Below, piece by piece: positions 1 to 64,000 of a DNA stretch of 64,000 bases. The notes under the pieces were generated by a model. That model was not told the origin of the DNA. It made no database searches and worked only from the letters and a program-made list of their open reading frames with translations. The DNA is from Candidatus Latescibacterota bacterium (lineage in GTDB: Bacteria > JAAXHH01), in assembly GCA_022822725.1 (NCBI GenBank), contig JAJEAN010000007.1:998382-1062381 (forward strand). Reading direction: 5' to 3'. Position numbers and translations under genes: made by a program. Positions within the stretch are counted from its first letter, which is position 1; each line of letters opens with the position of its first letter.

Positions 1-302
1 TCCGCGCTGTCCGCGACGGTGGTGTCCGCGCTGTCCGCGCCGGTGGCTGTGCCTGCCGCATCGCCGTTTTCATCCAACACACCGAGCAGATCGCCGATCT
101 GGACGTCCTCGCCCGCGGCTCGTTCGATGCGGGCAAGTATGCCGCTGTCGTTGGCGTTCACCTCGAGGGTGACTTTCTCTGTCTCTAGCTCCAGGAGGGC
201 TTCGCCGGTCGTGACCTGGTCGCCTTCCTGTTTGAACCACTGGACGACGGTTGCCTCAACGATGGATTCACCCAGTTGCGGCACGGTGATATCAATGGCC
301 AT
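1..302 (-). CDS. sucB: 2-oxoglutarate dehydrogenase E2 (dihydrolipoyl succinyltransferase), 5' part only
   Basis: The gene starts with ATG at 302 and runs off the left edge, leaving about 100 N-terminal residues. They form a biotinyl/lipoyl domain: it opens MAIDITVPQLGESIVEATV, and the motif ETEKVTLEV carries the lysine that receives the lipoyl group. The acyltransferase domain is outside the window. After the lipoyl domain the chain enters a linker rich in Gly, Ala, Asp, Ser and Thr with repeated GADSAD/VADSAD units, typical in position of E2 hinge linkers but built from short DNA repeats. It lies 143 bp downstream of sucA on the same strand, so the two probably share a transcript. The family assignment is secure from the lipoyl domain; the choice of SucB over another E2 rests on the neighbour. 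Confidence 0.88.
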   Translation of the reverse strand, partial: MAIDITVPQLGESIVEATVVQWFKQEGDQVTTGEALLELETEKVTLEVNANDSGILARIERAAGEDVQIGDLLGVLDENGDAAGTATGADSADTTVADSA

Positions 303-445
303 TCAAACTCCCCGGGTCTTCACGGTGAACTCAGCGGCTGACTGACGGCGGGAAGGCCGCCAGGGATGCCGCGGCCGGTCTCTTGGGAACGGACTTTCGC
401 GTCATACGCTGGAATCGTACAAAATGCGCCGGACGACGCGATCTG

Positions 446-3400
446 TCAATGCATCTCGATATTACCCGACGCGCCCATGGCAAAGGCCATTTTCACGAGG
501 TTCTGCTGGTTGTGGTTGTGAATGGCCGTCGAACCCTCCGAGGGCACGGCACTCGGCGGACGGGAAACTCGGTAGATCGGACACCGGCCATCCACGGCCG
601 TCTCCAGGACCTTGCGGATGTAGTCCCAGGCGCCCATGTTCTCGGGCTCTTCCTGGAGCCAGACCACTTCCTCAGTCCCGGGAAACTGCCCGATGATCCC
701 GGCCACCTGGTCTTCCGCCACCGGATAGAGTTGTTCAATTCGAACGACCGCGGCATGGGTCGCGCTTTGCCACAGTTCGTCGTTCATCAGGTCGACGTAC
801 ACCTTGCCGCTGCAGAACACCAGTCTCCGAACCTGCTCCGGACGTTCCTGCGCACGCCGGTCTTCGATCATCGGCATCCACTTCCCTTCGGCCAGCTCCC
901 GGGTGGAAGAGGCCACGTCGGGATGACGCAGCAGGCTCTTGGGCGTCATGATGATGAGGGGCAGCGGGTCGGATTCCAGGAGCCTCGACTGCCGCCTCAG
1001 CAGGTGGAAGTACTGGGCCGCCGTGGTGCAGTTGGCGATGCGGATGTTGAAATCGGCGCCAAAGGACAGGAAGCGTTCCATCAACCCGCTGGAGTGATCC
1101 GGGCCCTGCCCTTCGAACCCGTGCGGGAGCAGCATGGTCAGGGAGGAGTTCTGCCCCCACTTGGCGCGGCCGGAAACGAGGAATTCGTCGATGATGATCT
1201 GGGCGCCATCCACGAAGTCGCCGTACTGGGCTTCCCAGAGTACGAAGCGCTCCGGAGCCTGGATGCTGTACCCATACTCGAATCCCAGCGCGGCGTACTC
1301 GGTCAGCGGCGTGTTCCGCGTCTCGAAGGAGGCGTTCGCCTGGGGCAACCGCCGCAGCGGCGTCCAGGCCCGGTCGGTCTCGTAGTCGTGCAGCACGTTG
1401 TGCCGCTGGCTGAAGGTTCCCCGCTCCACGTCCTGGCCGGTGAGGCGGACCGGCACGCCGTCCTCGATGATGGAGGCGAAGGCCAGGATCTCGGCATGGG
1501 CCCAGTCGATTTTCCGGGCGTCCACGTCGTCCAGCGCCCGCCGCCGTCGTTCGATCACCCGCTTAAGCCGGGGATGCAGCGTGAAATTGTCCGGAAACGT
1601 CCACAGCGCCTCGTTCAGGTTCTTCAGTCGGCGCATGGAAACCGAAGAGCGTGTGCGCTTCGCGGTGCCCGATCTCGGCGGCTTGTAGTAGGGCTCCGTG
1701 AGCACTTCTTCCGGTTTCAGCTCATCCAGCATCGTCTGCATGGCCCCCATGCGGCCGGCGACCAGTTCATCCGGCTTGCCTGCTTCGATCCTTCCCTCCG
1801 ACACGAGCCGGTCGGCCCAGAGCTTTCTCACCGTGGGATGGGCGTCGATCCTCCGGTAGAGGCTGGGATGGGTGAGCGAAGGGTCGTCTCCCTCGTTGTG
1901 GCCGTGCCGGCGATACCCGATCAGGTCGATCAGGAAATCCTTGCGGAACTTGACCCGATAGGCGTAGGCGATGCGCGCGGCCTCCACGCAGGCCACCGGG
2001 TCGTCGGCGTTCACATGGATGATGGGTATTTCGAATCCCCGCGCGATGTCGCTGGCGTACAGCGTGCTGCGGGACTGTTCCGACGGCGTGGTGTATCCGA
2101 GCTGGTTGTTGGTGATGAGGTGAATCGTGCCGCCCGTCCTGAAACCCGGGACGCGGTACAGCGTGAAGGTTTCCGCCACGACGCCCTGGCCCGCGAAGGC
2201 CGCGTCGCCGTGGATCAGGATGGGCAGGTTCCGTTCGGGCAGCGGCCGGACGTCCCCCGGCAGGTTGACGATCGTCCCCGCGGCGCGGGCCATGCCCTCC
2301 AGCACCGGATTGACCGCCTCCAGGTGGCTGGGGTTCGGCGCGAGGTGAATATGCAGGTCCACTTCCTTGCCTTGCTGGTCCTGGTATCTGCGCTGGGCGC
2401 CGCTGTGATACTTTACGTCGCCGGTCCAGCCCGTGTCGTTGCCGGTCTTGTTGACCCGCTGGACGGGGTCCCTGAATTCGGCCAGGATGTGTTCGTAGGG
2501 TTTGTGCAGTATATGGGCCAGCACGTTCAGACGGCCCCGGTGGGCCATGCCGACGAGTATGTTGCAGGTGTTGTTCTCCGCGGCCTCGCCGATCACACCG
2601 TCCAGGATGAGGATCATGGTGTCCAGGCCTTCGATGGAGAACCGGGTCTTTCCGGGAAAGGTCCGGTGCAGGAACTGCTCGAAGACCTCCACCTCGGTGA
2701 GACGGTCCAGGATGGCCAGCGCGCTTGCTTCGTCCTCCGAGGGTCTGAACCGCCCCGTTTCCGCGGCCTCCTGCAGCCATTCCCGCTCTCCGGGGACCTC
2801 GATGTGCATGTAGTCGTAACCGGTGGTGGAAGAATAGACGCGCTTGAGCTTCCTGAGGGCCTCGGACGCATTGTCGCACTGCTGGCCCACCGGACCACCG
2901 ATCAGGGAGGAGGGCAGCCGGCGCATCGTCCCTTCCGTCACGCCGTGCGCCTGCAGTTCCAGCTCCGTCAGGGGATCGCCCAGTGCGGCGTCGTCCTCGG
3001 AAGCGAAGACGGAATAGGGAAAGTACCTGGGGTCGGCCAGGGGGTCCAGGTGGGCGCCGAGATGTCCGTACTCGCGGACGTTCTGGGCGAGATTGGCTAT
3101 GAATACGATCTGGTCGATATCTGCCGGACTGGTGGCGGCGCTGACGGTGCTGGCTGTGCTGGCTGTGCTGGCGTTTCCGTCGGTGCTGGCACTGCCTGGC
3201 GGACTCACGCTGCCTTCCGGGCCGGACGGGCCGGTCGCGGATTCGCCGGTTGGCCGGCCAGTACCTGCAGGGCCGGCGCTGCCGTCGGTGGAATCTCCGT
3301 CGAGTACAGACCCATGCCGGGAGAACAGCGCGCGGGTTGCCGCGTCGACAGATTCGGGGTCTTCGAGATATTGCTCGTACAACGCGATAACGTAACCGGC

Positions 3401-3448
3401 GTTGGGGCCATGGAACTCGCGCAAGAGATCCAACTCGAATCCTCCCAC
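446..3448 (-). CDS. sucA: 2-oxoglutarate dehydrogenase E1 component
   Basis: This 1000-residue protein is the ThDP-dependent decarboxylase of the 2-oxoglutarate dehydrogenase complex (TCA cycle). The N-terminal segment FHGPNAGYVIALYEQYLEDP matches the E2-docking region of SucA. The ThDP site is visible as GDAAFAGQGVVAE (residues 414-426) followed by the NN pair near 447-448; histidine-rich substrate-side motifs such as GMAHRGRLNVL (300-310) are present. It is somewhat longer than usual (about 930), largely because of a Gly/Ser/Thr/Ala/Pro-rich insert at residues 48-108 with STAS-type 3-residue repeats, placed between the docking segment and the catalytic core. sucB follows on the same strand. 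A promoter-like element lies at 3543-3571. Confidence 0.97.
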   Translation of the reverse strand: MGGFELDLLREFHGPNAGYVIALYEQYLEDPESVDAATRALFSRHGSVLDGDSTDGSAGPAGTGRPTGESATGPSGPEGSVSPPGSASTDGNASTASTASTVSAATSPADIDQIVFIANLAQNVREYGHLGAHLDPLADPRYFPYSVFASEDDAALGDPLTELELQAHGVTEGTMRRLPSSLIGGPVGQQCDNASEALRKLKRVYSSTTGYDYMHIEVPGEREWLQEAAETGRFRPSEDEASALAILDRLTEVEVFEQFLHRTFPGKTRFSIEGLDTMILILDGVIGEAAENNTCNILVGMAHRGRLNVLAHILHKPYEHILAEFRDPVQRVNKTGNDTGWTGDVKYHSGAQRRYQDQQGKEVDLHIHLAPNPSHLEAVNPVLEGMARAAGTIVNLPGDVRPLPERNLPILIHGDAAFAGQGVVAETFTLYRVPGFRTGGTIHLITNNQLGYTTPSEQSRSTLYASDIARGFEIPIIHVNADDPVACVEAARIAYAYRVKFRKDFLIDLIGYRRHGHNEGDDPSLTHPSLYRRIDAHPTVRKLWADRLVSEGRIEAGKPDELVAGRMGAMQTMLDELKPEEVLTEPYYKPPRSGTAKRTRSSVSMRRLKNLNEALWTFPDNFTLHPRLKRVIERRRRALDDVDARKIDWAHAEILAFASIIEDGVPVRLTGQDVERGTFSQRHNVLHDYETDRAWTPLRRLPQANASFETRNTPLTEYAALGFEYGYSIQAPERFVLWEAQYGDFVDGAQIIIDEFLVSGRAKWGQNSSLTMLLPHGFEGQGPDHSSGLMERFLSFGADFNIRIANCTTAAQYFHLLRRQSRLLESDPLPLIIMTPKSLLRHPDVASSTRELAEGKWMPMIEDRRAQERPEQVRRLVFCSGKVYVDLMNDELWQSATHAAVVRIEQLYPVAEDQVAGIIGQFPGTEEVVWLQEEPENMGAWDYIRKVLETAVDGRCPIYRVSRPPSAVPSEGSTAIHNHNQQNLVKMAFAMGASGNIEMH

Positions 3449-3542
3449 GGACGACTGATTTCGACGTGGCTGGCGGACGGGGAATCAACGCCGGACGGCG
3501 GCATCTGGGACTCCGGTTCATCGCCGTTTCAACCCGCATACG

Positions 3543-3571
3543 AAGATAGAGGCGCCACCGGTGAATGGCAA
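3543..3571 (-). promoter_or_regulatory. sigma-70-like promoter for sucA
   Basis: On the minus strand there is TTGCCA (3566-3571), a 17-bp spacer and TATCTT (3543-3548), about 95 bp upstream of the sucA ATG. The spacing is ideal and the hexamers are near consensus, but no transcript start is known. Confidence 0.5.
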
Positions 3572-3720
3572 ATGAATTGTAGAGGTTCCGGTTGGCCGCA
3601 GGAGCGCCTGATGAGGGCCAATGTTCCCGATTAGTGCCTTGACTTTTGGCTTGCGGATGCATTTCTTCCAGATTTCGATCTCAATACCGTGTCAACCGCT
3701 TTTTCGGGAGTTTCAATTTC

Positions 3721-4965
3721 ATGGACCTGAATGGGTTGAAAGGCAGGACCGTCGGCGCCGCGGTATCGGGCGGCCTGGACAGTTGTACCGTCACCCGGTG
3801 GCTGGCGGATCACGACGTGGACGTGGTCTGCGTGACCGCCGACCTGGGCCAGCCCGATGAAGAACGCATCGACTACGTCGCCGAACGCATGATGCGCTGC
3901 GGCGCGAAAGACGCCGTAATCGTGGACGCGAAGGATGAACTGGCGCAGGCCGGCATCGAGGTCATCCAGTGCCAGGCCATGTACGAGGGAAGTTACTGGA
4001 ATACGACCGGCATAGCCCGTCACATCACCGTGCGATCCCTGCTGCCCGAACTCAATAAGCGCGGCATCGATATCCTCTCTCACGGCGCGACCGGCCGCGG
4101 GAACGACCAGGTCAGGTTCCAGCTCGTGGCCAACATGATAGACCCTTCTGTCGAGGTCTACGCCCCCTGGCGGGACCAGGCTTTCCTGGACGATTTTCCC
4201 GGTCGAAAAGAAATGATCGACTTCTGTGAAGACCGGGAGTTGCCGGTCCAGGCCACCCACGAGAAACCCTATTCCACGGACGCGAACATCCTCGGGCTGA
4301 CCCACGAAGCCGGCCGGCTGGAGTCGCTCGAAACCCCGGCCGGATTCATCACGCCCGGCATGGGCGTCCATCCCCGGGAAGCGCCCGATACGCCCGAACG
4401 GTTCGCCGTCCGCTTTGAACAAGGCGCGCCGGTCCGGATCAACGGAGACCTGGTTACGCCGCTGACGGCCATCGAGACGGCCAACCGGATCGGTGGCAGA
4501 AACGGCATCGGGATCGGGATCCACACGGTGGAAAACCGCTTCGTTGGCATCAAAAGCCGGGGCGTCTACGAGTCGCCGGCCATGACGCTCCTCGGTCAGT
4601 GCTACGAGTTCCTGCTGCAGCTCATACTCGACCGCCGCGCCCGGCGTACGTTCGACCAGGCCTCGGCAGTCATCGCGGAGCAGATCTACCAGGGCTACTG
4701 GTACGATCCATCCACCCAGGCGCAGCGGGCATCCGTCGACGTGTTCAACCGGCTCGCCACGGGTACCATCCAGGTCGAACTGTACAAGGGCGGTGTGTCG
4801 TTCTTGTCGGCCGAGGACGTTCCCAACTCGCTCTATTCCGAGACGACGGCTTCCATGGAGGGCGTGGGTGATTTTGACCACAAGGATTCCGAGGGATTCC
4901 TGGGCGTACTGGGCGTCAGCGCACGAGCGCTCAAATCATCCGGTCAGACTAGCCAGACTCAGTAG
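3721..4965 (+). CDS. argG: argininosuccinate synthase
   Basis: Catalyses ATP-dependent condensation of citrulline and aspartate to argininosuccinate in arginine biosynthesis. The chosen ATG at 3721 gives 414 residues beginning MDLNGLKGRTVGAAVSGGLD; the PP-loop AVSGGLDS is at residues 14-21, and the citrulline/aspartate-site motif GATGRGNDQVRF is further in. An upstream ATG at 3646 in the same frame would add 25 residues that do not fit the family. Arg genes are not clustered around it; the VOC gene follows after an 84-bp repeat-bearing gap. A weak TTGACT box at 3639-3644 lies upstream without a convincing -10. Confidence 0.96.
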   Translation: MDLNGLKGRTVGAAVSGGLDSCTVTRWLADHDVDVVCVTADLGQPDEERIDYVAERMMRCGAKDAVIVDAKDELAQAGIEVIQCQAMYEGSYWNTTGIARHITVRSLLPELNKRGIDILSHGATGRGNDQVRFQLVANMIDPSVEVYAPWRDQAFLDDFPGRKEMIDFCEDRELPVQATHEKPYSTDANILGLTHEAGRLESLETPAGFITPGMGVHPREAPDTPERFAVRFEQGAPVRINGDLVTPLTAIETANRIGGRNGIGIGIHTVENRFVGIKSRGVYESPAMTLLGQCYEFLLQLILDRRARRTFDQASAVIAEQIYQGYWYDPSTQAQRASVDVFNRLATGTIQVELYKGGVSFLSAEDVPNSLYSETTASMEGVGDFDHKDSEGFLGVLGVSARALKSSGQTSQTQ

Positions 4966-4967
4966 GC

Positions 4968-5036
4968 CGAACCGCGCACGTTGAAGACGTCGAACCGTGC
5001 ACGTTCAAGACGCCGAACCGAACACGTTGAAGATCT
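4968..5036. repeat. 23-bp imperfect tandem repeat, three copies
   Basis: Units at 4968-4990, 4991-5013 and 5014-5036 share the pattern cgaaccg-n-(n)cacgtt(g/c)aagac/t. The array begins 3 bp after the argG stop and ends immediately before the Shine-Dalgarno of the VOC gene. The unit is not found elsewhere in the window. Confidence 0.9.
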
Positions 5037-5049
5037 GGAGGCCACATTT

Positions 5050-5472
5050 ATGCCGGTAGGAAACACGAACCAGGCGGTACCCGGATGCGGCACGCATCAC
5101 GTGGCCGTCCAGACGCGTGACTGGAACGCATCGCTGCGGCTGTACCAGGAGGTCCTGGGCATGCAACCGGTGGCGGAATTCGGCACCACCGAGCGGAGGA
5201 TCATGCTCCTCGACGCCGGTGACGGCAGTCATATCGAATTGTTCCAGCCCACGAACGGTACCCCGTCACCGGGCAGCTCATCGCCTAATGACCCGGTCAC
5301 CCATTTCGCGCTGGCCACGACGGACGCGCGGACCGCGATCGAACACGTCCGGTCCCAGGGATACGAAGTGACGATCGAACCGAAAGAGGTCGATCTGGGG
5401 GGACTGGCCGTTACCGTCGCCTTCTTCAAAGGCCCGAGCGGAGAGGTGATCGAGTTCTTCCAGGAACATTGA
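5050..5472 (+). CDS. VOC (glyoxalase/bleomycin-resistance fold) protein
   Basis: A 140-residue single-domain protein with the paired beta-alpha-beta-beta-beta modules of the vicinal oxygen chelate superfamily: GCGTHHVAVQTRDWNASLRL followed by YQEVLGM at the start, and PVTHFALATTDARTAIEHV in the second half, ending with EVIEFFQ, where the terminal Glu is a usual metal ligand. Members include glyoxalase I, methylmalonyl-CoA epimerase and dioxygenases; the substrate cannot be read from sequence. The start at 5050 is preceded by a ctggagg ribosome-binding site; the in-frame ATG at 4981 would put the tandem repeat inside the coding region and is less likely. It is 19 bp upstream of the M14 peptidase. 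Confidence 0.85.
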   Translation: MPVGNTNQAVPGCGTHHVAVQTRDWNASLRLYQEVLGMQPVAEFGTTERRIMLLDAGDGSHIELFQPTNGTPSPGSSSPNDPVTHFALATTDARTAIEHVRSQGYEVTIEPKEVDLGGLAVTVAFFKGPSGEVIEFFQEH

Positions 5473-5491
5473 TCAGCAACGTTGGGACACG

Positions 5492-7078
5492 ATGTATCGA
5501 ATCTTCCTCATACTTGCCCTGGTCATGGCGGCCGCTTCCCCAGCCGGCGCCCAGGAATATGACGTATCCGAACTCCAGACGCGCGCCGAGTATTCCGATT
5601 ACGACGAGACGACCCGGTACGAAGAGGTCATGTCCTATCTCCGGGCCGCCGTGCTCGCGTCCGACCGGCTGCACCTGACCGAATTCGGCTACACGACGGA
5701 AGGCCGGGCCCTGCCGCTGCTCGTTTACGGCGACGTCTGGGACGCCTCGGCGGCGGAAGTCGCCCGGACCGGCAAAACGAAGGTGTTCGTCCAGGCGAAC
5801 ATCCACGCCGGAGAGGTGTGCGGCAAGGAAGCCCTGCTCATGCTGATCCGGGAACTGGCCTCCGGAGCATATGCGGACTGGGCCGATTCCCTGGTATTGA
5901 TGATGGCGCCGATCTACAACGCCGACGGCAACGAGCAGATCAGCCTGTACAACCGCCCGCGCCAGCATGGACCCGTGGGGGGCATGGGACAGCGGCCGAA
6001 CATCCAGGGTTTCGACCTCAACCGCGATCACATGAAACTGGATTCCCCCGAGGCGCGGTCCCTGGTCTGGCTCATGAACGAATACGATCCCCACGTGCTG
6101 ATCGATCTCCACACCACGAACGGCACCGTCCACGGCTACCACCTTACTTACTCTCCGCCGCTCAACCCCAATACCGCCGGCCAGATTATCGAGCTGCTGC
6201 GGGAACGGTGGCTGCCCGAAGTGCGAAACGCCGTCCGGGAGGGCTACGGGTGGGAATTCTACTACTACGGCAACGTGCCCCGGGCCGGGTCGGCCCGGGA
6301 ACCGGGTTGGTACACCTTCGATCACCGGCCCCGGTTCAACAACAACTACGTGGGACTTCGGAACCGTATCGCCATTCTGAGTGAAGCCTATGCCTACGCG
6401 TCCTTCGAAGACCGCATAATGGCCACCCTGGCCTTCGTGAAGGAAAACGTGCATTTCGCCCACCGGAACGCCACTTCGATACGCGCGATGCTCGGGACCG
6501 TGGACCTGGAACCGGTCGTGGGCCGGGACCTGGCCGTCCGTTCCGAATTCGCCCGGTCCGGTGAGCCGGTGGAAATCCTGCTGGGTGAAATCGATGAGAC
6601 GCGCAACCCCTACACGGGTGAGGTCATGTATCTGCGGAAGGAAGTTCTCAAGCCGACTTCCATGTACGAGTACGGGACGTTCTCCGCGACGGAGTCAGTA
6701 CGTGCACCCCGGACCTATTTCGTACCCCCATCCCTGTCCACCGTGATCGAACGGCTCGATGCCCACGGCATCTGGTACGAGGAACTTTCCGGTCCGCGCG
6801 AACTGGCGCTGGAGCGGTTCAGGATAGACGCGTCGCAGGCCGCCGAGCGGCCCTTCCAGGGCAGGCACGAGCGGACGCTGACGGGCGTCTACGAACCCGT
6901 GGTCCACACGCTGGAACCCGGCACGCTGGTCGTACCGGTGGATCAGAGACTGGGCAGGCTGGTCTTCTACCTGCTGGAACCCCGGTCCGATGACGGCCTG
7001 GTCGCGTGGGCGCTGATGGACGATGTGCTCGAAGGCGCGGAGCACTACCCCATTCTGCGCGAACCGGCCGACCGATAG
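5492..7078 (+). CDS. secreted M14-family zinc carboxypeptidase
   Basis: The 528-residue product opens with a clean signal peptide, MYRIFLILALVMAAASPAGA, likely cut after AGA (residue 20). The M14 metallopeptidase core follows: the zinc motif HAGEVCGKE (H105, E108), the substrate-binding segment GFDLNRDHMKLDSPEA, and DLHTTNGTVHGYH with the third zinc ligand. A C-terminal region of about 200 residues follows. It probably trims peptides in the periplasm or outside the cell. Whether it is a true carboxypeptidase or acts on modified peptides cannot be told. It is co-directional with argG and VOC. Confidence 0.88.
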   Translation: MYRIFLILALVMAAASPAGAQEYDVSELQTRAEYSDYDETTRYEEVMSYLRAAVLASDRLHLTEFGYTTEGRALPLLVYGDVWDASAAEVARTGKTKVFVQANIHAGEVCGKEALLMLIRELASGAYADWADSLVLMMAPIYNADGNEQISLYNRPRQHGPVGGMGQRPNIQGFDLNRDHMKLDSPEARSLVWLMNEYDPHVLIDLHTTNGTVHGYHLTYSPPLNPNTAGQIIELLRERWLPEVRNAVREGYGWEFYYYGNVPRAGSAREPGWYTFDHRPRFNNNYVGLRNRIAILSEAYAYASFEDRIMATLAFVKENVHFAHRNATSIRAMLGTVDLEPVVGRDLAVRSEFARSGEPVEILLGEIDETRNPYTGEVMYLRKEVLKPTSMYEYGTFSATESVRAPRTYFVPPSLSTVIERLDAHGIWYEELSGPRELALERFRIDASQAAERPFQGRHERTLTGVYEPVVHTLEPGTLVVPVDQRLGRLVFYLLEPRSDDGLVAWALMDDVLEGAEHYPILREPADR

Positions 7079-7093
7079 CGACCGGTAGACGTG

Positions 7094-7199
7094 CCTTACT
7101 GAGTCGCGTCTAACTGAGTCGCGCTCCGCGGAGCCGCGACTTACGATGGCCGCGCCTTACGGAGTCGCGCTTTACCGAGCCGCACCCTACGGAGCCGGA
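7094..7199. repeat. 15-bp tandem repeat, seven copies
   Basis: The core gag(t/c)cgc(g) recurs at 7101, 7116, 7131, 7162, 7177 and 7192, with a diverged copy (tggccgcg) at 7147, so the period is 15 bp with one 16-bp step. The unit reads roughly ttac-n-gag-y-cgcgc. It fills almost the whole gap between the M14 peptidase and the nucleoside hydrolase; the last copy supplies the ribosome-binding site (ggagccgga) of the latter. The reading frame is open through part of the array, so a longer hydrolase N-terminus from 7146 is formally possible. Confidence 0.9.
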
Positions 7200-8162
7200 A
7201 TGCCCGTACGCGTAATCCTGGACACCGATACGGGGGTCGACGACGCCCTGGCCATTCTGCTGGCCATGCGGTCGCCCGAGCTTCGCGTCGAGGCCATCAC
7301 GGGGGTCTGCGGAAACACGTCCCTCGAAAACTGCGTGCGCAACATTCACCTCACCCTCAGCGCACTCGATGCCCGTAAAATGCCGGTGGTCGCCGGCGGC
7401 GAGGACCGGCCGCTGGTCCGGGAACTGGCCTTTGCAGGGGATATCCACGGCGACGACGGGCTGGGCGGCGTGACCCGCCAGGTGGACGCGGACGGGCGCC
7501 GCACATACCCTGACCCTGATCGGCGGCCGAGTGCCCTGCACGCCGTCGATCTGATCCTGGACCTCGCCGGCCGGTATCCTGGCGAGCTCATCCTGGTCGC
7601 CGTGGGACCGCTCACCAACGTCGCGCGGGCGGTCATGAAGGATCCGGACCGCATGCGCGGACTCCGGGAGATCATCATCATGGGCGGCGCCTTCGAGACC
7701 GGCGGCAACGTTTCTCCGGTGGCGGAATTCAATATCCACGCCGATCCCCATGCCGCCCAGATCGTCTGCGATGCCGGGATCCCCCTGGTCTTCGTTCCCC
7801 TGGACGTGACCCGGCAGGCGTTCCTGGATGCGGGAACGATCGACCGTTTCGCCGCTGAAGCAGTCGCCAGGGCGGTTTTCGTACGCGACTGCACGTCCCG
7901 TTACGTGGCGTTTCACCGGAGGAACCGGGGCGTCAACGGCTGCTTTCTTCACGATCCCCTCGCCGTGGCCGTCGCCGCCCGGGAGGACCTCGTCACGACG
8001 GTGCCGGCCAGGGTGGACGTGGAAACCGCGGGCGATCTCACCACGGGCATGACCGTGTCCGACCTCCGTTCCGATCGATGGGGCGAACCGAACGCGAGGG
8101 TCTGCACCGCGGTGGACGTCCAGGCATTCACCAGGCTGTTCGAGGAAAGGGTGCTCGCATGA
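7200..8162 (+). CDS. inosine/uridine-preferring nucleoside hydrolase family protein
   Basis: A 320-residue nucleoside N-ribohydrolase-fold protein. The calcium-binding signature is near the start (VILDTDTGVDDALAILLAM, with the DTDxGxDDA motif), and NVSPVAEFNIHADPHAA and LHDPLAV supply the remaining substrate and metal contacts. The family cleaves nucleosides to ribose and base; some members use other N- or C-ribosides. Start 7200 is chosen because MPVRVILDTDTG is the normal beginning and ggag lies just upstream. The stop overlaps the next start (ATGA at 8159-8162), so it is translationally coupled to the SDR and opens the ten-gene run. Confidence 0.9.
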   Translation: MPVRVILDTDTGVDDALAILLAMRSPELRVEAITGVCGNTSLENCVRNIHLTLSALDARKMPVVAGGEDRPLVRELAFAGDIHGDDGLGGVTRQVDADGRRTYPDPDRRPSALHAVDLILDLAGRYPGELILVAVGPLTNVARAVMKDPDRMRGLREIIIMGGAFETGGNVSPVAEFNIHADPHAAQIVCDAGIPLVFVPLDVTRQAFLDAGTIDRFAAEAVARAVFVRDCTSRYVAFHRRNRGVNGCFLHDPLAVAVAAREDLVTTVPARVDVETAGDLTTGMTVSDLRSDRWGEPNARVCTAVDVQAFTRLFEERVLA

Positions 8163-8896
8163 TTCTAAAGGACCGTACGGCCATCGTAACCGGCGGCGGA
8201 CAGGGCATCGGACGGGCGATATGCGGTATTTTCGCCGAAGAAGGCGCCTCCGTCGTAGTCGTGGACATCAACGAATCAAGCGCCGAGGAGACCGCCCGGC
8301 AGTTGATCCGGGAAGGCCATGCCGCACGGGCCGTCCGGGCGGACATATCCGTCGCGGCGGAGATCAGCACCCTGGCCGACGGGGTCGTCGAGGAATTCGG
8401 CCGCGTGGACATTCTCGTGAATAACGCGGGACTGGCCCTGTTCAGGTCGGTGGAGCAGTGCACGGAGGAAGAGTGGGACCGGGTGATGGCGGTTAACCTC
8501 AAAGGGCCGTTCCTGTTGTCCAAGGCCCTGCTGCCCACCATGACAGCCCAGCGATCCGGCGCGGTGATCAACCTGGCCTCGGTCGCCGGCAAGACCGGCG
8601 GCGTGGTGTCCGGTGCGCCTTATTCGGTATCCAAGGCCGGAATCGAGTGCCTGACCAAGTCCCTGGCCCGTGAGCTGGCGCCACACGGTGTTCGGGTCAA
8701 CGCCATCGCACCCGGGATCATTGATACCGCTCTGACCGCCCGGCATGATCCCGCCTTCGTCGACGCGATCCCCCTTGGCGGCAGCAAAGGTGAACCGCGG
8801 GACGTGGCCGAGGCCGCGCTGTTCCTGGCCTCTGACCGGTCGCGGCACATCACCGGCGAGATCCTGGACGTCAACGGCGGACTGTTGATGGACTGA
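8159..8896 (+). CDS. short-chain dehydrogenase/reductase (SDR)
   Basis: A 245-residue classical SDR: the Rossmann motif TGGGQGIGRAI sits at residues 11-21, NNAG follows, then the catalytic Ser (INLASVAGKTGG) and YSVSKAG with the YxxxK pair, ending in ITGEILDVNGGLLMD. It oxidises or reduces a hydroxyl or keto group with NAD(P). The start overlaps the nucleoside hydrolase stop; gaggaaagg lies upstream. An Asp/Ile pair after beta-2 (VVVDINES) favours NAD over NADP. The substrate is unknown; the cluster context suggests a step of sugar or acid catabolism. Confidence 0.92.
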   Translation: MILKDRTAIVTGGGQGIGRAICGIFAEEGASVVVVDINESSAEETARQLIREGHAARAVRADISVAAEISTLADGVVEEFGRVDILVNNAGLALFRSVEQCTEEEWDRVMAVNLKGPFLLSKALLPTMTAQRSGAVINLASVAGKTGGVVSGAPYSVSKAGIECLTKSLARELAPHGVRVNAIAPGIIDTALTARHDPAFVDAIPLGGSKGEPRDVAEAALFLASDRSRHITGEILDVNGGLLMD

Positions 8897-8898
8897 CC

Positions 8899-9546
8899 AT
8901 GACCGCATCTGTTTCCAATTTCGCCCTGGACGTCGTGGACCGGCATGCGCGGGAACCGGGCCGGGTCGCCCTGCGGTGGCAAAACACGGGCGGCGCCACG
9001 TCGGACGTGACCTTCCTGGACATGAAGATACGCTCCGAGAAGGTCGCCTGCGTGCTGCAACGCCACGGCGTGCGCCCGGGACACCGGGTATTCATCCTGC
9101 TGCCGCCATGCACGGCCTGGTGGGAGTCCGTACTCGGCTGCATGCGCGCTGGCGCCGTGGCCGTGCTGGGTCAGGACGCGTCCACGCCACAGGTGCTGAA
9201 GGACCAGATCAATCATTCCCGGTCGTCGCTGGTGATTGCGTCCGACGCCGTTGCGGACATGGTCGGCCGGATCATGGACGACTGCAGCCGGATCACCCAC
9301 TGGCTATCCGTAGGCTGGGAGCGCGAGGGCTGGGTGGATTTCGACCGTCGGGTCTCACTCGCTCCGGCCGGCTTCCAGTCGGTGGAAACGCGCGCGGCCG
9401 ATCCGTGCATCGTCGTGTACGACCAGGGATTGCCGGCCGTTGAAACCACGCACCGTCACGGCGATGAAGGATACGACCTCGCGCAGCTCGACGCTTGGCG
9501 CGACGGGCTGGCCATCACGATGCACGAGGCGTCCGGTCACCCATGA
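8899..9546 (+). CDS. N-terminal fragment of an acyl-CoA synthetase-like (adenylate-forming) protein
   Basis: The 215 residues resemble only the N-terminal lobe of medium-chain acyl-CoA/acetyl-CoA synthetases: NFALDVVDRHAREPGRVALR, then RPGHRVFILLPPCTAWWES, then MRAGAVAVLGQ. Where the ATP-binding loop TSGTTGxPK should be there is VVYDQGLPAVETTHRHGD, so the P-loop is lost, and the entire C-terminal half with the A8/A10 motifs is absent. The protein ends DAWRDGLAITMHEASGHP. It is not an obvious broken gene: it has a normal frame, a start 2 bp after the SDR stop, and its stop overlaps the CaiB start (ATGA). It cannot adenylate by itself; it may be a retained structural or binding partner, or a decaying gene. 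Confidence 0.72.
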   Translation: MTASVSNFALDVVDRHAREPGRVALRWQNTGGATSDVTFLDMKIRSEKVACVLQRHGVRPGHRVFILLPPCTAWWESVLGCMRAGAVAVLGQDASTPQVLKDQINHSRSSLVIASDAVADMVGRIMDDCSRITHWLSVGWEREGWVDFDRRVSLAPAGFQSVETRAADPCIVVYDQGLPAVETTHRHGDEGYDLAQLDAWRDGLAITMHEASGHP

Positions 9547-10703
9547 TTCCCGCGCTTACCGACTGCCTGGTGGTGGAGTTGACCACGCAGCTGCCGGGCC
9601 CCTACTGCGCCATGCTGCTGGCCGATCTCGGCGCCGAAGTGATCAAGGTGGAACCGCCCGGCGGAGATCCCCTGCGCAGTTTCCCCCCGGCGTTCGCCAG
9701 CGTCAACCGCGGCAAGCGGAATATCGTGATCGATCTGAAAAAGGACGAGGGCAGGGCGGCCATGAGCCGGCTGATCGGCCGGGCGGACGTCGTGCTGGAA
9801 GGATTCCGGCCCGGCGTGGCCGAACGGCTCGGCGTGGACTATCCCGCGGCAAAACGGCTGAACCCCGCCGTCGTGTACTGCGCCATATCGGGATTCGGGC
9901 AGAAAGGCCCCTACCGGGACCGTGCCGGCCATGACATCAATTACCTCGCGATCGGCGGCCTGCTCGGACGGGGCGAACCGCCCGCGGTCCCTCCCGTACT
10001 GATATCGGACCTGTCGTCCGGCCTGTACGCCGCACTGGCCGTTTCCGCCGCCCTCCTGCGGCGCGCGGCCACGGGGGAGGGCACCTTCATCGATCTGTCC
10101 ATGACCGACTGCGTCCTGTCCTGGATGGCGCTCGACATCGCCTCGGCGGCGCAGGATCCGGACGCGGCCCGAAGGCAGCTCCTCGGGAACATCCCGCATT
10201 ACGCGATCTACGAGACCTCGGACGGCCGGCATATCAGCCTCGGGATCGTCCAGGAGGACCATTTCTGGACCCGTCTCTGCGACGTCATGGGACTGGACGG
10301 ATGGCGAAGCTGGCCTTCGAAGAAACGGCTGGCCCGGGAAGCCGAAATCAGGGAGAAACTACGTGCCGTTTTTGCAACGGCGTCCTGCCGGGAATGGGAC
10401 CGGAGACTGCGCGAAGCCGACGTGCCCTGCGCACCCATTTACCATCTTGACGAGTTACCGGCCGACCCTTATATACAGTATCGAAACCCGTTCTACCGTC
10501 TCGTCGCCGCCGACCGGTCGGAAAGCCGTCAGGTCAGGGCACCCTACCGTACGGATTTGCCGGAGTCCGAATTGCCGCTCCCGCCTCCCGTCATGGGCGA
10601 ACATACGCGTCCGGTGCTTTCGGAGACCGGATACGGGGATGACGAGATCGACCGATTGATACGACTTGGTGCAGCATACGCATCCCGAATCGGGGAGCAG
10701 TAG
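9543..10703 (+). CDS. CaiB/BaiF family (class III) CoA-transferase
   Basis: A 386-residue family III CoA-transferase. It opens ALTDCLVVELTTQLPGPYCA, then LADLGAEVIKVEPPGGD; the conserved GHDINYLAIGG contains the catalytic Asp that forms the acyl-aspartyl anhydride, and ISDLSSGLYAALAV follows. These enzymes move CoA between carboxylic acids, which would activate a catabolic intermediate here. The start at 9543 overlaps the stop of the adenylating-enzyme fragment. The next gene follows after 21 bp. The substrate is unknown; assignment to the family is firm. Confidence 0.95.
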   Translation: MIPALTDCLVVELTTQLPGPYCAMLLADLGAEVIKVEPPGGDPLRSFPPAFASVNRGKRNIVIDLKKDEGRAAMSRLIGRADVVLEGFRPGVAERLGVDYPAAKRLNPAVVYCAISGFGQKGPYRDRAGHDINYLAIGGLLGRGEPPAVPPVLISDLSSGLYAALAVSAALLRRAATGEGTFIDLSMTDCVLSWMALDIASAAQDPDAARRQLLGNIPHYAIYETSDGRHISLGIVQEDHFWTRLCDVMGLDGWRSWPSKKRLAREAEIREKLRAVFATASCREWDRRLREADVPCAPIYHLDELPADPYIQYRNPFYRLVAADRSESRQVRAPYRTDLPESELPLPPPVMGEHTRPVLSETGYGDDEIDRLIRLGAAYASRIGEQ

Positions 10704-10724
10704 CCGAATCCCAAAGGAGATATC

Positions 10725-12413
10725 ATGAGCATCCGCGTGCGAAACTGGCGCGACCAGGCGCCTTATGTCGGGCATATCAGCGCGCTGGTCTGGACGCTGT
10801 ACCAGTCCCATGACAAAGACGAGAATTCTCCGCCGAAAATAAATCGGCTCAACGGCATTAACAGCTTCGTCAAACACGGGCTCCAGGGCCACCAGCATTC
10901 GGACCACCACCAGCATGACAACATCGAGCAGCTGTATTTCATCCTCCGCGGACGCGGCCAGTTGCTGATCGGGGACGACAAGGTGGACGTCCGGGACGGC
11001 ACGGCCGTCTACATGCCCGTCAACGTGCCCCATCAGGCGTTCAATGACGGGGAAGGCTGGATGGAGCACCTGATCGTCAGCTGCCCGCTCGATGAAATCC
11101 GGGAGGGCACGCCCGCGGTGCGGGACTGGCGGGACGTACATCCGGTCGTGCTGGAAGGCGGTACCGTTTCCTGGCCGCTGCTGCGGTGCGAGGAGGATGC
11201 ACCGGCCGCAGAGGGCGGCGTGCTCCAGCGTGTGCAAAGCGTGAACCGCTACGCGGTCCAGGGACGCCAGGGAACCGCCTGGCAGCAATTGGACGGCATC
11301 GAGCTGGTCCACTACGTGCTCAGTGGGTTCGGCGTCGTCGAAGACCTGGACGGGGACCGTCAGCTGGTCACGGAAGGCTCCGCGGTCCACGTGCTGCCCG
11401 GGGTTGCGCATCGATTCGCCAACCAGGGCGAGGGCTGGCTCGAGTTCGTCACGTTCGCGGTCGAGGTAGGTGAGGTCGAAGCGCCGGACGAATCCGGCGA
11501 GTTCGCGGAATCCGAGGAGCCGGTGGAGCAGTTCGAGGTCGAGGAAGTTGCCGCGGTCGGCGTGGTGGCGGAGGTCGATTGGGATGACGCCGACGCGGTG
11601 GAGACCGAAGAGGAAACCGAGGAGGACTGGGCCGACGATGGCGCTGACGATAGCTCCGACGATGGTGCCGACGATGACGCCGACGATGACGCCGACGATA
11701 GCTCCGACGATGGTGCCGACGATGGCGCCGACGATGACACCGACGATGACGTAGAGTCGACGCAGGCCGATGAAGAAGCGGTGGCTGTCGATGGCGCCGA
11801 TGTAGATACGGAATCCTCAGAAGACGCTGAAGACGAAGAAGACGCCGAATCGGCGCAGATCGAGGATGAGACGGACGCAGAAGTCGCCGCGGCTGCCGAT
11901 GAGGACGATGGCGCCGATGAGGAGGATGAGGAGGAATCGGCGCTGGCCGAGAATGAGACCGAGGACGCCGTTGAGGTAGAAGTTGACGATGGCGCCGATG
12001 AGGAGGATGAGGAGGAATCGGCGCTGGCCGAGGATGAGACCGAGGACGCCGTTGGAGCAGAAGTTGACGATGGCGCCGATGAGGACGAAACGGAAGAGGA
12101 AGTTGTAGCAGAAGATGTAGAGGACGTGGAAACGGAAGCGGACGCAGAAGACTTCGTTGACGCCGAGGACGAAGCGGACGAAGCGGACGTAGAGGACGTA
12201 GAGGACGTCGAGGACGCGGAAGAGGAAGCAGAAGAAGCCGACCGCGCGGACCAGGTCGAAACGGCCGCTGCGACGGCACAAGCCGAAGCGGACGACGACG
12301 AGTTCGACCTGGGTGATGACGATTCGGACTTCGATATCGAAGACGAGGACGAGACCGTCGAGGAGGACCAGACGGGGGAGGACTCCGATTCTCCGGATCC
12401 GGTCAGACGGTAA
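10725..12413 (+). CDS. double-cupin protein with a ~315-residue acidic repeat tail
   Basis: The 562-residue protein has an excellent ribosome-binding site (aaaggagatatc). Residues about 50-120 are a cupin with an exceptionally His-rich metal motif (HGLQGHQHSDHHQHD, then VPHQAF); residues about 170-247 are a second cupin (LPGVAHRFANQGEGWLEF). From residue 248 to the end the chain is almost only Asp, Glu, Ala and Val with scattered Ser/Thr/Gly. Inside the tail are a block of about ten tetrapeptide DDxx units (residues 304-342) and 27-residue repeats starting DDGADEEDEEES. The tail should be disordered and very negatively charged. The cupin part probably binds a sugar or acid or acts as an isomerase/dioxygenase; the tail function is unknown. 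It sits in the middle of the catabolic run. Confidence 0.85.
   Translation: MSIRVRNWRDQAPYVGHISALVWTLYQSHDKDENSPPKINRLNGINSFVKHGLQGHQHSDHHQHDNIEQLYFILRGRGQLLIGDDKVDVRDGTAVYMPVNVPHQAFNDGEGWMEHLIVSCPLDEIREGTPAVRDWRDVHPVVLEGGTVSWPLLRCEEDAPAAEGGVLQRVQSVNRYAVQGRQGTAWQQLDGIELVHYVLSGFGVVEDLDGDRQLVTEGSAVHVLPGVAHRFANQGEGWLEFVTFAVEVGEVEAPDESGEFAESEEPVEQFEVEEVAAVGVVAEVDWDDADAVETEEETEEDWADDGADDSSDDGADDDADDDADDSSDDGADDGADDDTDDDVESTQADEEAVAVDGADVDTESSEDAEDEEDAESAQIEDETDAEVAAAADEDDGADEEDEEESALAENETEDAVEVEVDDGADEEDEEESALAEDETEDAVGAEVDDGADEDETEEEVVAEDVEDVETEADAEDFVDAEDEADEADVEDVEDVEDAEEEAEEADRADQVETAAATAQAEADDDEFDLGDDDSDFDIEDEDETVEEDQTGEDSDSPDPVRR
11634..11750. repeat. 12-bp coding repeat (DDxx units) in the cupin tail
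   Basis: Nine consecutive 12-bp units begin with gacgat at 11634, 11646 and so on to 11741, followed by a partial unit to 11750. They encode DDGA, DDSS, DDGA, DDDA, DDDA, DDSS, DDGA, DDGA, DDDT. The DNA is much more uniform than protein selection on acidity alone would need, so recent slippage or duplication is likely. Confidence 0.92.
11904..12083. repeat. 81-bp coding repeat, two copies plus a partial, in the cupin tail
   Basis: Units at 11904-11984 and 11985-12065 encode nearly identical 27-residue blocks (DDGADEEDEEES followed by ALAE(N/D)ETEDAV), and a third partial copy starts at 12066 (DDGADEDE). The repeat stays in frame. Confidence 0.9.
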
Positions 12414-12425
12414 CAGAAAGCGTAC

Positions 12426-13322
12426 GTGAACAACCTACCCGCCCGTTCGTTCGGGCGAACCGGCATGCGTCCGGCGGCGCTGGCCATGGGAGCCGCCTTT
12501 CTGCACGAGAGCCCCGAGGCGGTCGAGGCCATCCAGACCGCCCTGGATCTGGGCGTCAACTATTTCGATACCTATCCGGGCCACCACGAGGAGAAATGGG
12601 GCGAAGCGCTCTCCGGCGTTCCCCGGTCCTCCTACTACCTCCAGGCCAAGATCGGCACCCACCCCGAACGCAGGAAGGACTTCTCCGGGGAAGGGGCCCG
12701 GTGGAGCCTGGACCAGAGCCTTCGAGACCTGAAGACCGACTACCTCGACTGCGTGCTCGTGCACGATCCAGCCGGTGTGGACGAGTTGCTGAAGGAAGGT
12801 GCGGTTTTCGATGTGCTTCGCGAAATGAAATCGCAGGGCGTGGTCAGAAACATCGGACTCGGCGCGCGGTCGCACGACTGGCACGTCCGGCTGATCGATG
12901 AAGGCATCTGCGATGTGTCCCTGACCTTCCTGGACTACACCCTGGTCAACCAGTCGGCCGCCGCCACGATCTTTCCGGCGGCCAGAAGGCGGTCTACGGG
13001 GATCATCCTGGCCAGCGTGCAGGGCATGGGCCTGCTGACCGGACAGGAGCCCGATCCGGATCGCGAACGGGGCATGCATCCCGGTTCCGAGCCGCGCGCG
13101 CATCGCATCTGGACCTGGTGCCGTGAGCACGGCGTCAACATCCGTCACCTGGCCATACAGTTCTGCCTGGCGGCGCCGGTGGACAGTATCGTCATGTTCG
13201 GGCCGGCAAGCCTCCGGCACGTCCAGGACGCCTACGAGGCCGCCACAGAAACGATTCCGGCCGAACTCTGGGAAGCGTTCGACCAGGCTTTCAGCATCCG
13301 CCCGGGCATGGATGCCGGGTGA
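12426..13322 (+). CDS. aldo/keto reductase family protein
   Basis: A 298-residue (alpha/beta)8 aldo/keto reductase starting at a GTG. It opens LPARSFGRTGMRPAALAMG; NYFDTYPGHHEEKWGEAL holds the Asp and Tyr of the catalytic tetrad, QAKIG the Lys, and VLVHDP the His. The loop after the tyrosine (PGHHEEK) differs from the usual YGxSE. It uses NAD(P)H to interconvert carbonyls and alcohols, probably of a sugar-derived intermediate. It lies 12 bp after the cupin gene and 146 bp before the next confident start. Confidence 0.87.
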   Translation: MNNLPARSFGRTGMRPAALAMGAAFLHESPEAVEAIQTALDLGVNYFDTYPGHHEEKWGEALSGVPRSSYYLQAKIGTHPERRKDFSGEGARWSLDQSLRDLKTDYLDCVLVHDPAGVDELLKEGAVFDVLREMKSQGVVRNIGLGARSHDWHVRLIDEGICDVSLTFLDYTLVNQSAAATIFPAARRRSTGIILASVQGMGLLTGQEPDPDRERGMHPGSEPRAHRIWTWCREHGVNIRHLAIQFCLAAPVDSIVMFGPASLRHVQDAYEAATETIPAELWEAFDQAFSIRPGMDAG

Positions 13323-13441
13323 TCCTGGCACCTGGGTCGTAGCCACCGGTCCGGTGCGTCAACCCCTTTTCAGCTTCTGGCGGACGGGCGAACCGAACTC
13401 GACATGACCAAAGCCACCCACCCGTACGGAAACCCGTCCAC

Positions 13442-14230
13442 GTGCCCTCACTGAACGCTTCGCACCCCATGCCTTCACTGAACTTCTCGCCCCGCGTGCC
13501 CGTCATCGACGCGAATGTGTGCGTGGGCAATCACCATACCGGACCATCGCCCTGCCAGAGCCCCGCGCAACTGCTTGAAGAAATGGACTTTCACGGGGTC
13601 CGGCGCGCCGTGATCTACCATGCCCAGGGCGAACAGATCAGTCCGACGGACGGCAACCGGTACCTGGAAGACTGGCTCGACGGGGACGGCAGGCTCATCC
13701 CGCAATGGTCGGTCGCGCCGGTGGAAACCTCCATGAAGCAGATCACGGAACTCCACGACCGGGGCCGCGTGAGTTCCGTCCGGCTGCATGATTGCCAGTC
13801 CGCCGGACTTCCTTTTCTCCCATGGGGTTACAACGATCTTCTGACCTTTCTCTCAGACGCCGGGATCCCGCTCTGGATCCCCCTGATGGACGTGGAAACG
13901 GACCACCTGGTCACTACGCTCAAGGCCTATCCGGACCTGCACGCCGTGCTCGTCGGCGCGCACTACACCCACGCGCTGGTCGTCCGCGGGCTGCTGGATG
14001 CGAGTGCCCGTGCCGTACTGGAACTCAGCCGGTACGAACCCATTGGCGAGGTGGAAGCCCTCGTGGACCGGTTCGGCGCGGACCGGTTCATATACGGCTC
14101 GTGGTATCCCCGGTACGCCATGGGTCCAATCCTGTTCTACCTGCATCACACGCGCATGGGAGAGGGTGAACTCGCACAGGTCTGTGCGGGAAACGTCGAA
14201 CGGCTGCTCGGACGCACGGAGGGGTCATGA
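13442..14230 (+). CDS. amidohydrolase-fold protein lacking key metal/catalytic residues
   Basis: A 262-residue TIM-barrel protein of the amidohydrolase-2 type. The strand-1 HxH motif is replaced by VIDANVCVGNHHTG, and the strand-8 catalytic Asp (usually GSDxP) is replaced by Trp in RFIYGSWYPRYAMGP. It may therefore be a non-catalytic partner, or use a different chemistry. Two start codons lie 27 bp apart (GTG 13442, ATG 13469) in a duplicated segment encoding MPSLN twice; neither has a good ribosome-binding site, so the start is uncertain. The stop overlaps the start of the next amidohydrolase (ATGA), pointing to tight coupling of the pair. Confidence 0.78.
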   Translation: MPSLNASHPMPSLNFSPRVPVIDANVCVGNHHTGPSPCQSPAQLLEEMDFHGVRRAVIYHAQGEQISPTDGNRYLEDWLDGDGRLIPQWSVAPVETSMKQITELHDRGRVSSVRLHDCQSAGLPFLPWGYNDLLTFLSDAGIPLWIPLMDVETDHLVTTLKAYPDLHAVLVGAHYTHALVVRGLLDASARAVLELSRYEPIGEVEALVDRFGADRFIYGSWYPRYAMGPILFYLHHTRMGEGELAQVCAGNVERLLGRTEGS

Positions 14231-14976
14231 TTGACGGCACGAGGGTGATTGACTACCACGGTCACGTAGGCCGGTGGGAACGGTACGGCATGGTGGACGA
14301 CCCGGAACTCCTCCTGGGAGCCATGGATGCCGTCGGCATCGATGTCGCGTGCCTGTTCCACATTTTCCATCCCGACGGAACCACGGGCAATGATCTGACG
14401 GCGAGATTCGTCGCGCGGAACCCGGACCGCTTCGTCGGTTTCGCCTACGTGTCCCCGACGATGCCCGAACGGATGGTACCCGAACTGGAAAGGGCGATCG
14501 ACAAACTGGGGTTTCCGGCCATCAAGCTCTACCCGCCCTACACGCCCTGGCCCTTCAACGAGGAACCCTGGCATCCGATCTATGAATTCGCCCAGGACCG
14601 CGGCCTGGCCATCATTTTTCACACGGACCACTTCATCAACAACCGTCCCCGTTACTTCGAAAACCTCGCACCGGCCTACCCCCGGGTGAACTTCGTCGCC
14701 GCGCACTGCGGCAACGTGCCCGAGGCGCGCGCCGAAGCCATCGCGGCGGCGCAGAAGTACCCGAACGTATACCTGGAGACCTGCTCGACGTACCGGACGC
14801 CCGGTGTGATCGAGGAACTGGTGGAACAGGGCGGGGCCGACCGCGTGCTGTACGGATCGGACATGCCCCTGATGGACCCGCGGCCGCAGATCGGCAAGAT
14901 CATCACGGCCCGTATCTCACCCGAAGCGAAACGCATGGCACTGGGCGAAAACGCGGCCCGGCTGCTGGGTATTTAG
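14227..14976 (+). CDS. amidohydrolase (metal-dependent hydrolase, TIM-barrel)
   Basis: A 249-residue member of the amidohydrolase-2 group, which includes decarboxylases, lactonases and hydrolases of small acids. It keeps the metal motif at strand 1 (VIDYHGHVGRW, HxH), a His in strand 5 (IIFHTDHFI), AAHCGN, and the strand-8 Asp in VLYGSDMPLMDP. It therefore looks catalytically competent, unlike the preceding paralogue with which it overlaps. A likely role is hydrolysis, decarboxylation or lactone opening in the cluster's pathway. Confidence 0.88.
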   Translation: MIDGTRVIDYHGHVGRWERYGMVDDPELLLGAMDAVGIDVACLFHIFHPDGTTGNDLTARFVARNPDRFVGFAYVSPTMPERMVPELERAIDKLGFPAIKLYPPYTPWPFNEEPWHPIYEFAQDRGLAIIFHTDHFINNRPRYFENLAPAYPRVNFVAAHCGNVPEARAEAIAAAQKYPNVYLETCSTYRTPGVIEELVEQGGADRVLYGSDMPLMDPRPQIGKIITARISPEAKRMALGENAARLLGI

Positions 14977-14990
14977 GACAGGAGGTTAAC

Positions 14991-15983
14991 ATGATTCTCG
15001 ACCAGGCTGAACTGCACAACGTACACGAACTGCTCGACGACCCCGATGGCGCGGGCAGTATCTGCTGCCGCGTGCCGAACGACCTGCGCGTGACGCTGAA
15101 CGAATCGGCGAAGAACAACGCCCTGCAGGCCTCCGGGTGCGAAATCCGGTTCAACCTGGAGGGACCGGAGGCGGCCATCACGCTCCAGAGCCCCGACGGT
15201 CCGGCGCTCGTGGAAGTGTACCAGGGCGAATTCTTCAGCGCCCTGCATATCGTCGACGCGACGCCGACGCGTATCGCCGTGGCGCGCCCCGAGTCCGAAC
15301 CGGACATGCGCAGGATCACGCCCGCCAATGCCCGGTTCGATACCGGCCTCACCCGGGTGGTCCTGCCGTGGAGGCCCTCGGTGCGCCTGGTTTCCATCGA
15401 AGGCGAGACGTCCCTGCCGAGACCGGACCAGGTGCCGCAGACCCGGTACCTGGCCTACGGTTCGTCGATTACCCACGGCAGCACGGCCGTCCGGCCCACG
15501 GGCACGTACCCCGCCCGGACCGCCGCGTTGCTGGGCACCGATCTATTCAACCTGGGATTCGGTGGCGGCGCCCACATGGAAGGGGGCATGGCGGACTACA
15601 TCGCCGGACGCACGGACTGGCACATCGCCACGCTGGAGATGGGCATCAACGTCGTACAGTCCTTCAGCGTGGACGAGTTCTACAACCGCGTCGCGTACTT
15701 TGTGACCACGATCGCCGACGCCCATCCCGACGACTGGATCTTCTGCATTGACATCTTCCCATGCCGGTATGATTTTACTGGCGTCGAAAAATGCGAGACT
15801 TTCCGGTCCATCGTGGCGGAACGGGTGCTGGAATTGAACCGTCCGAAGCTCGTGCACGTACCGGGAGACGCCATGCTCCGGTCCAACACCGGACTTACGG
15901 TGGACCTCGTGCATCCGGCGCCCGCCGGTTTCGAGGAGATGGCGCGGAATCTGGCGGACATCATCCGAGCACGCAGAACGTAG
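14991..15983 (+). CDS. SGNH/GDSL-family hydrolase with N-terminal beta domain
   Basis: 330 residues. The C-terminal half is an SGNH hydrolase: block I is YGSSITHG (residues 156-163, nucleophile Ser159), block II is NLGFGGGAHMEG, block III is EMGINV (the usual GxND is altered to GIN), and block V is DLVHPAPAGFEEMA with the Asp-His pair. The N-terminal about 140 residues look like a beta-rich carbohydrate-binding-type module. Such proteins are usually esterases or deacetylases of sugars. No signal peptide is present, so it acts in the cytoplasm. The ribosome-binding site is acaggaggttaac. Confidence 0.85.
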   Translation: MILDQAELHNVHELLDDPDGAGSICCRVPNDLRVTLNESAKNNALQASGCEIRFNLEGPEAAITLQSPDGPALVEVYQGEFFSALHIVDATPTRIAVARPESEPDMRRITPANARFDTGLTRVVLPWRPSVRLVSIEGETSLPRPDQVPQTRYLAYGSSITHGSTAVRPTGTYPARTAALLGTDLFNLGFGGGAHMEGGMADYIAGRTDWHIATLEMGINVVQSFSVDEFYNRVAYFVTTIADAHPDDWIFCIDIFPCRYDFTGVEKCETFRSIVAERVLELNRPKLVHVPGDAMLRSNTGLTVDLVHPAPAGFEEMARNLADIIRARRT

Positions 15984-16046
15984 GCCTGGATCTGAAGTAT
16001 GTGGACTTGTGCACGCAGAACGTGGTTGTGCTCGCAGAATGTGGAC
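15967..16046. repeat. 19-bp repeat copied from the SGNH gene 3' end
   Basis: Units of the form g(a/t)gc(a/t)cgcagaa(c/t)gt occur at 15967-15985 (overlapping the last codons and stop of the SGNH gene), 16009-16027 and 16028-16046. The first copy is coding, the others intergenic, which suggests duplication of the gene end. Confidence 0.75.
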
Positions 16047-16128
16047 TCGTACACGTAGTGAATAGACGTAAACGGCACGTAACCAGCGGGATTCCGTCTA
16101 TCTACCGGCAGGCGAAAAGGGGAAACGA

Positions 16129-17160
16129 ATGGAAACCATCCGTGTAGGCGTGGTCGGCGCCGGCACCAATACCGTGACCATGCATATACCGAAGCTGCAG
16201 GCCATTGAAGGAGTGAGGATCGTCAGCGTGTGCAACCGCAGCCGCGCCTCGTCGGAGCGGGTGGCGAAGCAGTTCGGCATCCCGAAGGTCTACGAAACGT
16301 GGACCGAACTGATCGAGGCCGAAGATACGGACGCCATCGTCGTCGGGACCTGGCCCTATCTTCACTGCGCCACGAGCCTGGCTGCCCTGGCGAACGGCAA
16401 GCACATCCTGTGCGAGGCGCGCATGGCCATGAACTACGAAGAGGCCCAGCTCATGCATGACGCCGCGCAAGGCAACCCGGACCTCGTCGCCCAGATCGTG
16501 CCGTCCCCCATGACCCTGTGGGCGGACAAGACCATTCAGCGTCTGATCGCGGAAGGATACGTGGGCGAAATCCTCAGTGTCGAACTCAAGTCCTCCGGCA
16601 GCGACTTTCTCGATCGCGACGGTCCCATGCACTGGCGGCAGAATGTCGACTACAGCGGCATGAACATCATGACCATGGGCATCTGGTACGAAGCGATGCG
16701 GCGCTGGGTCGGGGATCCGCTTTCGGTTTTTGCCCAGGGGAAGACCTTCACGAAGATGCGCCGCGACGCCGAAACGGGCGTGATGCGCGCCGTAAGGGTG
16801 CCGGAACACGTCGATATCGTGATGGACATGATCTGCGGCGCGTCGGCCTATGTCAAGATTTCGACCGTCCAGGGCCTGGCCAACGAAAGCGAAGCCACGA
16901 TCTACGGCAGCGATGGCACGATCCGCATGGGCGACGGCAAGCTGTACGGGGCCCGCCGGGGCGACGATGCCCTGTCCGAAATCGAAATCCGGCCCGAGGA
17001 CCACGGGGAATGGCGGGTCGAAGAGGAATTCATCGGCGCCATCCGCGGGTTGGAAAAGGTGTCCCACACGCCCTTCGACGTCGGGATCAAGTACATGGAA
17101 TTCACCGAGGCGGTAACCCGCAGCATGTCGGAAGGCAAGGCCATCGCCCTGCCGTTGTAG
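16129..17160 (+). CDS. Gfo/Idh/MocA-family oxidoreductase with altered EKP motif
   Basis: A 343-residue protein with an N-terminal Rossmann domain (VGVVGAGTNTVTMHIPKLQA) and the C-terminal Gfo/Idh/MocA alpha/beta domain. The conserved CEKP, whose Lys is catalytic in most of the family, is HILCEARMAMNYEEA here, so that Lys is missing. DYSGMNIMTMGIWY occupies the position of the usual GG-DxxxH helix. It may bind NAD(P) but use another acid/base residue. It is the last gene of the run that starts with the nucleoside hydrolase, 145 bp after the SGNH gene across a repeat. Confidence 0.88.
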   Translation: METIRVGVVGAGTNTVTMHIPKLQAIEGVRIVSVCNRSRASSERVAKQFGIPKVYETWTELIEAEDTDAIVVGTWPYLHCATSLAALANGKHILCEARMAMNYEEAQLMHDAAQGNPDLVAQIVPSPMTLWADKTIQRLIAEGYVGEILSVELKSSGSDFLDRDGPMHWRQNVDYSGMNIMTMGIWYEAMRRWVGDPLSVFAQGKTFTKMRRDAETGVMRAVRVPEHVDIVMDMICGASAYVKISTVQGLANESEATIYGSDGTIRMGDGKLYGARRGDDALSEIEIRPEDHGEWRVEEEFIGAIRGLEKVSHTPFDVGIKYMEFTEAVTRSMSEGKAIALPL

Positions 17161-17216
17161 GAGTGCGGGGATCCCGAAGCCCTCGCGCCGACAAACCTGA
17201 GCGTGGGAACTCGGTG

Positions 17217-17264
17217 TGCGTGGCACCTTAGCGTGCGTGGCACCTCAGCGTGCGTGGGAATGCG
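17217..17264. repeat. 17-bp tandem repeat
   Basis: tgcgtggcacct(t/c)agcg occurs at 17217-17233 and 17234-17250, with a partial copy at 17251-17264; a diverged copy (gcgtgggaactcgg) precedes. It lies in the convergent gap between the Gfo/Idh/MocA gene and the kinase-like gene. No stem-loop with a T-run is seen. Confidence 0.85.
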
Positions 17265-17306
17265 ATCCTAAACGGTAATACGTCTTTATTAAATGGGGCA
17301 GCCAGG

Positions 17307-17888
17307 CTAGGAAGTCGTGACGCGGTCCACGTAGGCCAGGACGGCGTCGACCAGGTCCTGCGGGTCCGATTCGTTGACGATGGTGAAGTCCGCCATGGCG
17401 ATGGGGCCGCCCTTCTCTATGTTCTCGATCTCCGCGTGGTCCCGCTTCTGCGCCTCTTCCGCCGTGAGGGGACGCATCCGGAAATGGGGGTCCGTCCGCG
17501 CGTCGTGGGTGCGGTTCTCCAACCGACGGTAACGGGTCTTCGGAGAAGAGACCACGGCCACCACGTGGATGCGGTCGGCGAAGGTCTCCTTCAGAATCTT
17601 GTGCTCCGACCAGGAATACAGCCCGTCGATCACCACGTGGCCGTGTTTCAGGCCTTCCTCGATGACGGGCAGCGAAAGCAGCGCGAACGCGCCCATCCCG
17701 TGGTCGCGCCTCAGCCCTTCGCGCATCTTCTTTTCGTTCTCCGGATTCACTTCCCGGCATTGCGCCCTGAGCCGGTCGATGGTCACCTGGCCGAAACGGA
17801 TATGTCGCCAGCCCCGGGCGACCAGACATTCGGCGGCCGTCGATTTCCCCGATCCGGTCATGCCTACGATGGCGACGATGAGGTGCAT
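17307..17888 (-). CDS. small P-loop NTPase / nucleotide-kinase-like (UPF0200-like)
   Basis: A 193-residue protein starting MHLIVAIVGMTGSGKSTAAE, with Walker A GMTGSGKST at once, HVVIDGLYSWSEHKIL as the Walker B-like strand, and a lid-type Arg-rich segment (RYRRLENRTHDARTD). The layout resembles dephospho-CoA kinase/adenylate kinase relatives grouped as UPF0200, common in archaea. Substrate unknown. The start at 17888 is chosen because it begins beta-1 directly; a GTG/ATG further up would add seven residues. A strong promoter lies upstream at 17934-17962. Confidence 0.75.
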   Translation of the reverse strand: MHLIVAIVGMTGSGKSTAAECLVARGWRHIRFGQVTIDRLRAQCREVNPENEKKMREGLRRDHGMGAFALLSLPVIEEGLKHGHVVIDGLYSWSEHKILKETFADRIHVVAVVSSPKTRYRRLENRTHDARTDPHFRMRPLTAEEAQKRDHAEIENIEKGGPIAMADFTIVNESDPQDLVDAVLAYVDRVTTS

Positions 17889-17933
17889 TTCAGGTCCACC
17901 TGGATGCAAAGAAGCAAGACGAAAACCGGGCTG

Positions 17934-17962
17934 AATATACCATTTTCGATGGGACCTGTCAA
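17934..17962 (-). promoter_or_regulatory. sigma-70-like promoter for the kinase-like gene
   Basis: Minus strand: TTGACA (17957-17962), 17-bp spacer, TATATT (17934-17939), about 46 bp before the start codon. Near-perfect consensus and spacing. Confidence 0.75.
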
Positions 17963-17989
17963 AGCGGATGTACGCGGGGTATATTGTCC

Positions 17990-18018
17990 TTGACGATCAT
18001 CCCGCGTCCATTTTGTTT
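17990..18018 (+). promoter_or_regulatory. possible promoter for the APC permease
   Basis: CTTGACG with TTGACG at 17990-17995 and a TTGTTT box after 17 bp (18013-18018). The -35 is good and the -10 weak, so this is tentative. Confidence 0.35.
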
Positions 18019-18080
18019 TAAGTTTCTTCGATGATTCAAAACAATCCCATTCCCGTGCGTGACGGCAACGGAGGAAGGCC

Positions 18081-19481
18081 ATGTCTGAATCATTACCCGA
18101 TCGCGTAGGAAGTCGATTTCAACTCGAGACCGAGCTGGCCCGGGATCTCGGCCTGGTCGCGGCCACGACGATCATCGTCGGCGGCATCATCGGATCCGGC
18201 ATATTCGGCGCGCCCGCGGGCATCGCGGCCGTACTGGGCTCTCCCGAACTGTTCCTGCTGGTCTGGGTCATCGGCGGCCTGCTCTGCTTCTCGGGTGCGC
18301 TGTGCTTCGCCGAACTGGGCGCCATGATGCCCCGTACGGGCGGTATCATCGTGTATCTCCGGGAATCCTATCCGCCCTGGGTGTCCTTTCTCTACGGGTG
18401 GACGGAGACCGCCGTCATCTGTCCCGGCGCGCTCGCCGCCGTCGCCATGATCTGCACTTCATACCTCGGTTACTTCGTACCGGAAATCTCCCTGGAGCAT
18501 GTGTTGCTACAGGCCGGACCGGTGATGGTCTCGACCCAGCACCTGGCGATCTTTGCCGTCCTGGCACTGCTCGGGACCGTCAACTATGCGGGCGTGCGGT
18601 TCGGGGGGATCATATCCAATGTGTCCACCTTCGCCAAGGTCGCGGCCCTGCTGGGCCTGGTATTCCTCGCCCTGATCGTCGGCGGGTCCGCGGAGCACTT
18701 CTCCACGCCGTCGGCCACGGGCAGGGAGATGAGTCTGTTCGGTGCGCTGGGAACGGCCATGGTCGGCATCCTTTTCTCCTATAACGGCTGGTACAACACC
18801 AACAACGTCGCGGGCGAGGTGAAAGACCCGCGACGCGTGCTGCCCCTGGCCATCATCATCGGGCTGAGCCTTTGCATGCTGGTCTACCTGGCCGTCAACT
18901 GGGCATACCTTTACGTCATGAACATCGACGAAATCGCCCAGTCGAATCAAATCGCCGCCGAGGTGGCGGAAAGGCTGATCGGTCCGATAGGCGGGTCACT
19001 CACCTCCCTGGCCGTAGTCGTCGCCACCTTCGGAACCTTGAACGCCAACATCATGTATATGCCGCGTATCGCCTACGGCATGGCCCGTGAGCGCCTGTTC
19101 TTCAACTGGTTCACCCGGGTGCATCCCAGGTTCCGGACCCCTTCGCGTACGATCACCACCCTGACCATCCTGGGCATGGCGTGGAGCCTCGTCGGCAACT
19201 TCATGGAGATCGTCCTGGCCGTGATGTACGTGCTGTTCGTGTTCTACGTGTTGACCGTGATCGCCGTGTTCATCCTCCGCCGGAAGTATCCTGACGAACC
19301 CCGGCCATTCAAGGTGTGGGGCTACCCCGTCACACCGCTTTTCTTTATCGTGGTATCCCTCGGATACATTGTATCGACGGTCGTCTTCAGTTTCGGTGAC
19401 GCCCTGCCGGGCATTATAGTCCTGCTGCTCGGGGTACCGGTGTACCTGCGGTGGTTCCGCAGGCAGGCGGCCGGTGCGTAG
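18081..19481 (+). CDS. APC-family amino acid/polyamine permease
   Basis: A 466-residue inner-membrane transporter with about 12 hydrophobic segments. After a short cytoplasmic start (LETELARDLGLVAATTIIVG) comes the TM1 signature GGIIGSGIFGAP, characteristic of the amino acid-polyamine-organocation superfamily, and YNGWYNTNNVAGEVKDPRRV in the middle is the typical TM6-7 region (usual form YxGW...EEVKNP). It imports or exchanges an amino acid or amine. Substrate unknown. ggagg lies upstream of the start at 18081. The ThDP enzyme follows after 49 bp, so the two may act on one substrate. Confidence 0.92.
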   Translation: MSESLPDRVGSRFQLETELARDLGLVAATTIIVGGIIGSGIFGAPAGIAAVLGSPELFLLVWVIGGLLCFSGALCFAELGAMMPRTGGIIVYLRESYPPWVSFLYGWTETAVICPGALAAVAMICTSYLGYFVPEISLEHVLLQAGPVMVSTQHLAIFAVLALLGTVNYAGVRFGGIISNVSTFAKVAALLGLVFLALIVGGSAEHFSTPSATGREMSLFGALGTAMVGILFSYNGWYNTNNVAGEVKDPRRVLPLAIIIGLSLCMLVYLAVNWAYLYVMNIDEIAQSNQIAAEVAERLIGPIGGSLTSLAVVVATFGTLNANIMYMPRIAYGMARERLFFNWFTRVHPRFRTPSRTITTLTILGMAWSLVGNFMEIVLAVMYVLFVFYVLTVIAVFILRRKYPDEPRPFKVWGYPVTPLFFIVVSLGYIVSTVVFSFGDALPGIIVLLLGVPVYLRWFRRQAAGA

Positions 19482-19530
19482 CCTTCTGGTCAGTGACTAA
19501 TCCACAGATCAGGAAAATGAGGAGTTACAG

Positions 19531-21108
19531 ATGCCCGGCATGAACGGCGGCGAGGCCCTCGTCCGGTCCCTGCACGCCAACGGCGTCGAGGTCGTCTTCG
19601 GACTGCCTGGCGCCGGTCAATACGAAGCCATCGACGCCATATACCGGCAGGAAGGCATGCGGTATATCACCACGCGGAACGAACAGGCGATCAGCTACAT
19701 GGCCGACGGCTACGCCCGCGTGAGCGGCAAGCCGGGTGTGGGCATCGCGGTGGAGGGCCCCGGGTTCTTCAACACCACGGCCGGGCTGGCCACCGCCTTC
19801 GCCCAGTCCTCGCCCGTGCTTCTGGTGACCGGAGACCACCATGGCGTGTCCATACCGGGCCGGCCCCCGCACGACAGCCTGGGTGATTATGGCGCCTATT
19901 CGAAATGGGCGGGTCGGGCTGAATCCCCCGCGGACATCCCCGACCTGGTCCGGGAGGCATTCGGCCAGCTCAGCACCCCGCGGAAACGGCCCGTCGTCCT
20001 GGAGATCGGACCCCACGTTTTCAGGGCCGAGGAGGAGGTCCGCCTGCTGGAAGCGGCATCGTACTCACCCGCGGCGGGCGACGCCGGCCAACTGGCGCAC
20101 GCGGCCCGGTTGCTCGCGGAATCGACACGGCCCCTGATCTGGGTCGGCGCAGGGGTGTCGGAAGGCGCGCCGCTGGTCCGGAAGGTCGCCGAACACCTGG
20201 GCAGCCCGGTCGTCAGCAGCCGCAGCGGGAAGGGCATCCTGCCGGCCCGGCACCCGCTTTCACTGGGCATGTTCGAAGCGCGGTTCAAGCCGCTGAAGGA
20301 CCGCGTGGACGAATGCGACGTGATCCTGGCCGTGGGCACGGCGACCGACATGAGCTCCCGCCTGGATGGACAGACGGTGATCCGGATCGACGACGATCCC
20401 GATGAGATCAACCAGCAGGGCGCCCATACCCACGGCATCCTGGGCGACGCTGCGCTGAGCCTGGAGGTCCTGTACGGCCACCTGACCGGCCTGTCCGCGC
20501 CGAGGCCCAACGTCACCGAGGACATCGGGGCGATCAACGCCCACCGATTCGGTCCCGCGGAACAACTCCAGCCCCAGGGCGCTTTCATGGACGCCATACA
20601 CGCGGCGATTCCCGATGACGGTATCTTCGTGGGCGGGATGAACCAGATGGGATACTACGGCCGGAACTACTACCATGCCCAGTCCCCGAGGGGATACCAG
20701 ACTTCCTCGCACCACGGAACGCTCGGCAGCGTGTTCCCCGTCGGCATCGGCCTCAAGATCGGTCGCCCCGACCGCGCGGTCGTCGTGGTCTCCGGCGACG
20801 GCGGCATCCTCTACAACCTCCAGGAACTCGCCACGGCCGTGCAATACGGGATCAACGTGGTCACCATCGTGTTCAACGACAACGCCTACGGCAACGTGTG
20901 GCGGGCCCAGATGGAGGAATTCGACGGCCGTGTCATCGGCACCGAACTCCACAATCCGGATTTCGTGAAACTGGCCGAAGCCTATGGCGCAAGGGGGGTT
21001 CTGGCCGGGGATCCGTCACAATTGGAAGCGGCCGTCGGCGAAGCCGTCCAGGCGGACGCCCCGACCCTGATCGAGGTGCCGATCGGCCCCTGGGAGCGCC
21101 GGTACTAG
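19531..21108 (+). CDS. ThDP-dependent enzyme, acetolactate synthase-like large subunit
   Basis: A 525-residue member of the acetohydroxyacid synthase/benzoylformate decarboxylase superfamily. The N-terminal PYR domain has GLPGAGQYEAIDAIY and the activating Glu in TTRNEQAISYMADGYAR; a central domain follows; the C-terminal PP domain has the ThDP/Mg motif GDGGILYNLQELATAVQYG ending with NDNAYGN. It lacks the FAD-site features I would expect of a true biosynthetic IlvB and has no small subunit nearby, so a decarboxylase or lyase acting on a 2-keto acid is as likely. RBS atgaggagttacag. Confidence 0.85.
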   Translation: MPGMNGGEALVRSLHANGVEVVFGLPGAGQYEAIDAIYRQEGMRYITTRNEQAISYMADGYARVSGKPGVGIAVEGPGFFNTTAGLATAFAQSSPVLLVTGDHHGVSIPGRPPHDSLGDYGAYSKWAGRAESPADIPDLVREAFGQLSTPRKRPVVLEIGPHVFRAEEEVRLLEAASYSPAAGDAGQLAHAARLLAESTRPLIWVGAGVSEGAPLVRKVAEHLGSPVVSSRSGKGILPARHPLSLGMFEARFKPLKDRVDECDVILAVGTATDMSSRLDGQTVIRIDDDPDEINQQGAHTHGILGDAALSLEVLYGHLTGLSAPRPNVTEDIGAINAHRFGPAEQLQPQGAFMDAIHAAIPDDGIFVGGMNQMGYYGRNYYHAQSPRGYQTSSHHGTLGSVFPVGIGLKIGRPDRAVVVVSGDGGILYNLQELATAVQYGINVVTIVFNDNAYGNVWRAQMEEFDGRVIGTELHNPDFVKLAEAYGARGVLAGDPSQLEAAVGEAVQADAPTLIEVPIGPWERRY

Positions 21109-21138
21109 AGGAACGGACGAGGACAGCTTTCAGCCATT

Positions 21139-21981
21139 TCACGCAGGACATTTCCAGTTCAGGTCGCACCCCGCTTCCCGCAGGAAGCGGATGCCCTCGT
21201 CCCAGTGCCGGTCGACGTTTCCCGCGCCGTGGGAATCATCCCCGGGTACCACGGCGACTTCCATTTCAAGGGCTTGTTCGAGTACCGGCCGGGAGACGTA
21301 AGGCTCGGACTGGCCTTTTTTCAGCGCGGCCAGGTTGAAGTCCAGGATCGAACCGAGATCGCGGATCGCCTCCAGGTTGCGCACGATCCGGTCCCACACG
21401 AAGGGCTTGACCAGGCGCGACCTGTAATCCGGGTCGAAGATCCGGACCAGGTCGAAGTGGCCGATCACCTCGGGACGCAGCTTCGTGATCATTTCGTATT
21501 GCCGGTCGAAGTACGCGCAGTACAACTCGTCCACGCCCCCGACCGTTTCCGCCGCGGCCCGGTACCATTCCGGCGATCCATCGAACAACGCATCGTTGAT
21601 CTGGTGCACGGAACCCACGATATAGTCGGGCTCATGCGCCTCCCTTACCGCGGGTACCCAGTTTTCATACCCGCTGTACGCCTCCGTCTCGAAGGCGACC
21701 AGGATCCTGATCTGAGACGCGTACTTGTCCCGGAGCCGTCTGCACGTCGCCATGTACTCGCCGAATCTCGCCTGTTGATCGACGGCGTTCAATCCCGCGG
21801 CCAGTTCATCGGGGTAGCTCACTGCATCCCGCTCCGGCGGCATGTGCTCGGTGATACCCACCCAGGCGTATCCATGGGCGATGTAGGCCCGCACGATTTC
21901 CTCCAGCGCGTCTTCCGCGTGACTGCAGAATTCCCCGCTGTGGCCGCCGTGGACGGAGACGCGTTCGGGAGATGAGGCCAT
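21139..21981 (-). CDS. PHP-domain phosphatase, histidinol-phosphatase-like
   Basis: A 280-residue PHP-fold metal-dependent phosphoesterase. The motifs are VSVHGGHSGEFCSHAEDAL near the start, GITEHMPPE, FETEAYSG, DYIVGSVHQIND, VIGHFDLVRI, and GDDSHGAGN near the C-terminus, which together supply the metal-binding His/Asp/Glu set. The ordering is that of HisK/HisJ-type histidinol phosphatases, though no his genes are near. The start at 21981 gives MASSPERVSVHGG; the in-frame ATG 51 bp upstream would overlap the preceding gene. It is 26 bp after the isomerase-like gene. Confidence 0.82.
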   Translation of the reverse strand: MASSPERVSVHGGHSGEFCSHAEDALEEIVRAYIAHGYAWVGITEHMPPERDAVSYPDELAAGLNAVDQQARFGEYMATCRRLRDKYASQIRILVAFETEAYSGYENWVPAVREAHEPDYIVGSVHQINDALFDGSPEWYRAAAETVGGVDELYCAYFDRQYEMITKLRPEVIGHFDLVRIFDPDYRSRLVKPFVWDRIVRNLEAIRDLGSILDFNLAALKKGQSEPYVSRPVLEQALEMEVAVVPGDDSHGAGNVDRHWDEGIRFLREAGCDLNWKCPA

Positions 21982-22007
21982 TTTCGAACCTGTTTCGATG
22001 GTCTCGA

Positions 22008-22862
22008 TTACGCGATACCGGCCGATGCCCACGCTCGATGCATGGCTTCGGAGGTCTCCCGCAGGGCGTCCTGCGGGGCCTGGGCGTTCACCCGCGCGCT
22101 GAATGGTTCGGCCGTGACCGGTCCGTCGTAGCCCATGGCGTCCAGCGCCCCGAGGAACCGGGCTATGTCGAGGACACCGGTCTCACCGGGCAGGCACCGC
22201 TCGTTGTCGATCTGCTCTTCCACCGGGATCCCGGCCGGCGCGTCGTTGACGTGCACGTTCACCACGTCGCGGTTGTCCAGCCGCGCGAGGTCATCCCAGG
22301 TTCCGCGCGACGTGTACCAGTGCCAGAGGTCCAGCAGCAGTCCCGCGTTCGGACCCACGTCGCGGCAAAGCGCCAGCATGCCGTCCATGGTATGGATGAA
22401 CGCGTGCCTGCGACCCCGGCGAAGCGTTTCCGGACCGATGAACTCCAGGCCGATCCGGCAATCGTGCTCCCCGAGGATCTCCGCCACGGGCTTCAGCCGG
22501 TCCACGTGGAAGGCGTAGTTCTCGTCGAAGGCCCGTTCATCCGACCAGGGCATGACCACGACAGTCGTCCGCAATGCGCCGATGCCCCGGGCCAGGCCGG
22601 CATACCGCCGAAGCCGGTCCAGTTCTTCTTCCCAGTTCCGCTCCGAATCGTGCCATTTTGCCGGCAGGCCCCAGTTGCCGGGACGGCTACCGGTCCTAGC
22701 AAACAGATCGCGGACCTCCCCGACAGAAGTCTCCCGGACCAGTTCGGCCACGTCCGGCAGGTTGATATCGGCGCCGTCGAACCCGTACTGCGCGGCCATA
22801 TCCAGCGCTTCGGCCAGGTCGGCGTGAATGCCGATCATGCCTGGATTGAGGTTCTTGAACAT
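22008..22862 (-). CDS. xylose isomerase-like TIM-barrel (sugar phosphate isomerase/epimerase)
   Basis: A 284-residue AP-endonuclease-2/xylose-isomerase-like barrel. Metal-ligand positions are visible: RIGLEFIGPETL (Glu), LLDLWHWYTS (Asp and His), VNVHVNDAPAGIP (His/Asp) and GPVTAEPFS (Glu). Such proteins isomerise or epimerise sugars or inositols. It sits between tyrS and the PHP phosphatase on the minus strand with short gaps (9 and 26 bp), so the three are probably one transcript. Confidence 0.85.
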   Translation of the reverse strand: MFKNLNPGMIGIHADLAEALDMAAQYGFDGADINLPDVAELVRETSVGEVRDLFARTGSRPGNWGLPAKWHDSERNWEEELDRLRRYAGLARGIGALRTTVVVMPWSDERAFDENYAFHVDRLKPVAEILGEHDCRIGLEFIGPETLRRGRRHAFIHTMDGMLALCRDVGPNAGLLLDLWHWYTSRGTWDDLARLDNRDVVNVHVNDAPAGIPVEEQIDNERCLPGETGVLDIARFLGALDAMGYDGPVTAEPFSARVNAQAPQDALRETSEAMHRAWASAGIA

Positions 22863-22871
22863 TGTCCGTCC

Positions 22872-24122
22872 TTATCCGGTCTTGACGCGCTGGAACCGCT
22901 TCTTGCCGGCCCTGAGGAGCAGGACACCTTCATCGTCCAGATCATCCGAATCGAGTACCCGGTCGATGGCGGCCACGCGTTCGCCGTTGACGGACGCGCC
23001 GCCCTGCTGGATCAGCCTGCGCACTTCGCTCTTGCTCTTGCCCAGTTCGGCTTCAACGAACAGGTCGACCACGTTGATGCCGGCCTCCAGGCGTTCCCGG
23101 CCGATCTCCACGGTGGGCACGTCTTCCGCTCCCGCCTGCGCGCCGCCGAATACGCGCCGGGCGCCGCGCTCCGCCTGGACCGCCGCTTCCTCGCCGTGGG
23201 TGATTTTCGTCGCCTCGAAGGCCAGGACCGACTTGGCGTGGCGGATCTTCTCGCCCTCGAGGGCGCCGAGTTCCCGCACCTGCTCCATGGGCAGGAAGGT
23301 GAAATGGCCCAGGAGTCCTTCCACGTCCCGGTCGTCCACGTTGATCCAGAACTGGTAGAAGTCATAGGGCGAGGTCATTCCGGGATCGAGCCAGACGGCG
23401 CCTTCGGCCGTCTTGCCCATCTTCTTGCCGTCCGACAGGGTCAGCAGGGGCGTGGTAATCGCCTGCGCGGCCGCCCGTTCTTTGCGCCGGATCAGGTCCA
23501 CGCCGGCCACGATGTTGCCCCACTGGTCGTCTCCCCCGAACTGCATCGTGCAGCCGTACTCCCGGAAGAGCATGAGAAAGTCGTAGGCCTGGAGGATCTG
23601 GTAGTTGAATTCCAGGAAGGTGAGACCCGTCTCCATGCGCAGCTTATAGGCCTCGGCCGTCAGCATCCGGTTCACGCTGAAATGTTCGCCGATCTCCCGC
23701 AGGAAGGTGATGTAGTTCAGCGTGCGCAGCCAGTCCGCGTTGTTCACCATCGACGCCCGTCCCGCCCGGCCCTCGTGGTCGCCGTCGAAATCGAGGTAGC
23801 TGCTCAGCTGCCGCTTGATCCGGGAGATGTTCTGATCGATGTCCTCCGTTGAAAGCTGGGGACGCAGGGCGTCCTTGCCGCTCGGATCGGGTATCATCGC
23901 CGTACCGCCGCCCACCAGGGCGATGGGCCGGTGGCCCCCGCGCTGCACGTGGGCCAGCATCATGATCTGGACGAGGTTGCCGACGTGCAGGCTCTGCCCC
24001 GTCGGATCGAACCCGATATAGCAGGTGACGGTCTCGTCTTCGAAGGCCCGGGCCACGGCCTCTTCATTCGTGACCTGGGAGACGAAACCTCGTTCCTTCA
24101 ATACCTCGAATGCGCTGGACAT
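22872..24122 (-). CDS. tyrS: tyrosyl-tRNA synthetase
   Basis: A 416-residue class I synthetase that charges tRNA-Tyr. HIGH appears as SLHVGN within CYIGFDPTGQSLHVGN, KMSKS as KKMGKT, and the tyrosine-site region is NYQILQAYDFLMLFREYG then MQFGGDDQWGNI. The C-terminal about 65 residues are an S4 RNA-binding domain (VVDLFVEAELGKSKSEVRRL). Length is normal. No T-box or other leader is seen; the only feature upstream is a 15-16 bp repeat at 24138-24197. Confidence 0.97.
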   Translation of the reverse strand: MSSAFEVLKERGFVSQVTNEEAVARAFEDETVTCYIGFDPTGQSLHVGNLVQIMMLAHVQRGGHRPIALVGGGTAMIPDPSGKDALRPQLSTEDIDQNISRIKRQLSSYLDFDGDHEGRAGRASMVNNADWLRTLNYITFLREIGEHFSVNRMLTAEAYKLRMETGLTFLEFNYQILQAYDFLMLFREYGCTMQFGGDDQWGNIVAGVDLIRRKERAAAQAITTPLLTLSDGKKMGKTAEGAVWLDPGMTSPYDFYQFWINVDDRDVEGLLGHFTFLPMEQVRELGALEGEKIRHAKSVLAFEATKITHGEEAAVQAERGARRVFGGAQAGAEDVPTVEIGRERLEAGINVVDLFVEAELGKSKSEVRRLIQQGGASVNGERVAAIDRVLDSDDLDDEGVLLLRAGKKRFQRVKTG

Positions 24123-24137
24123 GCTGGGAGATTCCGG

Positions 24138-24197
24138 TTTAAAGGGACAACGATTTACAGGGACAATGAACTACAGGGACACGGTTTACAGGGACAC
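24138..24197. repeat. 15-16 bp tandem repeat, four copies
   Basis: The core (a/c)agggaca occurs at 24143, 24159, 24175 and 24190 (first base of agggaca), spacing 16, 16 and 15 bp. The array fills the gap between the Gfo/Idh/MocA stop (24186) and the tyrS start (24122), and the last copy reaches into the Gfo/Idh/MocA stop region. Confidence 0.88.
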
Positions 24198-25160
24198 GGC
24201 CTGTCCCGTCCGGGAGGATTCGTAGATGGCGAGGATGAGCGCGAGGGACTTCTTGGCTTCCTCGCCGGTAATGCGGGGCGTGCCGCCGTGCCGGACCAGG
24301 TCCGCCATGTCCTCGATCACGTTGCGCGGGCCCTCGTAGGGAAAAGGATCGTCGGCCGATTCGTCCGGAACATGCCAGGTACTGACCTGGTTCCCGGCGG
24401 TGATGACCAGCCCCTGCGTGCCGTGCAGCTCCACCCCCGCGGGGATGGTGACGGGACAGGTCGTCGTCCCCAGGATGGTTCCGACGGCGCCGCTGCTGAA
24501 CCGGAGCATGGCCATGCCGAGGTCCTCGGATTCGATATCGTGGTTGAACACCCCGATCTGGCCCTGTACGCGTTCGACCTCTCCCATGTACCAGCCCAGG
24601 AGGTCGATCTGATGCACGGACTGGTTGATCAGCGAGCCTCCGCCGTCCAGCGCCCACGTGCCGTGCCAGCCCTCGTAGTAGGCGTCGTTCCGGAACCACT
24701 TGAGACGCACTTCACCCAGGATCATCCGCCCGAGGCGGCCTTCGTCCACGGCCTGCTTGACACGCACGTTGTCGGCCATGTACCGCGCTTCGAAATCGAC
24801 GGCCAGGATCACGCCGGCCTCGCGGCAGGCCGCGATCATCCGGTCCGCCCGTTCCAGGCTGACCTCCACGGGCTTGGTGGTGATGACATGCTTGCCCGCC
24901 TCCGCGGACGCGATGGCGAAGTCCGCATGGGTGCCGCTGGGCGTCATCACGGTGATGACGTCGATATCTTCGCGGTCGAGCATCCGGCGGTAGTCCCGGT
25001 ACCAGTCGATCCCGTACTCCGCCGCGGCTTTACGGCCCCGTTCCTCATCGAGTTCCGCCACCGCCACGAGCCGCACGCCTTCCGTTTCGCTTATGAAACG
25101 GGCACGCACCGCCCCCATGCCAAGCCCTATCACGCCGAAACCGACGGGATCGGTGCTCAA
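24186..25160 (-). CDS. Gfo/Idh/MocA-family oxidoreductase
   Basis: A 324-residue NAD(P)-dependent sugar or inositol dehydrogenase-like protein. The Rossmann motif is VIGLGMGAVRARF, the family Lys is in HVITTKPVEVSLERAD (TKP for EKP), and GGSLINQSVHQIDLL provides the H-containing substrate helix. It starts with TTG at 25160, preceded by aaaaaggagttcgac. Cotranscribed with tyrS, probably by chance of arrangement, although the sugar-isomerase gene further down the same strand could share its pathway. Confidence 0.92.
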   Translation of the reverse strand: MSTDPVGFGVIGLGMGAVRARFISETEGVRLVAVAELDEERGRKAAAEYGIDWYRDYRRMLDREDIDVITVMTPSGTHADFAIASAEAGKHVITTKPVEVSLERADRMIAACREAGVILAVDFEARYMADNVRVKQAVDEGRLGRMILGEVRLKWFRNDAYYEGWHGTWALDGGGSLINQSVHQIDLLGWYMGEVERVQGQIGVFNHDIESEDLGMAMLRFSSGAVGTILGTTTCPVTIPAGVELHGTQGLVITAGNQVSTWHVPDESADDPFPYEGPRNVIEDMADLVRHGGTPRITGEEAKKSLALILAIYESSRTGQAVSL

Positions 25161-25243
25161 GTCGAACTCCTTTTTATGTAATTGGATAGGTCAACACCGG
25201 GCCGGACTTCCTCCCGCCGGACCGGCATGGGATGCAACGCCGT

Positions 25244-25591
25244 TCATTCTTCGAACCGGCCGGAACCCACGGTCAGGAATTCACCCGCCAGCAATTCTCG
25301 AAGGATCTCCACCTTGTTCCCCGTGCGCCGGTGCAGGTCCGACATGACCTCCTCCCCGGCGAGCTCGTCTACGCAGCCGACGTGCTCCACGTATTCTGCC
25401 ACGAGTTCCTCGTTCCATTCTCCATCGATACTGGCGGTTACATAGACCGAAAAGGTTTTGATGGGCATGGGATACTCATCCGGAATCATCACCTGTACGT
25501 CACGAATCACTTCATTCACCCTGATCGACTGGACGCTTTTCTCCTTCAATTCGCGAATCATATCGTTGAGATCGGTGAATGTAAGCTTCAT
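25244..25591 (-). CDS. uncharacterised small soluble protein
   Basis: I do not recognise this 115-residue protein. From its strong ribosome-binding site (aggagcctttcc, ATG at 25591) it reads MKLTFTDLNDMIRELKEKSV, then a mixed alpha/beta sequence with DEYPMPIKTFSVYVTASIDG and an acidic helical C-terminal half ending TVGSGRFEE. There are no cysteine motifs, membrane segments or signal peptide. A longer ORF start at 25663 has no ribosome-binding site. It precedes the Gfo/Idh/MocA gene on the same strand by 83 bp and has its own promoter at 25736-25764. Confidence 0.7.
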   Translation of the reverse strand: MKLTFTDLNDMIRELKEKSVQSIRVNEVIRDVQVMIPDEYPMPIKTFSVYVTASIDGEWNEELVAEYVEHVGCVDELAGEEVMSDLHRRTGNKVEILRELLAGEFLTVGSGRFEE

Positions 25592-25735
25592 GGAAAGGCT
25601 CCTTTCCGGCCACGGGCCGTATACCTGCAAATCGGTATGACAGCACAAGAACGAAGGGCGCAACGCAGGCAGTCCTGCTCAACGAGTTGCGGCCTGAAAC
25701 TCGACAAGATCTTTTCGTGGCGTTTGTCTGCCTTC

Positions 25736-25764
25736 AGGCTAAGCGGAATGCGCGTCTATGTCAA
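25736..25764 (-). promoter_or_regulatory. sigma-70-like promoter for the 25244-25591 gene
   Basis: Minus strand: TTGACA (25759-25764), 17-bp spacer, TAGCCT (25736-25741). Good -35, moderate -10. Confidence 0.55.
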
Positions 25765-26006
25765 GCGGTTTTTGGGTTGAAAAGAGTGGCTCGTTCCGGG
25801 GTCAGAGCGGGGTGTTCGTCGCGTCGTTATCCGAGTCGACCGGTACCTGCTGATACGAAACGAGGTCGGGAATGCGCTGGACTTCGTCAACTGTGTAAAT
25901 TTGCAAGTAGTACTTTCAATTTAACAACAACGAAGACTGCTTCTTTTTCCTTATATATGTTGATGTGCACCTGCGCAAGGAACGTCCTGACGATACCAGA
26001 CCCCGC

Positions 26007-26035
26007 TTGACAATCGTTTCTCTTCGGTCTAGATT
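26007..26035 (+). promoter_or_regulatory. sigma-70-like promoter for the GNAT gene
   Basis: TTGACA at 26007-26012, 17-bp spacer, TAGATT at 26030-26035, about 98 bp upstream of the chosen start. Strong match, and it argues against the longer ORF start at 25965, which lies upstream of the promoter. Confidence 0.72.
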
Positions 26036-26132
26036 TTGCATTAACGAACAGTGGATTCAAGACGAAAACAAGCGCCCGCCGTCTGGCTGTTTTCGGCAAC
26101 GCGAGGGCACGGAAGCAGAAAGGGAGTCCGCC

Positions 26133-26720
26133 ATGCTGGAAGAAATCCTGGCCCAGGAATATCCGAAACTGGAGACGTTGAAGGACGGCACCCGGGTTAC
26201 GATCCGCCCGCTCGAAACCGACGACGTGGAAGCGCTGTACGTCTTCTTCCAGTCGATACCGCGCAAGGACCGGATCTTCCTGAAGGACGATATCCGCGAC
26301 AAGAGCATCATCGAGGGATGGTGCAGCAATATCGACTGGGACGTCGTCATCCCCATCGTGGCGATCGTGGACGGCGATATCGTCGCCGAAGTATCGCTGC
26401 ATCGCGAGCGCCGCGGCTGGAAAAGCCATATCGGCAAGCTCCGCCTCGTTGTACACCCCGATTTCCGCCGCCAGGGCCTGGCCGTCGAGATGATCAACGA
26501 ACTGATCGCCGTCGCGCTTCACACCGGGTCCATCGAACAGCTCAACGCCGAGTGCATGGTGGACGTCCAGCGCGGCGCGATACTCCTGCTGCAACTCGTG
26601 GGGTTCGTACAGCGCGCCATCCTCCCCGGCCAGGTCCGCGACATCGAGGGAAAAGTGCACGACCTCGCCCTGCTTTCCTACACCCTGCGCGACCAGGAAG
26701 ACTTCCCGGCGCTGGACTAG
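26133..26720 (+). CDS. GNAT-family N-acetyltransferase
   Basis: A 195-residue GCN5-related acetyltransferase. After RVTIRPLETDDVEALYVFF comes the acetyl-CoA-binding motif A as LRLVVHPDFRRQGLAVEMI. It acetylates an unknown amine; the N-terminal portion resembles ribosomal-protein or small-molecule acetyltransferases only loosely. The start at 26133 follows aaagggagtccgcc; the 56 extra residues available upstream are not conserved-looking and cross the promoter. Confidence 0.85.
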   Translation: MLEEILAQEYPKLETLKDGTRVTIRPLETDDVEALYVFFQSIPRKDRIFLKDDIRDKSIIEGWCSNIDWDVVIPIVAIVDGDIVAEVSLHRERRGWKSHIGKLRLVVHPDFRRQGLAVEMINELIAVALHTGSIEQLNAECMVDVQRGAILLLQLVGFVQRAILPGQVRDIEGKVHDLALLSYTLRDQEDFPALD

Positions 26721-26746
26721 TGCGGGACTAGCGCGGGACCTACCCT
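26714..26746. repeat. 11-bp tandem repeat carrying the GNAT stop codon
   Basis: ggactagtgcg (26714-26724), ggactagcgcg (26725-26735) and a partial ggacctaccc follow each other. The first copy contains the TAG stop of the GNAT gene and the second repeats it. The array ends within the 3' end of the facing permease gene. Confidence 0.75.
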
Positions 26747-27549
26747 TTCACCGCACCGATCGTGATGCTCCGCACGAAATAGGGCTGGAAGACGAGGAAA
26801 AAGACGATCATGGGCATGGCCGACACCGCGGCCCCGGCCATGAGCAGGCCGTAATCGGTATAGTACTGGTTCTGCAGGGAGTTGAGCCCGATCTGCAGGG
26901 TCATCATCGAGCTCCGGTTGATCACGATCAGCGGCCACAGGAACTCGTTCCACACGCCCATGAAGGTGAAGATGGCCAGCACGCCCATCCCGGGCTTCGC
27001 CAGCGGCAGGATCACCCGCTGAAACACCCCCCACTCGCCGCATCCGTCCATGCGCGCGGCCTCGATGAGTTCCGTGGGCAGCGTCTGCAGGAACTGTTTC
27101 ATCAGGAAAATGGAAAAGGGCATGATCAGCGCCGGGACGATCAGCGCCTGGTAGGTATTGATCCAGTCCAGCTTGACGATCAGCGCGTAGAGCGGGATGA
27201 TGGTCAGCTGGCTCGGGACGAACATGAGGCTGATCACCGTCCAGAAGATCGTCTGGCGCCCCGGAAAGACCTTCTTGGCCAGCGTGTAACCGGCGAGCGT
27301 GCCGAGCAGCACGTTGGATGCCGTCACCGTGCCCGTCACGATGAGGGAATTGGCCATCCAGGTGCCGATCTCGGAACCATTGAACAGGCGGGCGAAGTTG
27401 ATCCACGACGCCGGCGACGGCACCAGGCTCGGCGGAAAGGCGAGGACCACCGACGGGGTCTGGAACGCCGTAACGACGATCCAGTACAGCGGCATCAGCG
27501 TAAGAACGGCCAAGAGCGCGAGCAGGATCCGGAAAATGTATGGGAACAT
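26740..27549 (-). CDS. carbohydrate ABC transporter permease (MalG-type)
   Basis: A 269-residue inner-membrane permease with six hydrophobic segments. The EAA loop that contacts the ATPase is EAARMDGCGEWGVFQRVILP. The segment GTVTASNVLLGTLAGYTLAK and the closing VFQPYFVRSITIGAVKG are typical of MalG/AraQ-like subunits of CUT1 importers. It is the last gene of the transporter operon, 17 bp after its partner permease. No ATPase gene is present in the window. Confidence 0.95.
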   Translation of the reverse strand: MFPYIFRILLALLAVLTLMPLYWIVVTAFQTPSVVLAFPPSLVPSPASWINFARLFNGSEIGTWMANSLIVTGTVTASNVLLGTLAGYTLAKKVFPGRQTIFWTVISLMFVPSQLTIIPLYALIVKLDWINTYQALIVPALIMPFSIFLMKQFLQTLPTELIEAARMDGCGEWGVFQRVILPLAKPGMGVLAIFTFMGVWNEFLWPLIVINRSSMMTLQIGLNSLQNQYYTDYGLLMAGAAVSAMPMIVFFLVFQPYFVRSITIGAVKG

Positions 27550-27566
27550 GGCCGTCCTGATTCAGA

Positions 27567-28451
27567 TCAGTATTCCACGTCGCTGGCCAGCCACTTGTAC
27601 TGCAGCACGGCGATACCGGCCAGACTGAGGGAAAGCAGCGTCGCTTCGGCGGCGGCCTTCCCGAAGTCGAAATACTCGAAGGCGTCGGTATAAATCAGAT
27701 AGACCAGCGTGGTCGTCGCGTAGTCCGGGCCGCCTCCCGTCATCATGAGCACCTGGGTAAACACCTGGAAGGAGGCGATCGTGGTGGTAACGAGCAGGTA
27801 GAGCAGCGTCGGACGGAGCAGGGGCAGGGTGATCTTCCAGTACTGTCGCCACGGACCGGCGCCGTCCAGCCGCGCCGCCTCATAGTAGCTTGCCGGGATA
27901 CCGCCCATGGCGGCGGTCAGCAGCACGATGGCGGCGCCGTGACCGCCCATGATCGCCATGAACATCAGCGAAGGCAGGGCCATCTGGGGATCGCTGGTCC
28001 ACAGGTAGGGTCCCATCCCCGCGAAGGACAACACGTAGTTGAGCAGGCCCCGGGCCGGGTTGAACAGCCAGAGCCAGACCAGGGAGAGGATCGCCCCGGA
28101 CGTCACCACCGGAAGGTAGAAAGCCGATTTGAAGATGACCTGGGCCCAGGCGTATTTCAGCCCGAAGATGACGTAGGCCAGGAACAGCGAGATCAGCAGG
28201 CTGGCGGGCACCACCCCGCAGGTGTACAGGACCGTGATGCCCAGTGCCTTCCAGAAGAGGTCGTCCGACAGTGCGTAGGCATAGTTCTCCAGACCGGTCC
28301 AGACCGGTTGTCCCCCGGGAAAGTAATCGGCGAAACCTAGGAGGATCGTCGCGGCCATGGGCAGCATGTTGAAGGCCGCGAAAAGCAGGAGGGGCAGGAG
28401 GAGGAACAGATAGGCCCAGCGTTCCCGGAAGACCGTTCGAGTGAGGCTCAA
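27567..28451 (-). CDS. carbohydrate ABC transporter permease (MalF/UgpA-type)
   Basis: A 294-residue permease with six hydrophobic segments, the EAA loop EAARLDGAGPWRQYWKITLP, and the VPASLLISLFLAYVIF helix. It forms the heterodimeric channel with the following MalG-type subunit. It lies 21 bp after the binding-protein gene. The transported sugar cannot be told. Confidence 0.95.
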   Translation of the reverse strand: MSLTRTVFRERWAYLFLLLPLLLFAAFNMLPMAATILLGFADYFPGGQPVWTGLENYAYALSDDLFWKALGITVLYTCGVVPASLLISLFLAYVIFGLKYAWAQVIFKSAFYLPVVTSGAILSLVWLWLFNPARGLLNYVLSFAGMGPYLWTSDPQMALPSLMFMAIMGGHGAAIVLLTAAMGGIPASYYEAARLDGAGPWRQYWKITLPLLRPTLLYLLVTTTIASFQVFTQVLMMTGGGPDYATTTLVYLIYTDAFEYFDFGKAAAEATLLSLSLAGIAVLQYKWLASDVEY

Positions 28452-28472
28452 GACGACGTAACCCTCCGGCGC

Positions 28473-29872
28473 TTACTCCGCCCCCGCGCGCAGGCGGCGT
28501 TCGATGTCTCTGCGAATGAACCGGTTTCCCCGCCTGGCCAGGTCGTCCAGTGCCTTCCGCGGCGTGGCCTGCCGGGACATGGCGGCCTGGAAGGCACTCA
28601 GCGTCATGCTCACGAGCGGAATGCCGTACCCCTGTATGGCGTCCTTCGTGCCATACCGCGCCACGCGCAGGACGTACTGCTGAAAGGGGTCGTCGTCCCA
28701 GACGTCCAGGGCGGAATACCGCGTCGGCAGGGTGGACATGGCATAGGCGGCCTCCCGTTCGTGCTGAGTGTTGGTCAGGAACTTCGCCAGGGCGATGGAG
28801 AGTTCGCGTTTTTCCTCGTCCTCCTGCCTGAACACGCACGGGGAGTCGGCCACGACGAAAGCAGCGGGGTCGAGTCCGGGCAGAGAGGGGTACATCATGG
28901 GATAAAGCTCGATCACGCCCTCCTTGATCCTGCCGGTCTCCAGGGCGCGCTCGTAGGAGAGCCGGGTACCGTGGAAAGCCTGGCGCATAGCGAGCCGGCC
29001 CGCGTTCCACAGGTCGGTCACGTCGTTGGTGCGCAGTCCGGCGGAGCCCGTCGGCACCACGCGGTGCGCGTGTTCCAGGTCCACCAGGAACTGCAGGGCT
29101 TTCACGCCCTCCTCGCTGTTGATGACCAGGCTGTCGCCGCTGTCGTTGAACTGCCGGGCGCCGTGCCCCCAGAAGAAGGGCATCTGGTCCTGTTGCGGCG
29201 AGTTGCGTTGAAAGGGCATGGCAAAGCCGAATACGTCGACCTTTCCGTCGCCGTCGCGGTCGAAAGTCGTCGCACGGGCGGCCGCGAGGAACTGCTCGAA
29301 GGTCCAGAGCCGGTCGCCTTCACTCGGCAGCAGGTGCGTGGCGCCCCGTTCGCGGAAAATCTCGAGATTCGCGATCATGTAACGGTTCCCGCCGATGAAG
29401 GGCAGGAAGTAGTGCTTGCCCTCGTATTCGCTGAATCCGTAGAAGGGTCCGAAATCCCTGATGTCTTCCTCGGAGAGATGGTCGTCGAAGGCTTCAAGGA
29501 GCCCGAACCGGGCGTATTTCAGTGCGATACCCGAAGTACTGATCAGGATGTCGGGCGGACGTCCCGAAGCCACGGCGATGTCGATCTTCTGAAACCCGTT
29601 GGTCCAGTCGAGCGTTTCGATGTCGATGTGGATGTTGCGTTCCGGGTACTGCCCCTTGAAATCGCGGACGACCTTGTTGTACCAGTCCTTGACGGTGTAT
29701 TGTGCCCGCCGCGGGTCATCGAGCGGGACGCCGTCCAGTTCGTGGCCGGTGAACCGATCCAGTAATCCTGGGTCCAGAGCGTCAGCCTGATCTCGTCCTC
29801 GTCCTGCGGGGCGTTCCCTGCGCAGGCGCAAAGGCCCAGCAGCATCGATCCGGTCGCGATAAGTTTTAACAT
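28473..29872 (-). pseudogene. extracellular sugar-binding lipoprotein (CUT1 SBP), frameshifted as read here
   Basis: The true N-terminus is in a different frame from the body. ATG at 29872 begins MLKLIATGSMLLGLCACAGN, a lipoprotein signal with lipobox LCAC (Cys17), continuing DEIRLTLWTQDYW. At 29759-29760 the sequence reads tactggatcgg; one extra G (tactgggatcgg) would join it to the long frame beginning DRFTGHELDGVPLDDPRRAQ. From there about 430 residues are a normal family-1 solute-binding protein (TVKDWYNKVVRDFKGQYP, FLPFIGGNRYMIANLEIF, EKRELSIALAKFLTNTQHE). The missing G in a GG(G) run fits a sequencing error or a real -1 frameshift. It heads the transporter operon with the two permeases. 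Confidence 0.85.
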
Positions 29873-29882
29873 GGCGCAACTT

Positions 29883-29927
29883 GTTAATGTACAAGCCATT
29901 TATGTACAAGTCATTTATGTACAAGCT
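29883..29927. repeat. 15-bp tandem repeat with TGTACA palindrome, three copies
   Basis: Units at 29883-29897, 29898-29912 and 29913-29927 read (g/a)tt(a/t)atgtacaag(c/t)(c/t), nearly exact. The palindrome TGTACA recurs at 29888, 29903 and 29918. The array is just upstream of the solute-binding lipoprotein start. It could be a direct-repeat operator for a sugar regulator, or one more junction repeat like the others in this window. Confidence 0.88.
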
Positions 29928-29937
29928 TGAAGTGGTT

Positions 29938-30756
29938 TCAGAACAGACTCAGTTGGTGGTCGAAATCGGGGGCGGTAGTATCCAGTCCGAGCAGCCGTTT
30001 CATCCGGTTGCAGTCGGCGGGAGAATGGCCGGAATAGTAGTTGTTAAAGAACCCGTACAACGTGCCGACCCGGGGGAGGATGTCGCGCTTCAGCCGTTCC
30101 GCCCACTTGATGAGATCCTGCGTGCGGTCTACGACGGATTCCCGGAAGTGGCCGATGCGCGGGTCCTCCGTTTTGCCCATCCACCGGATATAGGTGAAAT
30201 CCGCGGTGATCTCGGGCACGATCGGCATGATCCCGAGATGGTCCTGCATGGTCCATGCCACGCCGTGCGTCCGGAGCAGGTCGAACACTTCCGGCTCGAT
30301 CCAGGACCCGTGCCTGAACTCGAAGGCGAATCGGAAGTCCCTGACAGGCAACCGTTTCAGGAATGATTCCACCCGGTTGAACGTCTCCGCGTTACGCTGG
30401 AATCCGGGAGGGAGTTGAACGAGCAGACAGCCGAGACGTTCGCCCAGGAGGGCCATGCTGGCCAGGAACGGGACAAGCAGGTCCTCGGTATCCACCAGTC
30501 CCCGTTCATGGGTTATTTCACCGGGAAGTTTGGCGGTGAACCGGAACGTCCCCGGGGTGCGGTCGTGCCAGGACGTCACCACCTCCGGCCTGGGGATGAA
30601 GTGGAAGGTACTGTCGATTTCGAGGGCGTCGAAGACCCGGGCGTAGTGCTGAAGGAGGACTTTCCGGTCTGCGTCGCGGGGGTAGAAGGATCCGATCCAG
30701 TCCCTGTAGGTCCATCCCATCGTGCCGATATGCAGTGAAACGGGCGCCACGGTCAT
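29938..30756 (-). CDS. DUF72 (YecE-like) protein
   Basis: A 272-residue TIM-barrel protein of the DUF72 family: it opens LHIGTMGWTYRDWIGSFYP, then the conserved IDSTFHFIPRPEVVTSW, FRFAFEFRHGSWI, and FFNNYYSGHSPADCNRM near the C-terminus. Function is unknown in the family; these proteins are distant relatives of sugar-phosphate-binding barrels. The start follows gcaaggagcggaa. It lies between the 2-oxoacid dehydrogenase E2 gene and the sugar transporter, all on the minus strand. Confidence 0.92.
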   Translation of the reverse strand: MTVAPVSLHIGTMGWTYRDWIGSFYPRDADRKVLLQHYARVFDALEIDSTFHFIPRPEVVTSWHDRTPGTFRFTAKLPGEITHERGLVDTEDLLVPFLASMALLGERLGCLLVQLPPGFQRNAETFNRVESFLKRLPVRDFRFAFEFRHGSWIEPEVFDLLRTHGVAWTMQDHLGIMPIVPEITADFTYIRWMGKTEDPRIGHFRESVVDRTQDLIKWAERLKRDILPRVGTLYGFFNNYYSGHSPADCNRMKRLLGLDTTAPDFDHQLSLF

Positions 30757-30789
30757 TTCCGCTCCTTGCGGACCGCCGGACCCGCCTGG

Positions 30790-32082
30790 TCAGGCCCCGA
30801 CCCGGTCGGTATCGAAGGATTCCAGGTTCTGGGTGATGTCCCGGATGAACCGGGCCGCGTTGAGGCCGTCGATGAACCTGTGGTCGAAGGACAGGCTCAG
30901 GAACATCATGGACCGGATGGCCAGTGAATCGTCCGCCTGCACGACGACCTGCTTCTTGACGCTTCCGGTGGCGATGATGCCCGCCTCGGGCTGGTTGATG
31001 ATGGGCGTGCCGAAAAGGGTGGCCCACATGCCCGGGTTCGTCAGGGTGAACGTGCTGCCCTTCAGGTCGTCCGGAGTCAGCTTGCGGTCGTGGGCCCGTT
31101 TGGCCAGGTCGTGCGCCGCCGCGGCGATTTCCGCGAAGTCCATCTCGTCGGCGTGGCGGATCACCGGTACGACGACCCCCTTTTCCAGTCCGACCGCCAG
31201 GCCCATGTTCACGTGCTTCCACTGCAGCACCCGGTCGCCGTCCATCGTGGCGTTCAGCATGGGGTTCGCCCGCAGGGCGTCGACGATGGCGGTGATGAAG
31301 AACGGGGTCAGCGTCAGCCGGATGCCGGTCTTCTGCTGGAACCGTTCCCTGGCCTCGTCCCGGAAGCGGACGACGTGGGTCATGTCGACTTCCGACACGG
31401 AAGTCACGTGGGGGGACACCTGCTTGCTGAGGACCATGTGTTTGGCGATGGTCTTGCGCAGGGTGTCCAGGTTCACGACGCGGGCTTCTTCGGTGCCGGC
31501 CGGACGGGAGACCGATACATACTCCGATTCGTCTTCCTGTTCCGTGGCCGGTTCCGGAATGCGCGACGCGCGCCGTTCCAGGTAGGACAGCAGGTCGTCC
31601 CGGGTCAACCGGCCGCCCTTGCCCGTTCCTTCCAGGGATTCGAGCGTAGCCATGTCGATACGCTCTTCCCGGGCGATGCGCAGCACGAGGGGAGAGTAGA
31701 ACCGCTCGGAGCGCCGGCGCCGCAACGGCCCCCCGTCACCGGCCTCCGCGGCCGGAGTCAGTTCATCGGCTTCGATCGTTTCTGCTTTCCCACCGGAATC
31801 ACCGGCCTGCTCAACCGCCTCGGCGTCACCCGGCCCGTCGTCCTCTTCATCCCCCGTATCGATGACGCCGATGACTTCTCCGATGCCCACCGTCGTCCCC
31901 TCGGCTACCCGGATCTCACTCAGCACGCCCCCCGCGATGGCGGGAATGTCCGTGTCGATCTTGTCGGTGGTGATCTCCACCACGGATTCGTCGCGCTCGA
32001 TCGTATCGCCGACTTTCTTCAGCCAGCGGATGACCGTTCCCTCTTCAACGCTTTCGCCGAGTTTGGGCATCACGATGTTCAC
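30790..32082 (-). CDS. branched-chain/pyruvate-type 2-oxoacid dehydrogenase E2 (dihydrolipoamide acyltransferase)
   Basis: A 430-residue E2 with, in order, one lipoyl domain (residues 1-75, lipoyl-Lys41 in EITTDKIDTDIPA), an acidic Glu/Asp/Ala linker, a peripheral E3-binding domain (about 128-170, FYSPLVLRIAREERIDMATL), a second linker, and the catalytic acyltransferase domain (about 205-430) with the active-site His in LSFDHRFIDGLNAARFI. It transfers the acyl group to CoA. Gene order and the E1 alpha/beta split fit a branched-chain 2-oxoacid or acetoin/pyruvate complex of the alpha2beta2 type. No E3 (lpd) gene is in the window. Confidence 0.93.
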   Translation of the reverse strand: MNIVMPKLGESVEEGTVIRWLKKVGDTIERDESVVEITTDKIDTDIPAIAGGVLSEIRVAEGTTVGIGEVIGVIDTGDEEDDGPGDAEAVEQAGDSGGKAETIEADELTPAAEAGDGGPLRRRRSERFYSPLVLRIAREERIDMATLESLEGTGKGGRLTRDDLLSYLERRASRIPEPATEQEDESEYVSVSRPAGTEEARVVNLDTLRKTIAKHMVLSKQVSPHVTSVSEVDMTHVVRFRDEARERFQQKTGIRLTLTPFFITAIVDALRANPMLNATMDGDRVLQWKHVNMGLAVGLEKGVVVPVIRHADEMDFAEIAAAAHDLAKRAHDRKLTPDDLKGSTFTLTNPGMWATLFGTPIINQPEAGIIATGSVKKQVVVQADDSLAIRSMMFLSLSFDHRFIDGLNAARFIRDITQNLESFDTDRVGA

Positions 32083-32123
32083 GTAGGGTATCCTCTCAAT
32101 GCCTGGCGATGAGTGCCTGCCGG

Positions 32124-33104
32124 TCAGTAGGCCAGGAGATCCCGCAGGGCCGCGGTCACCTTCTCCGTGTTCGGCAGGAAGAACTGCTCCAGCGGCGGGC
32201 TGAAGGGCACGGGCGTGTCGATGGCCGCCAGCCTGCGGACCGGTGCGTCGAGATGTTCGAAGGCTTCCTCGGCCACCACCGCGGCGATCTCACCGCCGAA
32301 GCCGCCGGTCAGCGTATCCTCATGGACGACCAGGAGCCGGTTCGTCTTCCGGACGGACTCGAGGATGGCCTGCTTGTCGTAGGGCAGGAGGGACCTCAGG
32401 TCGAGCACTTCCGTCTCGACCCCCTCCCCGGCCAGCGTTTCCGCGGCGTCCAGGCTGTGAAAAACCATCTTGCCGTAGGTCACGATCGTCGCGTCGACGC
32501 CCTCCCGGCGGACCGCCGCCTCGCCGATGGGCACGGTATAGTCCTCTTCGGGGATCTCTTCCCTGATCCGCGGAAACCGGTACAGCCCCTTGTGCTCGAA
32601 GTACAGGACGGGGTTGTTGTCGCGGATCGAAGACTTGAGCAGGCCCTTCGCGTCGTAAGTCGTGGCCGGCGCCACGACCTTGAGGCCGGGCACCTTGCAG
32701 AACCAGGCCTCGGGGTTCTGGGAATGAAAGGGGCCGGCGTTTCCGATGGCTCCCGAGGGGCAACGCACCACGAGAGGCACCGCGGCGCCCCAGCGGTAGT
32801 GGGTCTTGGCCACGTTGTTGACCAGCTGGTTGAACCCGCAGGTGATGAAGTCGGCGAACTGCATTTCGGCCACGGGCCGCATGCCCATGAGCGCCGCGCC
32901 CATGGCCGCACCGATGATGACGGATTCGGCGACGGGCGCGTCGATCACGCGGTCCTCGCCGAACTCGTCCAGGAATCCCTTCGTGATCTTGAAAGCGCCG
33001 CCGTAGACGCCGATATCCTCGCCGAGGCAGAAGACGCTTTCATCCCGTTCCATTTCTTCACGGAGTCCGGACGAAATGGCTTCAAGGTAGGTTACGGGCG
33101 GCAT
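32124..33104 (-). CDS. 2-oxoacid dehydrogenase E1 beta subunit
   Basis: A 326-residue transketolase-like protein starting MPPVTYLEAISSGLREEMER (start 33104; upstream residues in the open frame do not fit the family). Conserved segments are VFCLGEDIGVYGGAFKITKG, FADFITCGFNQLVNN and VPLVVRCPSGAIGNAGPFHS, with TVPIGEAAVRREGVDATIVT in the C-terminal domain. With the alpha subunit it forms the ThDP-binding heterotetramer. Gap to E1 alpha 22 bp, to E2 41 bp. Confidence 0.95.
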   Translation of the reverse strand: MPPVTYLEAISSGLREEMERDESVFCLGEDIGVYGGAFKITKGFLDEFGEDRVIDAPVAESVIIGAAMGAALMGMRPVAEMQFADFITCGFNQLVNNVAKTHYRWGAAVPLVVRCPSGAIGNAGPFHSQNPEAWFCKVPGLKVVAPATTYDAKGLLKSSIRDNNPVLYFEHKGLYRFPRIREEIPEEDYTVPIGEAAVRREGVDATIVTYGKMVFHSLDAAETLAGEGVETEVLDLRSLLPYDKQAILESVRKTNRLLVVHEDTLTGGFGGEIAAVVAEEAFEHLDAPVRRLAAIDTPVPFSPPLEQFFLPNTEKVTAALRDLLAY

Positions 33105-33126
33105 GGGTCGGTTCCGGTTGGGGACA

Positions 33127-34152
33127 TCAGTCCGCGTAGACGCCCTGGAGCGCTGCTTCGGGTTCGGGCAGCGGACTTTGTTCCGCGTAATCCACCGCGT
33201 CGTCGACGATGCCATTGACTTCTTCCTGGATCCCGTCGATTTCTTCGCGGGTGAAGTACTTCCGTTCCAGCAGGAGGTTCTCGGCCTTCGTGACCGGATC
33301 GTTGTTCCACCCTTCCTCCATGATGTCCCTGGGGACGTAGAAGGCGTCGTCGTGCTGGGCGTGCCCGAGCAGCCGCGTGCAGCGGGCTTCGATCAGGGTC
33401 GGGCCGCCGCCCTCCCGCGCGAGTTCCACGGCGTCCCGAGTCGCCTTGTACACGGCGCGGACGTCCGTACCGTCCACCAGCGCGCCCGCTACGCCGTAAC
33501 CCCGGGCCCGGTCAACGATGTTCTCGCAAGCGTACTCGAACCGGGTCGGCGTGGAGTAGGCGAACTTGTTGTTCTCCACGATCAGCACCATGGGCAGCCT
33601 GTGCACGGCCGCGAAGTTTAGCCCTTCGTGGAAATCGCCGATACTCGAGCCGCCTTCGCCGATGTAGGTCAGGGAGACCGCCCCGTCACCGCGGACCTTG
33701 CTGGCCAGGGCTACGCCCGCGGCCACGGGAATGTTCGCGCCGAGGTGGCTGATCATCCCGACGATATGGTGGTCCCAGTTGCCGCAGTGCATGTTGCCGT
33801 CTTTGCCGGCGGTCGGTCCGTTCGCCCGGCCCAGGTACTGGCACATCATGTCCCGCGCGGTATGCCCGCGGAGGAAATGAGCGCCGATCACCCGGTGCAT
33901 GGGGACCAGGATATCCGCGTCGCCCAGGGCGTAGGCGCTTCCCGCGGCGATGGCCTCGTGGCCCGCGCCGGCGTAGGCCGCGCCCACGAGCCGGCCCTGC
34001 CGGAAGAGACGATAGACGCGCTCTTCGAATTCCCGCTGAAGGCGCATGGTATGGTAGAGGGTTCGGTAGTCGTCCCGGCCGAGGCCGAGATCGTCGAGGT
34101 CGGACGCGGCAAGGGCGGGGTCGGACAGGGCGGGGGCGGTCTCAACGTTCAT
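33127..34152 (-). CDS. 2-oxoacid dehydrogenase E1 alpha subunit
   Basis: A 341-residue ThDP-binding subunit. The ThDP/Mg motif is GEGGSSIGDFHEGLNFAA followed by VENN; GKDGNMHCGNWDHHIVGMIS is the conserved loop that follows helix entry, and RYGVAGALVDGTD-like text appears near 240. It decarboxylates the 2-oxo acid. Substrate (branched-chain, pyruvate or acetoin) is not decided by the sequence. Upstream neighbour lipB, 33 bp away, makes the lipoyl cofactor for the E2 of this operon. Confidence 0.95.
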   Translation of the reverse strand: MNVETAPALSDPALAASDLDDLGLGRDDYRTLYHTMRLQREFEERVYRLFRQGRLVGAAYAGAGHEAIAAGSAYALGDADILVPMHRVIGAHFLRGHTARDMMCQYLGRANGPTAGKDGNMHCGNWDHHIVGMISHLGANIPVAAGVALASKVRGDGAVSLTYIGEGGSSIGDFHEGLNFAAVHRLPMVLIVENNKFAYSTPTRFEYACENIVDRARGYGVAGALVDGTDVRAVYKATRDAVELAREGGGPTLIEARCTRLLGHAQHDDAFYVPRDIMEEGWNNDPVTKAENLLLERKYFTREEIDGIQEEVNGIVDDAVDYAEQSPLPEPEAALQGVYAD

Positions 34153-34185
34153 ATCGCCTCCAGGATGCGGTGTGGCATGCGCTGG

Positions 34186-34875
34186 TCATAGTCTCTGCTG
34201 CAGTTCGGGCAGGCTCGTCTCCTCGAAAGTCATGCCGAAGACGTCGCCCAGGTTTCGGAGGAGGCTTTTCTCTACCTCCTCCATCGATACCGGCCGTCCG
34301 GATAGTCGCTCCATCGAGGTGACCTCCCGGTCGGCGATGCCGCACGGGACGATCCCCTCGTAAAGGGAAAGGTCGGGATGCACGTTCACGGAGAACCCGT
34401 GCATGGCGATCCACCAGCTGACCCTGATGCCCAGGGCCGCGATCTTCCTGTCGTCCACCCAGACCCCGGTGATCCCCTCCAGGCGGCGTCCCTCGATGCC
34501 GAAATCTCCCAGGCATCCGATGATTGCGGCCTCGAGGTCCCGCAGGTACCGATAGACGTCCAGGTACCACGTCGCGATATCGAAGATCGTGTAGCCCACC
34601 AACTGGCCGGGGCCGTGGCAGGTGATATCGCCACCCCGGTCCGTTTCGTAGACCCGGATGCCGCGGGACCGGAGCGCTTCTTCCCCGTAGAGCAGGTGTT
34701 CGCTGGCTCTCAGCCGACGACCGATCGTGTACGTGGGAGGATGTTCGAGCAACAGGAGCACGTTGTCGATCAGGCCGGAACGACGCGCGGCGAGCAGACT
34801 CCGCTGAAGTGACAGCGCCGCGCCGTATTCCATCGTGCCGGTCTGCTTGGCCCGAACAACCCAGCAAGGCAGCAC
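34186..34875 (-). CDS. lipB: lipoyl(octanoyl) transferase
   Basis: A 229-residue LipB that moves an octanoyl group from acyl carrier protein to lipoyl domains. Signature parts are LLLEHPPTYTIGRR, DRGGDITCHGPGQLVGY (residues 79-95), Lys144 in RKIAALGIRVSWWIAMHG, and the thioester Cys178 in GIVPCGI. It starts with GTG at 34875 with gaggagggcag upstream. Its position as first gene of the E1/E2 operon links cofactor attachment to the complex. LipA is not in the window. Confidence 0.96.
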   Translation of the reverse strand: MLPCWVVRAKQTGTMEYGAALSLQRSLLAARRSGLIDNVLLLLEHPPTYTIGRRLRASEHLLYGEEALRSRGIRVYETDRGGDITCHGPGQLVGYTIFDIATWYLDVYRYLRDLEAAIIGCLGDFGIEGRRLEGITGVWVDDRKIAALGIRVSWWIAMHGFSVNVHPDLSLYEGIVPCGIADREVTSMERLSGRPVSMEEVEKSLLRNLGDVFGMTFEETSLPELQQRL

Positions 34876-34928
34876 CTGCCCTCCTCATGCACGGCGACCT
34901 CGTATATCCCAGGCCTTGAACCCCGGAC

Positions 34929-34958
34929 AACCTACGTTTCGGAGGACGGTTCTGTCAA
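34929..34958 (-). promoter_or_regulatory. sigma-70-like promoter for lipB and the E1/E2 operon
   Basis: Minus strand: TTGACA (34953-34958), 18-bp spacer, TAGGTT (34929-34934), 54 bp before the lipB GTG. The -35 overlaps the stop codon of the upstream nitrilase-family gene. Confidence 0.6.
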
Positions 34959-35797
34959 GGTTTTTCTCCCTCGACAATGGGTCCGTAGAACTCTACCCGG
35001 CGGTCTTCCAGACGGTCGAGTTCATAGGCCCTGGCCACGTTCACGATGTGCTTCTCACGGGCGCCGGCAAGGTCCAGGTCGGCGAAGATGATCTCCTCGC
35101 GTGAACGGTCTCCTTCCGCCAGCGTGCGGCCGGTGAAATCGACGATCTTGCTCTGCCCGATGAAATTGGTCCCGCGCTCCCGCCCGACCCGGTTCACGGC
35201 GATGTAATTGACGCGGTTCTCGAAGGCGCGCGTATTGATCACGAATTCGGTGTTGCAGTCCGCGCCGACCGGCCAGTTGGTGGGCAGGGCGATCAGTTCC
35301 GCGTCATGGAGCATCATCACCCGGGCGCTCTCCGGAAACGCCGCATCGTAACAGATGTTCAGGCCGATCCGGCCCACGTCCGATTCGTACACGCGGAAAG
35401 GACGGTCGCCGGGACAAAGAAAGCGGTCGATGCCGAGATAGGGCAGATGGATCTTGCGGTAATGGCCGATCTGACCGTTGGGGGCGATGAAGGCCGCCGT
35501 GTTGTAAACGCTCGACCCGTCCGCCTCCAGCAAGCCCACGACGACGTGGATGTCGAGATCACGGCACCGGCGCTCGAGGCGTTCCGTGTAAGGTCCAGGA
35601 ACGGGTTGGGCGTACGCACGGGCTTCGTCCAGGTCGTTAAAGCAGTACCCGGTCAACGCGCACTCGGGAAACACGGCCAGGTCCGCCCCCTCGCGGGAGG
35701 CCGTCTGCATGGCGTCGAACATACTGGTGAGATTCTGCTCGGGCTGGGCGAGTTTCAGGTCCATCTGCACGCCGGCGACCCGTATGGTGTCTGGCAT
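34955..35797 (-). CDS. carbon-nitrogen hydrolase (nitrilase superfamily)
   Basis: A 280-residue nitrilase-fold amidase with the full catalytic set: Glu45 in LAVFPECALTGY, Lys115 in GHYRKIHLPYLG, and Cys149 in GLNICYDAAFPE. Members hydrolyse amides, carbamoyl groups or nitriles; the best guess is an omega-amidase or N-carbamoyl amide hydrolase, but no substrate evidence is present. A TATAAT element on the minus strand (35833-35838) lies upstream without an evident -35. Confidence 0.92.
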   Translation of the reverse strand: MPDTIRVAGVQMDLKLAQPEQNLTSMFDAMQTASREGADLAVFPECALTGYCFNDLDEARAYAQPVPGPYTERLERRCRDLDIHVVVGLLEADGSSVYNTAAFIAPNGQIGHYRKIHLPYLGIDRFLCPGDRPFRVYESDVGRIGLNICYDAAFPESARVMMLHDAELIALPTNWPVGADCNTEFVINTRAFENRVNYIAVNRVGRERGTNFIGQSKIVDFTGRTLAEGDRSREEIIFADLDLAGAREKHIVNVARAYELDRLEDRRVEFYGPIVEGEKP

Positions 35798-35850
35798 TGC
35801 TCCCCCTGTCTGACTTGGGCGTGTGTTTCGGGATTATACGCCTTCGAGGG

Positions 35851-35887
35851 CCGGAAGTTGCCGGAAGTTGCCGGAAGTTGCCGGAAG
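35851..35887. repeat. 10-bp tandem repeat, nearly four copies
   Basis: ccggaagttg is repeated exactly at 35851, 35861 and 35871, followed by ccggaag. It lies in the 102-bp gap between the sugar isomerase-like gene and the nitrilase-family gene. Confidence 0.93.
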
Positions 35888-35899
35888 GTAACCCTTTCC

Positions 35900-37054
35900 C
35901 TATCCCTGGCCTTTCCGGTACGCCGGCATGGCGCTCAATCCGGTCGCGGAAGGATGGAAGAGCCGGGTCAGGTGGGCTTCGATGACACCCCGGTTGAGAT
36001 CGGGGCGCTCCATGCACGCCACGACCAGTTCGTGGTCCACCTGTTCCGTCATTTCGGCGATCGCCTTCATTCGGTCGATGGAATTGATGAGCGCCTGCCG
36101 GATGGGGATGCGCTCCGGGAAGATGTCGATGCCCATGTAGCCCCGGTAGCCGTACGTCTTCAGCGCGTACATGCCGGCGAAGATCTGCTCGGGTGAAACA
36201 ATGCCGACCTGCAGGTCCTGGTCGTAATTGCCCAGGGGCTGGCTGTTCCAGTGCGTGTGGGCCAGCCGGCCCTGGCGGAGAATGCGGCTCAGGGCATAGG
36301 GGAAGTCCTCGAACCCCATGAGGACATGGCCGAGTTCCGGATTCAGGCCCACGACGGCGTGGCCCGCTTCGATCAGCGCCCGGTTCTCTGGGGCCTGGAG
36401 CCGCTCGTCCACGTTCTGGGCCATCAGGATGCCGTCCGTGGTGTTCCTGTAGATGTTGTTCCCCCGGGGTTCGTAGGGTTTGGGTTCGATGGCCGTCCGG
36501 ACCCCGGGCACGGCGTCCAGCGCCTCGGCCAGGCCCGACTCGAAGAGGTCCCACATGGCGTAGAAATCGGTCCCGAAATTCAACTCGTAGCCGTCTCCGC
36601 CGGGCCACACGACCATGAAGTCCGTGTCCAGTTCCCGGTTCATCCGCAGCGTCTCGATCACCCTGTCGATGGCGGCGCGGCGTGCTTCGGGTACGGGCGA
36701 AGACAGGGAACCGAATTCGAATTGCGCGTCCCAGAAGAGGTTGGGGATCACCGTGATCAACCGCACGCCCGTGTCTTTTTCCAGTTGCTGGTAGAGATGG
36801 GCGTTGTCTTCGTTGATCTCGTTGGGATAGTGGGCCTCGATGCCACACAGGCCGTATTCCGCCATTTCGCCGGCGATGGCCAGGCGATCCTCGATGGAAT
36901 AGGGCTCCATGTAGGCTTCGTGAAACCGGATCTGGGACGGCGAAAAGAACCAGACGCCGGCCGAGATCTTCAGTTCGAGCGGAAACTCCTTGAGGTGGCG
37001 CACGAGTGCATCGCCACTGCGCACCGTTGCCTGGTCCCGCAGGTCTGCGAACAT
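35900..37054 (-). CDS. xylose isomerase-like TIM-barrel protein
   Basis: A 384-residue metal-dependent sugar isomerase/epimerase-type barrel. Likely ligands are the Glu in VRTAIEPKPYEP, the Glu/His of GLNPELGHVLMGFEDF, the His in LAHTHWNSQPLGNYD, and the Asp/Glu of YMGIDIFPERIP. It resembles bacterial xylose isomerase-like proteins of uncertain substrate rather than XylA proper (no TDEFP-type loop). A cttcaggagacggtt ribosome-binding site precedes ATG 37054. It follows phyH by 21 bp, so the two form one unit. Confidence 0.83.
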   Translation of the reverse strand: MFADLRDQATVRSGDALVRHLKEFPLELKISAGVWFFSPSQIRFHEAYMEPYSIEDRLAIAGEMAEYGLCGIEAHYPNEINEDNAHLYQQLEKDTGVRLITVIPNLFWDAQFEFGSLSSPVPEARRAAIDRVIETLRMNRELDTDFMVVWPGGDGYELNFGTDFYAMWDLFESGLAEALDAVPGVRTAIEPKPYEPRGNNIYRNTTDGILMAQNVDERLQAPENRALIEAGHAVVGLNPELGHVLMGFEDFPYALSRILRQGRLAHTHWNSQPLGNYDQDLQVGIVSPEQIFAGMYALKTYGYRGYMGIDIFPERIPIRQALINSIDRMKAIAEMTEQVDHELVVACMERPDLNRGVIEAHLTRLFHPSATGLSAMPAYRKGQG

Positions 37055-37075
37055 AACCGTCTCCTGAAGAAAGCG

Positions 37076-37966
37076 TTAACCCATGGCGAGTCGTTTTTTC
37101 TGCGCTGCAAGCATCTTCTGTTGCCGTGCGACACGTTCGGGCACCAACCGTTCCCGCGGCGCGGCCGGTTTGAAGTCCAGCCGTTCTTTGCCCAACCCCG
37201 AGAGGACGGCCCGTTCCACCGGTGAGAAGTCAAGGGGATCGTCGCGATTGAAATCCATCGGTTCCCTGAGCGCGACCGGAGGATTGGTGATGAAACGTGC
37301 ACGGCCCGACGGGTTACGGGATGCGGAGTGCAGAATGAACGGATGCAACAGCACGACGTCTCCCGCGTTACCCGTGATTTCCACGAAATCCCTGCATTTC
37401 GAAGCCAAATGGCCGAAACCGCCGCTGGGCAAAAGTCCCTGAGGATTTTCGTAGAGATGCCGCGCGACGTGCTGTACCGAATCACAGGCCACGAACGTGC
37501 CGCCGCTTTCGGGTAGTATGTCGGACCATACGACGATTGTCAATAATCCCTGCTCCGGACTGTCCAGGAAGTGCCGGAAGAAATCACCGTCCTTGTGCCA
37601 GCCCTGGCGAAGCGTCTCCGGCGGCTCCCAGACCTCGTCCGCACCGAATGTGAAGTTGATGATGAAACCATCTCCCCAGGAAGGCTGGGTATTCGCCAGG
37701 CGGTCCTCACCGCCCAGCAGGTCGCAGATGGCGCCCCAGGCCCTCGGCGCGGTCTCACGGATCGGAACCCGGTTCATGGCCGGAAGATGTATGCGTGGTT
37801 CCTCCCAGGTCGCGGCGTCGTCAGGATCGTAGCCGAGACGACTGAACGCGAACGCGCGCCAGTCGGCGGCCAGTTCCCGCGAGAAACAGTTCCGCAGGAC
37901 GACATGCCCGCGCCGTATGAAATGGTCTATGTCCGAATCGGACAGCGCACTATAGGTCTTCGTCAT
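37076..37966 (-). CDS. phytanoyl-CoA dioxygenase (PhyH) family protein
   Basis: A 296-residue Fe(II)/2-oxoglutarate-dependent oxygenase fold. The facial triad is H124 and D126 in RQGWHKDGDF, with H213 or H208 in VVLLHPFILHSASRNP; an Arg shortly after (GRARFITN) would bind 2-oxoglutarate. Bacterial relatives hydroxylate many small molecules, so phytanate is unlikely to be the substrate. Paired with a sugar isomerase-like gene downstream, it may act on a sugar derivative. A long 5' leader with a 16-bp repeat (37980-38043) separates it from its strong promoter. Confidence 0.9.
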   Translation of the reverse strand: MTKTYSALSDSDIDHFIRRGHVVLRNCFSRELAADWRAFAFSRLGYDPDDAATWEEPRIHLPAMNRVPIRETAPRAWGAICDLLGGEDRLANTQPSWGDGFIINFTFGADEVWEPPETLRQGWHKDGDFFRHFLDSPEQGLLTIVVWSDILPESGGTFVACDSVQHVARHLYENPQGLLPSGGFGHLASKCRDFVEITGNAGDVVLLHPFILHSASRNPSGRARFITNPPVALREPMDFNRDDPLDFSPVERAVLSGLGKERLDFKPAAPRERLVPERVARQQKMLAAQKKRLAMG

Positions 37967-37979
37967 GATCTCCCCGGGG

Positions 37980-38043
37980 TTGTTCCCGAATGGCGTCGTT
38001 CCCGAATGGGGTTGTTCCCGCCTGGAAATGTTTCCGACTGGAG
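37980..38043. repeat. 16-bp tandem repeat, four copies, in the phyH leader
   Basis: Units at 37980-37995, 37996-38011, 38012-38027 and 38028-38043 follow (t/a)(t/c)gtt(c/t)ccg(a/c)(a/c)tgg. The array lies between the phyH promoter and its start codon, so it would be in the mRNA leader. Confidence 0.88.
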
Positions 38044-38061
38044 TCGAGGTGTTCCATCAAG

Positions 38062-38090
38062 ATAATAGGAGTGAAAAATGAGCCTGTCAA
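38062..38090 (-). promoter_or_regulatory. sigma-70-like promoter for phyH
   Basis: Minus strand: TTGACA (38085-38090), 17-bp spacer, TATTAT (38062-38067). It is about 95 bp upstream of phyH; near-perfect match. Confidence 0.78.
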
Positions 38091-38117
38091 CAGGGAGATC
38101 CAGCTTCAAAAGAGCGC

Positions 38118-38147
38118 TTGACATTCCAGGAGAAATCTCCGTATGTT
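38118..38147 (+). promoter_or_regulatory. sigma-70-like promoter for the UDP-glucuronate decarboxylase-like gene
   Basis: TTGACA at 38118-38123, 18-bp spacer, TATGTT at 38142-38147. The -10 overlaps an in-frame ATG (38143), which means that ATG cannot be the start of a transcript made here; it supports the TTG start at 38203. Confidence 0.65.
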
Positions 38148-38202
38148 CCACCTTTATCCTGCAGGATCAGGTGGCCTTTCACACCACGCAAAGGAAACGT
38201 CC

Positions 38203-39162
38203 TTGCGCATTGTCGTAACCGGTGGTGCGGGTTTTCTGGGATCCCATTTGTGCGACCGTCTGCTGGCGGACGGTCACCGGGTCGTCGCCGTGGACAACCT
38301 GATCACGGGCCGGACCGTGAACATATCCCATATCCTGGATAACGAAGGATTCACCTATCTCCAGCGGGACGTTTCAGAATACCTGGACATCGAGGGCGAG
38401 GTGGACTTCGTCATGCACTTCGCCAGTCCGGCGAGTCCGATCGATTTCGAGCGCGTCCCGATCCAGATACTGAAGGTCGGCGCCCTGGGTACCCACAATG
38501 CCCTCGGCCTGGCCAGGTCCAAGGGTGCGGGCTTCTTCCTCGCGTCCACCTCGGAGGTCTACGGCGATCCCCAGGTCAACCCCCAGCCGGAGAGCTACTG
38601 GGGCAACGTCAATCCCATCGGCGTCAGGGGGGTCTACGACGAGGCCAAGCGCTTCGCGGAGGCCCTGACCATGGCCTACCACCGTAAACACGGCATCGAC
38701 ACGCGGATCGTGCGGATTTTCAACACCTACGGACCCCGGATGAGACCCGCGGACGGCCGCGTCGCGCCGTCCTTCATCACGAAGGCGCTCCGGGGAGAAC
38801 CGCTGACGATCTTCGGGGAGGGACGGCAGACCCGCAGTTTCTGCTACTACGAAGACCTCATGGAAGGCATCGTGCGGCTCATGCAATCCGGCGAGCACGA
38901 TCCGGTGAACATCGGGAACGAGAACGAGATCACCATCCTCGAACTCGCACGCACCATCATCCGTCTATGCGGCTCCGGCAGCGAGATCGTCTTCCGGCCG
39001 CTGCCCCAGGACGATCCCCAGCTGCGTCGCCCCGACACGACAAGGGCGCGGGAGATCCTGGGCTGGAAAGCCGCGGTCTCCCTCGAAGAAGGCATGAAGA
39101 AAACCATCACGTATTTCAGGAATACCTGGCACAAATCCGTGCAGGCACAAAACACTGGATAA
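38203..39162 (+). CDS. NAD-dependent epimerase/dehydratase, UDP-glucuronate decarboxylase-like
   Basis: A 319-residue extended SDR starting at TTG 38203, which yields the canonical beginning [20 protein letters not shown] with aaagga just upstream. The catalytic YxxxK is in [35 protein letters not shown] and [19 protein letters not shown] follow, the pattern of UDP-xylose synthases that decarboxylate UDP-glucuronate to UDP-xylose for surface polysaccharide. dTDP-glucose 4,6-dehydratase relatives look similar but the PRMRPADGR stretch favours the decarboxylase. Eight bp separate its stop from the moxR-like start. Confidence 0.9.
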
Positions 39163-39169
39163 CTTTTTT

Positions 39170-40207
39170 ATGTCGCGTTCCCCTGATACGGCAAATCCAA
39201 CCGAAGACGGACCCCAGCAGATCCGCATCGAAGCCTTCCAGGAAGGGCGGGAGAAGATCCTGGCGGAAGTGCGCAAGGTGATCACCGGACAGGAGGTCGT
39301 CCTGGAACAGGTGCTGATCGCCCTGTTCGCGGGAGGGCACTGCCTCGTGACCGGCGTGCCCGGCCTGGCGAAGACCCTGCTCATCAAGACCTTCGCCCAG
39401 GTGCTGGACCTGGAGTTCCGGCGCATCCAGTTCACCCCGGACCTCATGCCGGCCGACATCACCGGGACGGAGATCCTGGAAGAGGACAAGGCCACGGGGC
39501 AGCGTTCGCTGACCTTCATCAAGGGCCCGATCTTCGGCAACATCGTACTGGCTGATGAAATCAACCGGACGCCGCCCAAGACCCAGGCCGCCCTGCTCGA
39601 AGCCATGCAGGAACATCGCGTAACCGCCGGCCGCACGACGTTTCGGCTGGACGTACCTTTCTTCGTCCTCGCCACCCAGAACCCCATCGAGCTGGAAGGG
39701 ACCTATCCCCTGCCCGAGGCACAACTCGACCGGTTCATGTTCAACATCCACATCGAATACCTCGAGGAAGACGACGAGGTCGCCGTGGCCCGGTCGACCA
39801 CCTCCGCCGAGACGGTCTCGGTCGACACCGTCCTGTCGGGCGAGGTGGTCCGGGACTACCAGCGGCTCGTCCGGGAGGTCCTCGTCTCCGAACAGGTTGC
39901 CCGGTATGCCGTCCGCCTGGCTTCCGCGAGCCGGCCATCCGAGGGGGAAGCGCCGGGATTCGTTAAAGACTGGGTTTCCTGGGGGGCCGGCCTGCGCGCC
40001 TCTCAGTACTTGATCCTGGGCGCCAAGGCGCGGGCCCTGCTCGACGGCCGGGGACACGTTTCCTGCGACGACATACGCGCGCTCGCCCACCCGGTCCTGC
40101 GGCACCGGATCCTGACCAATTTCTACGCCGAGGCGGAGAAGATCACCTCCGAGGGCATCGTCGACCGGCTGCTCGAGACCGTACCGGCGCCGCAGTCCGG
40201 CATGTAA
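39170..40207 (+). CDS. MoxR-family AAA ATPase
   Basis: A 345-residue AAA+ chaperone-like ATPase. Walker A is TGVPGLAKT, Walker B is IVLADEINR, the sensor region is FFVLATQNPIELEGTYPLPE, and AQLDRFMFN follows. MoxR proteins act with von Willebrand factor A partners to mature metalloproteins or envelope complexes. The next genes are a DUF58 protein and a BatA-like vWA membrane protein, the standard partners. The last three residues before the stop (SGM) belong to the first unit of the repeat at 40197-40282. Confidence 0.95.
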   Translation: MSRSPDTANPTEDGPQQIRIEAFQEGREKILAEVRKVITGQEVVLEQVLIALFAGGHCLVTGVPGLAKTLLIKTFAQVLDLEFRRIQFTPDLMPADITGTEILEEDKATGQRSLTFIKGPIFGNIVLADEINRTPPKTQAALLEAMQEHRVTAGRTTFRLDVPFFVLATQNPIELEGTYPLPEAQLDRFMFNIHIEYLEEDDEVAVARSTTSAETVSVDTVLSGEVVRDYQRLVREVLVSEQVARYAVRLASASRPSEGEAPGFVKDWVSWGAGLRASQYLILGAKARALLDGRGHVSCDDIRALAHPVLRHRILTNFYAEAEKITSEGIVDRLLETVPAPQSGM

Positions 40208-40282
40208 ACCGGCAACGCAGTCCGGTATGTAACCTGGCACAGCAGTCCGGCATGTAACCGGCAATTGACCCGGCATGTAACG
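40197..40282. repeat. 23-25 bp tandem repeat, four copies, carrying the MoxR stop codon
   Basis: Units start with ccgg(c/t)atgtaa at 40197, 40222, 40247 and 40270. The first unit contains the last codons and the TAA stop of the MoxR gene; each later copy repeats the atgtaa. The array fills the gap to the DUF58 gene. Confidence 0.9.
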
Positions 40283-40307
40283 CTTCATTCCAGCCAATGG
40301 CGCCGCC

Positions 40308-41300
40308 ATGACCGAAGTCCCCCGCTTTCTCGATCCCAGGACCCTCTCCAGCCTCTCTTCCATGGAAATGCGCGCGCGCATCGTGGTCGAAGGGTTCGTA
40401 TCCGGCCTCCACAAGAGCCCGTACCGGGGCTTCGGCGTGGAGTTCGTGGAATACCGGCAGTATACACCGGGCGACGACATCCGGCACGTGGACTGGAAAG
40501 CCGTGGCACGGTCGGACCGGTACTACGTCAAGGAATACGAGGACGAGACGAACCTGCAGTGCCTGGTGCTTCTCGACCGCAGCGCGTCCATGGGATACGG
40601 CGGCCAGAGGTCCGGGCGGTCCCGGTGGTCAGGGCGGTCCAACCGGTCCGGGCCGGCGAGGCAGGCAGGGCAGGACGGGCAGGAAGGGAACACCCCGCCG
40701 ATCGTCGCACTGGACAAGCTCGAATACGGCTCCTACCTGGCGGCTTCCCTTTCCTATCTCATACTGCGGCAGGGGGACGGAGTGGGACTCGTCACCTTCG
40801 ACCGGGCCGTCCACAACTATCTGCCGCCCAGTTCGAAGAACACCCAGTGGCTTGCCATCCACTCGACCCTGGATGAATTGCGCGCGGACGAAGGGACCGA
40901 TTTGGGCAAGCCCCTGCACGAAATCGCCGAATCGATCCCGCGGCGGGGACTGGTCATCCTCATTTCCGATCTGATCCACGACGTCGAGGAGATGATGAAC
41001 GCCCTGATGCACTTTCGCTTCAAGGGCCATGAAGTGCTGGTCTTTCACATCGTCGACCGGGAGGAACTCACCTTCCCGTTCAGCGAGACCGCGCGGTTCG
41101 ACGACCCGGAGACCGGCGAGCGGATCACGGTGGCGCCGTCGGCCATCCGGGAGGACTACCTGGCGGCGGTGGAGGAGTTTATGGAATCGATCAGGACCGG
41201 ATGCGCGAAGATCCAGGTCGATTACGAGCGCATCGAGACCGACCGGCCGCTGGATTTCGCGTTGTTTTCCTATCTGAGCAGGCGCATGGTGAAACGCTAG
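40308..41300 (+). CDS. DUF58 protein with vWA-like domain
   Basis: A 330-residue DUF58 protein, opening PRFLDPRTLSSLSSMEMRAR and then the hallmark GVEFVEYRQYTPGDDIRHVD followed by W. A MIDAS-type DxSxS motif is present (LLDRSASMGYGG). Between the MIDAS and the next strand is an insert rich in Ser, Gly, Arg, Trp and Gln (about residues 100-128) built from 9-bp-type repeats. Cytoplasmic, expected to work with the MoxR ATPase and membrane vWA proteins in the same operon. Confidence 0.93.
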   Translation: MTEVPRFLDPRTLSSLSSMEMRARIVVEGFVSGLHKSPYRGFGVEFVEYRQYTPGDDIRHVDWKAVARSDRYYVKEYEDETNLQCLVLLDRSASMGYGGQRSGRSRWSGRSNRSGPARQAGQDGQEGNTPPIVALDKLEYGSYLAASLSYLILRQGDGVGLVTFDRAVHNYLPPSSKNTQWLAIHSTLDELRADEGTDLGKPLHEIAESIPRRGLVILISDLIHDVEEMMNALMHFRFKGHEVLVFHIVDREELTFPFSETARFDDPETGERITVAPSAIREDYLAAVEEFMESIRTGCAKIQVDYERIETDRPLDFALFSYLSRRMVKR

Positions 41301-41334
41301 GCTTCACCCGCGCATCGCCCCGCTGGTACGTGTC

Positions 41335-43473
41335 ATGGACCTCGCTTTCCTGAACATCACGTTCCTCTTCGGCGCGCTGGGCGCGGCGGTCCCGCTGATC
41401 CTGCACCTGGTGCGAAGGCAACGGGCCGGGATCCACGTATTCAGCATGGTCCGTTTCCTCATCTCGTCCCAACGGGCCATCGTCCGGCAGCAGCGATTCC
41501 GCCGTATACTGCTGTTGCTGCTGCGCATGGCGGCCTGCGCGCTCCTGGCCGTGATCTTCGCGCGGCCATTCCTCCAGGATCAGGAAGAAACAGTCTTCGC
41601 AGGCACCCAGCCTGAAGCGGTGGCCATTCTGGTCGATACTTCCTACAGCATGGGATACGGGAACCGCCTCGCCCTGGCGAGGAGGCGGGCGGTCGAGATC
41701 CTGAACGATCTGCAGACCGGCGACCAGGCGGCGCTGCTGACCTTCGCCGTCCAGGCACGGGTCGTACGAGAACTCGGGACGAACCACGCCGAACTGCCCG
41801 TCCTGCTGGACACCGTGGTCAACACGACTTTCCACGCGACGGACTACGTGGAAGCGCTGCGTGCCGCCGACGACCAGCTGAGCGGGTCGGACTTCGGCCG
41901 TCGAACGGTCTACCTCGTTTCAGATTTCCAGCAGACGGGCTGGAATCCACGGTCCGCAGGATGGAAGCTCAGCCCGGGCGTCCAGCTCCGGATGATCGAC
42001 GTCGGGGACGCTCAGGACGGCAATTCCGCCGTCACCGGCGTGGAGATCCCGGCCGTCACAGGCGTAGAATCCGTGGCTGCACCGGCCCGGTCCGCGGCTG
42101 CGCCGGCCGGGGAGGATCGGGCGCCATCCGGGAATGGGCGTTACCTGGACGTGGCCGTCCGAATCCGGAACTTCGGGCAGACGCCCTTCCGGGACGAGGT
42201 CACGCTCCTGGTCAACGGGATCGAGACCGGAAGGCGGCGCGTCGACATTCCCCCGCACTCCGGCCAGGTGGAGATCTTCCGGCAGGAGTTCGGAGCGGCC
42301 ACGAATACGGGCGAGGTGATCGTGGGGGACGATGGACTCCCGGTGGACAACCGGTTCTACTTCACGGTGAATGCACCGACGCCCGTGCGCGTGCTCTGCC
42401 TGGAGGAAAGATCGCGGCCGAACCGCCCGTCGGAGGCCGCGTACTACCTGTCCCAGGCGCTGTCATTGCGCCGGGACCCGCCGGTCGTCGTGGACGTACG
42501 GTCTCCTGAGTCGCTTAACGCGGTCGATCCGTCGGAATACGACGTGGTCGTCTCGGCCAACCTGTCCGTCCTGCCGAGGGCCGCGAAGGACAGGCTGACC
42601 GGGTACGTGCGATCGGGCGGCAGTCTGATAATCGCCTTGAATCCTGCCGTATCTTCCGGTATATTCAATTCATCCTTCGGCGAACTGTTGCCTGGTCGCA
42701 TAGTATCGCTTTCGTCTCCGGACCTTCCGCGAGACCGGTACAGGCTGCTGACGGACGTGAACTACCAGCACCCCGTCTTCCAGCCCTTTTCCGGTCCCCG
42801 GCACGGTGATTTCGGCACGGTTCGGTTCTACCACACGGCACGGTTCGAACCCGACTCCTCGGCGTCGGTCCCCGCACGTTTCGATGACGGCACCGCCGCC
42901 GTGGCGGAGAAACCACTGGGAAACGGCCGCACGTTCCTGGTCCTTTCCACCTTCGACCTCGCGTGGACCGATTTTCCCATACGGGAGGTGTTCGTTCCTT
43001 TTCTGTACGAGAGTATAGACTACCTGGCCTCCAGGGGAACCATGCAAGAGCGCGGGGCCGGGTTGTACCGCCTGGCGGGGGAGGCCGTCAGACTGCCGGA
43101 CGACGCGCGGCACGTGGAACTTCCATCCGGCGAACAGGTGCAGGTGGAGACGTCCCGATCGGGCAGGAAGCTGTTCACGCAGACGCGGCAACCGGGGTTG
43201 TACCGGGTGCAGTCGGCGGGCGGACAGCAGACCTTCGCGGTTAATCTCGACACCCGTGAATCCGACTTCACCAGGATGGATGCGGAAGCCTTCGCCGCGG
43301 CGCTGATCAATCCCGTGGCCGCGAGTCCGGAAGCACGGGAAACCGAGTCGCAGGCCCGGCTGGTCCGGGATGCCGAAGTAGAACGCCGCCAGGGGCTCTG
43401 GTGGTTCCTGGGATTCACGCTCATCGCCCTGGTTCTCGGCGAGACCCTGCTGGCCAATCGAACGCACAGGTGA
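41335..43473 (+). CDS. BatA/vWA-domain membrane protein
   Basis: A 712-residue protein. Residues 1-80 match the N-terminal BatA module with two membrane segments (LFGALGAAVPLILHLVRRQR; FRRILLLLLRMAACALLAVI). A vWA domain follows (AILVDTSYSMGYGNRLALAR), then a Pro/Ala/Val repeat linker (about 230-265) and beta-rich domains, and a TM near the C-terminus (LWWFLGFTLIALVLGETLL). The bulk is periplasmic. It probably forms the envelope-side partner of MoxR/DUF58. It ends 3 bp before the DUF4175 gene. Confidence 0.9.
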   Translation: MDLAFLNITFLFGALGAAVPLILHLVRRQRAGIHVFSMVRFLISSQRAIVRQQRFRRILLLLLRMAACALLAVIFARPFLQDQEETVFAGTQPEAVAILVDTSYSMGYGNRLALARRRAVEILNDLQTGDQAALLTFAVQARVVRELGTNHAELPVLLDTVVNTTFHATDYVEALRAADDQLSGSDFGRRTVYLVSDFQQTGWNPRSAGWKLSPGVQLRMIDVGDAQDGNSAVTGVEIPAVTGVESVAAPARSAAAPAGEDRAPSGNGRYLDVAVRIRNFGQTPFRDEVTLLVNGIETGRRRVDIPPHSGQVEIFRQEFGAATNTGEVIVGDDGLPVDNRFYFTVNAPTPVRVLCLEERSRPNRPSEAAYYLSQALSLRRDPPVVVDVRSPESLNAVDPSEYDVVVSANLSVLPRAAKDRLTGYVRSGGSLIIALNPAVSSGIFNSSFGELLPGRIVSLSSPDLPRDRYRLLTDVNYQHPVFQPFSGPRHGDFGTVRFYHTARFEPDSSASVPARFDDGTAAVAEKPLGNGRTFLVLSTFDLAWTDFPIREVFVPFLYESIDYLASRGTMQERGAGLYRLAGEAVRLPDDARHVELPSGEQVQVETSRSGRKLFTQTRQPGLYRVQSAGGQQTFAVNLDTRESDFTRMDAEAFAAALINPVAASPEARETESQARLVRDAEVERRQGLWWFLGFTLIALVLGETLLANRTHR

Positions 43474-43476
43474 CCC

Positions 43477-46400
43477 ATGTCGACGGAACGGTCCATGCTG
43501 CAAGATGCCCTGCGTAGCGTACTTCGCCGCTGGCGCGCCATGCTGGTCATCCGCGGCGTCTCGGTGATCGCGATCGCCGCGGTCACGCTCTTCCTCATCG
43601 GGGTGACGGCCGTACATTTCCTGGATCCCGGCGGACTGGCCAGGATCCTCTTCCTGGTTGCCGCCGCGGGGATCCTCGGCTGGCTCGTTTTCAGGTTTTT
43701 GCTTGCGCCGCTCCGTCAGACACCCACCGACCTGCAGATCGCCCGTTACATTGAAGAACGGCATCCCGCGCTGAACGACGCCCTGGTCAGCGCCGTGGAA
43801 TACGGCGACGCGCAACTCCGGCGACCGCAGAAGGACCTGATGGACCAGGTGCTGGCGTACGTCGCAGGTTATACCGAACAGATCGAATACAAGAAAATCG
43901 TGGATCGCAGAAGGCACGCCCGTCTCCAGGCTGCCGCGGCCGGCGCCGTCCTGGTCCTGGCCGCCATGATCATGCTGGAACCCGGTTATTTCGGCCGGAC
44001 CGCCCTCCGGCTGGTGTCGTGGACCCAACTGGAACCGGCCTTGCCCGGCGGCATACGAGTGGAACCCGGCGACACGCAGGTAAGACGCGGCGACAGCCTG
44101 ACCGTCACCGCCATCCTGGGCAGCGGTCTTGCCCCGGACCCGAGCCTGTTCGTCCGGTTCGGGCAGGACGGGGACTGGTCGACGCAGGAACTGTACGCGA
44201 CGGATGGCGAACGGACCTTCGACGCCGAGATCCACGGGATCGTCGAGAACGCGCGGTACTACGTCGCCGTGGCCGAGACCCGGTCGGGTGAATTCCGGAT
44301 ATCCGCTGTCGATCCACCCTACGTAGAACGGATCGACGCCGGGTACGAATTCCCGGCCTACATGGAACTCGTCTCGAAGACCGAAGAGGACCGCGGAGAC
44401 ATCACCGCGCCGGTGGGCACGCGAATCGCCCTGCGCATCACGGCGAGTAAACCGGTGGTTTCCGGCGCGATGCGCTTCAGCGACGGCCGGTCCGTTGAAC
44501 TGGAAGTGGCCGGGGAGGACCTCGAAGGATCCTTCGTCGTTCGCGAGGACCTTTCCTACTCGGTCCACCTGGTGGACTCGGACGGTTTCTCGAACGACGA
44601 CCCGGTGGAGTACTACGTCCGGGCGCTGCAGGACCGCGCGCCCCGGGTGGCCATCCTCGAACCGGAGAGAGACACGCAGGTTTCCCCCGTCGATGAGGTC
44701 CTGATCCGCGCCGAGGCCGAGGATGACTTCGGCCTGGCGGCCTTTTCCCTCAACTACGCGGTGAACGGCGGCGACGAAGTCGTCGTGGACCTGGGCGCAT
44801 TGCAGCGTGAATCGAGCGGCACGGTCTGGGAGGGGGAACACGTGGTTTACCTCGAGACCCTCGGGGTCCAGCCGGGTGATTTCGTCGCCTACTACGCGGA
44901 GGCGGGCGACCGCAGGAACGAAGCCGGCACGTCGGCGACGGATATCTACTTTATCGAAATCAAGCCATTCGATGCTACGTACCGCCAGGGCGAGGGCGGT
45001 GGCGGTGGAGGCGGGGGAGGAGCCGGGGACGACGTGATGCAGACGAGACAGCTCTCCCGCAAGCAGAAGGAGATCATCTCGGCGACGTGGCGCGTCAAGC
45101 GGACGCTCGCGGCGGAACCCGGTATCAAGGTGGAAGAGGACCTCGAGGCCATCGCGACGGTTCAGGACGAACTGCGGGGACAGGCGGAAGAAGCACTCAT
45201 GTTCATGCGCTTCATGGTCGGTGTCTCGCAGGAGGCGATGAAAATGGTCGAATCGCTGGAACTGGTGCAGACGCCGATGGCGGCGGCTTCCGAAGCGCTC
45301 CGCTCCGGCGCGGTCGACGAGGCCCTGGCCCACGAACGCGAAGCGCTCATGTACCTCACGAGGCTCGACGCGCAGATGCGGGAGTTCACGGTGACCCAGA
45401 GCCGGGGCAGGTCGGGCAGGACCCCGCTCGACCTGTCGGACACCTCCGAACTCGAGCTGGACGACGAGAGGAACAGGTACGAGGTCCCAGATCAACCGGC
45501 CCTGGAACGCGAGCGGGAGCAGAGCATCGACGAGCATCAGCAGCGCGTCCAGGACCTGGCCCGGCGCCAGCAACGTGTGAATGAGCGGATCCGGCAGCTG
45601 GCGGCCGACGAAGACCGCCAGGAAGCCGAACGCCGGAGGGAACTGGACCGGCTGACCAGGACCCAGCGGGATCTCCGGGCGGAGACGGAGGAGATCGCCC
45701 GGTCGCTTTCCGGTGCAAGGAATCCCTCGGACGGACGCGGCGCACAATCGGGAGCGCAGCGTCCCATGCTGGATCAGGCGGACCGCGACCTGCGCGAGAG
45801 CTCCGAATCGATGGGCGAATCGATCGAACAACTGCGCAGGGACCGGCTCCAGACGGCGGCGGCGGGCGGCGCCGAGGCCGCCCGGCATCTGTCCGACGCA
45901 TCCAGCCAGCTGCAGCGGGCCCAGGGGGCGTCGCTGGAGCGGCTGGCGCGGGAGGCCGTCAAGCAGGCGGACCAGCTGGCCGTCCGGCAGGAACAGCTCG
46001 AAAGGAACGTCAACGCGCTGAAGGAAGAGAGAGAAGGCGGATTCGAGGGCATTCTCAATCGCCTGGACGCGATCGAATCACGGCGCGGCGGGTTGGACGA
46101 GTCATCGAAAGAACGGCGCCTGGACCGGTTCCTGCGCGATCGGATGAGGGGTTTGGAAGAAGCGAAGGAGGAGATCCGTTCGGATCTCGAACGCCTCGAG
46201 CAAGACCTGGAATTCCTCGCCAGGAGTTCGTCCCGGGTGCAGCCCGAGACCGCGGCGGCGGCGGACCGGGCCGTCGAGATGATCGATGAGGAACGGCTGA
46301 GCGAACAGATCGAGCGGTCCAAGCGCCTTTTGAACCGGAATTCCCTGGACCAGGCCGCCCGCACGGAGACGGAGATCTCCGCGACGGTGGACCGGCTCGC

Positions 46401-46902
46401 GGAAATGGTTCGCACCGCGCGGGACAAGTTGATTACCCAGGACATGGACCATCTCGCCAGCACGCAGGATAGCGCGCGGGAGGCCATGTCCGACTGGCAG
46501 GAACTGCAGCGACGGCTCTACCGGTTGAACCGCGGCATTCCCAATGCGGAGACCCTGGATCAGATCTCGAGGGATTACCAGCGTCAACTGCAGCGCCTTC
46601 AGGACCTTTCGGGACAGGTCCCTCAGATGTCCCGGGAGTCGCGGCAGTTGCAGGACGACCTGGACCGGGCCCTTGCCCTGGGTGACGAACCGTGGAAGAT
46701 CGACCGGGGAGCATGGAACGAACTCCACCTGAACATGGCCCGCAGTCTCGTGGATTACTACGATGGCCTGCGCGCGGAAGTCCGGGACATGCGCCGGAGG
46801 GAACGGCTCTATCTCGCCCGGGAAGAGGATGTCCCGCCGGGGTACCGGGACCTGGTAAACGACTACTTCGAGAATCTCTCCAGGAACGGGAACCGCAACT
46901 GA
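43477..46902 (+). CDS. DUF4175-like giant membrane protein with coiled coil
   Basis: A 1141-residue protein. Residues 1-170 hold three hydrophobic segments (for example VIRGVSVIAIAAVTLFLIGV and ILFLVAAAGILGWLVFRFLL); residues 170-510 are beta-rich Ig-like periplasmic domains; a glycine run of about nine residues at 510-520 (GEGGGGGGGGGAGDD) is a hinge; residues 520-1141 are a long charged, mostly helical region with many Glu/Arg/Gln heptad-like runs, suggesting an elongated coiled coil. It fits DUF4175 (TIGR02302-like) proteins that accompany MoxR/BatA genes. The large size and position suggest a scaffold for the complex. Confidence 0.82.
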   Translation: MSTERSMLQDALRSVLRRWRAMLVIRGVSVIAIAAVTLFLIGVTAVHFLDPGGLARILFLVAAAGILGWLVFRFLLAPLRQTPTDLQIARYIEERHPALNDALVSAVEYGDAQLRRPQKDLMDQVLAYVAGYTEQIEYKKIVDRRRHARLQAAAAGAVLVLAAMIMLEPGYFGRTALRLVSWTQLEPALPGGIRVEPGDTQVRRGDSLTVTAILGSGLAPDPSLFVRFGQDGDWSTQELYATDGERTFDAEIHGIVENARYYVAVAETRSGEFRISAVDPPYVERIDAGYEFPAYMELVSKTEEDRGDITAPVGTRIALRITASKPVVSGAMRFSDGRSVELEVAGEDLEGSFVVREDLSYSVHLVDSDGFSNDDPVEYYVRALQDRAPRVAILEPERDTQVSPVDEVLIRAEAEDDFGLAAFSLNYAVNGGDEVVVDLGALQRESSGTVWEGEHVVYLETLGVQPGDFVAYYAEAGDRRNEAGTSATDIYFIEIKPFDATYRQGEGGGGGGGGGAGDDVMQTRQLSRKQKEIISATWRVKRTLAAEPGIKVEEDLEAIATVQDELRGQAEEALMFMRFMVGVSQEAMKMVESLELVQTPMAAASEALRSGAVDEALAHEREALMYLTRLDAQMREFTVTQSRGRSGRTPLDLSDTSELELDDERNRYEVPDQPALEREREQSIDEHQQRVQDLARRQQRVNERIRQLAADEDRQEAERRRELDRLTRTQRDLRAETEEIARSLSGARNPSDGRGAQSGAQRPMLDQADRDLRESSESMGESIEQLRRDRLQTAAAGGAEAARHLSDASSQLQRAQGASLERLAREAVKQADQLAVRQEQLERNVNALKEEREGGFEGILNRLDAIESRRGGLDESSKERRLDRFLRDRMRGLEEAKEEIRSDLERLEQDLEFLARSSSRVQPETAAAADRAVEMIDEERLSEQIERSKRLLNRNSLDQAARTETEISATVDRLAEMVRTARDKLITQDMDHLASTQDSAREAMSDWQELQRRLYRLNRGIPNAETLDQISRDYQRQLQRLQDLSGQVPQMSRESRQLQDDLDRALALGDEPWKIDRGAWNELHLNMARSLVDYYDGLRAEVRDMRRRERLYLAREEDVPPGYRDLVNDYFENLSRNGNRN

Positions 46903-46921
46903 AGGCCCGCAACTGAAGGCC
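46894..46921. repeat. 14-bp tandem duplication containing the DUF4175 stop codon
   Basis: cgcaactgaaggcc occurs at 46894-46907 and 46908-46921, so the stop TGA (46900-46902) is duplicated in the second copy. Confidence 0.85.
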
Positions 46922-46969
46922 CGGACGGCGGACCCCGCTCCCGGTGACTTTCGACCCTTTCGCGACAAC

Positions 46970-47926
46970 ATGCCCACCGCGTTGATCAGCCACCCCGACT
47001 TCCTCCTGCACGATACCGGTCCCTTTCATCCCGAACGGCCGGACCGCATGACCTCCGTGCTCACCCACCTCGGGGTGTCCGGCGACGTTCCCGACGGCGC
47101 CCAGCAGGCCGGCCTGCTGTGTCTCTCGCCCGCGCCGGCCGATGAGGCGCGGATCAAGGCCGTCCACGACGGGGCGTATGTCGATGCGGTGGCGGACTGG
47201 TGTGGGATGGGATACCGGAATCTGCCCACCGGAGACACCACTGTTTCCTCCTCGTCCGAGACTGTGGCCCGGCTGGCCGCCGGCGCGGCCATGCGGGCGG
47301 TCGACGCGGTGTTGACCGGGGAAGCGGACCGTGTATTCTGCGTCGCCCGGCCTCCCGGGCACCATGCCGAATCGGACCGGGGAATGGGCTTCTGTATCTA
47401 CAACAATGCCGCCGTAGCAGCCCGTTACGCCCGTTCGCGGTTCGGGTTGGAACGGGTGGCCGTACTGGACTGGGACGTCCATCACGGTAACGGGACCCAG
47501 GAGATTTTCGAGGAAGACCCGTCCGTGTACTATTTCAGCGTTCACCAGTCGCCCCTTTATCCCTTTACCGGCTCGGAATCGGAAAAGGGGACGGGCGAAG
47601 GGGCGGGTTACACGATGAACGTCCCGGTCTCCGCGGGATCCGGCGACGAGGTTTTCGTCGATGTACTGCGCGGAAAGATCCTGCCGGCCATGAAGGCCTA
47701 CCGGCCGGACCTTCTCATCCTTTCGGCGGGGTTCGACGCCCACATGGACGATCCGCTTTCGGGTACCCTGGTCACGGACGCGGGTTTCCAGGCCATGACC
47801 GGCCTGGTGCTGGACTTCGCGGAAGACACGTGCGGGGGACGCCTGGTTTCCGTCCTGGAAGGCGGCTATGACCTCGAAGCCCTCGGCCGGTGCGTCGCGG
47901 ACCACGTAAGCATGATGAACGCCTGA
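46970..47926 (+). CDS. histone-deacetylase-fold (acetoin utilization/acetylpolyamine amidohydrolase) protein
   Basis: A 318-residue arginase-deacetylase-fold protein with the zinc site residues: RPPGHHAESDRGMGFCIYNN (H131/H132), LDWDVHHGNGTQ (D169, H171), and the third ligand in SAGFDAHMDDPLS. It deacetylates an amine such as an acetylated lysine or polyamine; bacterial substrates are usually small molecules or protein lysines. It follows the DUF4175 gene by 67 bp, with an aldo/keto reductase after it. Confidence 0.93.
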   Translation: MPTALISHPDFLLHDTGPFHPERPDRMTSVLTHLGVSGDVPDGAQQAGLLCLSPAPADEARIKAVHDGAYVDAVADWCGMGYRNLPTGDTTVSSSSETVARLAAGAAMRAVDAVLTGEADRVFCVARPPGHHAESDRGMGFCIYNNAAVAARYARSRFGLERVAVLDWDVHHGNGTQEIFEEDPSVYYFSVHQSPLYPFTGSESEKGTGEGAGYTMNVPVSAGSGDEVFVDVLRGKILPAMKAYRPDLLILSAGFDAHMDDPLSGTLVTDAGFQAMTGLVLDFAEDTCGGRLVSVLEGGYDLEALGRCVADHVSMMNA

Positions 47927-47947
47927 AAAACGGATGGAGGTCGTTCA

Positions 47948-48901
47948 GTGCTATACAGAAACCTGGGCCAAACCCGTTTGCGTGTTTCCGAAGTCTCCCT
48001 CGGCACGGTCGAACTGGGCATGGAGTACGGCCTGAAGGCGGACGGCGAACCCGGCGTGCCCATGGAGTCCGACGCCCGGATCCTGCTCAACCGGGCGATC
48101 GATTCGGGCGTGAACTTCATCGACACCGCGGCCTTGTACGGAAACAGCGAGGAGGTCATTGGCCGGGCGCTCGGGAGCCGGCGTTCCGAATACGTCCTCG
48201 CCACCAAGTGCGTGCACCGGCTGGAAGAAGGACTGGACTACGCCGAATCGAGACGGAGCATCGCCGCATCCATTGACAGGAGCCTGTCCAGGCTCCGGAC
48301 AGACCACATCGACCTGCTGCAGATTCACGGCCGGGACCTGCTCGAGCTGGAACTTCGAATGATCCTGGACGGCGAGGTGATGGAAGAGCTCGAACGGGCC
48401 CGGGAAGTGGGCAAGATCCGTTTTGCGGGTTATTCGTCCTACAGCGAGGAGGCGGCGCTTGCGGCCATCGAGGATGGGCGCTGGGATACCCTGCAGATAC
48501 CCTGCAACATCCTGGACCGACGTTACCTGGAACGCGTCATTCCCGAGGCACGTCGGCACGGCGTGGGGGTCATCGTGCGGTCCGCGCTGCTGAAAGGCGC
48601 GCTGACAGAGAAGAGCAGGTTCATGCCCGAACGGCTGAAGCCCCTCGTCGCGCACATCGACCGGCTGGTCGAGATCCAGTCCGCCACACGTTACAGCCTG
48701 CCCGAACTGGCCCTGCGTTTCGTCCTGTCGGTCCCGGACATCTCCACCGTGATCGTCGGCGCCGATCGGATCGCATACCTGGATGAGGCCGTCTCCGTGT
48801 CGGACGGCCTGGGTCTGAGCGAGGAAGTACTACTGGCGCTGGAAGATATGGCGCTGGAAGATCCCTGCCTGATCAATCCCGGGAACTGGGGCATTCCCTG
48901 A
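47948..48901 (+). CDS. aldo/keto reductase
   Basis: A 317-residue NADPH-type aldo/keto reductase starting with GTG at 47948, preceded by ggatggaggtcgttca. It opens YRNLGQTRLRVSEVSLGTVE; FIDTAALYGNSEEVIGRAL holds the Asp/Tyr pair, LATKCVH the Lys and LLQIHGRD the His. The C-terminal cofactor region is PDISTVIVGADRIAYLDEA. It is convergent with lexA (10-bp gap). Substrate unknown. Confidence 0.93.
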   Translation: MLYRNLGQTRLRVSEVSLGTVELGMEYGLKADGEPGVPMESDARILLNRAIDSGVNFIDTAALYGNSEEVIGRALGSRRSEYVLATKCVHRLEEGLDYAESRRSIAASIDRSLSRLRTDHIDLLQIHGRDLLELELRMILDGEVMEELERAREVGKIRFAGYSSYSEEAALAAIEDGRWDTLQIPCNILDRRYLERVIPEARRHGVGVIVRSALLKGALTEKSRFMPERLKPLVAHIDRLVEIQSATRYSLPELALRFVLSVPDISTVIVGADRIAYLDEAVSVSDGLGLSEEVLLALEDMALEDPCLINPGNWGIP

Positions 48902-48911
48902 ACGCCGCCAC

Positions 48912-49529
48912 TCAATCCATTCTGCGGTATACCCCAACTACCTTGCCAAGGATGGACACCTCATCGGCGATGATGGGTTCCATGGTCGGATGGGCGGGCA
49001 CGAGTTCGAAGCGGTCGTTGCGCCTGTAGAATCGCTTGACCGTGGCCTCGTCGTCCAGCAGCGCGACGACCGTTTCGCCCGTTTCGGCCACGGGCTGTTC
49101 ACGGACCAGGACATAGTCCCCGTCCATGATGCCGTCTTCGATCATGCTGTCCCCGTGTACCTCGAGGGCGAAGACATTCCCGTCCTGCTTCACCATGCCC
49201 GTAGGAAATGACATGTATTCCTCGACGTTCTGTTCGGCTAGAATCGGCAGTCCCGCGGCTACACGGCCGAGGACGGGGACCCGGACGACGTCGCCGGCGC
49301 CCTGCGAAGAGGCATCCCTGGAACCCACGATTTCTATCGCGCGGGGTTTCATGGGATCGCGGCGTATATAGCCTTTTTTCTCTATCGCCCGAAGGTGGTC
49401 GTAAGCCGCGCGGGTACTGATACCGAATTGTTGGGCGATCTCCCTGACGCTGGGTGGATACCCGATCCGGCCGACCTTTTTGCGTATGTAATCGTATACG
49501 TTCTGCTGCTTGGCCGTTAACGCTTTCAT
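48912..49529 (-). CDS. lexA: LexA SOS repressor
   Basis: A 205-residue LexA. The N-terminal winged helix is MKALTAKQQNVYDYIRKKVG with GYPPSVREIAQQFGISTRAA; the self-cleavage site is Ala92-Gly93 in VLGRVAAGLP, with catalytic Ser128 (VHGDSMIEDG) and Lys165 (DEATVKRFYRR). It represses DNA-repair genes and is inactivated when RecA filaments trigger self-cleavage. Its own promoter at 49595-49623 contains an inverted repeat that may be its operator. Confidence 0.97.
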   Translation of the reverse strand: MKALTAKQQNVYDYIRKKVGRIGYPPSVREIAQQFGISTRAAYDHLRAIEKKGYIRRDPMKPRAIEIVGSRDASSQGAGDVVRVPVLGRVAAGLPILAEQNVEEYMSFPTGMVKQDGNVFALEVHGDSMIEDGIMDGDYVLVREQPVAETGETVVALLDDEATVKRFYRRNDRFELVPAHPTMEPIIADEVSILGKVVGVYRRMD

Positions 49530-49594
49530 AAGGATGAACTCCCGGGGATCTTCATGCGCGAGGTTTTGTGCTTCGTGAGGGCCTGTGACGGCAA

Positions 49595-49623
49595 ATTATA
49601 CACAACATACGGTTAGTCGTCAA
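49595..49623 (-). promoter_or_regulatory. lexA promoter with a possible LexA operator
   Basis: Minus strand: TTGACG (49618-49623), 17-bp spacer, TATAAT (49595-49600), 66 bp before the lexA ATG; a strong promoter. Inside the spacer the sequence aacatacggtt (49604-49614 on the plus strand) is an imperfect inverted repeat AAC-n5-GTT. Its position suits an autoregulatory operator, but it differs from the Gram-positive (GAAC-n4-GTTC) and proteobacterial (CTGT-n8-ACAG) boxes, so the operator call is speculative. Confidence 0.72.
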
Positions 49624-49710
49624 GAAAAAAAGAATTGCCGTCGTGGACCTGTCGTGATTCCTCGAAAGGAAGATTACCCGGGATGATGCAAAAATTCATG
49701 TGCACAGGTT

Positions 49711-49739
49711 GCCGGCCGGCGTATATATTGATTCGACCG
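49711..49739 (+). promoter_or_regulatory. possible promoter for the GerW-family gene
   Basis: TGCACA (49711-49716), 17-bp spacer, TATATT (49734-49739), about 29 bp upstream of the ATG at 49768. The -10 is good and the -35 moderate. Confidence 0.45.
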
Positions 49740-49767
49740 ATCACGGCCCGATGAACCGGAGACCGCC

Positions 49768-50115
49768 ATGCCCGTCAATGAGATGATACAGACCATGCTG
49801 GAGGAACTGCGCCAGATCGCAGATACCGAGGTGCACGTGGGCAAGCCGATGCAGATCGGCGATGCCTGGGTGGTTCCGGTATCCAGACTGTCCCTGGGGT
49901 TCGGCGCCGGGGGATTCGGCGGCGAGGCCGATCAGAAGAGGGGGGCCGGCGGTGGCGTATCGGTCGAACCCGTCGCCTTCCTGGTCATCCAGCAGGACCG
50001 CGCGCAACTGCTGCACATGGATTCTCCCAGCAGTCCCATGGGGAAATTGCTGGACATCATGCCGGACGTCATCGAAGAATTGAAACGGTATACCCGCAAA
50101 GACGGCGATCAGTAG
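49768..50115 (+). CDS. GerW (YtfJ)-family protein
   Basis: A 115-residue GerW-family protein: EMIQTMLEELRQIADTEVHV then GKPMQIGDAWVVPVSRLSLGFGAG and a glycine-rich loop (GGEADQKRGAGGGVSVEPVA), then MGKLLDIMPDVIEELKRYT. In Bacillus the family has a role in spores, but it is widespread in non-sporeformers, where its job is unknown. No other sporulation gene is in the window. Its 3' end overlaps the facing OPT gene by 7 bp. Confidence 0.88.
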   Translation: MPVNEMIQTMLEELRQIADTEVHVGKPMQIGDAWVVPVSRLSLGFGAGGFGGEADQKRGAGGGVSVEPVAFLVIQQDRAQLLHMDSPSSPMGKLLDIMPDVIEELKRYTRKDGDQ

Positions 50116-52103
50116 ACCAGGGGCGCCACGGTCTTGGATATCAGCGCCACGGCTACCGTGGCCATGCCCACCAGCCCCGTACCGCAGGCGTAGCCGGCCG
50201 CCAGGACCGGCGTGTACCGCATCCATTTCTGCCTGCCGAATTTCCGCTCCATGTAATACCTGCCCAGCAACGCACCCAGGAACTGCGGGATGAAGGCGTG
50301 GGGCACCGTGCCCACGCTGGCGATCATGCCGAAGATCAGCATGACGGGAAGGTTCAAGGCCGCCAGTACGGCGTAGGCCAATACGCCGAAGGCCGCGCCG
50401 CCTATCATGTACGGGACCTTCAACGCCTCGATCAGGTAGCTTGATTCGAACCCCGATCCTGCTGTGCTGGAGTACCACAGCGCCTGCATGGTGGCCTGCT
50501 GCTGCCAGAACTTCTGCGCGTAAGGATAGGCCTGCGACGGTATCGGCGCGAGACCCCAGACGAAGTGCCAGAAAAGCAGGCTGCAGACGAGCAGGACCGG
50601 GATCATGACCAGTTCAGCCTTCAGCACGCTCGTGAACCGGGTGCCGGTCAGTTCGACCTCGCGAAAGGCCTGGGCCTGCCCGCCGTAGTTGAAAATGGGT
50701 ATGGGCGCGAACCAGATGTCCACCCCCTTGTAGCCGCTGAGAATAAACGTGGCCTCTTTGATGAGCGGAAACTGCAGATCGGCGCCCGTAATGGCGCGCA
50801 GACGGGCGCTGGCGTACGAGCTGAGCGGGGTATAGAAGAATCCGTAGAACACGAAAAACAGGATGGGGAAACCGGGCACCAGGCGCCAGCTCAGGACGAC
50901 GTAGCCGACCGTCAGGAGCAGGAAGGCGCCGAAAATCAGGGACATGGGAAAGTCCCCTCTGCCGGGTGGCGTGGAATGCCTGGCGGGTGAGGCGCCGTCC
51001 GAACTTCCGCGCCTCGCTGCGGCCGACCGTTTCCTGAGTCCGGAAAGGATGCTCCAACCTCCGATCAGGGCGACGGCGAATCCCGTGCCGATGCGTACGC
51101 TCATCCAGAAATCGATATCGTTGACGAGCGTGGTCTGGATGGCGTCCATGCCCGGCGACCAGGTGCTCAGGATACCGAAGTCGTAGAGGAGCGGGTTGAC
51201 GACCACGGTAAGCAGCGCGCCGGCGGCGGAACCGACCACGATCCAGAAGGGGAGCACGAACCCCGTCAATACCGGCCCCAGTCCCAGCTCAACCGCCATG
51301 GCCGCGGCGGGCAGGATGTTCTCCGTATTGCGCGTCAGGTCGGCGAAGGGTATGGGAATCAGCGTGATCGGCTCTGCCAGCAACGCACCCGTGACGGCCG
51401 GTATGCCGATGTAGAACGCGCCGAAGACGAGTCCCAGCATGGCCCCGATGCTGAAGGCGCGCCAGCGCCATGATTCCTGTCCCGCGGAACTCTCCGCCAG
51501 GGCCGTGGCGCCTTCCGCCTGGATCGGGGCCAGGGGGAAGGGCAACCGTTCCACGTCGGCCGTAACGCGGAAGAGACCGTAACCAAGCGTGAAGGCGCTC
51601 GCCCTGTTGAAGATGTGGAGGACGGCAATGAGCAGGATCGGCACCAGCCATTCCCCGTGCAGCAGCGTGCGCAGAACGATGGCGTCGGAATCCGCGCCGG
51701 GAGAGATCCAGGAGGGAATCTGGTCGTCGATGCCGAAGGCCCGGGCGCCGGGGGACTGGACGAAGTACTGGTACCAGATGAGCTGGGCGAAGGGGCCGCC
51801 GGACAGCGCCAGTCCCACGCCGGCGGTGAGGCTGGCCGCCACGTAGTACAGCATGTAGATTTCCTGGCGGCTGAGCGTGGTGAAGGACCGGCGCGCGACT
51901 TCGATGAACAGGATGATCGTGGTCCATTCCGCCGCGGGTCCGAGGCTCTGCCCGGCGATCAGGTTCAGATAGATCGAACCCGGGATCATGAACAGCCCAA
52001 GAAAGACGATCCCGATGACCGTCTTTACATTGAACCCCTCTTCATAGACCTGGGGATGGTCGGAAAAGGCGGAGGCTGACAGGTCGTCCTTGACGAGGGT
52101 CAT
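50109..52103 (-). CDS. OPT-family oligopeptide/siderophore-type transporter
   Basis: A 664-residue polytopic inner-membrane protein with about 14 hydrophobic segments. It opens VYEEGFNVKTVIGIVFLGLF; further in are LPFPLAPIQAEGATALAES, a pattern found in OPT transporters, and GCGTGLVGMATVAVALIS-like text near the end (ACGTGLVGM). A cytoplasmic insert rich in Arg/Ser/Gly (residues about 355-385) lies between the halves. It probably imports peptides or peptide-like metal chelates by proton symport. A small lipoprotein gene precedes it by 21 bp. Confidence 0.88.
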   Translation of the reverse strand: MTLVKDDLSASAFSDHPQVYEEGFNVKTVIGIVFLGLFMIPGSIYLNLIAGQSLGPAAEWTTIILFIEVARRSFTTLSRQEIYMLYYVAASLTAGVGLALSGGPFAQLIWYQYFVQSPGARAFGIDDQIPSWISPGADSDAIVLRTLLHGEWLVPILLIAVLHIFNRASAFTLGYGLFRVTADVERLPFPLAPIQAEGATALAESSAGQESWRWRAFSIGAMLGLVFGAFYIGIPAVTGALLAEPITLIPIPFADLTRNTENILPAAAMAVELGLGPVLTGFVLPFWIVVGSAAGALLTVVVNPLLYDFGILSTWSPGMDAIQTTLVNDIDFWMSVRIGTGFAVALIGGWSILSGLRKRSAAARRGSSDGASPARHSTPPGRGDFPMSLIFGAFLLLTVGYVVLSWRLVPGFPILFFVFYGFFYTPLSSYASARLRAITGADLQFPLIKEATFILSGYKGVDIWFAPIPIFNYGGQAQAFREVELTGTRFTSVLKAELVMIPVLLVCSLLFWHFVWGLAPIPSQAYPYAQKFWQQQATMQALWYSSTAGSGFESSYLIEALKVPYMIGGAAFGVLAYAVLAALNLPVMLIFGMIASVGTVPHAFIPQFLGALLGRYYMERKFGRQKWMRYTPVLAAGYACGTGLVGMATVAVALISKTVAPLVY

Positions 52104-52124
52104 GCCCTGGCTCTTTCGGTGGCG

Positions 52125-52643
52125 TTATGGATCCGCGGAAGCCTCGACGGCGGGCAGCTTGAGCCAGACGTCCGTGACGCTGAAAAACCTTCCCGAGACG
52201 TGGCGGACGTCCTCTGAGTCGCGGACCAGCCTCAGGCCGTCGAAACTGAAACGGTCCTCGTACTGCTGATTGTCATCGGTCACGAAGTAGAACACATTGT
52301 CCAGCACACTCCAGCGTCCGTTCTGGATATTGACCGTTGTGGAATCCAATACGACGGTCGTATCGACCTGGCCGTAGCGGCCGTCAGTGCTGAGACGGAG
52401 GCGTCCGCGTACCTGGGGGGGAACCAGCAGGATCCGTTCGTCTATGCTGCCGGAATCGGTCTGGGTGGTGGTGTTGACCGTGCGGCTTTCGAGCTCGTAA
52501 TCACCGACCAGGGGCCGGGCGACATTGCCCGGGCCGATGGCATCCTCGCCGCATCCGGCAATCAAAGCGCTGAGGAGCACGCCGCAGGACACGCCGCAGG
52601 ACAGGATCTGTTTGAACAAGGCTTTCTCCGGCGGGTTGGCCAT
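52125..52643 (-). CDS. small lipoprotein of unknown function
   Basis: A 172-residue protein that I cannot assign to a family. Its N-terminus is a lipoprotein signal: positively charged start, hydrophobic core with a duplicated SCGV, and lipobox LIAGC (Cys32 by my count), followed by GEDAIGPGN. The mature part is beta-rich, with repeated short strands (GDYELESRTV, GRLRLSTDGRYG, GRWSVLDNVFYFVTDD), resembling lipocalin-like or META-type barrels. It shares the strand, and probably the transcript, with the OPT transporter downstream, so it may assist uptake. Promoter at 52739-52767. Confidence 0.72.
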   Translation of the reverse strand: MANPPEKALFKQILSCGVSCGVLLSALIAGCGEDAIGPGNVARPLVGDYELESRTVNTTTQTDSGSIDERILLVPPQVRGRLRLSTDGRYGQVDTTVVLDSTTVNIQNGRWSVLDNVFYFVTDDNQQYEDRFSFDGLRLVRDSEDVRHVSGRFFSVTDVWLKLPAVEASADP

Positions 52644-52738
52644 GGAACCGCGCCACGGTACGGCGCGGTGTTCGGTGCATTCCGGCGGCGATGCGGACCG
52701 CTTTCGTGCAGCCGGTTCGCCGGTCCGGGACGCTTGAG

Positions 52739-52767
52739 ATTATAGGCAGGCTCCACGTGAACGTCAA
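52739..52767 (-). promoter_or_regulatory. sigma-70-like promoter for the lipoprotein-OPT unit
   Basis: Minus strand: TTGACG (52762-52767), 17-bp spacer, TATAAT (52739-52744), about 95 bp upstream of the lipoprotein ATG. Near-consensus. Confidence 0.78.
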
Positions 52768-52800
52768 GCGATTACAGGTCCGACCGGCGGCATATTTCGC

Positions 52801-52829
52801 TTGACGTATACCTGTCCGCGGATTAGAAG
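52801..52829 (+). promoter_or_regulatory. possible promoter for the third Gfo/Idh/MocA gene
   Basis: TTGACG (52801-52806), 17-bp spacer, TAGAAG (52824-52829), about 147 bp upstream of the start. Good -35, weak -10. Confidence 0.45.
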
Positions 52830-52975
52830 TGATGGGCATTTCCCGGTGAAATCCACGCAGCCGCAGGAAGACGAATCACGAGGCCGGGGAAAGTGATACG
52901 TTACCGCACCGACGCGGCGGACCATACACACTTTCGCGTTACGGTCAAGCTGACGCACTGCAAAGGCGAAAACCC

Positions 52976-54079
52976 ATGACGGCGCTCAAAGCGGGTATCA
53001 TAGGATGTGGAAATATCAGCGGCGTATACTTCGATGCGGGACGCAAATTCGATGCGTTCGACGTTGTTGCCTGCGCCGACATGATCCCGGAACGAGCGCG
53101 GGCCAGAGCCGAGGAATACGAGGGCGTGGATGCCCTTTCGGTGGAATCCCTGCTGGACGATTCCGCCATCGAGATCGTCATCAACCTGACCATTCCCGCT
53201 GCTCATGCCGAAATCGCCCGATCCGCGCTGGAACACGGCAAATCGGTGTATTCGGAAAAACCCATGGCGGTCCGCAAGGAAGACGGCCGCGCCCTGCTCG
53301 ACCTCGCGGAGCGCAACGGCAAGCTGGTGGGCGGAGCGCCGGACACCTTCATGGGAGCCGGCATACAGACCTGCCGCAAGCTCATCGACGACGGCTGGAT
53401 CGGCGAACCGGTGGCGGCCACGGCCTTCATGCTGAGTGCGGGGCATGAAAGATGGCATCCCGATCCCGCCTTCTTCTACAAGCCCGGCGGGGGCCCCATG
53501 CTGGACATGGGGCCGTATTACGTTACGGCACTGGTCAATCTGCTGGGGCCGGTCTCCCGGCTCACGGGCGCCACGCGCATCACCCATCCCGTGCGCACCA
53601 TATCGAGCGAGCCCCTTCGCGGCGGCAAAATCGAGGTCGAGGTGCCCACGCACCTGGCGGGCCTGCTCGAATTCGAAAGCGGAGCCATCGGGACGATCGT
53701 GACCAGTTTCGACGTGTGTCACCATGCGCTGCCCCACATCGAGATTTACGGATCGGAGGGCTCGCTGAGCGTGCCCGATCCCAACTCCTTCGGCGGGCCC
53801 GTAAAACTGCGCCGCGGCGGTGCGGAGCACTGGACTGAAATGCCCCTGAGCCACGGTTACGAGGAACAGAACCGCGGCCTGGGCGTGGCGGACATGGCCT
53901 ACGCCTTGCGCTCGGGCCGGCCGCATCGGGCCAGCGGTGAACTCACCCGCCACGTGCTGGACGTCATGCTGTCCATCGAGGAATCGTCAGAATCGGGACG
54001 GCACATCACACTCGAAAGTACCTGTGCCAGGCCGGCCCCGCTGCCCCTCGGGCTGTCGCCCTATACCCTGGATCCCTGA
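52976..54079 (+). CDS. Gfo/Idh/MocA-family oxidoreductase
   Basis: A 367-residue NAD(P)-dependent oxidoreductase with a Rossmann start (LKAGIIGCGNISGVYFDAGR), intact EKP (SVYSEKPMAVRKEDGRALLD), and GGGPMLDMGPYYVTALVNLL for the substrate helix. It differs from the other two copies in keeping the family Lys. A sugar or inositol substrate is likely. The DUF815 ATPase starts 4 bp after its stop. Confidence 0.93.
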   Translation: MTALKAGIIGCGNISGVYFDAGRKFDAFDVVACADMIPERARARAEEYEGVDALSVESLLDDSAIEIVINLTIPAAHAEIARSALEHGKSVYSEKPMAVRKEDGRALLDLAERNGKLVGGAPDTFMGAGIQTCRKLIDDGWIGEPVAATAFMLSAGHERWHPDPAFFYKPGGGPMLDMGPYYVTALVNLLGPVSRLTGATRITHPVRTISSEPLRGGKIEVEVPTHLAGLLEFESGAIGTIVTSFDVCHHALPHIEIYGSEGSLSVPDPNSFGGPVKLRRGGAEHWTEMPLSHGYEEQNRGLGVADMAYALRSGRPHRASGELTRHVLDVMLSIEESSESGRHITLESTCARPAPLPLGLSPYTLDP

Positions 54080-54082
54080 TTC

Positions 54083-55099
54083 ATGCCCGATCACCCCGCT
54101 AAGACCCTCTCTGATCTGCTGCCGCGCCTGGAAAGGCTGATGGGCCGCATCGAATCACTGGTCTCGGCCTATGCGGACGGACGGACCGCGCAGACCGACC
54201 GGACCGGTGAGTCCAGGCGGACCGGTGAGCCCGGGCAGACCGACGAGCCCGGGCGGACCGACGAGTCCGGGCGGACCGGCAGGCCCGGCAGACCCGGCAG
54301 GCCCGAAGACGAGTTCGCCGGATACATGGCATTCCGGTGGGGGAAGCGAGGAGGAAAGGGCTGCCTGGAACCCATCGCGCACCCCGACCTGGTGGAACTG
54401 TGCGATCTATTCGGCCTCGACCGCGAGATCGGCGTCCTGGACCGGAATACCCGCCAGTTCGTCCGGGGGATGCCCGCGAACAACGTGCTGATCTGGGGCG
54501 AGCGCGGAACCGGCAAGTCTTCGGTGGTGAAGGGACTCCTGGCCCGGTACGCCGGCGAGGGCCTGCGCATGATCGAAGTCCATCGGCGGGACCTGACGGA
54601 CCTGCCCGAGATCGTCGAACTCCTCTGGGACCGCCCCGAGCGTTTCGTCCTGTTCTGCGACGACCTGTCCTTCAAGGAAGACGAATCCGTCTATCTCGAG
54701 CTCAAGGCGCTTCTCGAAGGCAGCCTTTCCGCCCGGCCCGACAACGTACTCGTCTATGCCACGTCGAACCGCAGGCACCTGATGCCGGAGAAGCTCGCCG
54801 ACAACACGTTCCGGTTCAGTCCGGACGACGATGAAATCCACCCCCAGGAAACCGTGGAAGAGAAGGTATCGCTGAGCGACCGGTTCGGCCTTTCCATCGG
54901 TTTCTACCGGATTACCCAGGACACCTATAACCGGATCGTCCGCCACCTCGCCGGCCAGCGCGGCCTCGACGTGGACGCGGAACTGCTGAGGCGGGAATCC
55001 CTCCGGTGGCTTCAGCGCGCCAGCGGGCGTTCCGGCCGGGTGGCGCGGCAGTTCGTGGACGACCTCGAAGGCCGGTTCAAACTGGGTGATTTTCCGTAG
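54083..55099 (+). CDS. DUF815 ATPase
   Basis: A 338-residue AAA-like ATPase of the DUF815 family: [20 protein letters not shown] (Walker A), [20 protein letters not shown] (Walker B), then [20 protein letters not shown] and [12 protein letters not shown]. Residues 41-75 are a Thr/Gly/Pro/Arg-rich insert of six-residue repeats ([18 protein letters not shown]) that the family does not have; it sits between an N-terminal helix and the ATPase core. Function unknown. The C-terminus is Arg-rich and ends [10 protein letters not shown]. Confidence 0.9.
54203..54307. repeat. 18-bp in-frame tandem repeat in the DUF815 gene
   Basis: Units at 54203-54220, 54221-54238, 54239-54256 and 54257-54274 follow accg(g/a)(t/c)gag(t/c)ccgggcgg with small changes, and continue into nine-base units (ggcaggccc-like) to about 54307. 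The repeat does not interrupt the frame. Confidence 0.9.
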
Positions 55100-55144
55100 T
55101 CCCGGTCCAGCCTCGATATTTTGGCAACCGCGTTTCTTTCCCGC

Positions 55145-55173
55145 TTGACACGTTATTTTGCACCGCCTAATGT
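55145..55173 (+). promoter_or_regulatory. sigma-70-like promoter for the molybdenum hydroxylase operon
   Basis: TTGACA (55145-55150), 17-bp spacer, TAATGT (55168-55173). It lies about 146 bp before the TTG start at 55319. The intervening leader has aacagcaatcaacagcaaa-type direct repeats near the ribosome-binding site. Confidence 0.68.
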
Positions 55174-55318
55174 ATGTAGATTGTTTTTTGGACATGCGCC
55201 GGATGTGCGTCGGATATGCGCAGATTGAACCCGCGCATATTCCGGTACCAGGTTTTCCGAATATTCCAGCAGTCAACAGTTCAAAGATCAACAGCAATCA
55301 ACAGCAAAGGAGTGTGTC

Positions 55319-56191
55319 TTGCACGCATTCGACTACGCCACGCCCGAAAGCGTGGCCGATGCGGTGGTAATGCTCAGCGATCACGGAAAAAACGCCTGTG
55401 TGCTCGCGGGCGGTACGGACCTCATCGTACAACTCCGGGAGCACCGCCGCCGGACCGACCTCGTGGTGGACGTCAAGAAGATCGCCGAACTGAACGCGTT
55501 GTCCTGCGACGCCTCGACGGGACTCACGATCGGGGCGGCCGTGCCCTGCTACCGGATCTACGGGGACGCGGAAATCGCCGCGGCCTATCCGGGACTCATG
55601 GACGCGGCCAGACTGGTGGGCGGCACGGGGATCCAGGGCAGGGCCAGCCTGGGTGGGAACCTGTGCAACGCCTCCCCGGCAGGCGATACGATTCCCCCCA
55701 TGATCGTCCTGTCCGGCCAGGCCGAGATCGCCGGTCCGAACGGAACGCGGAAAGTGGCCGTGGAAGACTTCTGCACGGCACCCGGCCGCACCTTGCTGGG
55801 GGACGGCGAGTTCCTGGTTTCGCTCCATTTCCCGGCGCCGGCACCGAACTCCGGCGCTTTCTACCGGCGCTTCATTCCCCGCAACGAGATGGACATCGCC
55901 GTGGTGGGCGTCGGTGCGTCTGTCGTGCTGAGTGAGGACAAGTCCACCTTCGTCTCCGCGCGCATCGCCGTCGGCGCCGTGGCCCCGACGCCCCTCTTCG
56001 TGCGGGAGGCCGGGGACGCCCTGGCCGGACAGCCCGTGTCCGACGAATCGATCCGGCGGGCGGCCGACCTCGCCCGCGAGGCAGCCCGGCCCATCAGCGA
56101 TATGCGGGGCACCGCCGAATACCGCAAGCATCTGACCAGCGTATTGACGCGCCGGGTTGTGGAAGGCGCGGTCCAACGAGCCAAGGAGTAG
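55319..56191 (+). CDS. molybdenum hydroxylase FAD-binding (medium) subunit
   Basis: A 290-residue CoxM/XdhB-like subunit. It starts with TTG at 55319 (aaaggag upstream). FAD motifs are CVLAGGTDLIVQLREHRRRT, LTIGAAVPCYRIYGDAEI and GGTGIQGRASLGGNLCNASP. It passes electrons from the iron-sulfur subunit to FAD. The 2Fe-2S gene follows after 6 bp. Typical order is M-S-L as seen. Confidence 0.95.
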   Translation: MHAFDYATPESVADAVVMLSDHGKNACVLAGGTDLIVQLREHRRRTDLVVDVKKIAELNALSCDASTGLTIGAAVPCYRIYGDAEIAAAYPGLMDAARLVGGTGIQGRASLGGNLCNASPAGDTIPPMIVLSGQAEIAGPNGTRKVAVEDFCTAPGRTLLGDGEFLVSLHFPAPAPNSGAFYRRFIPRNEMDIAVVGVGASVVLSEDKSTFVSARIAVGAVAPTPLFVREAGDALAGQPVSDESIRRAADLAREAARPISDMRGTAEYRKHLTSVLTRRVVEGAVQRAKE

Positions 56192-56197
56192 CCGTCG

Positions 56198-56668
56198 ATG
56201 TCGAAAAAAGTACACGTACAGACCACCATAAACGGAGAAGCCGTCGATTTCCTCTGCGAACCGCGCAACAGCCTGCTCGAAGTACTGCGCGACGACCTGG
56301 ATCTCACCGGCGCCAAGGAAGGATGCAACAACGGCAACTGCGGCGCATGCAACGTGATCATGGACGGCCGGCTGGTCAACTCCTGCTGCGTGCTGGGCGT
56401 CGAGGCCGACGGGTGCGAGATCACGACCATCGAGGGCATCGGGTCCGCCGCCAACCTGCATCCGCTGCAGCAGAAGTTCCTCGAACACGCGGCGCTGCAG
56501 TGCGGCATCTGCACGCCCGGTTTCATCGTTTCCGCCAAGGCGCTGCTGGACGAGAACCCGAACCCCACGGAAGACGAGGTGCGCTACTGGCTGGCCGGCA
56601 ACCTCTGCCGCTGCACGGGATACGACAAGATCGTCCGCGCGGTCCTGGACGCCAGGAACGGCGCCTGA
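56198..56668 (+). CDS. molybdenum hydroxylase 2Fe-2S (small) subunit
   Basis: A 156-residue subunit with two [2Fe-2S] clusters. The plant-type cluster uses C43, C48, C51 and C63 (EGCNNGNCGACNVIMDGRLV); the second uses C102, C105, C137 and C139 (QCGICTPGF; NLCRCTGY). All eight ligands are present. It connects the Mo site of the large subunit to the FAD subunit. Confidence 0.97.
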   Translation: MSKKVHVQTTINGEAVDFLCEPRNSLLEVLRDDLDLTGAKEGCNNGNCGACNVIMDGRLVNSCCVLGVEADGCEITTIEGIGSAANLHPLQQKFLEHAALQCGICTPGFIVSAKALLDENPNPTEDEVRYWLAGNLCRCTGYDKIVRAVLDARNGA

Positions 56669-56731
56669 CCGGCCGGTACATGGTCAGGATGGATGCAAGG
56701 TCAGGATGCATTCGAGCACATGACGACGGAC

Positions 56732-56773
56732 CGCGACAGCAGATTCGCGACAGCAGGTTCGCGACAGCAGGTT
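56732..56773. repeat. 14-bp tandem repeat, three copies
   Basis: cgcgacagcag(a/g)tt occurs at 56732-56745, 56746-56759 and 56760-56773 between the small and large subunit genes. A second pair, ggtcaggatg, lies just before (around 56684-56710). Confidence 0.9.
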
Positions 56774-56853
56774 AAAGTCAGGACCGGGAAACAGCCGGGA
56801 ATCCGATCGGCAGCATGATCCAAAAGGGAAAGACCCAACGGAGGGAACGAAAC

Positions 56854-59130
56854 GTGTCACAAAACGGACATAAGGTCATCGGCACCCGTCCGATTCGCCA
56901 CGACGGGGTGGACAAGGTCACCGGCCGGGCGGTCTACGGCGCCGACATCCAGCTGACGGGCCTGCTGTACGGCGCCATCAAGCGCAGTCCCCATCCCCAC
57001 GCACGCATCAAGCACATCGACACCAGCCGTGCGGAGGCCCATCCGGGCGTACGGGCCGTCGTCACCGCCCACGACCTCCCGCAGATCGCGGACAAGCTCG
57101 CCGACCTCGGGGAGGCGATCGTCAACCTGCGTGACGCCAGCAACAACGTGCTGGCCTATGGCAAGGTCCTCTACAAGGGCCATGCCGTCGCCGGCGTGGC
57201 CGCGATCAATCTGCACGTGGCGCAGGAAGCGCTGGAACTGATCGACGTGGAATACGAGGTGCTGCCCCACGTCACGGGCGTGCTGGAGGCCATGGAAGAA
57301 GGCGCACCTATCCTGCACGAGGACATGAAGACCACGTCCATGGGCGAGGAGACGGACAAGGTCAGCAACGTCGCCAACCACTTCCAGCACAAGATGGGCG
57401 AACCGGACGACGGTTTCGCGGAAGCCGACGTGGTGATCGAGCGCGAGTTCACGACGCAGACCGTCCACCAGGGCTACATCGAGACCCATAACGCCACGGC
57501 CCTCTGGAACGAAGAAGGCCAGCTCACCGTCTGGACGAGCACGCAGGGCGCTTTCTCCGTGCGGGACCAGCTGGCCGAAATCCTCCAGATGCCCGTCTCG
57601 AAGGTCAAGATCGTGCCCCTCGAGATCGGTGGCGGCTTCGGCGGTAAGATCTCCGTCTACCTGGACCCGGTCGCGGCGTTGCTGTCGAAGATGACCGGAC
57701 ACCCGGTCAAGATGACGATGACCCGCGACGAGGTCTTCGAGGCAACGGGCCCGACGCCGGGTTCCTACCTGAAGGTCAAGATGGGCGCCACCAACGACGG
57801 CCGGCTCACGGCCGCCACGGCCTACATGGCCTACGAGGCCGGCGCCTACCCCGGTTCGCCGGTCGGCGCGGGCGCAGGCTGCATCTTCACGCCCTACGAC
57901 ATACCCAACGTCCAGATAGACGGATACGACGTGTGCGTGAACAAGCCGAAAACGAACGCCTACCGGGCGCCGGGCGCCACCAACGCGGCCTATGCCGCGG
58001 AAACCGTCGTGGACGAAATCGCCGAAAAGCTCGGTGTGGACCCGCTCGAATTCAGGGTGAAGAACGGTGCGAAGGAAGGCACCCGGCGGGCCGATGGTCC
58101 CGTGCATCCGGTCATCGGCTGTATCGAGACCACGGAAGCCGCCCTCAATTGCGAACACTACCGGTCTTCCCTGGAGAAGACGGCCAACGGCAAGGTGCGC
58201 GGCCGCGGCGTCGCCTCGGGCTACTGGTTCAACTTCAACGGCGGCCGGTCAGCCATCTCCGTCAGCATAAATCCCGATGGCACCATCAACATGCTCGAAG
58301 GTTCCACAGATATCGGCGGGTCCCGGGCATCCATCGCCATGCAGCTGGCCGAGACCATCGGCCTCGAAGCCACCGACATCAAGCCCTACGTGGTGGACAC
58401 GGACTCCATCGGCTATACCGACGTGACCGGCGGCAGCCGAACGACCTTCGGAACGGGCTACGCGGCCCACGCCACGGGCCAGGCCCTCATCCGCGAGATC
58501 AAGGAGAGGGCGTCAAAGCTCTGGGACGTGCCCGCCAACGCCATCGACTTCGCCGACGGGGTCTTCTCCTACCGGGACGATGAAGAAAAGCGGAGCACCT
58601 TCAAGGAACTGGCCAGCCAGGCCGGCGATGCCGGCGGTCCGGTGGTGGCCCAGGTGAGCACCCAGCCCGATGGCAGCGGGGGCGGCGCCTTCGCCACCCA
58701 CGTCGTGGACGTGGAGGTGGACCGGGAAACGGGCAAAGTGGATATACTCCGGTATACCGCGGTCCAGGACGCCGGTACGGCGATTCACCCGAGCTACGTG
58801 GAAGGCCAGATGCAGGGCGGCGTGGTGCAGGGCATCGGCTGGGGGTTGAACGAGGAGTACATCTACAACGACGAGGGCTCCATGACCAATGCCAGTTTCC
58901 TGGATTACCGCATGCCCACGACCCTCGACCTGCCCATGATCGAGACCATCATCGTGGAAGTGCCCAACGAATCCCATCCCTACGGCGTGCGGGGCGTCGG
59001 CGAAGTGCCGATCGTACCGCCGCCGGCCGCGCTGGCCAACGCCATCTACGACGCGACGGGCGTGCGGCTGCGCGACCTGCCCATGTCGCCGCCCCGGGTC
59101 CAGCAGGCCCTGGCGGAGAACGGCGGGTAG
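56854..59130 (+). CDS. molybdenum hydroxylase large (molybdopterin-binding) subunit, xanthine-dehydrogenase type
   Basis: A 758-residue Mo-binding subunit. I use GTG 56854, after gagggaacgaaac, which gives the usual start HKVIGTRPIRHDGVDKVTG; an ATG 39 bp upstream is possible. The cofactor-binding run is EIGGGFGGKISVYLDPVAAL; the substrate-side loop is TNAYRAPGATNAAYAAE, not the AYRCSF of form I CO dehydrogenase; the catalytic Glu is in GVGEVPIVPPPAALANAIYD. It hydroxylates an aromatic or N-heterocyclic carbon or an aldehyde. MoaD-like protein is downstream. Confidence 0.94.
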   Translation: MSQNGHKVIGTRPIRHDGVDKVTGRAVYGADIQLTGLLYGAIKRSPHPHARIKHIDTSRAEAHPGVRAVVTAHDLPQIADKLADLGEAIVNLRDASNNVLAYGKVLYKGHAVAGVAAINLHVAQEALELIDVEYEVLPHVTGVLEAMEEGAPILHEDMKTTSMGEETDKVSNVANHFQHKMGEPDDGFAEADVVIEREFTTQTVHQGYIETHNATALWNEEGQLTVWTSTQGAFSVRDQLAEILQMPVSKVKIVPLEIGGGFGGKISVYLDPVAALLSKMTGHPVKMTMTRDEVFEATGPTPGSYLKVKMGATNDGRLTAATAYMAYEAGAYPGSPVGAGAGCIFTPYDIPNVQIDGYDVCVNKPKTNAYRAPGATNAAYAAETVVDEIAEKLGVDPLEFRVKNGAKEGTRRADGPVHPVIGCIETTEAALNCEHYRSSLEKTANGKVRGRGVASGYWFNFNGGRSAISVSINPDGTINMLEGSTDIGGSRASIAMQLAETIGLEATDIKPYVVDTDSIGYTDVTGGSRTTFGTGYAAHATGQALIREIKERASKLWDVPANAIDFADGVFSYRDDEEKRSTFKELASQAGDAGGPVVAQVSTQPDGSGGGAFATHVVDVEVDRETGKVDILRYTAVQDAGTAIHPSYVEGQMQGGVVQGIGWGLNEEYIYNDEGSMTNASFLDYRMPTTLDLPMIETIIVEVPNESHPYGVRGVGEVPIVPPPAALANAIYDATGVRLRDLPMSPPRVQQALAENGG

Positions 59131-59151
59131 CTTGAGTAGGGAAGCAGTCTT

Positions 59152-59199
59152 GAAGCGAAGACGCTGAAGCGTTGGCGCGGAAGCGAAGACGCTGTAGTG
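59152..59199. repeat. 20-bp direct repeat, two copies, after the large subunit
   Basis: gaagcgaagacgctg(a/t)ag(c/t)g occurs at 59152-59171 and 59180-59199. It precedes the terminator at 59209-59240. Confidence 0.8.
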
Positions 59200-59208
59200 A
59201 ATACGCGA

Positions 59209-59240
59209 AGGGCGGGGGAGGTTGCTCCCGCCCTTTTGCT
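59209..59240 (+). terminator. Rho-independent terminator after the molybdenum hydroxylase operon
   Basis: An 8-bp GC-rich stem pairs agggcggg (59209-59216) with cccgccct (59227-59234), loop 10 bases, followed by TTTT (to 59237). It is 80 bp after the large subunit stop on the plus strand. Confidence 0.82.
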
Positions 59241-59287
59241 TTATGCCGGACGTATTGACGGAGCGGTTGTTTCAGGGGAACCGGACC

Positions 59288-59313
59288 AGCCGTCCGCACA
59301 AGCCGTCCGCACA
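59288..59313. repeat. 13-bp tandem duplication before the MoaD-like gene
   Basis: agccgtccgcaca is repeated at 59288-59300 and 59301-59313, with a partial third (aatccgcaaa). It immediately precedes the MoaD-like leader. Confidence 0.8.
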
Positions 59314-59335
59314 AATCCGCAAACTATAGACCACC

Positions 59336-59608
59336 ATGGCCACCATCTACATCCCGTCCCTCATGCGCGATCTGACCGGCGGCCAGGAGATCGTCCACGT
59401 CGAAGGGGCCGACATGCGCCAGATCATCGCCAATCTCGAGGCCGCTTATCCCGGATTCCGCAAGCGATTGCTCGAAGAGGGTACGCAGCGCATCAAACCC
59501 AACATCGCGGTCATGATCGACGGCCGCAACGCCCGCCGCATCCTGCTCGACAAGGTGAACGAGAAAAGTGAGATACACTTCCTGCCCGCGATCAGCGGGG
59601 GAAGTTGA
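59336..59608 (+). CDS. MoaD/ThiS-family ubiquitin-like protein
   Basis: A 90-residue beta-grasp protein: IYIPSLMRDLTGGQEIVHVE, VMIDGRNARRILLDKVNEKS and the C-terminal EIHFLPAISGGS. The family normally ends in a bare GG that is thiocarboxylated; here one residue (Ser) follows the GG. Members donate sulfur for molybdopterin, thiamine or cysteine. Its place just after a molybdenum hydroxylase suggests molybdopterin, but a terminator separates the two. Confidence 0.85.
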   Translation: MATIYIPSLMRDLTGGQEIVHVEGADMRQIIANLEAAYPGFRKRLLEEGTQRIKPNIAVMIDGRNARRILLDKVNEKSEIHFLPAISGGS

Positions 59609-59616
59609 GGGAGGAA

Positions 59617-62130
59617 TTACAGCTTACGGTTCAGCTTGAGCAGGTGGTCGACGGTCAGGACCTTTTTGGCCGCGGGACCACGCTGGCCGGACGGTTTACG
59701 TTTCGACGGTTTCTTTCTCCGGTTCTTTCGTGTTACTGCTTGCCCGGACGCTTCCGTCTTCCCGGGGTCATCCGCCTTCGTGGCCGCGTCCACAATCACG
59801 GTTGCTTCCGTCTTCGCGGACCCGTCCACCTTCGCGGACGCATCAACCTTCCCGGACGTTTCCTTGCTCACGCCGTCGGCCCGCTCATCCTGCCGGCGCT
59901 TCGATGACCGGCGCCTTCGCCGGCGCTCGGGGTTCCCGTTGCCGCGGCTCTTTTCCTCCCGCATCGACAGCGAGATCCGGTTTCGTTCATGGTCTACGCC
60001 GAGTACCCGTACCTCGACCAGCTGACCCACCTTGACGGCTTCGCCGGCATGCTTGACATACCGGTCCACGAGCTGGCTGATGTGCACGAGTCCATCGAGG
60101 TGGACGCCGACGTCCACGAAGGCGCCGAAGTTCGTGACGTTGGTCACCACGCCGTTGAGCCGCATCCCTTCCTTGACTTCATCGATGCTATGTACCCCTT
60201 CGGTGTACTGAACAGGCTTGAACTCCTCGCGGGGATCTCGCCCGGGCCGCGCCAGTTCCTCCAGGATATCTTCGAGGGTAGGCCGCCCCACGGCCTCATT
60301 CACGTAAGCATCGAGCTCGATGCGTTCGCGGACCGCTGAATCGTCCATGAGTTCCTTGACGCTGCAACTCTGGTCAGAAGCCATCCGGTCCACGATTTCG
60401 TAGCTTTCGGGATGCACGGCACTGGCGTCGAGGGGGTTCTCGCCGTTCCCTATTCTCAGGAAACCCGCGGCCTGCTCGAAGGCCCTCGGGCCGAGGTTCG
60501 GCACCTGCTGCAGATCCGTCCTCGAAGCGAAGGGACCCGCGTGCTCCCGGTGGGCCACGATGTGCTTCGCCAAAGCGGGGCCGATACCCGAAACGTAGGA
60601 AAGGAGCTGTGCGCTGGCGGTATTCACTTCGACGCCGACATTGTTCACGCAGCTCGTCACCACGTCGTCCAGGCTCCTCTTCAGCGATGCCTGGTCGACG
60701 TCGTGCTGGTACTGTCCCACGCCGATGGACTTGGGATCGATCTTGACCAGCTCGGCCAGGGGATCCATGAGCCGGCGGCCGATGGAAATAGCCCCGCGTA
60801 CCGTGACGTCCAGCCGCGGGAATTCCTGCCGGGCCTCGGCCGACGCCGAATAGACCGAAGCGCCGCTTTCGTTTACGAGCACGACGGACGGATTCCCCTC
60901 AAGCTCGATCGAACCGAGGAACTGGGTGGTCTCCCGGCCGGCCGTCCCGTTGCCCACGGCGATGGCATCGAAGTCGTACTGCTCGTGCAGGGACCGAACG
61001 GTCCGTGCCGCCCTTTCCTTCTTCTTTTCTCCGGAATGGGGAAAGATGCTGGCCCGGTCCAGCAGCTTGCCCTGCTCGTCCAGGCACACGACCTTGCAGC
61101 CGGTGCGGAATCCAGGGTCCACGGCCATGATGCGCCGGCGCCCCAGGGGAGGCGCCATCAGCAACTCCCGCAGGTTCCTTGCGAAAACCAGGGTCGCCTC
61201 CTGCTCGGCTTTCTGCCGGACCAGTGACCTCAGCTCGGTTTCGAGGGATAATGAAAGCAGGCGGCGGTAGCCGTCGGCAACGGCCAGGCGGACCTGTTCG
61301 GACGCGGGACCTTCTCCTTTGACAAACAGCTCCTCGAGCCGCGCGATCGCTTCGCCCTCCGGCGGGGCGATGGTCATGCGCAGCACGTCTTCTTTCTCGC
61401 CGCGCCGCATGGCGAGCACGCGGTGTGAAGGCGCTTTCACCGCCGGCTCGGACCAGTCGAAATAGTCCCGGAACTTGATTCCCGACGATTCCTTCTCCGC
61501 GACCACCGTGGAACGGATGACCGCCTTTTCATGGAACAGCCGGCGCAGGTTCGCCCTTGCCGTCGCGTCTTCATTGATCCACTCGGCGATGATGTCTCGC
61601 GCGCCGGACAGGGCGTCCTCGGGAGTATCGACTTTCTTCTCCGTATCGACGAAGGCCGCGGCCTCCGCTTCCAGGTCCATTTCGGATTGCCCGAAAATGC
61701 GTTCCGCCAGGGGTTCGAGGCCTCTTTCCCGGGCTGCCGTGGCCCGCGTTCGCCGCTTCGGCCGGTAGGGGAGGTAGGTATCTTCCAGCACGGTCAGGGT
61801 CTCCGCGGCCCGTACCTTCGATTCCAGCTCGTCCGTGAGCAGGGCGCGGTCCTTCAGGGAGGCAAGGATCGAGGTCCGTCGCTTCTCGAGTTCCCGGAGC
61901 TGGCCGATCCGGTCGCGAATCGCCGTGACGGCCACCTCGTCAAGCGAACCGGTCCTTTCCTTGCGGTACCGCGCGATGAAGGGTACCGTGGCCTCCTCGT
62001 CCAGCAGGCGCGCGACGGCTTCCACCTGTTCGGGCCGGATTCCCAGTTCGCCGGATATCTTCGTGATGTGCGTGTCGTTGCTGACGTTGCTGACGTTGCT
62101 GTCGTTGCTGTCGTTGCTGTCGTTACTCAT
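59617..62130 (-). CDS. tex: Tex-family transcription accessory protein
   Basis: A Tex protein of 837 residues from ATG 62130. After SNDSNDSN repeats, KISGELGIRPEQVEAVARLL and EEATVPFIARYRKERTGSLD mark the Tex N-terminal domain; RIMAVDPGFRTGCKVVCLDE is the RNase H-like YqgF core, GPALAKHIVAHREHAGPFAS a HhH, and the S1 RNA-binding domain is GVVTNVTNFGAFVDVGVHLD. The C-terminal about 90 residues are a Lys/Ala/Asp/Thr-rich extension. Tex binds nucleic acids and affects transcription elongation or survival. The tail and the nine-base N-terminal repeats are unusual. Confidence 0.93.
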   Translation of the reverse strand: MSNDSNDSNDSNVSNVSNDTHITKISGELGIRPEQVEAVARLLDEEATVPFIARYRKERTGSLDEVAVTAIRDRIGQLRELEKRRTSILASLKDRALLTDELESKVRAAETLTVLEDTYLPYRPKRRTRATAARERGLEPLAERIFGQSEMDLEAEAAAFVDTEKKVDTPEDALSGARDIIAEWINEDATARANLRRLFHEKAVIRSTVVAEKESSGIKFRDYFDWSEPAVKAPSHRVLAMRRGEKEDVLRMTIAPPEGEAIARLEELFVKGEGPASEQVRLAVADGYRRLLSLSLETELRSLVRQKAEQEATLVFARNLRELLMAPPLGRRRIMAVDPGFRTGCKVVCLDEQGKLLDRASIFPHSGEKKKERAARTVRSLHEQYDFDAIAVGNGTAGRETTQFLGSIELEGNPSVVLVNESGASVYSASAEARQEFPRLDVTVRGAISIGRRLMDPLAELVKIDPKSIGVGQYQHDVDQASLKRSLDDVVTSCVNNVGVEVNTASAQLLSYVSGIGPALAKHIVAHREHAGPFASRTDLQQVPNLGPRAFEQAAGFLRIGNGENPLDASAVHPESYEIVDRMASDQSCSVKELMDDSAVRERIELDAYVNEAVGRPTLEDILEELARPGRDPREEFKPVQYTEGVHSIDEVKEGMRLNGVVTNVTNFGAFVDVGVHLDGLVHISQLVDRYVKHAGEAVKVGQLVEVRVLGVDHERNRISLSMREEKSRGNGNPERRRRRRSSKRRQDERADGVSKETSGKVDASAKVDGSAKTEATVIVDAATKADDPGKTEASGQAVTRKNRRKKPSKRKPSGQRGPAAKKVLTVDHLLKLNRKL

Positions 62131-62164
62131 AATAGTTTTTTTAGGTTTCAGCCTCATATACCGG

Positions 62165-63370
62165 TCACGCGCCCAGGATCTCCCTCAGCCTCAGCGCCAC
62201 CCGTTCCGGCTCGCCCGCTTTCAGGCATACCGGACCGAAGAGCACGATCCCTTCCGAGACCCGCCCGGTATTGGCCTGGATGGGTGGATCGCCCCGCTGC
62301 AGTTCGAGGACCACGTTCAGGGCGGTCCTGCCCGCCGCGGACTCGTCCAGCTTCAGTACGGCCATCGGCACCTCGCTGGGCCTGCTGTCCGTGTCAATTG
62401 TGAACCGGCCACCGGGAATATCCCCGGCAGCGGCCACGAGTTCGTCCATGCGTTCCCGCCACGCCACGGTGCGCGCGTCCAGATGTTCACCGTCAAAGCG
62501 CTCCAGTGCGGTCAGCAAACCCACGATCTGTTCCTTGCCGACCTTGCAGGGCCTCCCGATGCCGTGATGGGGCGCACCGGGCAGGACCGATTTGTCGATG
62601 AGGGATTCCGGAGGATTCCACTGCGGCTTCAGTACGTCCATGTCCAGGTGCTGAAGCGCCACGCACATGATGAGGTCCCGGCGGCCGCAGAGGATGCCGG
62701 ATCCCTGGGGACCGCCGATGGCCTTGCCACCGCTGAAGGCCACGAGGTCGGCCCCACTGGAAATGTAAGCGCGCAGGTTCGAACGTGGCGGCAACTGTCC
62801 GGCGGCGTCGACGATCACCGGTACGCCGTGGGCGTGGGCGACTTCGACGACTTCTTCCAAGGGCGGCAGGGAGCGGGGATTGGCGACGTAGCACACGGCC
62901 GCGGTCCGTTCTGTGATGGCGTCGGCGATCTCCCACGCTTCGGTGTCCCGCACGCCGGCTCCGCTGTACCGGTCCGCGATCCCGACTTCCACGAGCCTTA
63001 CGCCCACCGACCGGATCGCGTGGTCGTAGAAGTTCCGCTGGCTGCGGGACATGATGACTTCGTTCTTCATGCACTCCGTTTCCGGCAGCCGGTTCATCTT
63101 GCCGGGGTCCGGACCGGTGACGCAGGCGGCGGTACCCAGGAGGAGTCCCGCCGCCGCACCGGAGGTGACGTAGCCCGCCTCCGCCCCGGTGATCTCCGCG
63201 ATCACCTCGCTCGCGCGGGCCTGCAGTTCGGCGATGTCGACGCAGTACTGAGACGCCTCGCGCATGGCGTCGGCTACTTCGGGGTCCATGATACCGCCGC
63301 TAAGCCGGGTGGACGGACCCGAAGCGTTGATGATCGGCCGGACACCGATGCGTTCGTAAATGTTGGGCAT
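62165..63370 (-). CDS. SelA-like PLP-dependent enzyme
   Basis: A 401-residue fold-type I PLP enzyme of the selenocysteine-synthase-like group, which also includes D-glucosaminate-6-phosphate ammonia-lyase. The beginning (YERIGVRPIINASGPSTRLS) and EAGYVTSGAAAGLLLGTAAC are typical; the PLP lysine is in DLVAFSGGKAIGGPQGSGIL. No selB or SECIS element is nearby, so a carbohydrate or amino-acid ammonia-lyase/dehydratase is more likely than SelA. It overlaps no gene; tex starts 34 bp after its stop. Confidence 0.88.
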   Translation of the reverse strand: MPNIYERIGVRPIINASGPSTRLSGGIMDPEVADAMREASQYCVDIAELQARASEVIAEITGAEAGYVTSGAAAGLLLGTAACVTGPDPGKMNRLPETECMKNEVIMSRSQRNFYDHAIRSVGVRLVEVGIADRYSGAGVRDTEAWEIADAITERTAAVCYVANPRSLPPLEEVVEVAHAHGVPVIVDAAGQLPPRSNLRAYISSGADLVAFSGGKAIGGPQGSGILCGRRDLIMCVALQHLDMDVLKPQWNPPESLIDKSVLPGAPHHGIGRPCKVGKEQIVGLLTALERFDGEHLDARTVAWRERMDELVAAAGDIPGGRFTIDTDSRPSEVPMAVLKLDESAAGRTALNVVLELQRGDPPIQANTGRVSEGIVLFGPVCLKAGEPERVALRLREILGA

Positions 63371-63418
63371 GCAATTCCCTGGCGTTTTTCGAAGGATGGT
63401 GTTTCGAAAGCAGCACTA

Positions 63419-63447
63419 ATCCTATTACATCGGACCGTGGTTTGCAA
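63419..63447 (-). promoter_or_regulatory. sigma-70-like promoter for the SelA-like gene
   Basis: Minus strand: TTGCAA (63442-63447), 17-bp spacer, TAGGAT (63419-63424), about 49 bp before the ATG. Confidence 0.55.
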
Positions 63448-63497
63448 CCTGTTTTTTCGTGGTGGCGGCCGGGGCGCTCCGATCTGCCAGTAATGAA

Positions 63498-63526
63498 TTG
63501 ACTTGCACCGTCGTTAAGGGTACTTT
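63498..63526 (+). promoter_or_regulatory. sigma-70-like promoter for the UbiD-family gene
   Basis: TTGACT (63498-63503), 17-bp spacer, TACTTT (63521-63526), about 75 bp before the ATG at 63601. Confidence 0.58.
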
Positions 63527-63600
63527 AATCGGGTGAAAACGCCATCGCGGCGTGGCGCGGAAACCCATGCCGATCCAGAACCCATTCAGATTATAAACCA

Positions 63601-64000
63601 ATGGCCCACAAAGACTTGAATTCGTTCGTCGATCTACTTCGGGAAGAAGGCGAATTAAAGGAAATCACCGAGGAGATCGATCCCGAGCTGGAAATCAGCG
63701 CCATCGCGGACCGCGTGGTAAAGGGGAACGGGCCGGCATTGCTCTTCACCAACGTAAAGGGCCATTCCGGTATACCCGTGCTCATCAACACCTTCGGGTC
63801 GAAGCGCCGCATGGAACTGGCACTGGGCACTGAGAACCTGGACGACATCGCGGCCGAAATCGCCGACCTGATCAATCCCCAGGTACCCGCCTCCCTCGCG
63901 GGAAAACTGCAGCTGTTGCCCCGGCTCGCGCGGTTGAAAGATACCCAGGCCAGGACCGTGCGCAACGGCCCCTGCCAGGAGTTAGTCGAGACCGACGCGG
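63601..64000 (+). CDS. UbiD-family decarboxylase, 5' part only
   Basis: The first 133 residues of a UbiD-like prenylated-FMN-dependent decarboxylase, cut by the window edge. The start (AHKDLNSFVDLLREEGELKE), GPALLFTNVKGHSGIPVLIN and TFGSKRRMELALGT match the N-terminal domain of 4-hydroxy-3-polyprenylbenzoate/menaquinone-pathway decarboxylases. The ERK/Glu catalytic residues lie beyond the edge, so activity cannot be checked. It should act in quinone biosynthesis or aromatic acid decarboxylation. Confidence 0.9.
   Translation, partial: MAHKDLNSFVDLLREEGELKEITEEIDPELEISAIADRVVKGNGPALLFTNVKGHSGIPVLINTFGSKRRMELALGTENLDDIAAEIADLINPQVPASLAGKLQLLPRLARLKDTQARTVRNGPCQELVETDA

Follow-up and report, generated by a model that had tools for sequence, protein, structure and literature searches.

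The window analysed here is a stretch of 64,000 nucleotides from Candidatus Latescibacterota bacterium (contig JAJEAN010000007.1), and all positions are those of this stretch. An open frame of 562 codons without any interruption (10725-12413, plus strand) encodes a bicupin that continues into a long acidic tail. Its start codon is located 5 bases downstream of a strong Shine-Dalgarno sequence, and the residues read through this sequence (PKGDI/PKG..M) are retained ahead of the start codon in relatives. The features of the locus are as follows, all on the plus strand:

10713..10719, plus strand: Shine-Dalgarno AAAGGAG of the cupin gene (direct reading of the sequence)
10725..12413, plus strand: bicupin with acidic tail, 562 aa (open frame; Pfam; 12/12 genus genomes)
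10887..11066, plus strand: cupin domain 1, aa 55-114, canonical metal motif H62-x-H64-xxx-E68 ... H103 (Pfam Cupin_2; ligand invariance)
11217..11465, plus strand: cupin domain 2, about aa 165-247, HxH pair lost, E193 and H229 retained (second Cupin_2 stretch; PDB profile match; alignment)
11466..11630, plus strand: tail head, aa 248-302, with a conserved core at aa 280-302 (VVAEVDWDDADAVETEEE..) (genus alignment; dN/dS)
11631..12281, plus strand: variable acidic spacer built of repeats (TRF; genus alignment; codon comparison)
11631..11748, plus strand: 12-bp tandem repeat (GCCGACGATGNC), 9.8 copies (TRF)
11904..12085, plus strand: 81-bp tandem repeat, 2.2 copies, 96% match (TRF)
12285..12410, plus strand: C-terminal cap, aa 521-562 (EADDDEFDLGDDDSDFDIEDEDETVEEDQTGEDSDSPDPVRR) (alignment of 11 complete genus tails; dN/dS; single copy per genome)

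A sequence-only reading of this DNA had proposed an in-frame acidic tail on a double cupin, with 12-bp and 81-bp internal repeats. The open 562-codon frame and the presence of the tail across the genus confirm the former, and TRF recovered both repeats. The gene lies in a cluster, conserved in the genus, of genes for a nucleoside hydrolase, an SDR, an AMP-binding fragment, a CoA-transferase III, the bicupin, an aldo/keto reductase (AKR), two amidohydrolases, a GDSL lipase and a GFO/IDH/MocA protein. The GTG start of the AKR gene lies 12 bases after the tail stop, an arrangement kept in all the complete copies of the genus (g1). In the same cluster, positions 8899-9546 (plus strand) encode a 215-aa N-terminal fragment of an AMP-binding (acyl-CoA ligase-like) protein, which ends about at the expected P-loop and has no recognisable P-loop (VVYDQGLPAVETTHR). 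Its length is kept in genus relatives, and a 210-aa copy (43% identity) adjoins the tailless bicupin of a relative from another genus (G012). This fragment is a conserved and probably non-catalytic half-ligase.

The first 247 residues contain two stretches matching Pfam Cupin_2 (PF07883), with 67.2 bits for a curated cut-off of 27.2. The four ligands of domain 1 (H62, H64, E68 and H103) are invariant in an alignment of 7 diverse homologues. Domain 2 matches the profiles of PDB cupins at positions 176-235; it reads WQQLDGIE where an order-level relative (L020) keeps YHRHEDFE, and domain 2 thus lacks the HxH ligands that a bicupin with two active metal sites would have. Two cupin domains are therefore present, as had been proposed, but the second is not intact, since it lacks the metal-ligand His pair. 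Likewise, the six His within 15 residues reported earlier do occur in the window (H51, H56, H58, H61, H62 and H64), but among relatives invariance is limited to H51, H62 and H64. H56, H58 and H61 are substituted in relatives, which leaves a special metal-related role of the His-rich cluster without support. The best reading of these alignments is a bicupin core with one putative working metal site in domain 1 and a degenerate second barrel. The core is itself mildly acidic (net charge of -14 to -20 across copies). The only NCBIfam match, (S)-ureidoglycine aminohydrolase (TIGR03214), reached 20.3 bits, far under its curated cut-off of 200 bits, and a PDB search with the bicupin returned no close relative.

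The tail (residues 248-562, 315 aa) contains 51.7% of D+E and 26.3% of A+V, with no Lys, 3 Arg and a net charge of -160. It had been described as composed almost only of Asp, Glu, Ala and Val; these four residues do make up 78% of it, but much of the remainder is G, S, T and Q. The best 100 residues of the cupin ORF include 59 acidic residues, compared to 28 for the next ORF in the window. The net charge per residue is -0.51 for the tail and near -0.03 for the neighbouring proteins, which rules out a generally acidic proteome as the cause. Across the genus, the 11 complete tails measure 225-326 aa from residue 248 with 51-58% of D+E, and the net charge of the tail ranges from -114 to -178 in all copies, with basic residues nearly absent. 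The spacer differs in length among species and is barely alignable, yet its acidic fraction stays at 50-63%. The internal repeats vary across the genus while the head (VVAEVDWDDADAVETEEE) and the C-terminal cap (DDDDFDLEDDDADFDIEDEDETVVEDETGEDDDSPDADRR) are conserved; in the cap, F536, I538, T550, P557, R561 and R562 are invariant in 11/11 complete genus copies. This pairing of a variable linker and a conserved acidic tip at the C-terminus holds within genus g1 only. The cap occurs once per genome and on the bicupin gene only, ruling out a targeting tag shared by several proteins, for example an encapsulation peptide. The cap had no match in a search of the PDB. AlphaFold2 models (inputs of eight and seven sequences) had a mean pLDDT of 37, and the tail appeared without secondary structure, at a pLDDT of 37 throughout. 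Because these models were uninformative, we relied on the composition, which strongly favours disorder: the tail is probably disordered.

The cupin part was detected in 12/12 genomes of the genus, the other 11 at 87-94% identity, and was matched again in seven named records, all labelled as Latescibacterota or Gemmatimonadetes MAGs. The viral contigs scanned contained no relatives. In every genus copy the acidic tail continues in frame, the copy of one genome (G004) running off its contig. The tail is not an assembly or frame error, because the independent assemblies of the 12 genus genomes carry it, with a conserved stop and a conserved downstream start. In the sister genus g3 (G013), we observed an acidic tail with different repeats and a DEDIDLDVV element, without the g1 cap. 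This copy is interrupted by a contig end; what appears to be the last part of its tail lies on another contig, where a DUF218 gene comes next and the aldo/keto reductase gene after it. By contrast, the proteins of the next genus g2 (G012) and of two order-level relatives (G014 and G015) stop directly after cupin 2. Homologues with a stop near residue 250 had been named beforehand as evidence against the tail; they exist in these outgroups but not inside the clade. The tail was therefore added in this lineage and does not characterise this cupin family as a whole. In the cupin tree, the tailed genera g1 and g3 grouped with a support of 98/98, and the tailless genus fell outside. The AKR tree did not resolve the branching order of the genera. 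Since the cupin tree joins the tailed genera and leaves the tailless one outside, the simplest history of the tail is a single gain, in the common ancestor of these two genera of the Latescibacterota family.

To evaluate the selection acting on the tail, we compared dN/dS between genus members in the sense frame and, for the same columns, in the antisense register. In the sense frame, the cupins gave 0.08 and the cap 0.28, while the head gave 0.22 over its full length and 0.13 in its core; in the antisense register, the values rose to 1.9 for the cupins, 2.8 for the head core and 1.5 for the cap. Purifying selection on the head and the cap is seen in the sense frame but not in the antisense one. 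Among the 1,616 GAN codons of the 12 tails, third positions are near-randomised (GAC 463, GAT 324, GAA 461, GAG 368), whereas Lys (11) and Asn (16) together account for only 27 codons against these 1,616 acidic ones, despite an equally easy first-position change. In the spacer, 41% of the aligned identical D/E pairs differ in codon, and acidic-to-basic pairs number 45 compared to 3,373 acidic-acidic pairs. Overall, the tail is a selected protein sequence, in which the acidic fraction and the near-absence of Lys and Arg are held while repeats and length turn over. This bears on a by-product explanation, according to which the opposite strand would be the coding one, with hydrophobic antisense frames, or the tail would be untranslated read-through. 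Long minus-strand ORFs do lie opposite the tail (11360-12559, 11449-12279 and 11817-12281), and in the relative G013 a similar run of acidic codons (L123:1-60, G013:C181) is the complement of a hydrophobic stretch, so acidic runs found by DNA pattern require a strand check. However, the ORFs opposite the bicupin tail remain open, and are hydrophobic where they are in codon register, because GAN codons read back as NTC. The substitutions fall on sense third positions, the antisense dN/dS of 1.5-2.8 rules out antisense coding, and the neighbouring gene starts directly after the tail stop. We thus regard the by-product explanation as having almost no chance of being correct.

The long acidic tail is real and unusual for a bacterial cupin, within a known fold family. 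Searches of the open-access literature brought up no other cupin from bacteria with a tail of this kind. The earlier statement that no cupin with such a tail has been described holds for bacteria in the literature searched, but the 11S seed globulins of plants, which are bicupins too, have hypervariable regions that are disordered, one of them at the C-terminus, so a disordered extension on a bicupin has a precedent (PMC9537204). Like our protein with its probably disordered tail, the plant 11S/7S globulins combine a bicupin core with regions of variable length, which in the globulins are disordered and unresolved in crystals (PMC9537204), and one 11S globulin structure (3qac) gave a weak profile match to the bicupin. 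They differ in being eukaryotic storage proteins, and a relation between the tail sequences is not shown. The Cupin_2 bicupins (S)-ureidoglycine aminohydrolase, oxalate decarboxylase and quercetinase share the tandem barrels, with HxH..E..H in one, and also gave weak profile matches; in contrast to these, the window protein falls under every curated family cut-off and has metal ligands in one barrel only. To our knowledge, no bicupin of these types carries an acidic tail of 225-326 residues. Outside the cupins, SSB has a variable-length linker ending in a conserved acidic C-terminal tip. A non-conserved linker with an acidic tip on a beta-barrel core, acting in autoinhibition, has been described in Hfq (PMC5606850). 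Like these two disordered tails, the bicupin tail extends from a beta-barrel core as a linker of variable length and ends in a conserved acidic tip, but its linker is itself polyanionic and many times longer, and its core is a mildly acidic cupin rather than a nucleic-acid-binding fold. Eukaryotic D/E-repeat proteins such as HMGB1 have a disordered Asp/Glu-rich segment at the C-terminus (PMC10250230), where the bicupin has its probably disordered tail. Segments of this type sit on basic DNA/RNA-binding domains, which they autoinhibit, unlike the acidic bicupin core. Electrostatic autoinhibition as in HMGB1 or Hfq is therefore unlikely here, because the cupin core is acidic too.

Regarding the role of the tail, we consider a docking tether the most likely reading, with bulk negative charge alone a close second. 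The former, which we put forward tentatively, is an anchor-spacer-tip module in which the tail would tether or recruit through a docking tip on the bicupin. The spacer would behave as a highly charged, extended chain that repels itself, with little depending on its precise sequence or length, and its charge could keep the bicupin soluble and away from other polyanions during tethering or recruitment. The conserved acidic and aromatic tip would be a short linear motif that docks either on one specific partner, at a basic site, or on another cupin subunit. The invariant non-acidic cap residues (Phe, Ile, Thr, Pro and Arg) and the precedents for a non-conserved linker with an acidic tip in Hfq and SSB favour docking. 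On the other hand, bulk charge alone would explain the spacer, the cap could be conserved for reasons of stability or proteolysis instead, and the g1 cap is lacking in the sister genus g3, so conservation of the tip does not extend to the whole tailed clade. If only bulk charge mattered, the tail would be an entropic and electrostatic bristle keeping the bicupin soluble, spaced and off nucleic acids and membranes, without specific docking, and its repeats would grow and shrink neutrally while the charge is kept. This is possible, if somewhat unlikely: the acidic fraction is maintained despite the turnover of sequence and length, all copies are strongly negative with hardly any basic residues, and the tail would not fold back on a core that is mildly acidic. 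However, the head and the cap are conserved at a low dN/dS and keep hydrophobic, Thr, Pro and Arg residues invariant, which is more than charge alone requires, and the tailless relatives do without a tail.

Three other roles appear less probable than the docking tether or the charged bristle. With very dense carboxylates beside a metal-dependent fold, the tail could buffer many Ca2+, Mg2+, Fe2+ or Mn2+ ions near the cupin metal site or in the cytoplasm, following a calsequestrin-like logic. We find this unlikely, as Asp/Glu runs have low metal affinity and specificity, the extra His next to the metal site are not conserved, and such buffering makes the conservation of the cap unnecessary. Quite unlikely is a role of the tail as a polyanionic hub with the cap as a specific docking peptide, which would make the bicupin the bacterial equivalent of nucleoplasmin-like chaperones, beta-barrels with acidic tails, handling basic proteins or assembling enzymes, with cupin catalysis secondary. 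The sequence-only reading had suggested, besides a metal buffer, a phase-separating or scaffolding hub for the adjacent catabolic enzymes, in line with the conserved gene cluster and with a multivalent repeat tail on a commonly oligomerising fold. This seems very unlikely to us, since the neighbouring enzymes (SDR, AMP-binding, CoA-transferase, AKR, amidohydrolases and GDSL) are mildly acidic themselves (-3 to -14) and thus poor electrostatic clients, polyanions alone repel one another, and the tailless G012 still has the SDR and AMP-binding genes adjoining its cupin gene.

The bicupin offers a natural experiment, in which a small protein of enzyme fold gained a probably disordered tail with a net charge of -114 to -178 in a single bacterial lineage, and close relatives without the tail allow comparison. 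Twelve species keep its composition and not its sequence, a good test case for selection on long charged disordered regions in bacteria, where few such tails have been described on metabolic enzymes.

To look for further acidic tails, we used a codon pattern whose hits are restricted to stretches of 7 to 8 acidic codons. A lipoprotein-like protein of 522 aa (L069:3411-4979, minus strand; G000:C9, about 2416.4-2418.0 kb) consists of GDEDDEGDE repeats over its last two thirds; its gene adjoins a 2OG-Fe(II) oxygenase gene, and the protein is also present in G005 (L133). Three genus relatives (G008, G001 and G007) encode probably exported proteins (L131, L137 and L138, respectively) in which collagen-like GVQG repeats occur together with a trypsin-like domain and an acidic insert that varies. 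Finally, in the window, an 18-bp tandem repeat (54200-54310) within the ORF 54083-55099 (plus strand) encodes a Gly/Arg/Thr/Glu/Pro-rich linker in an ATPase-like protein with a loop motif.
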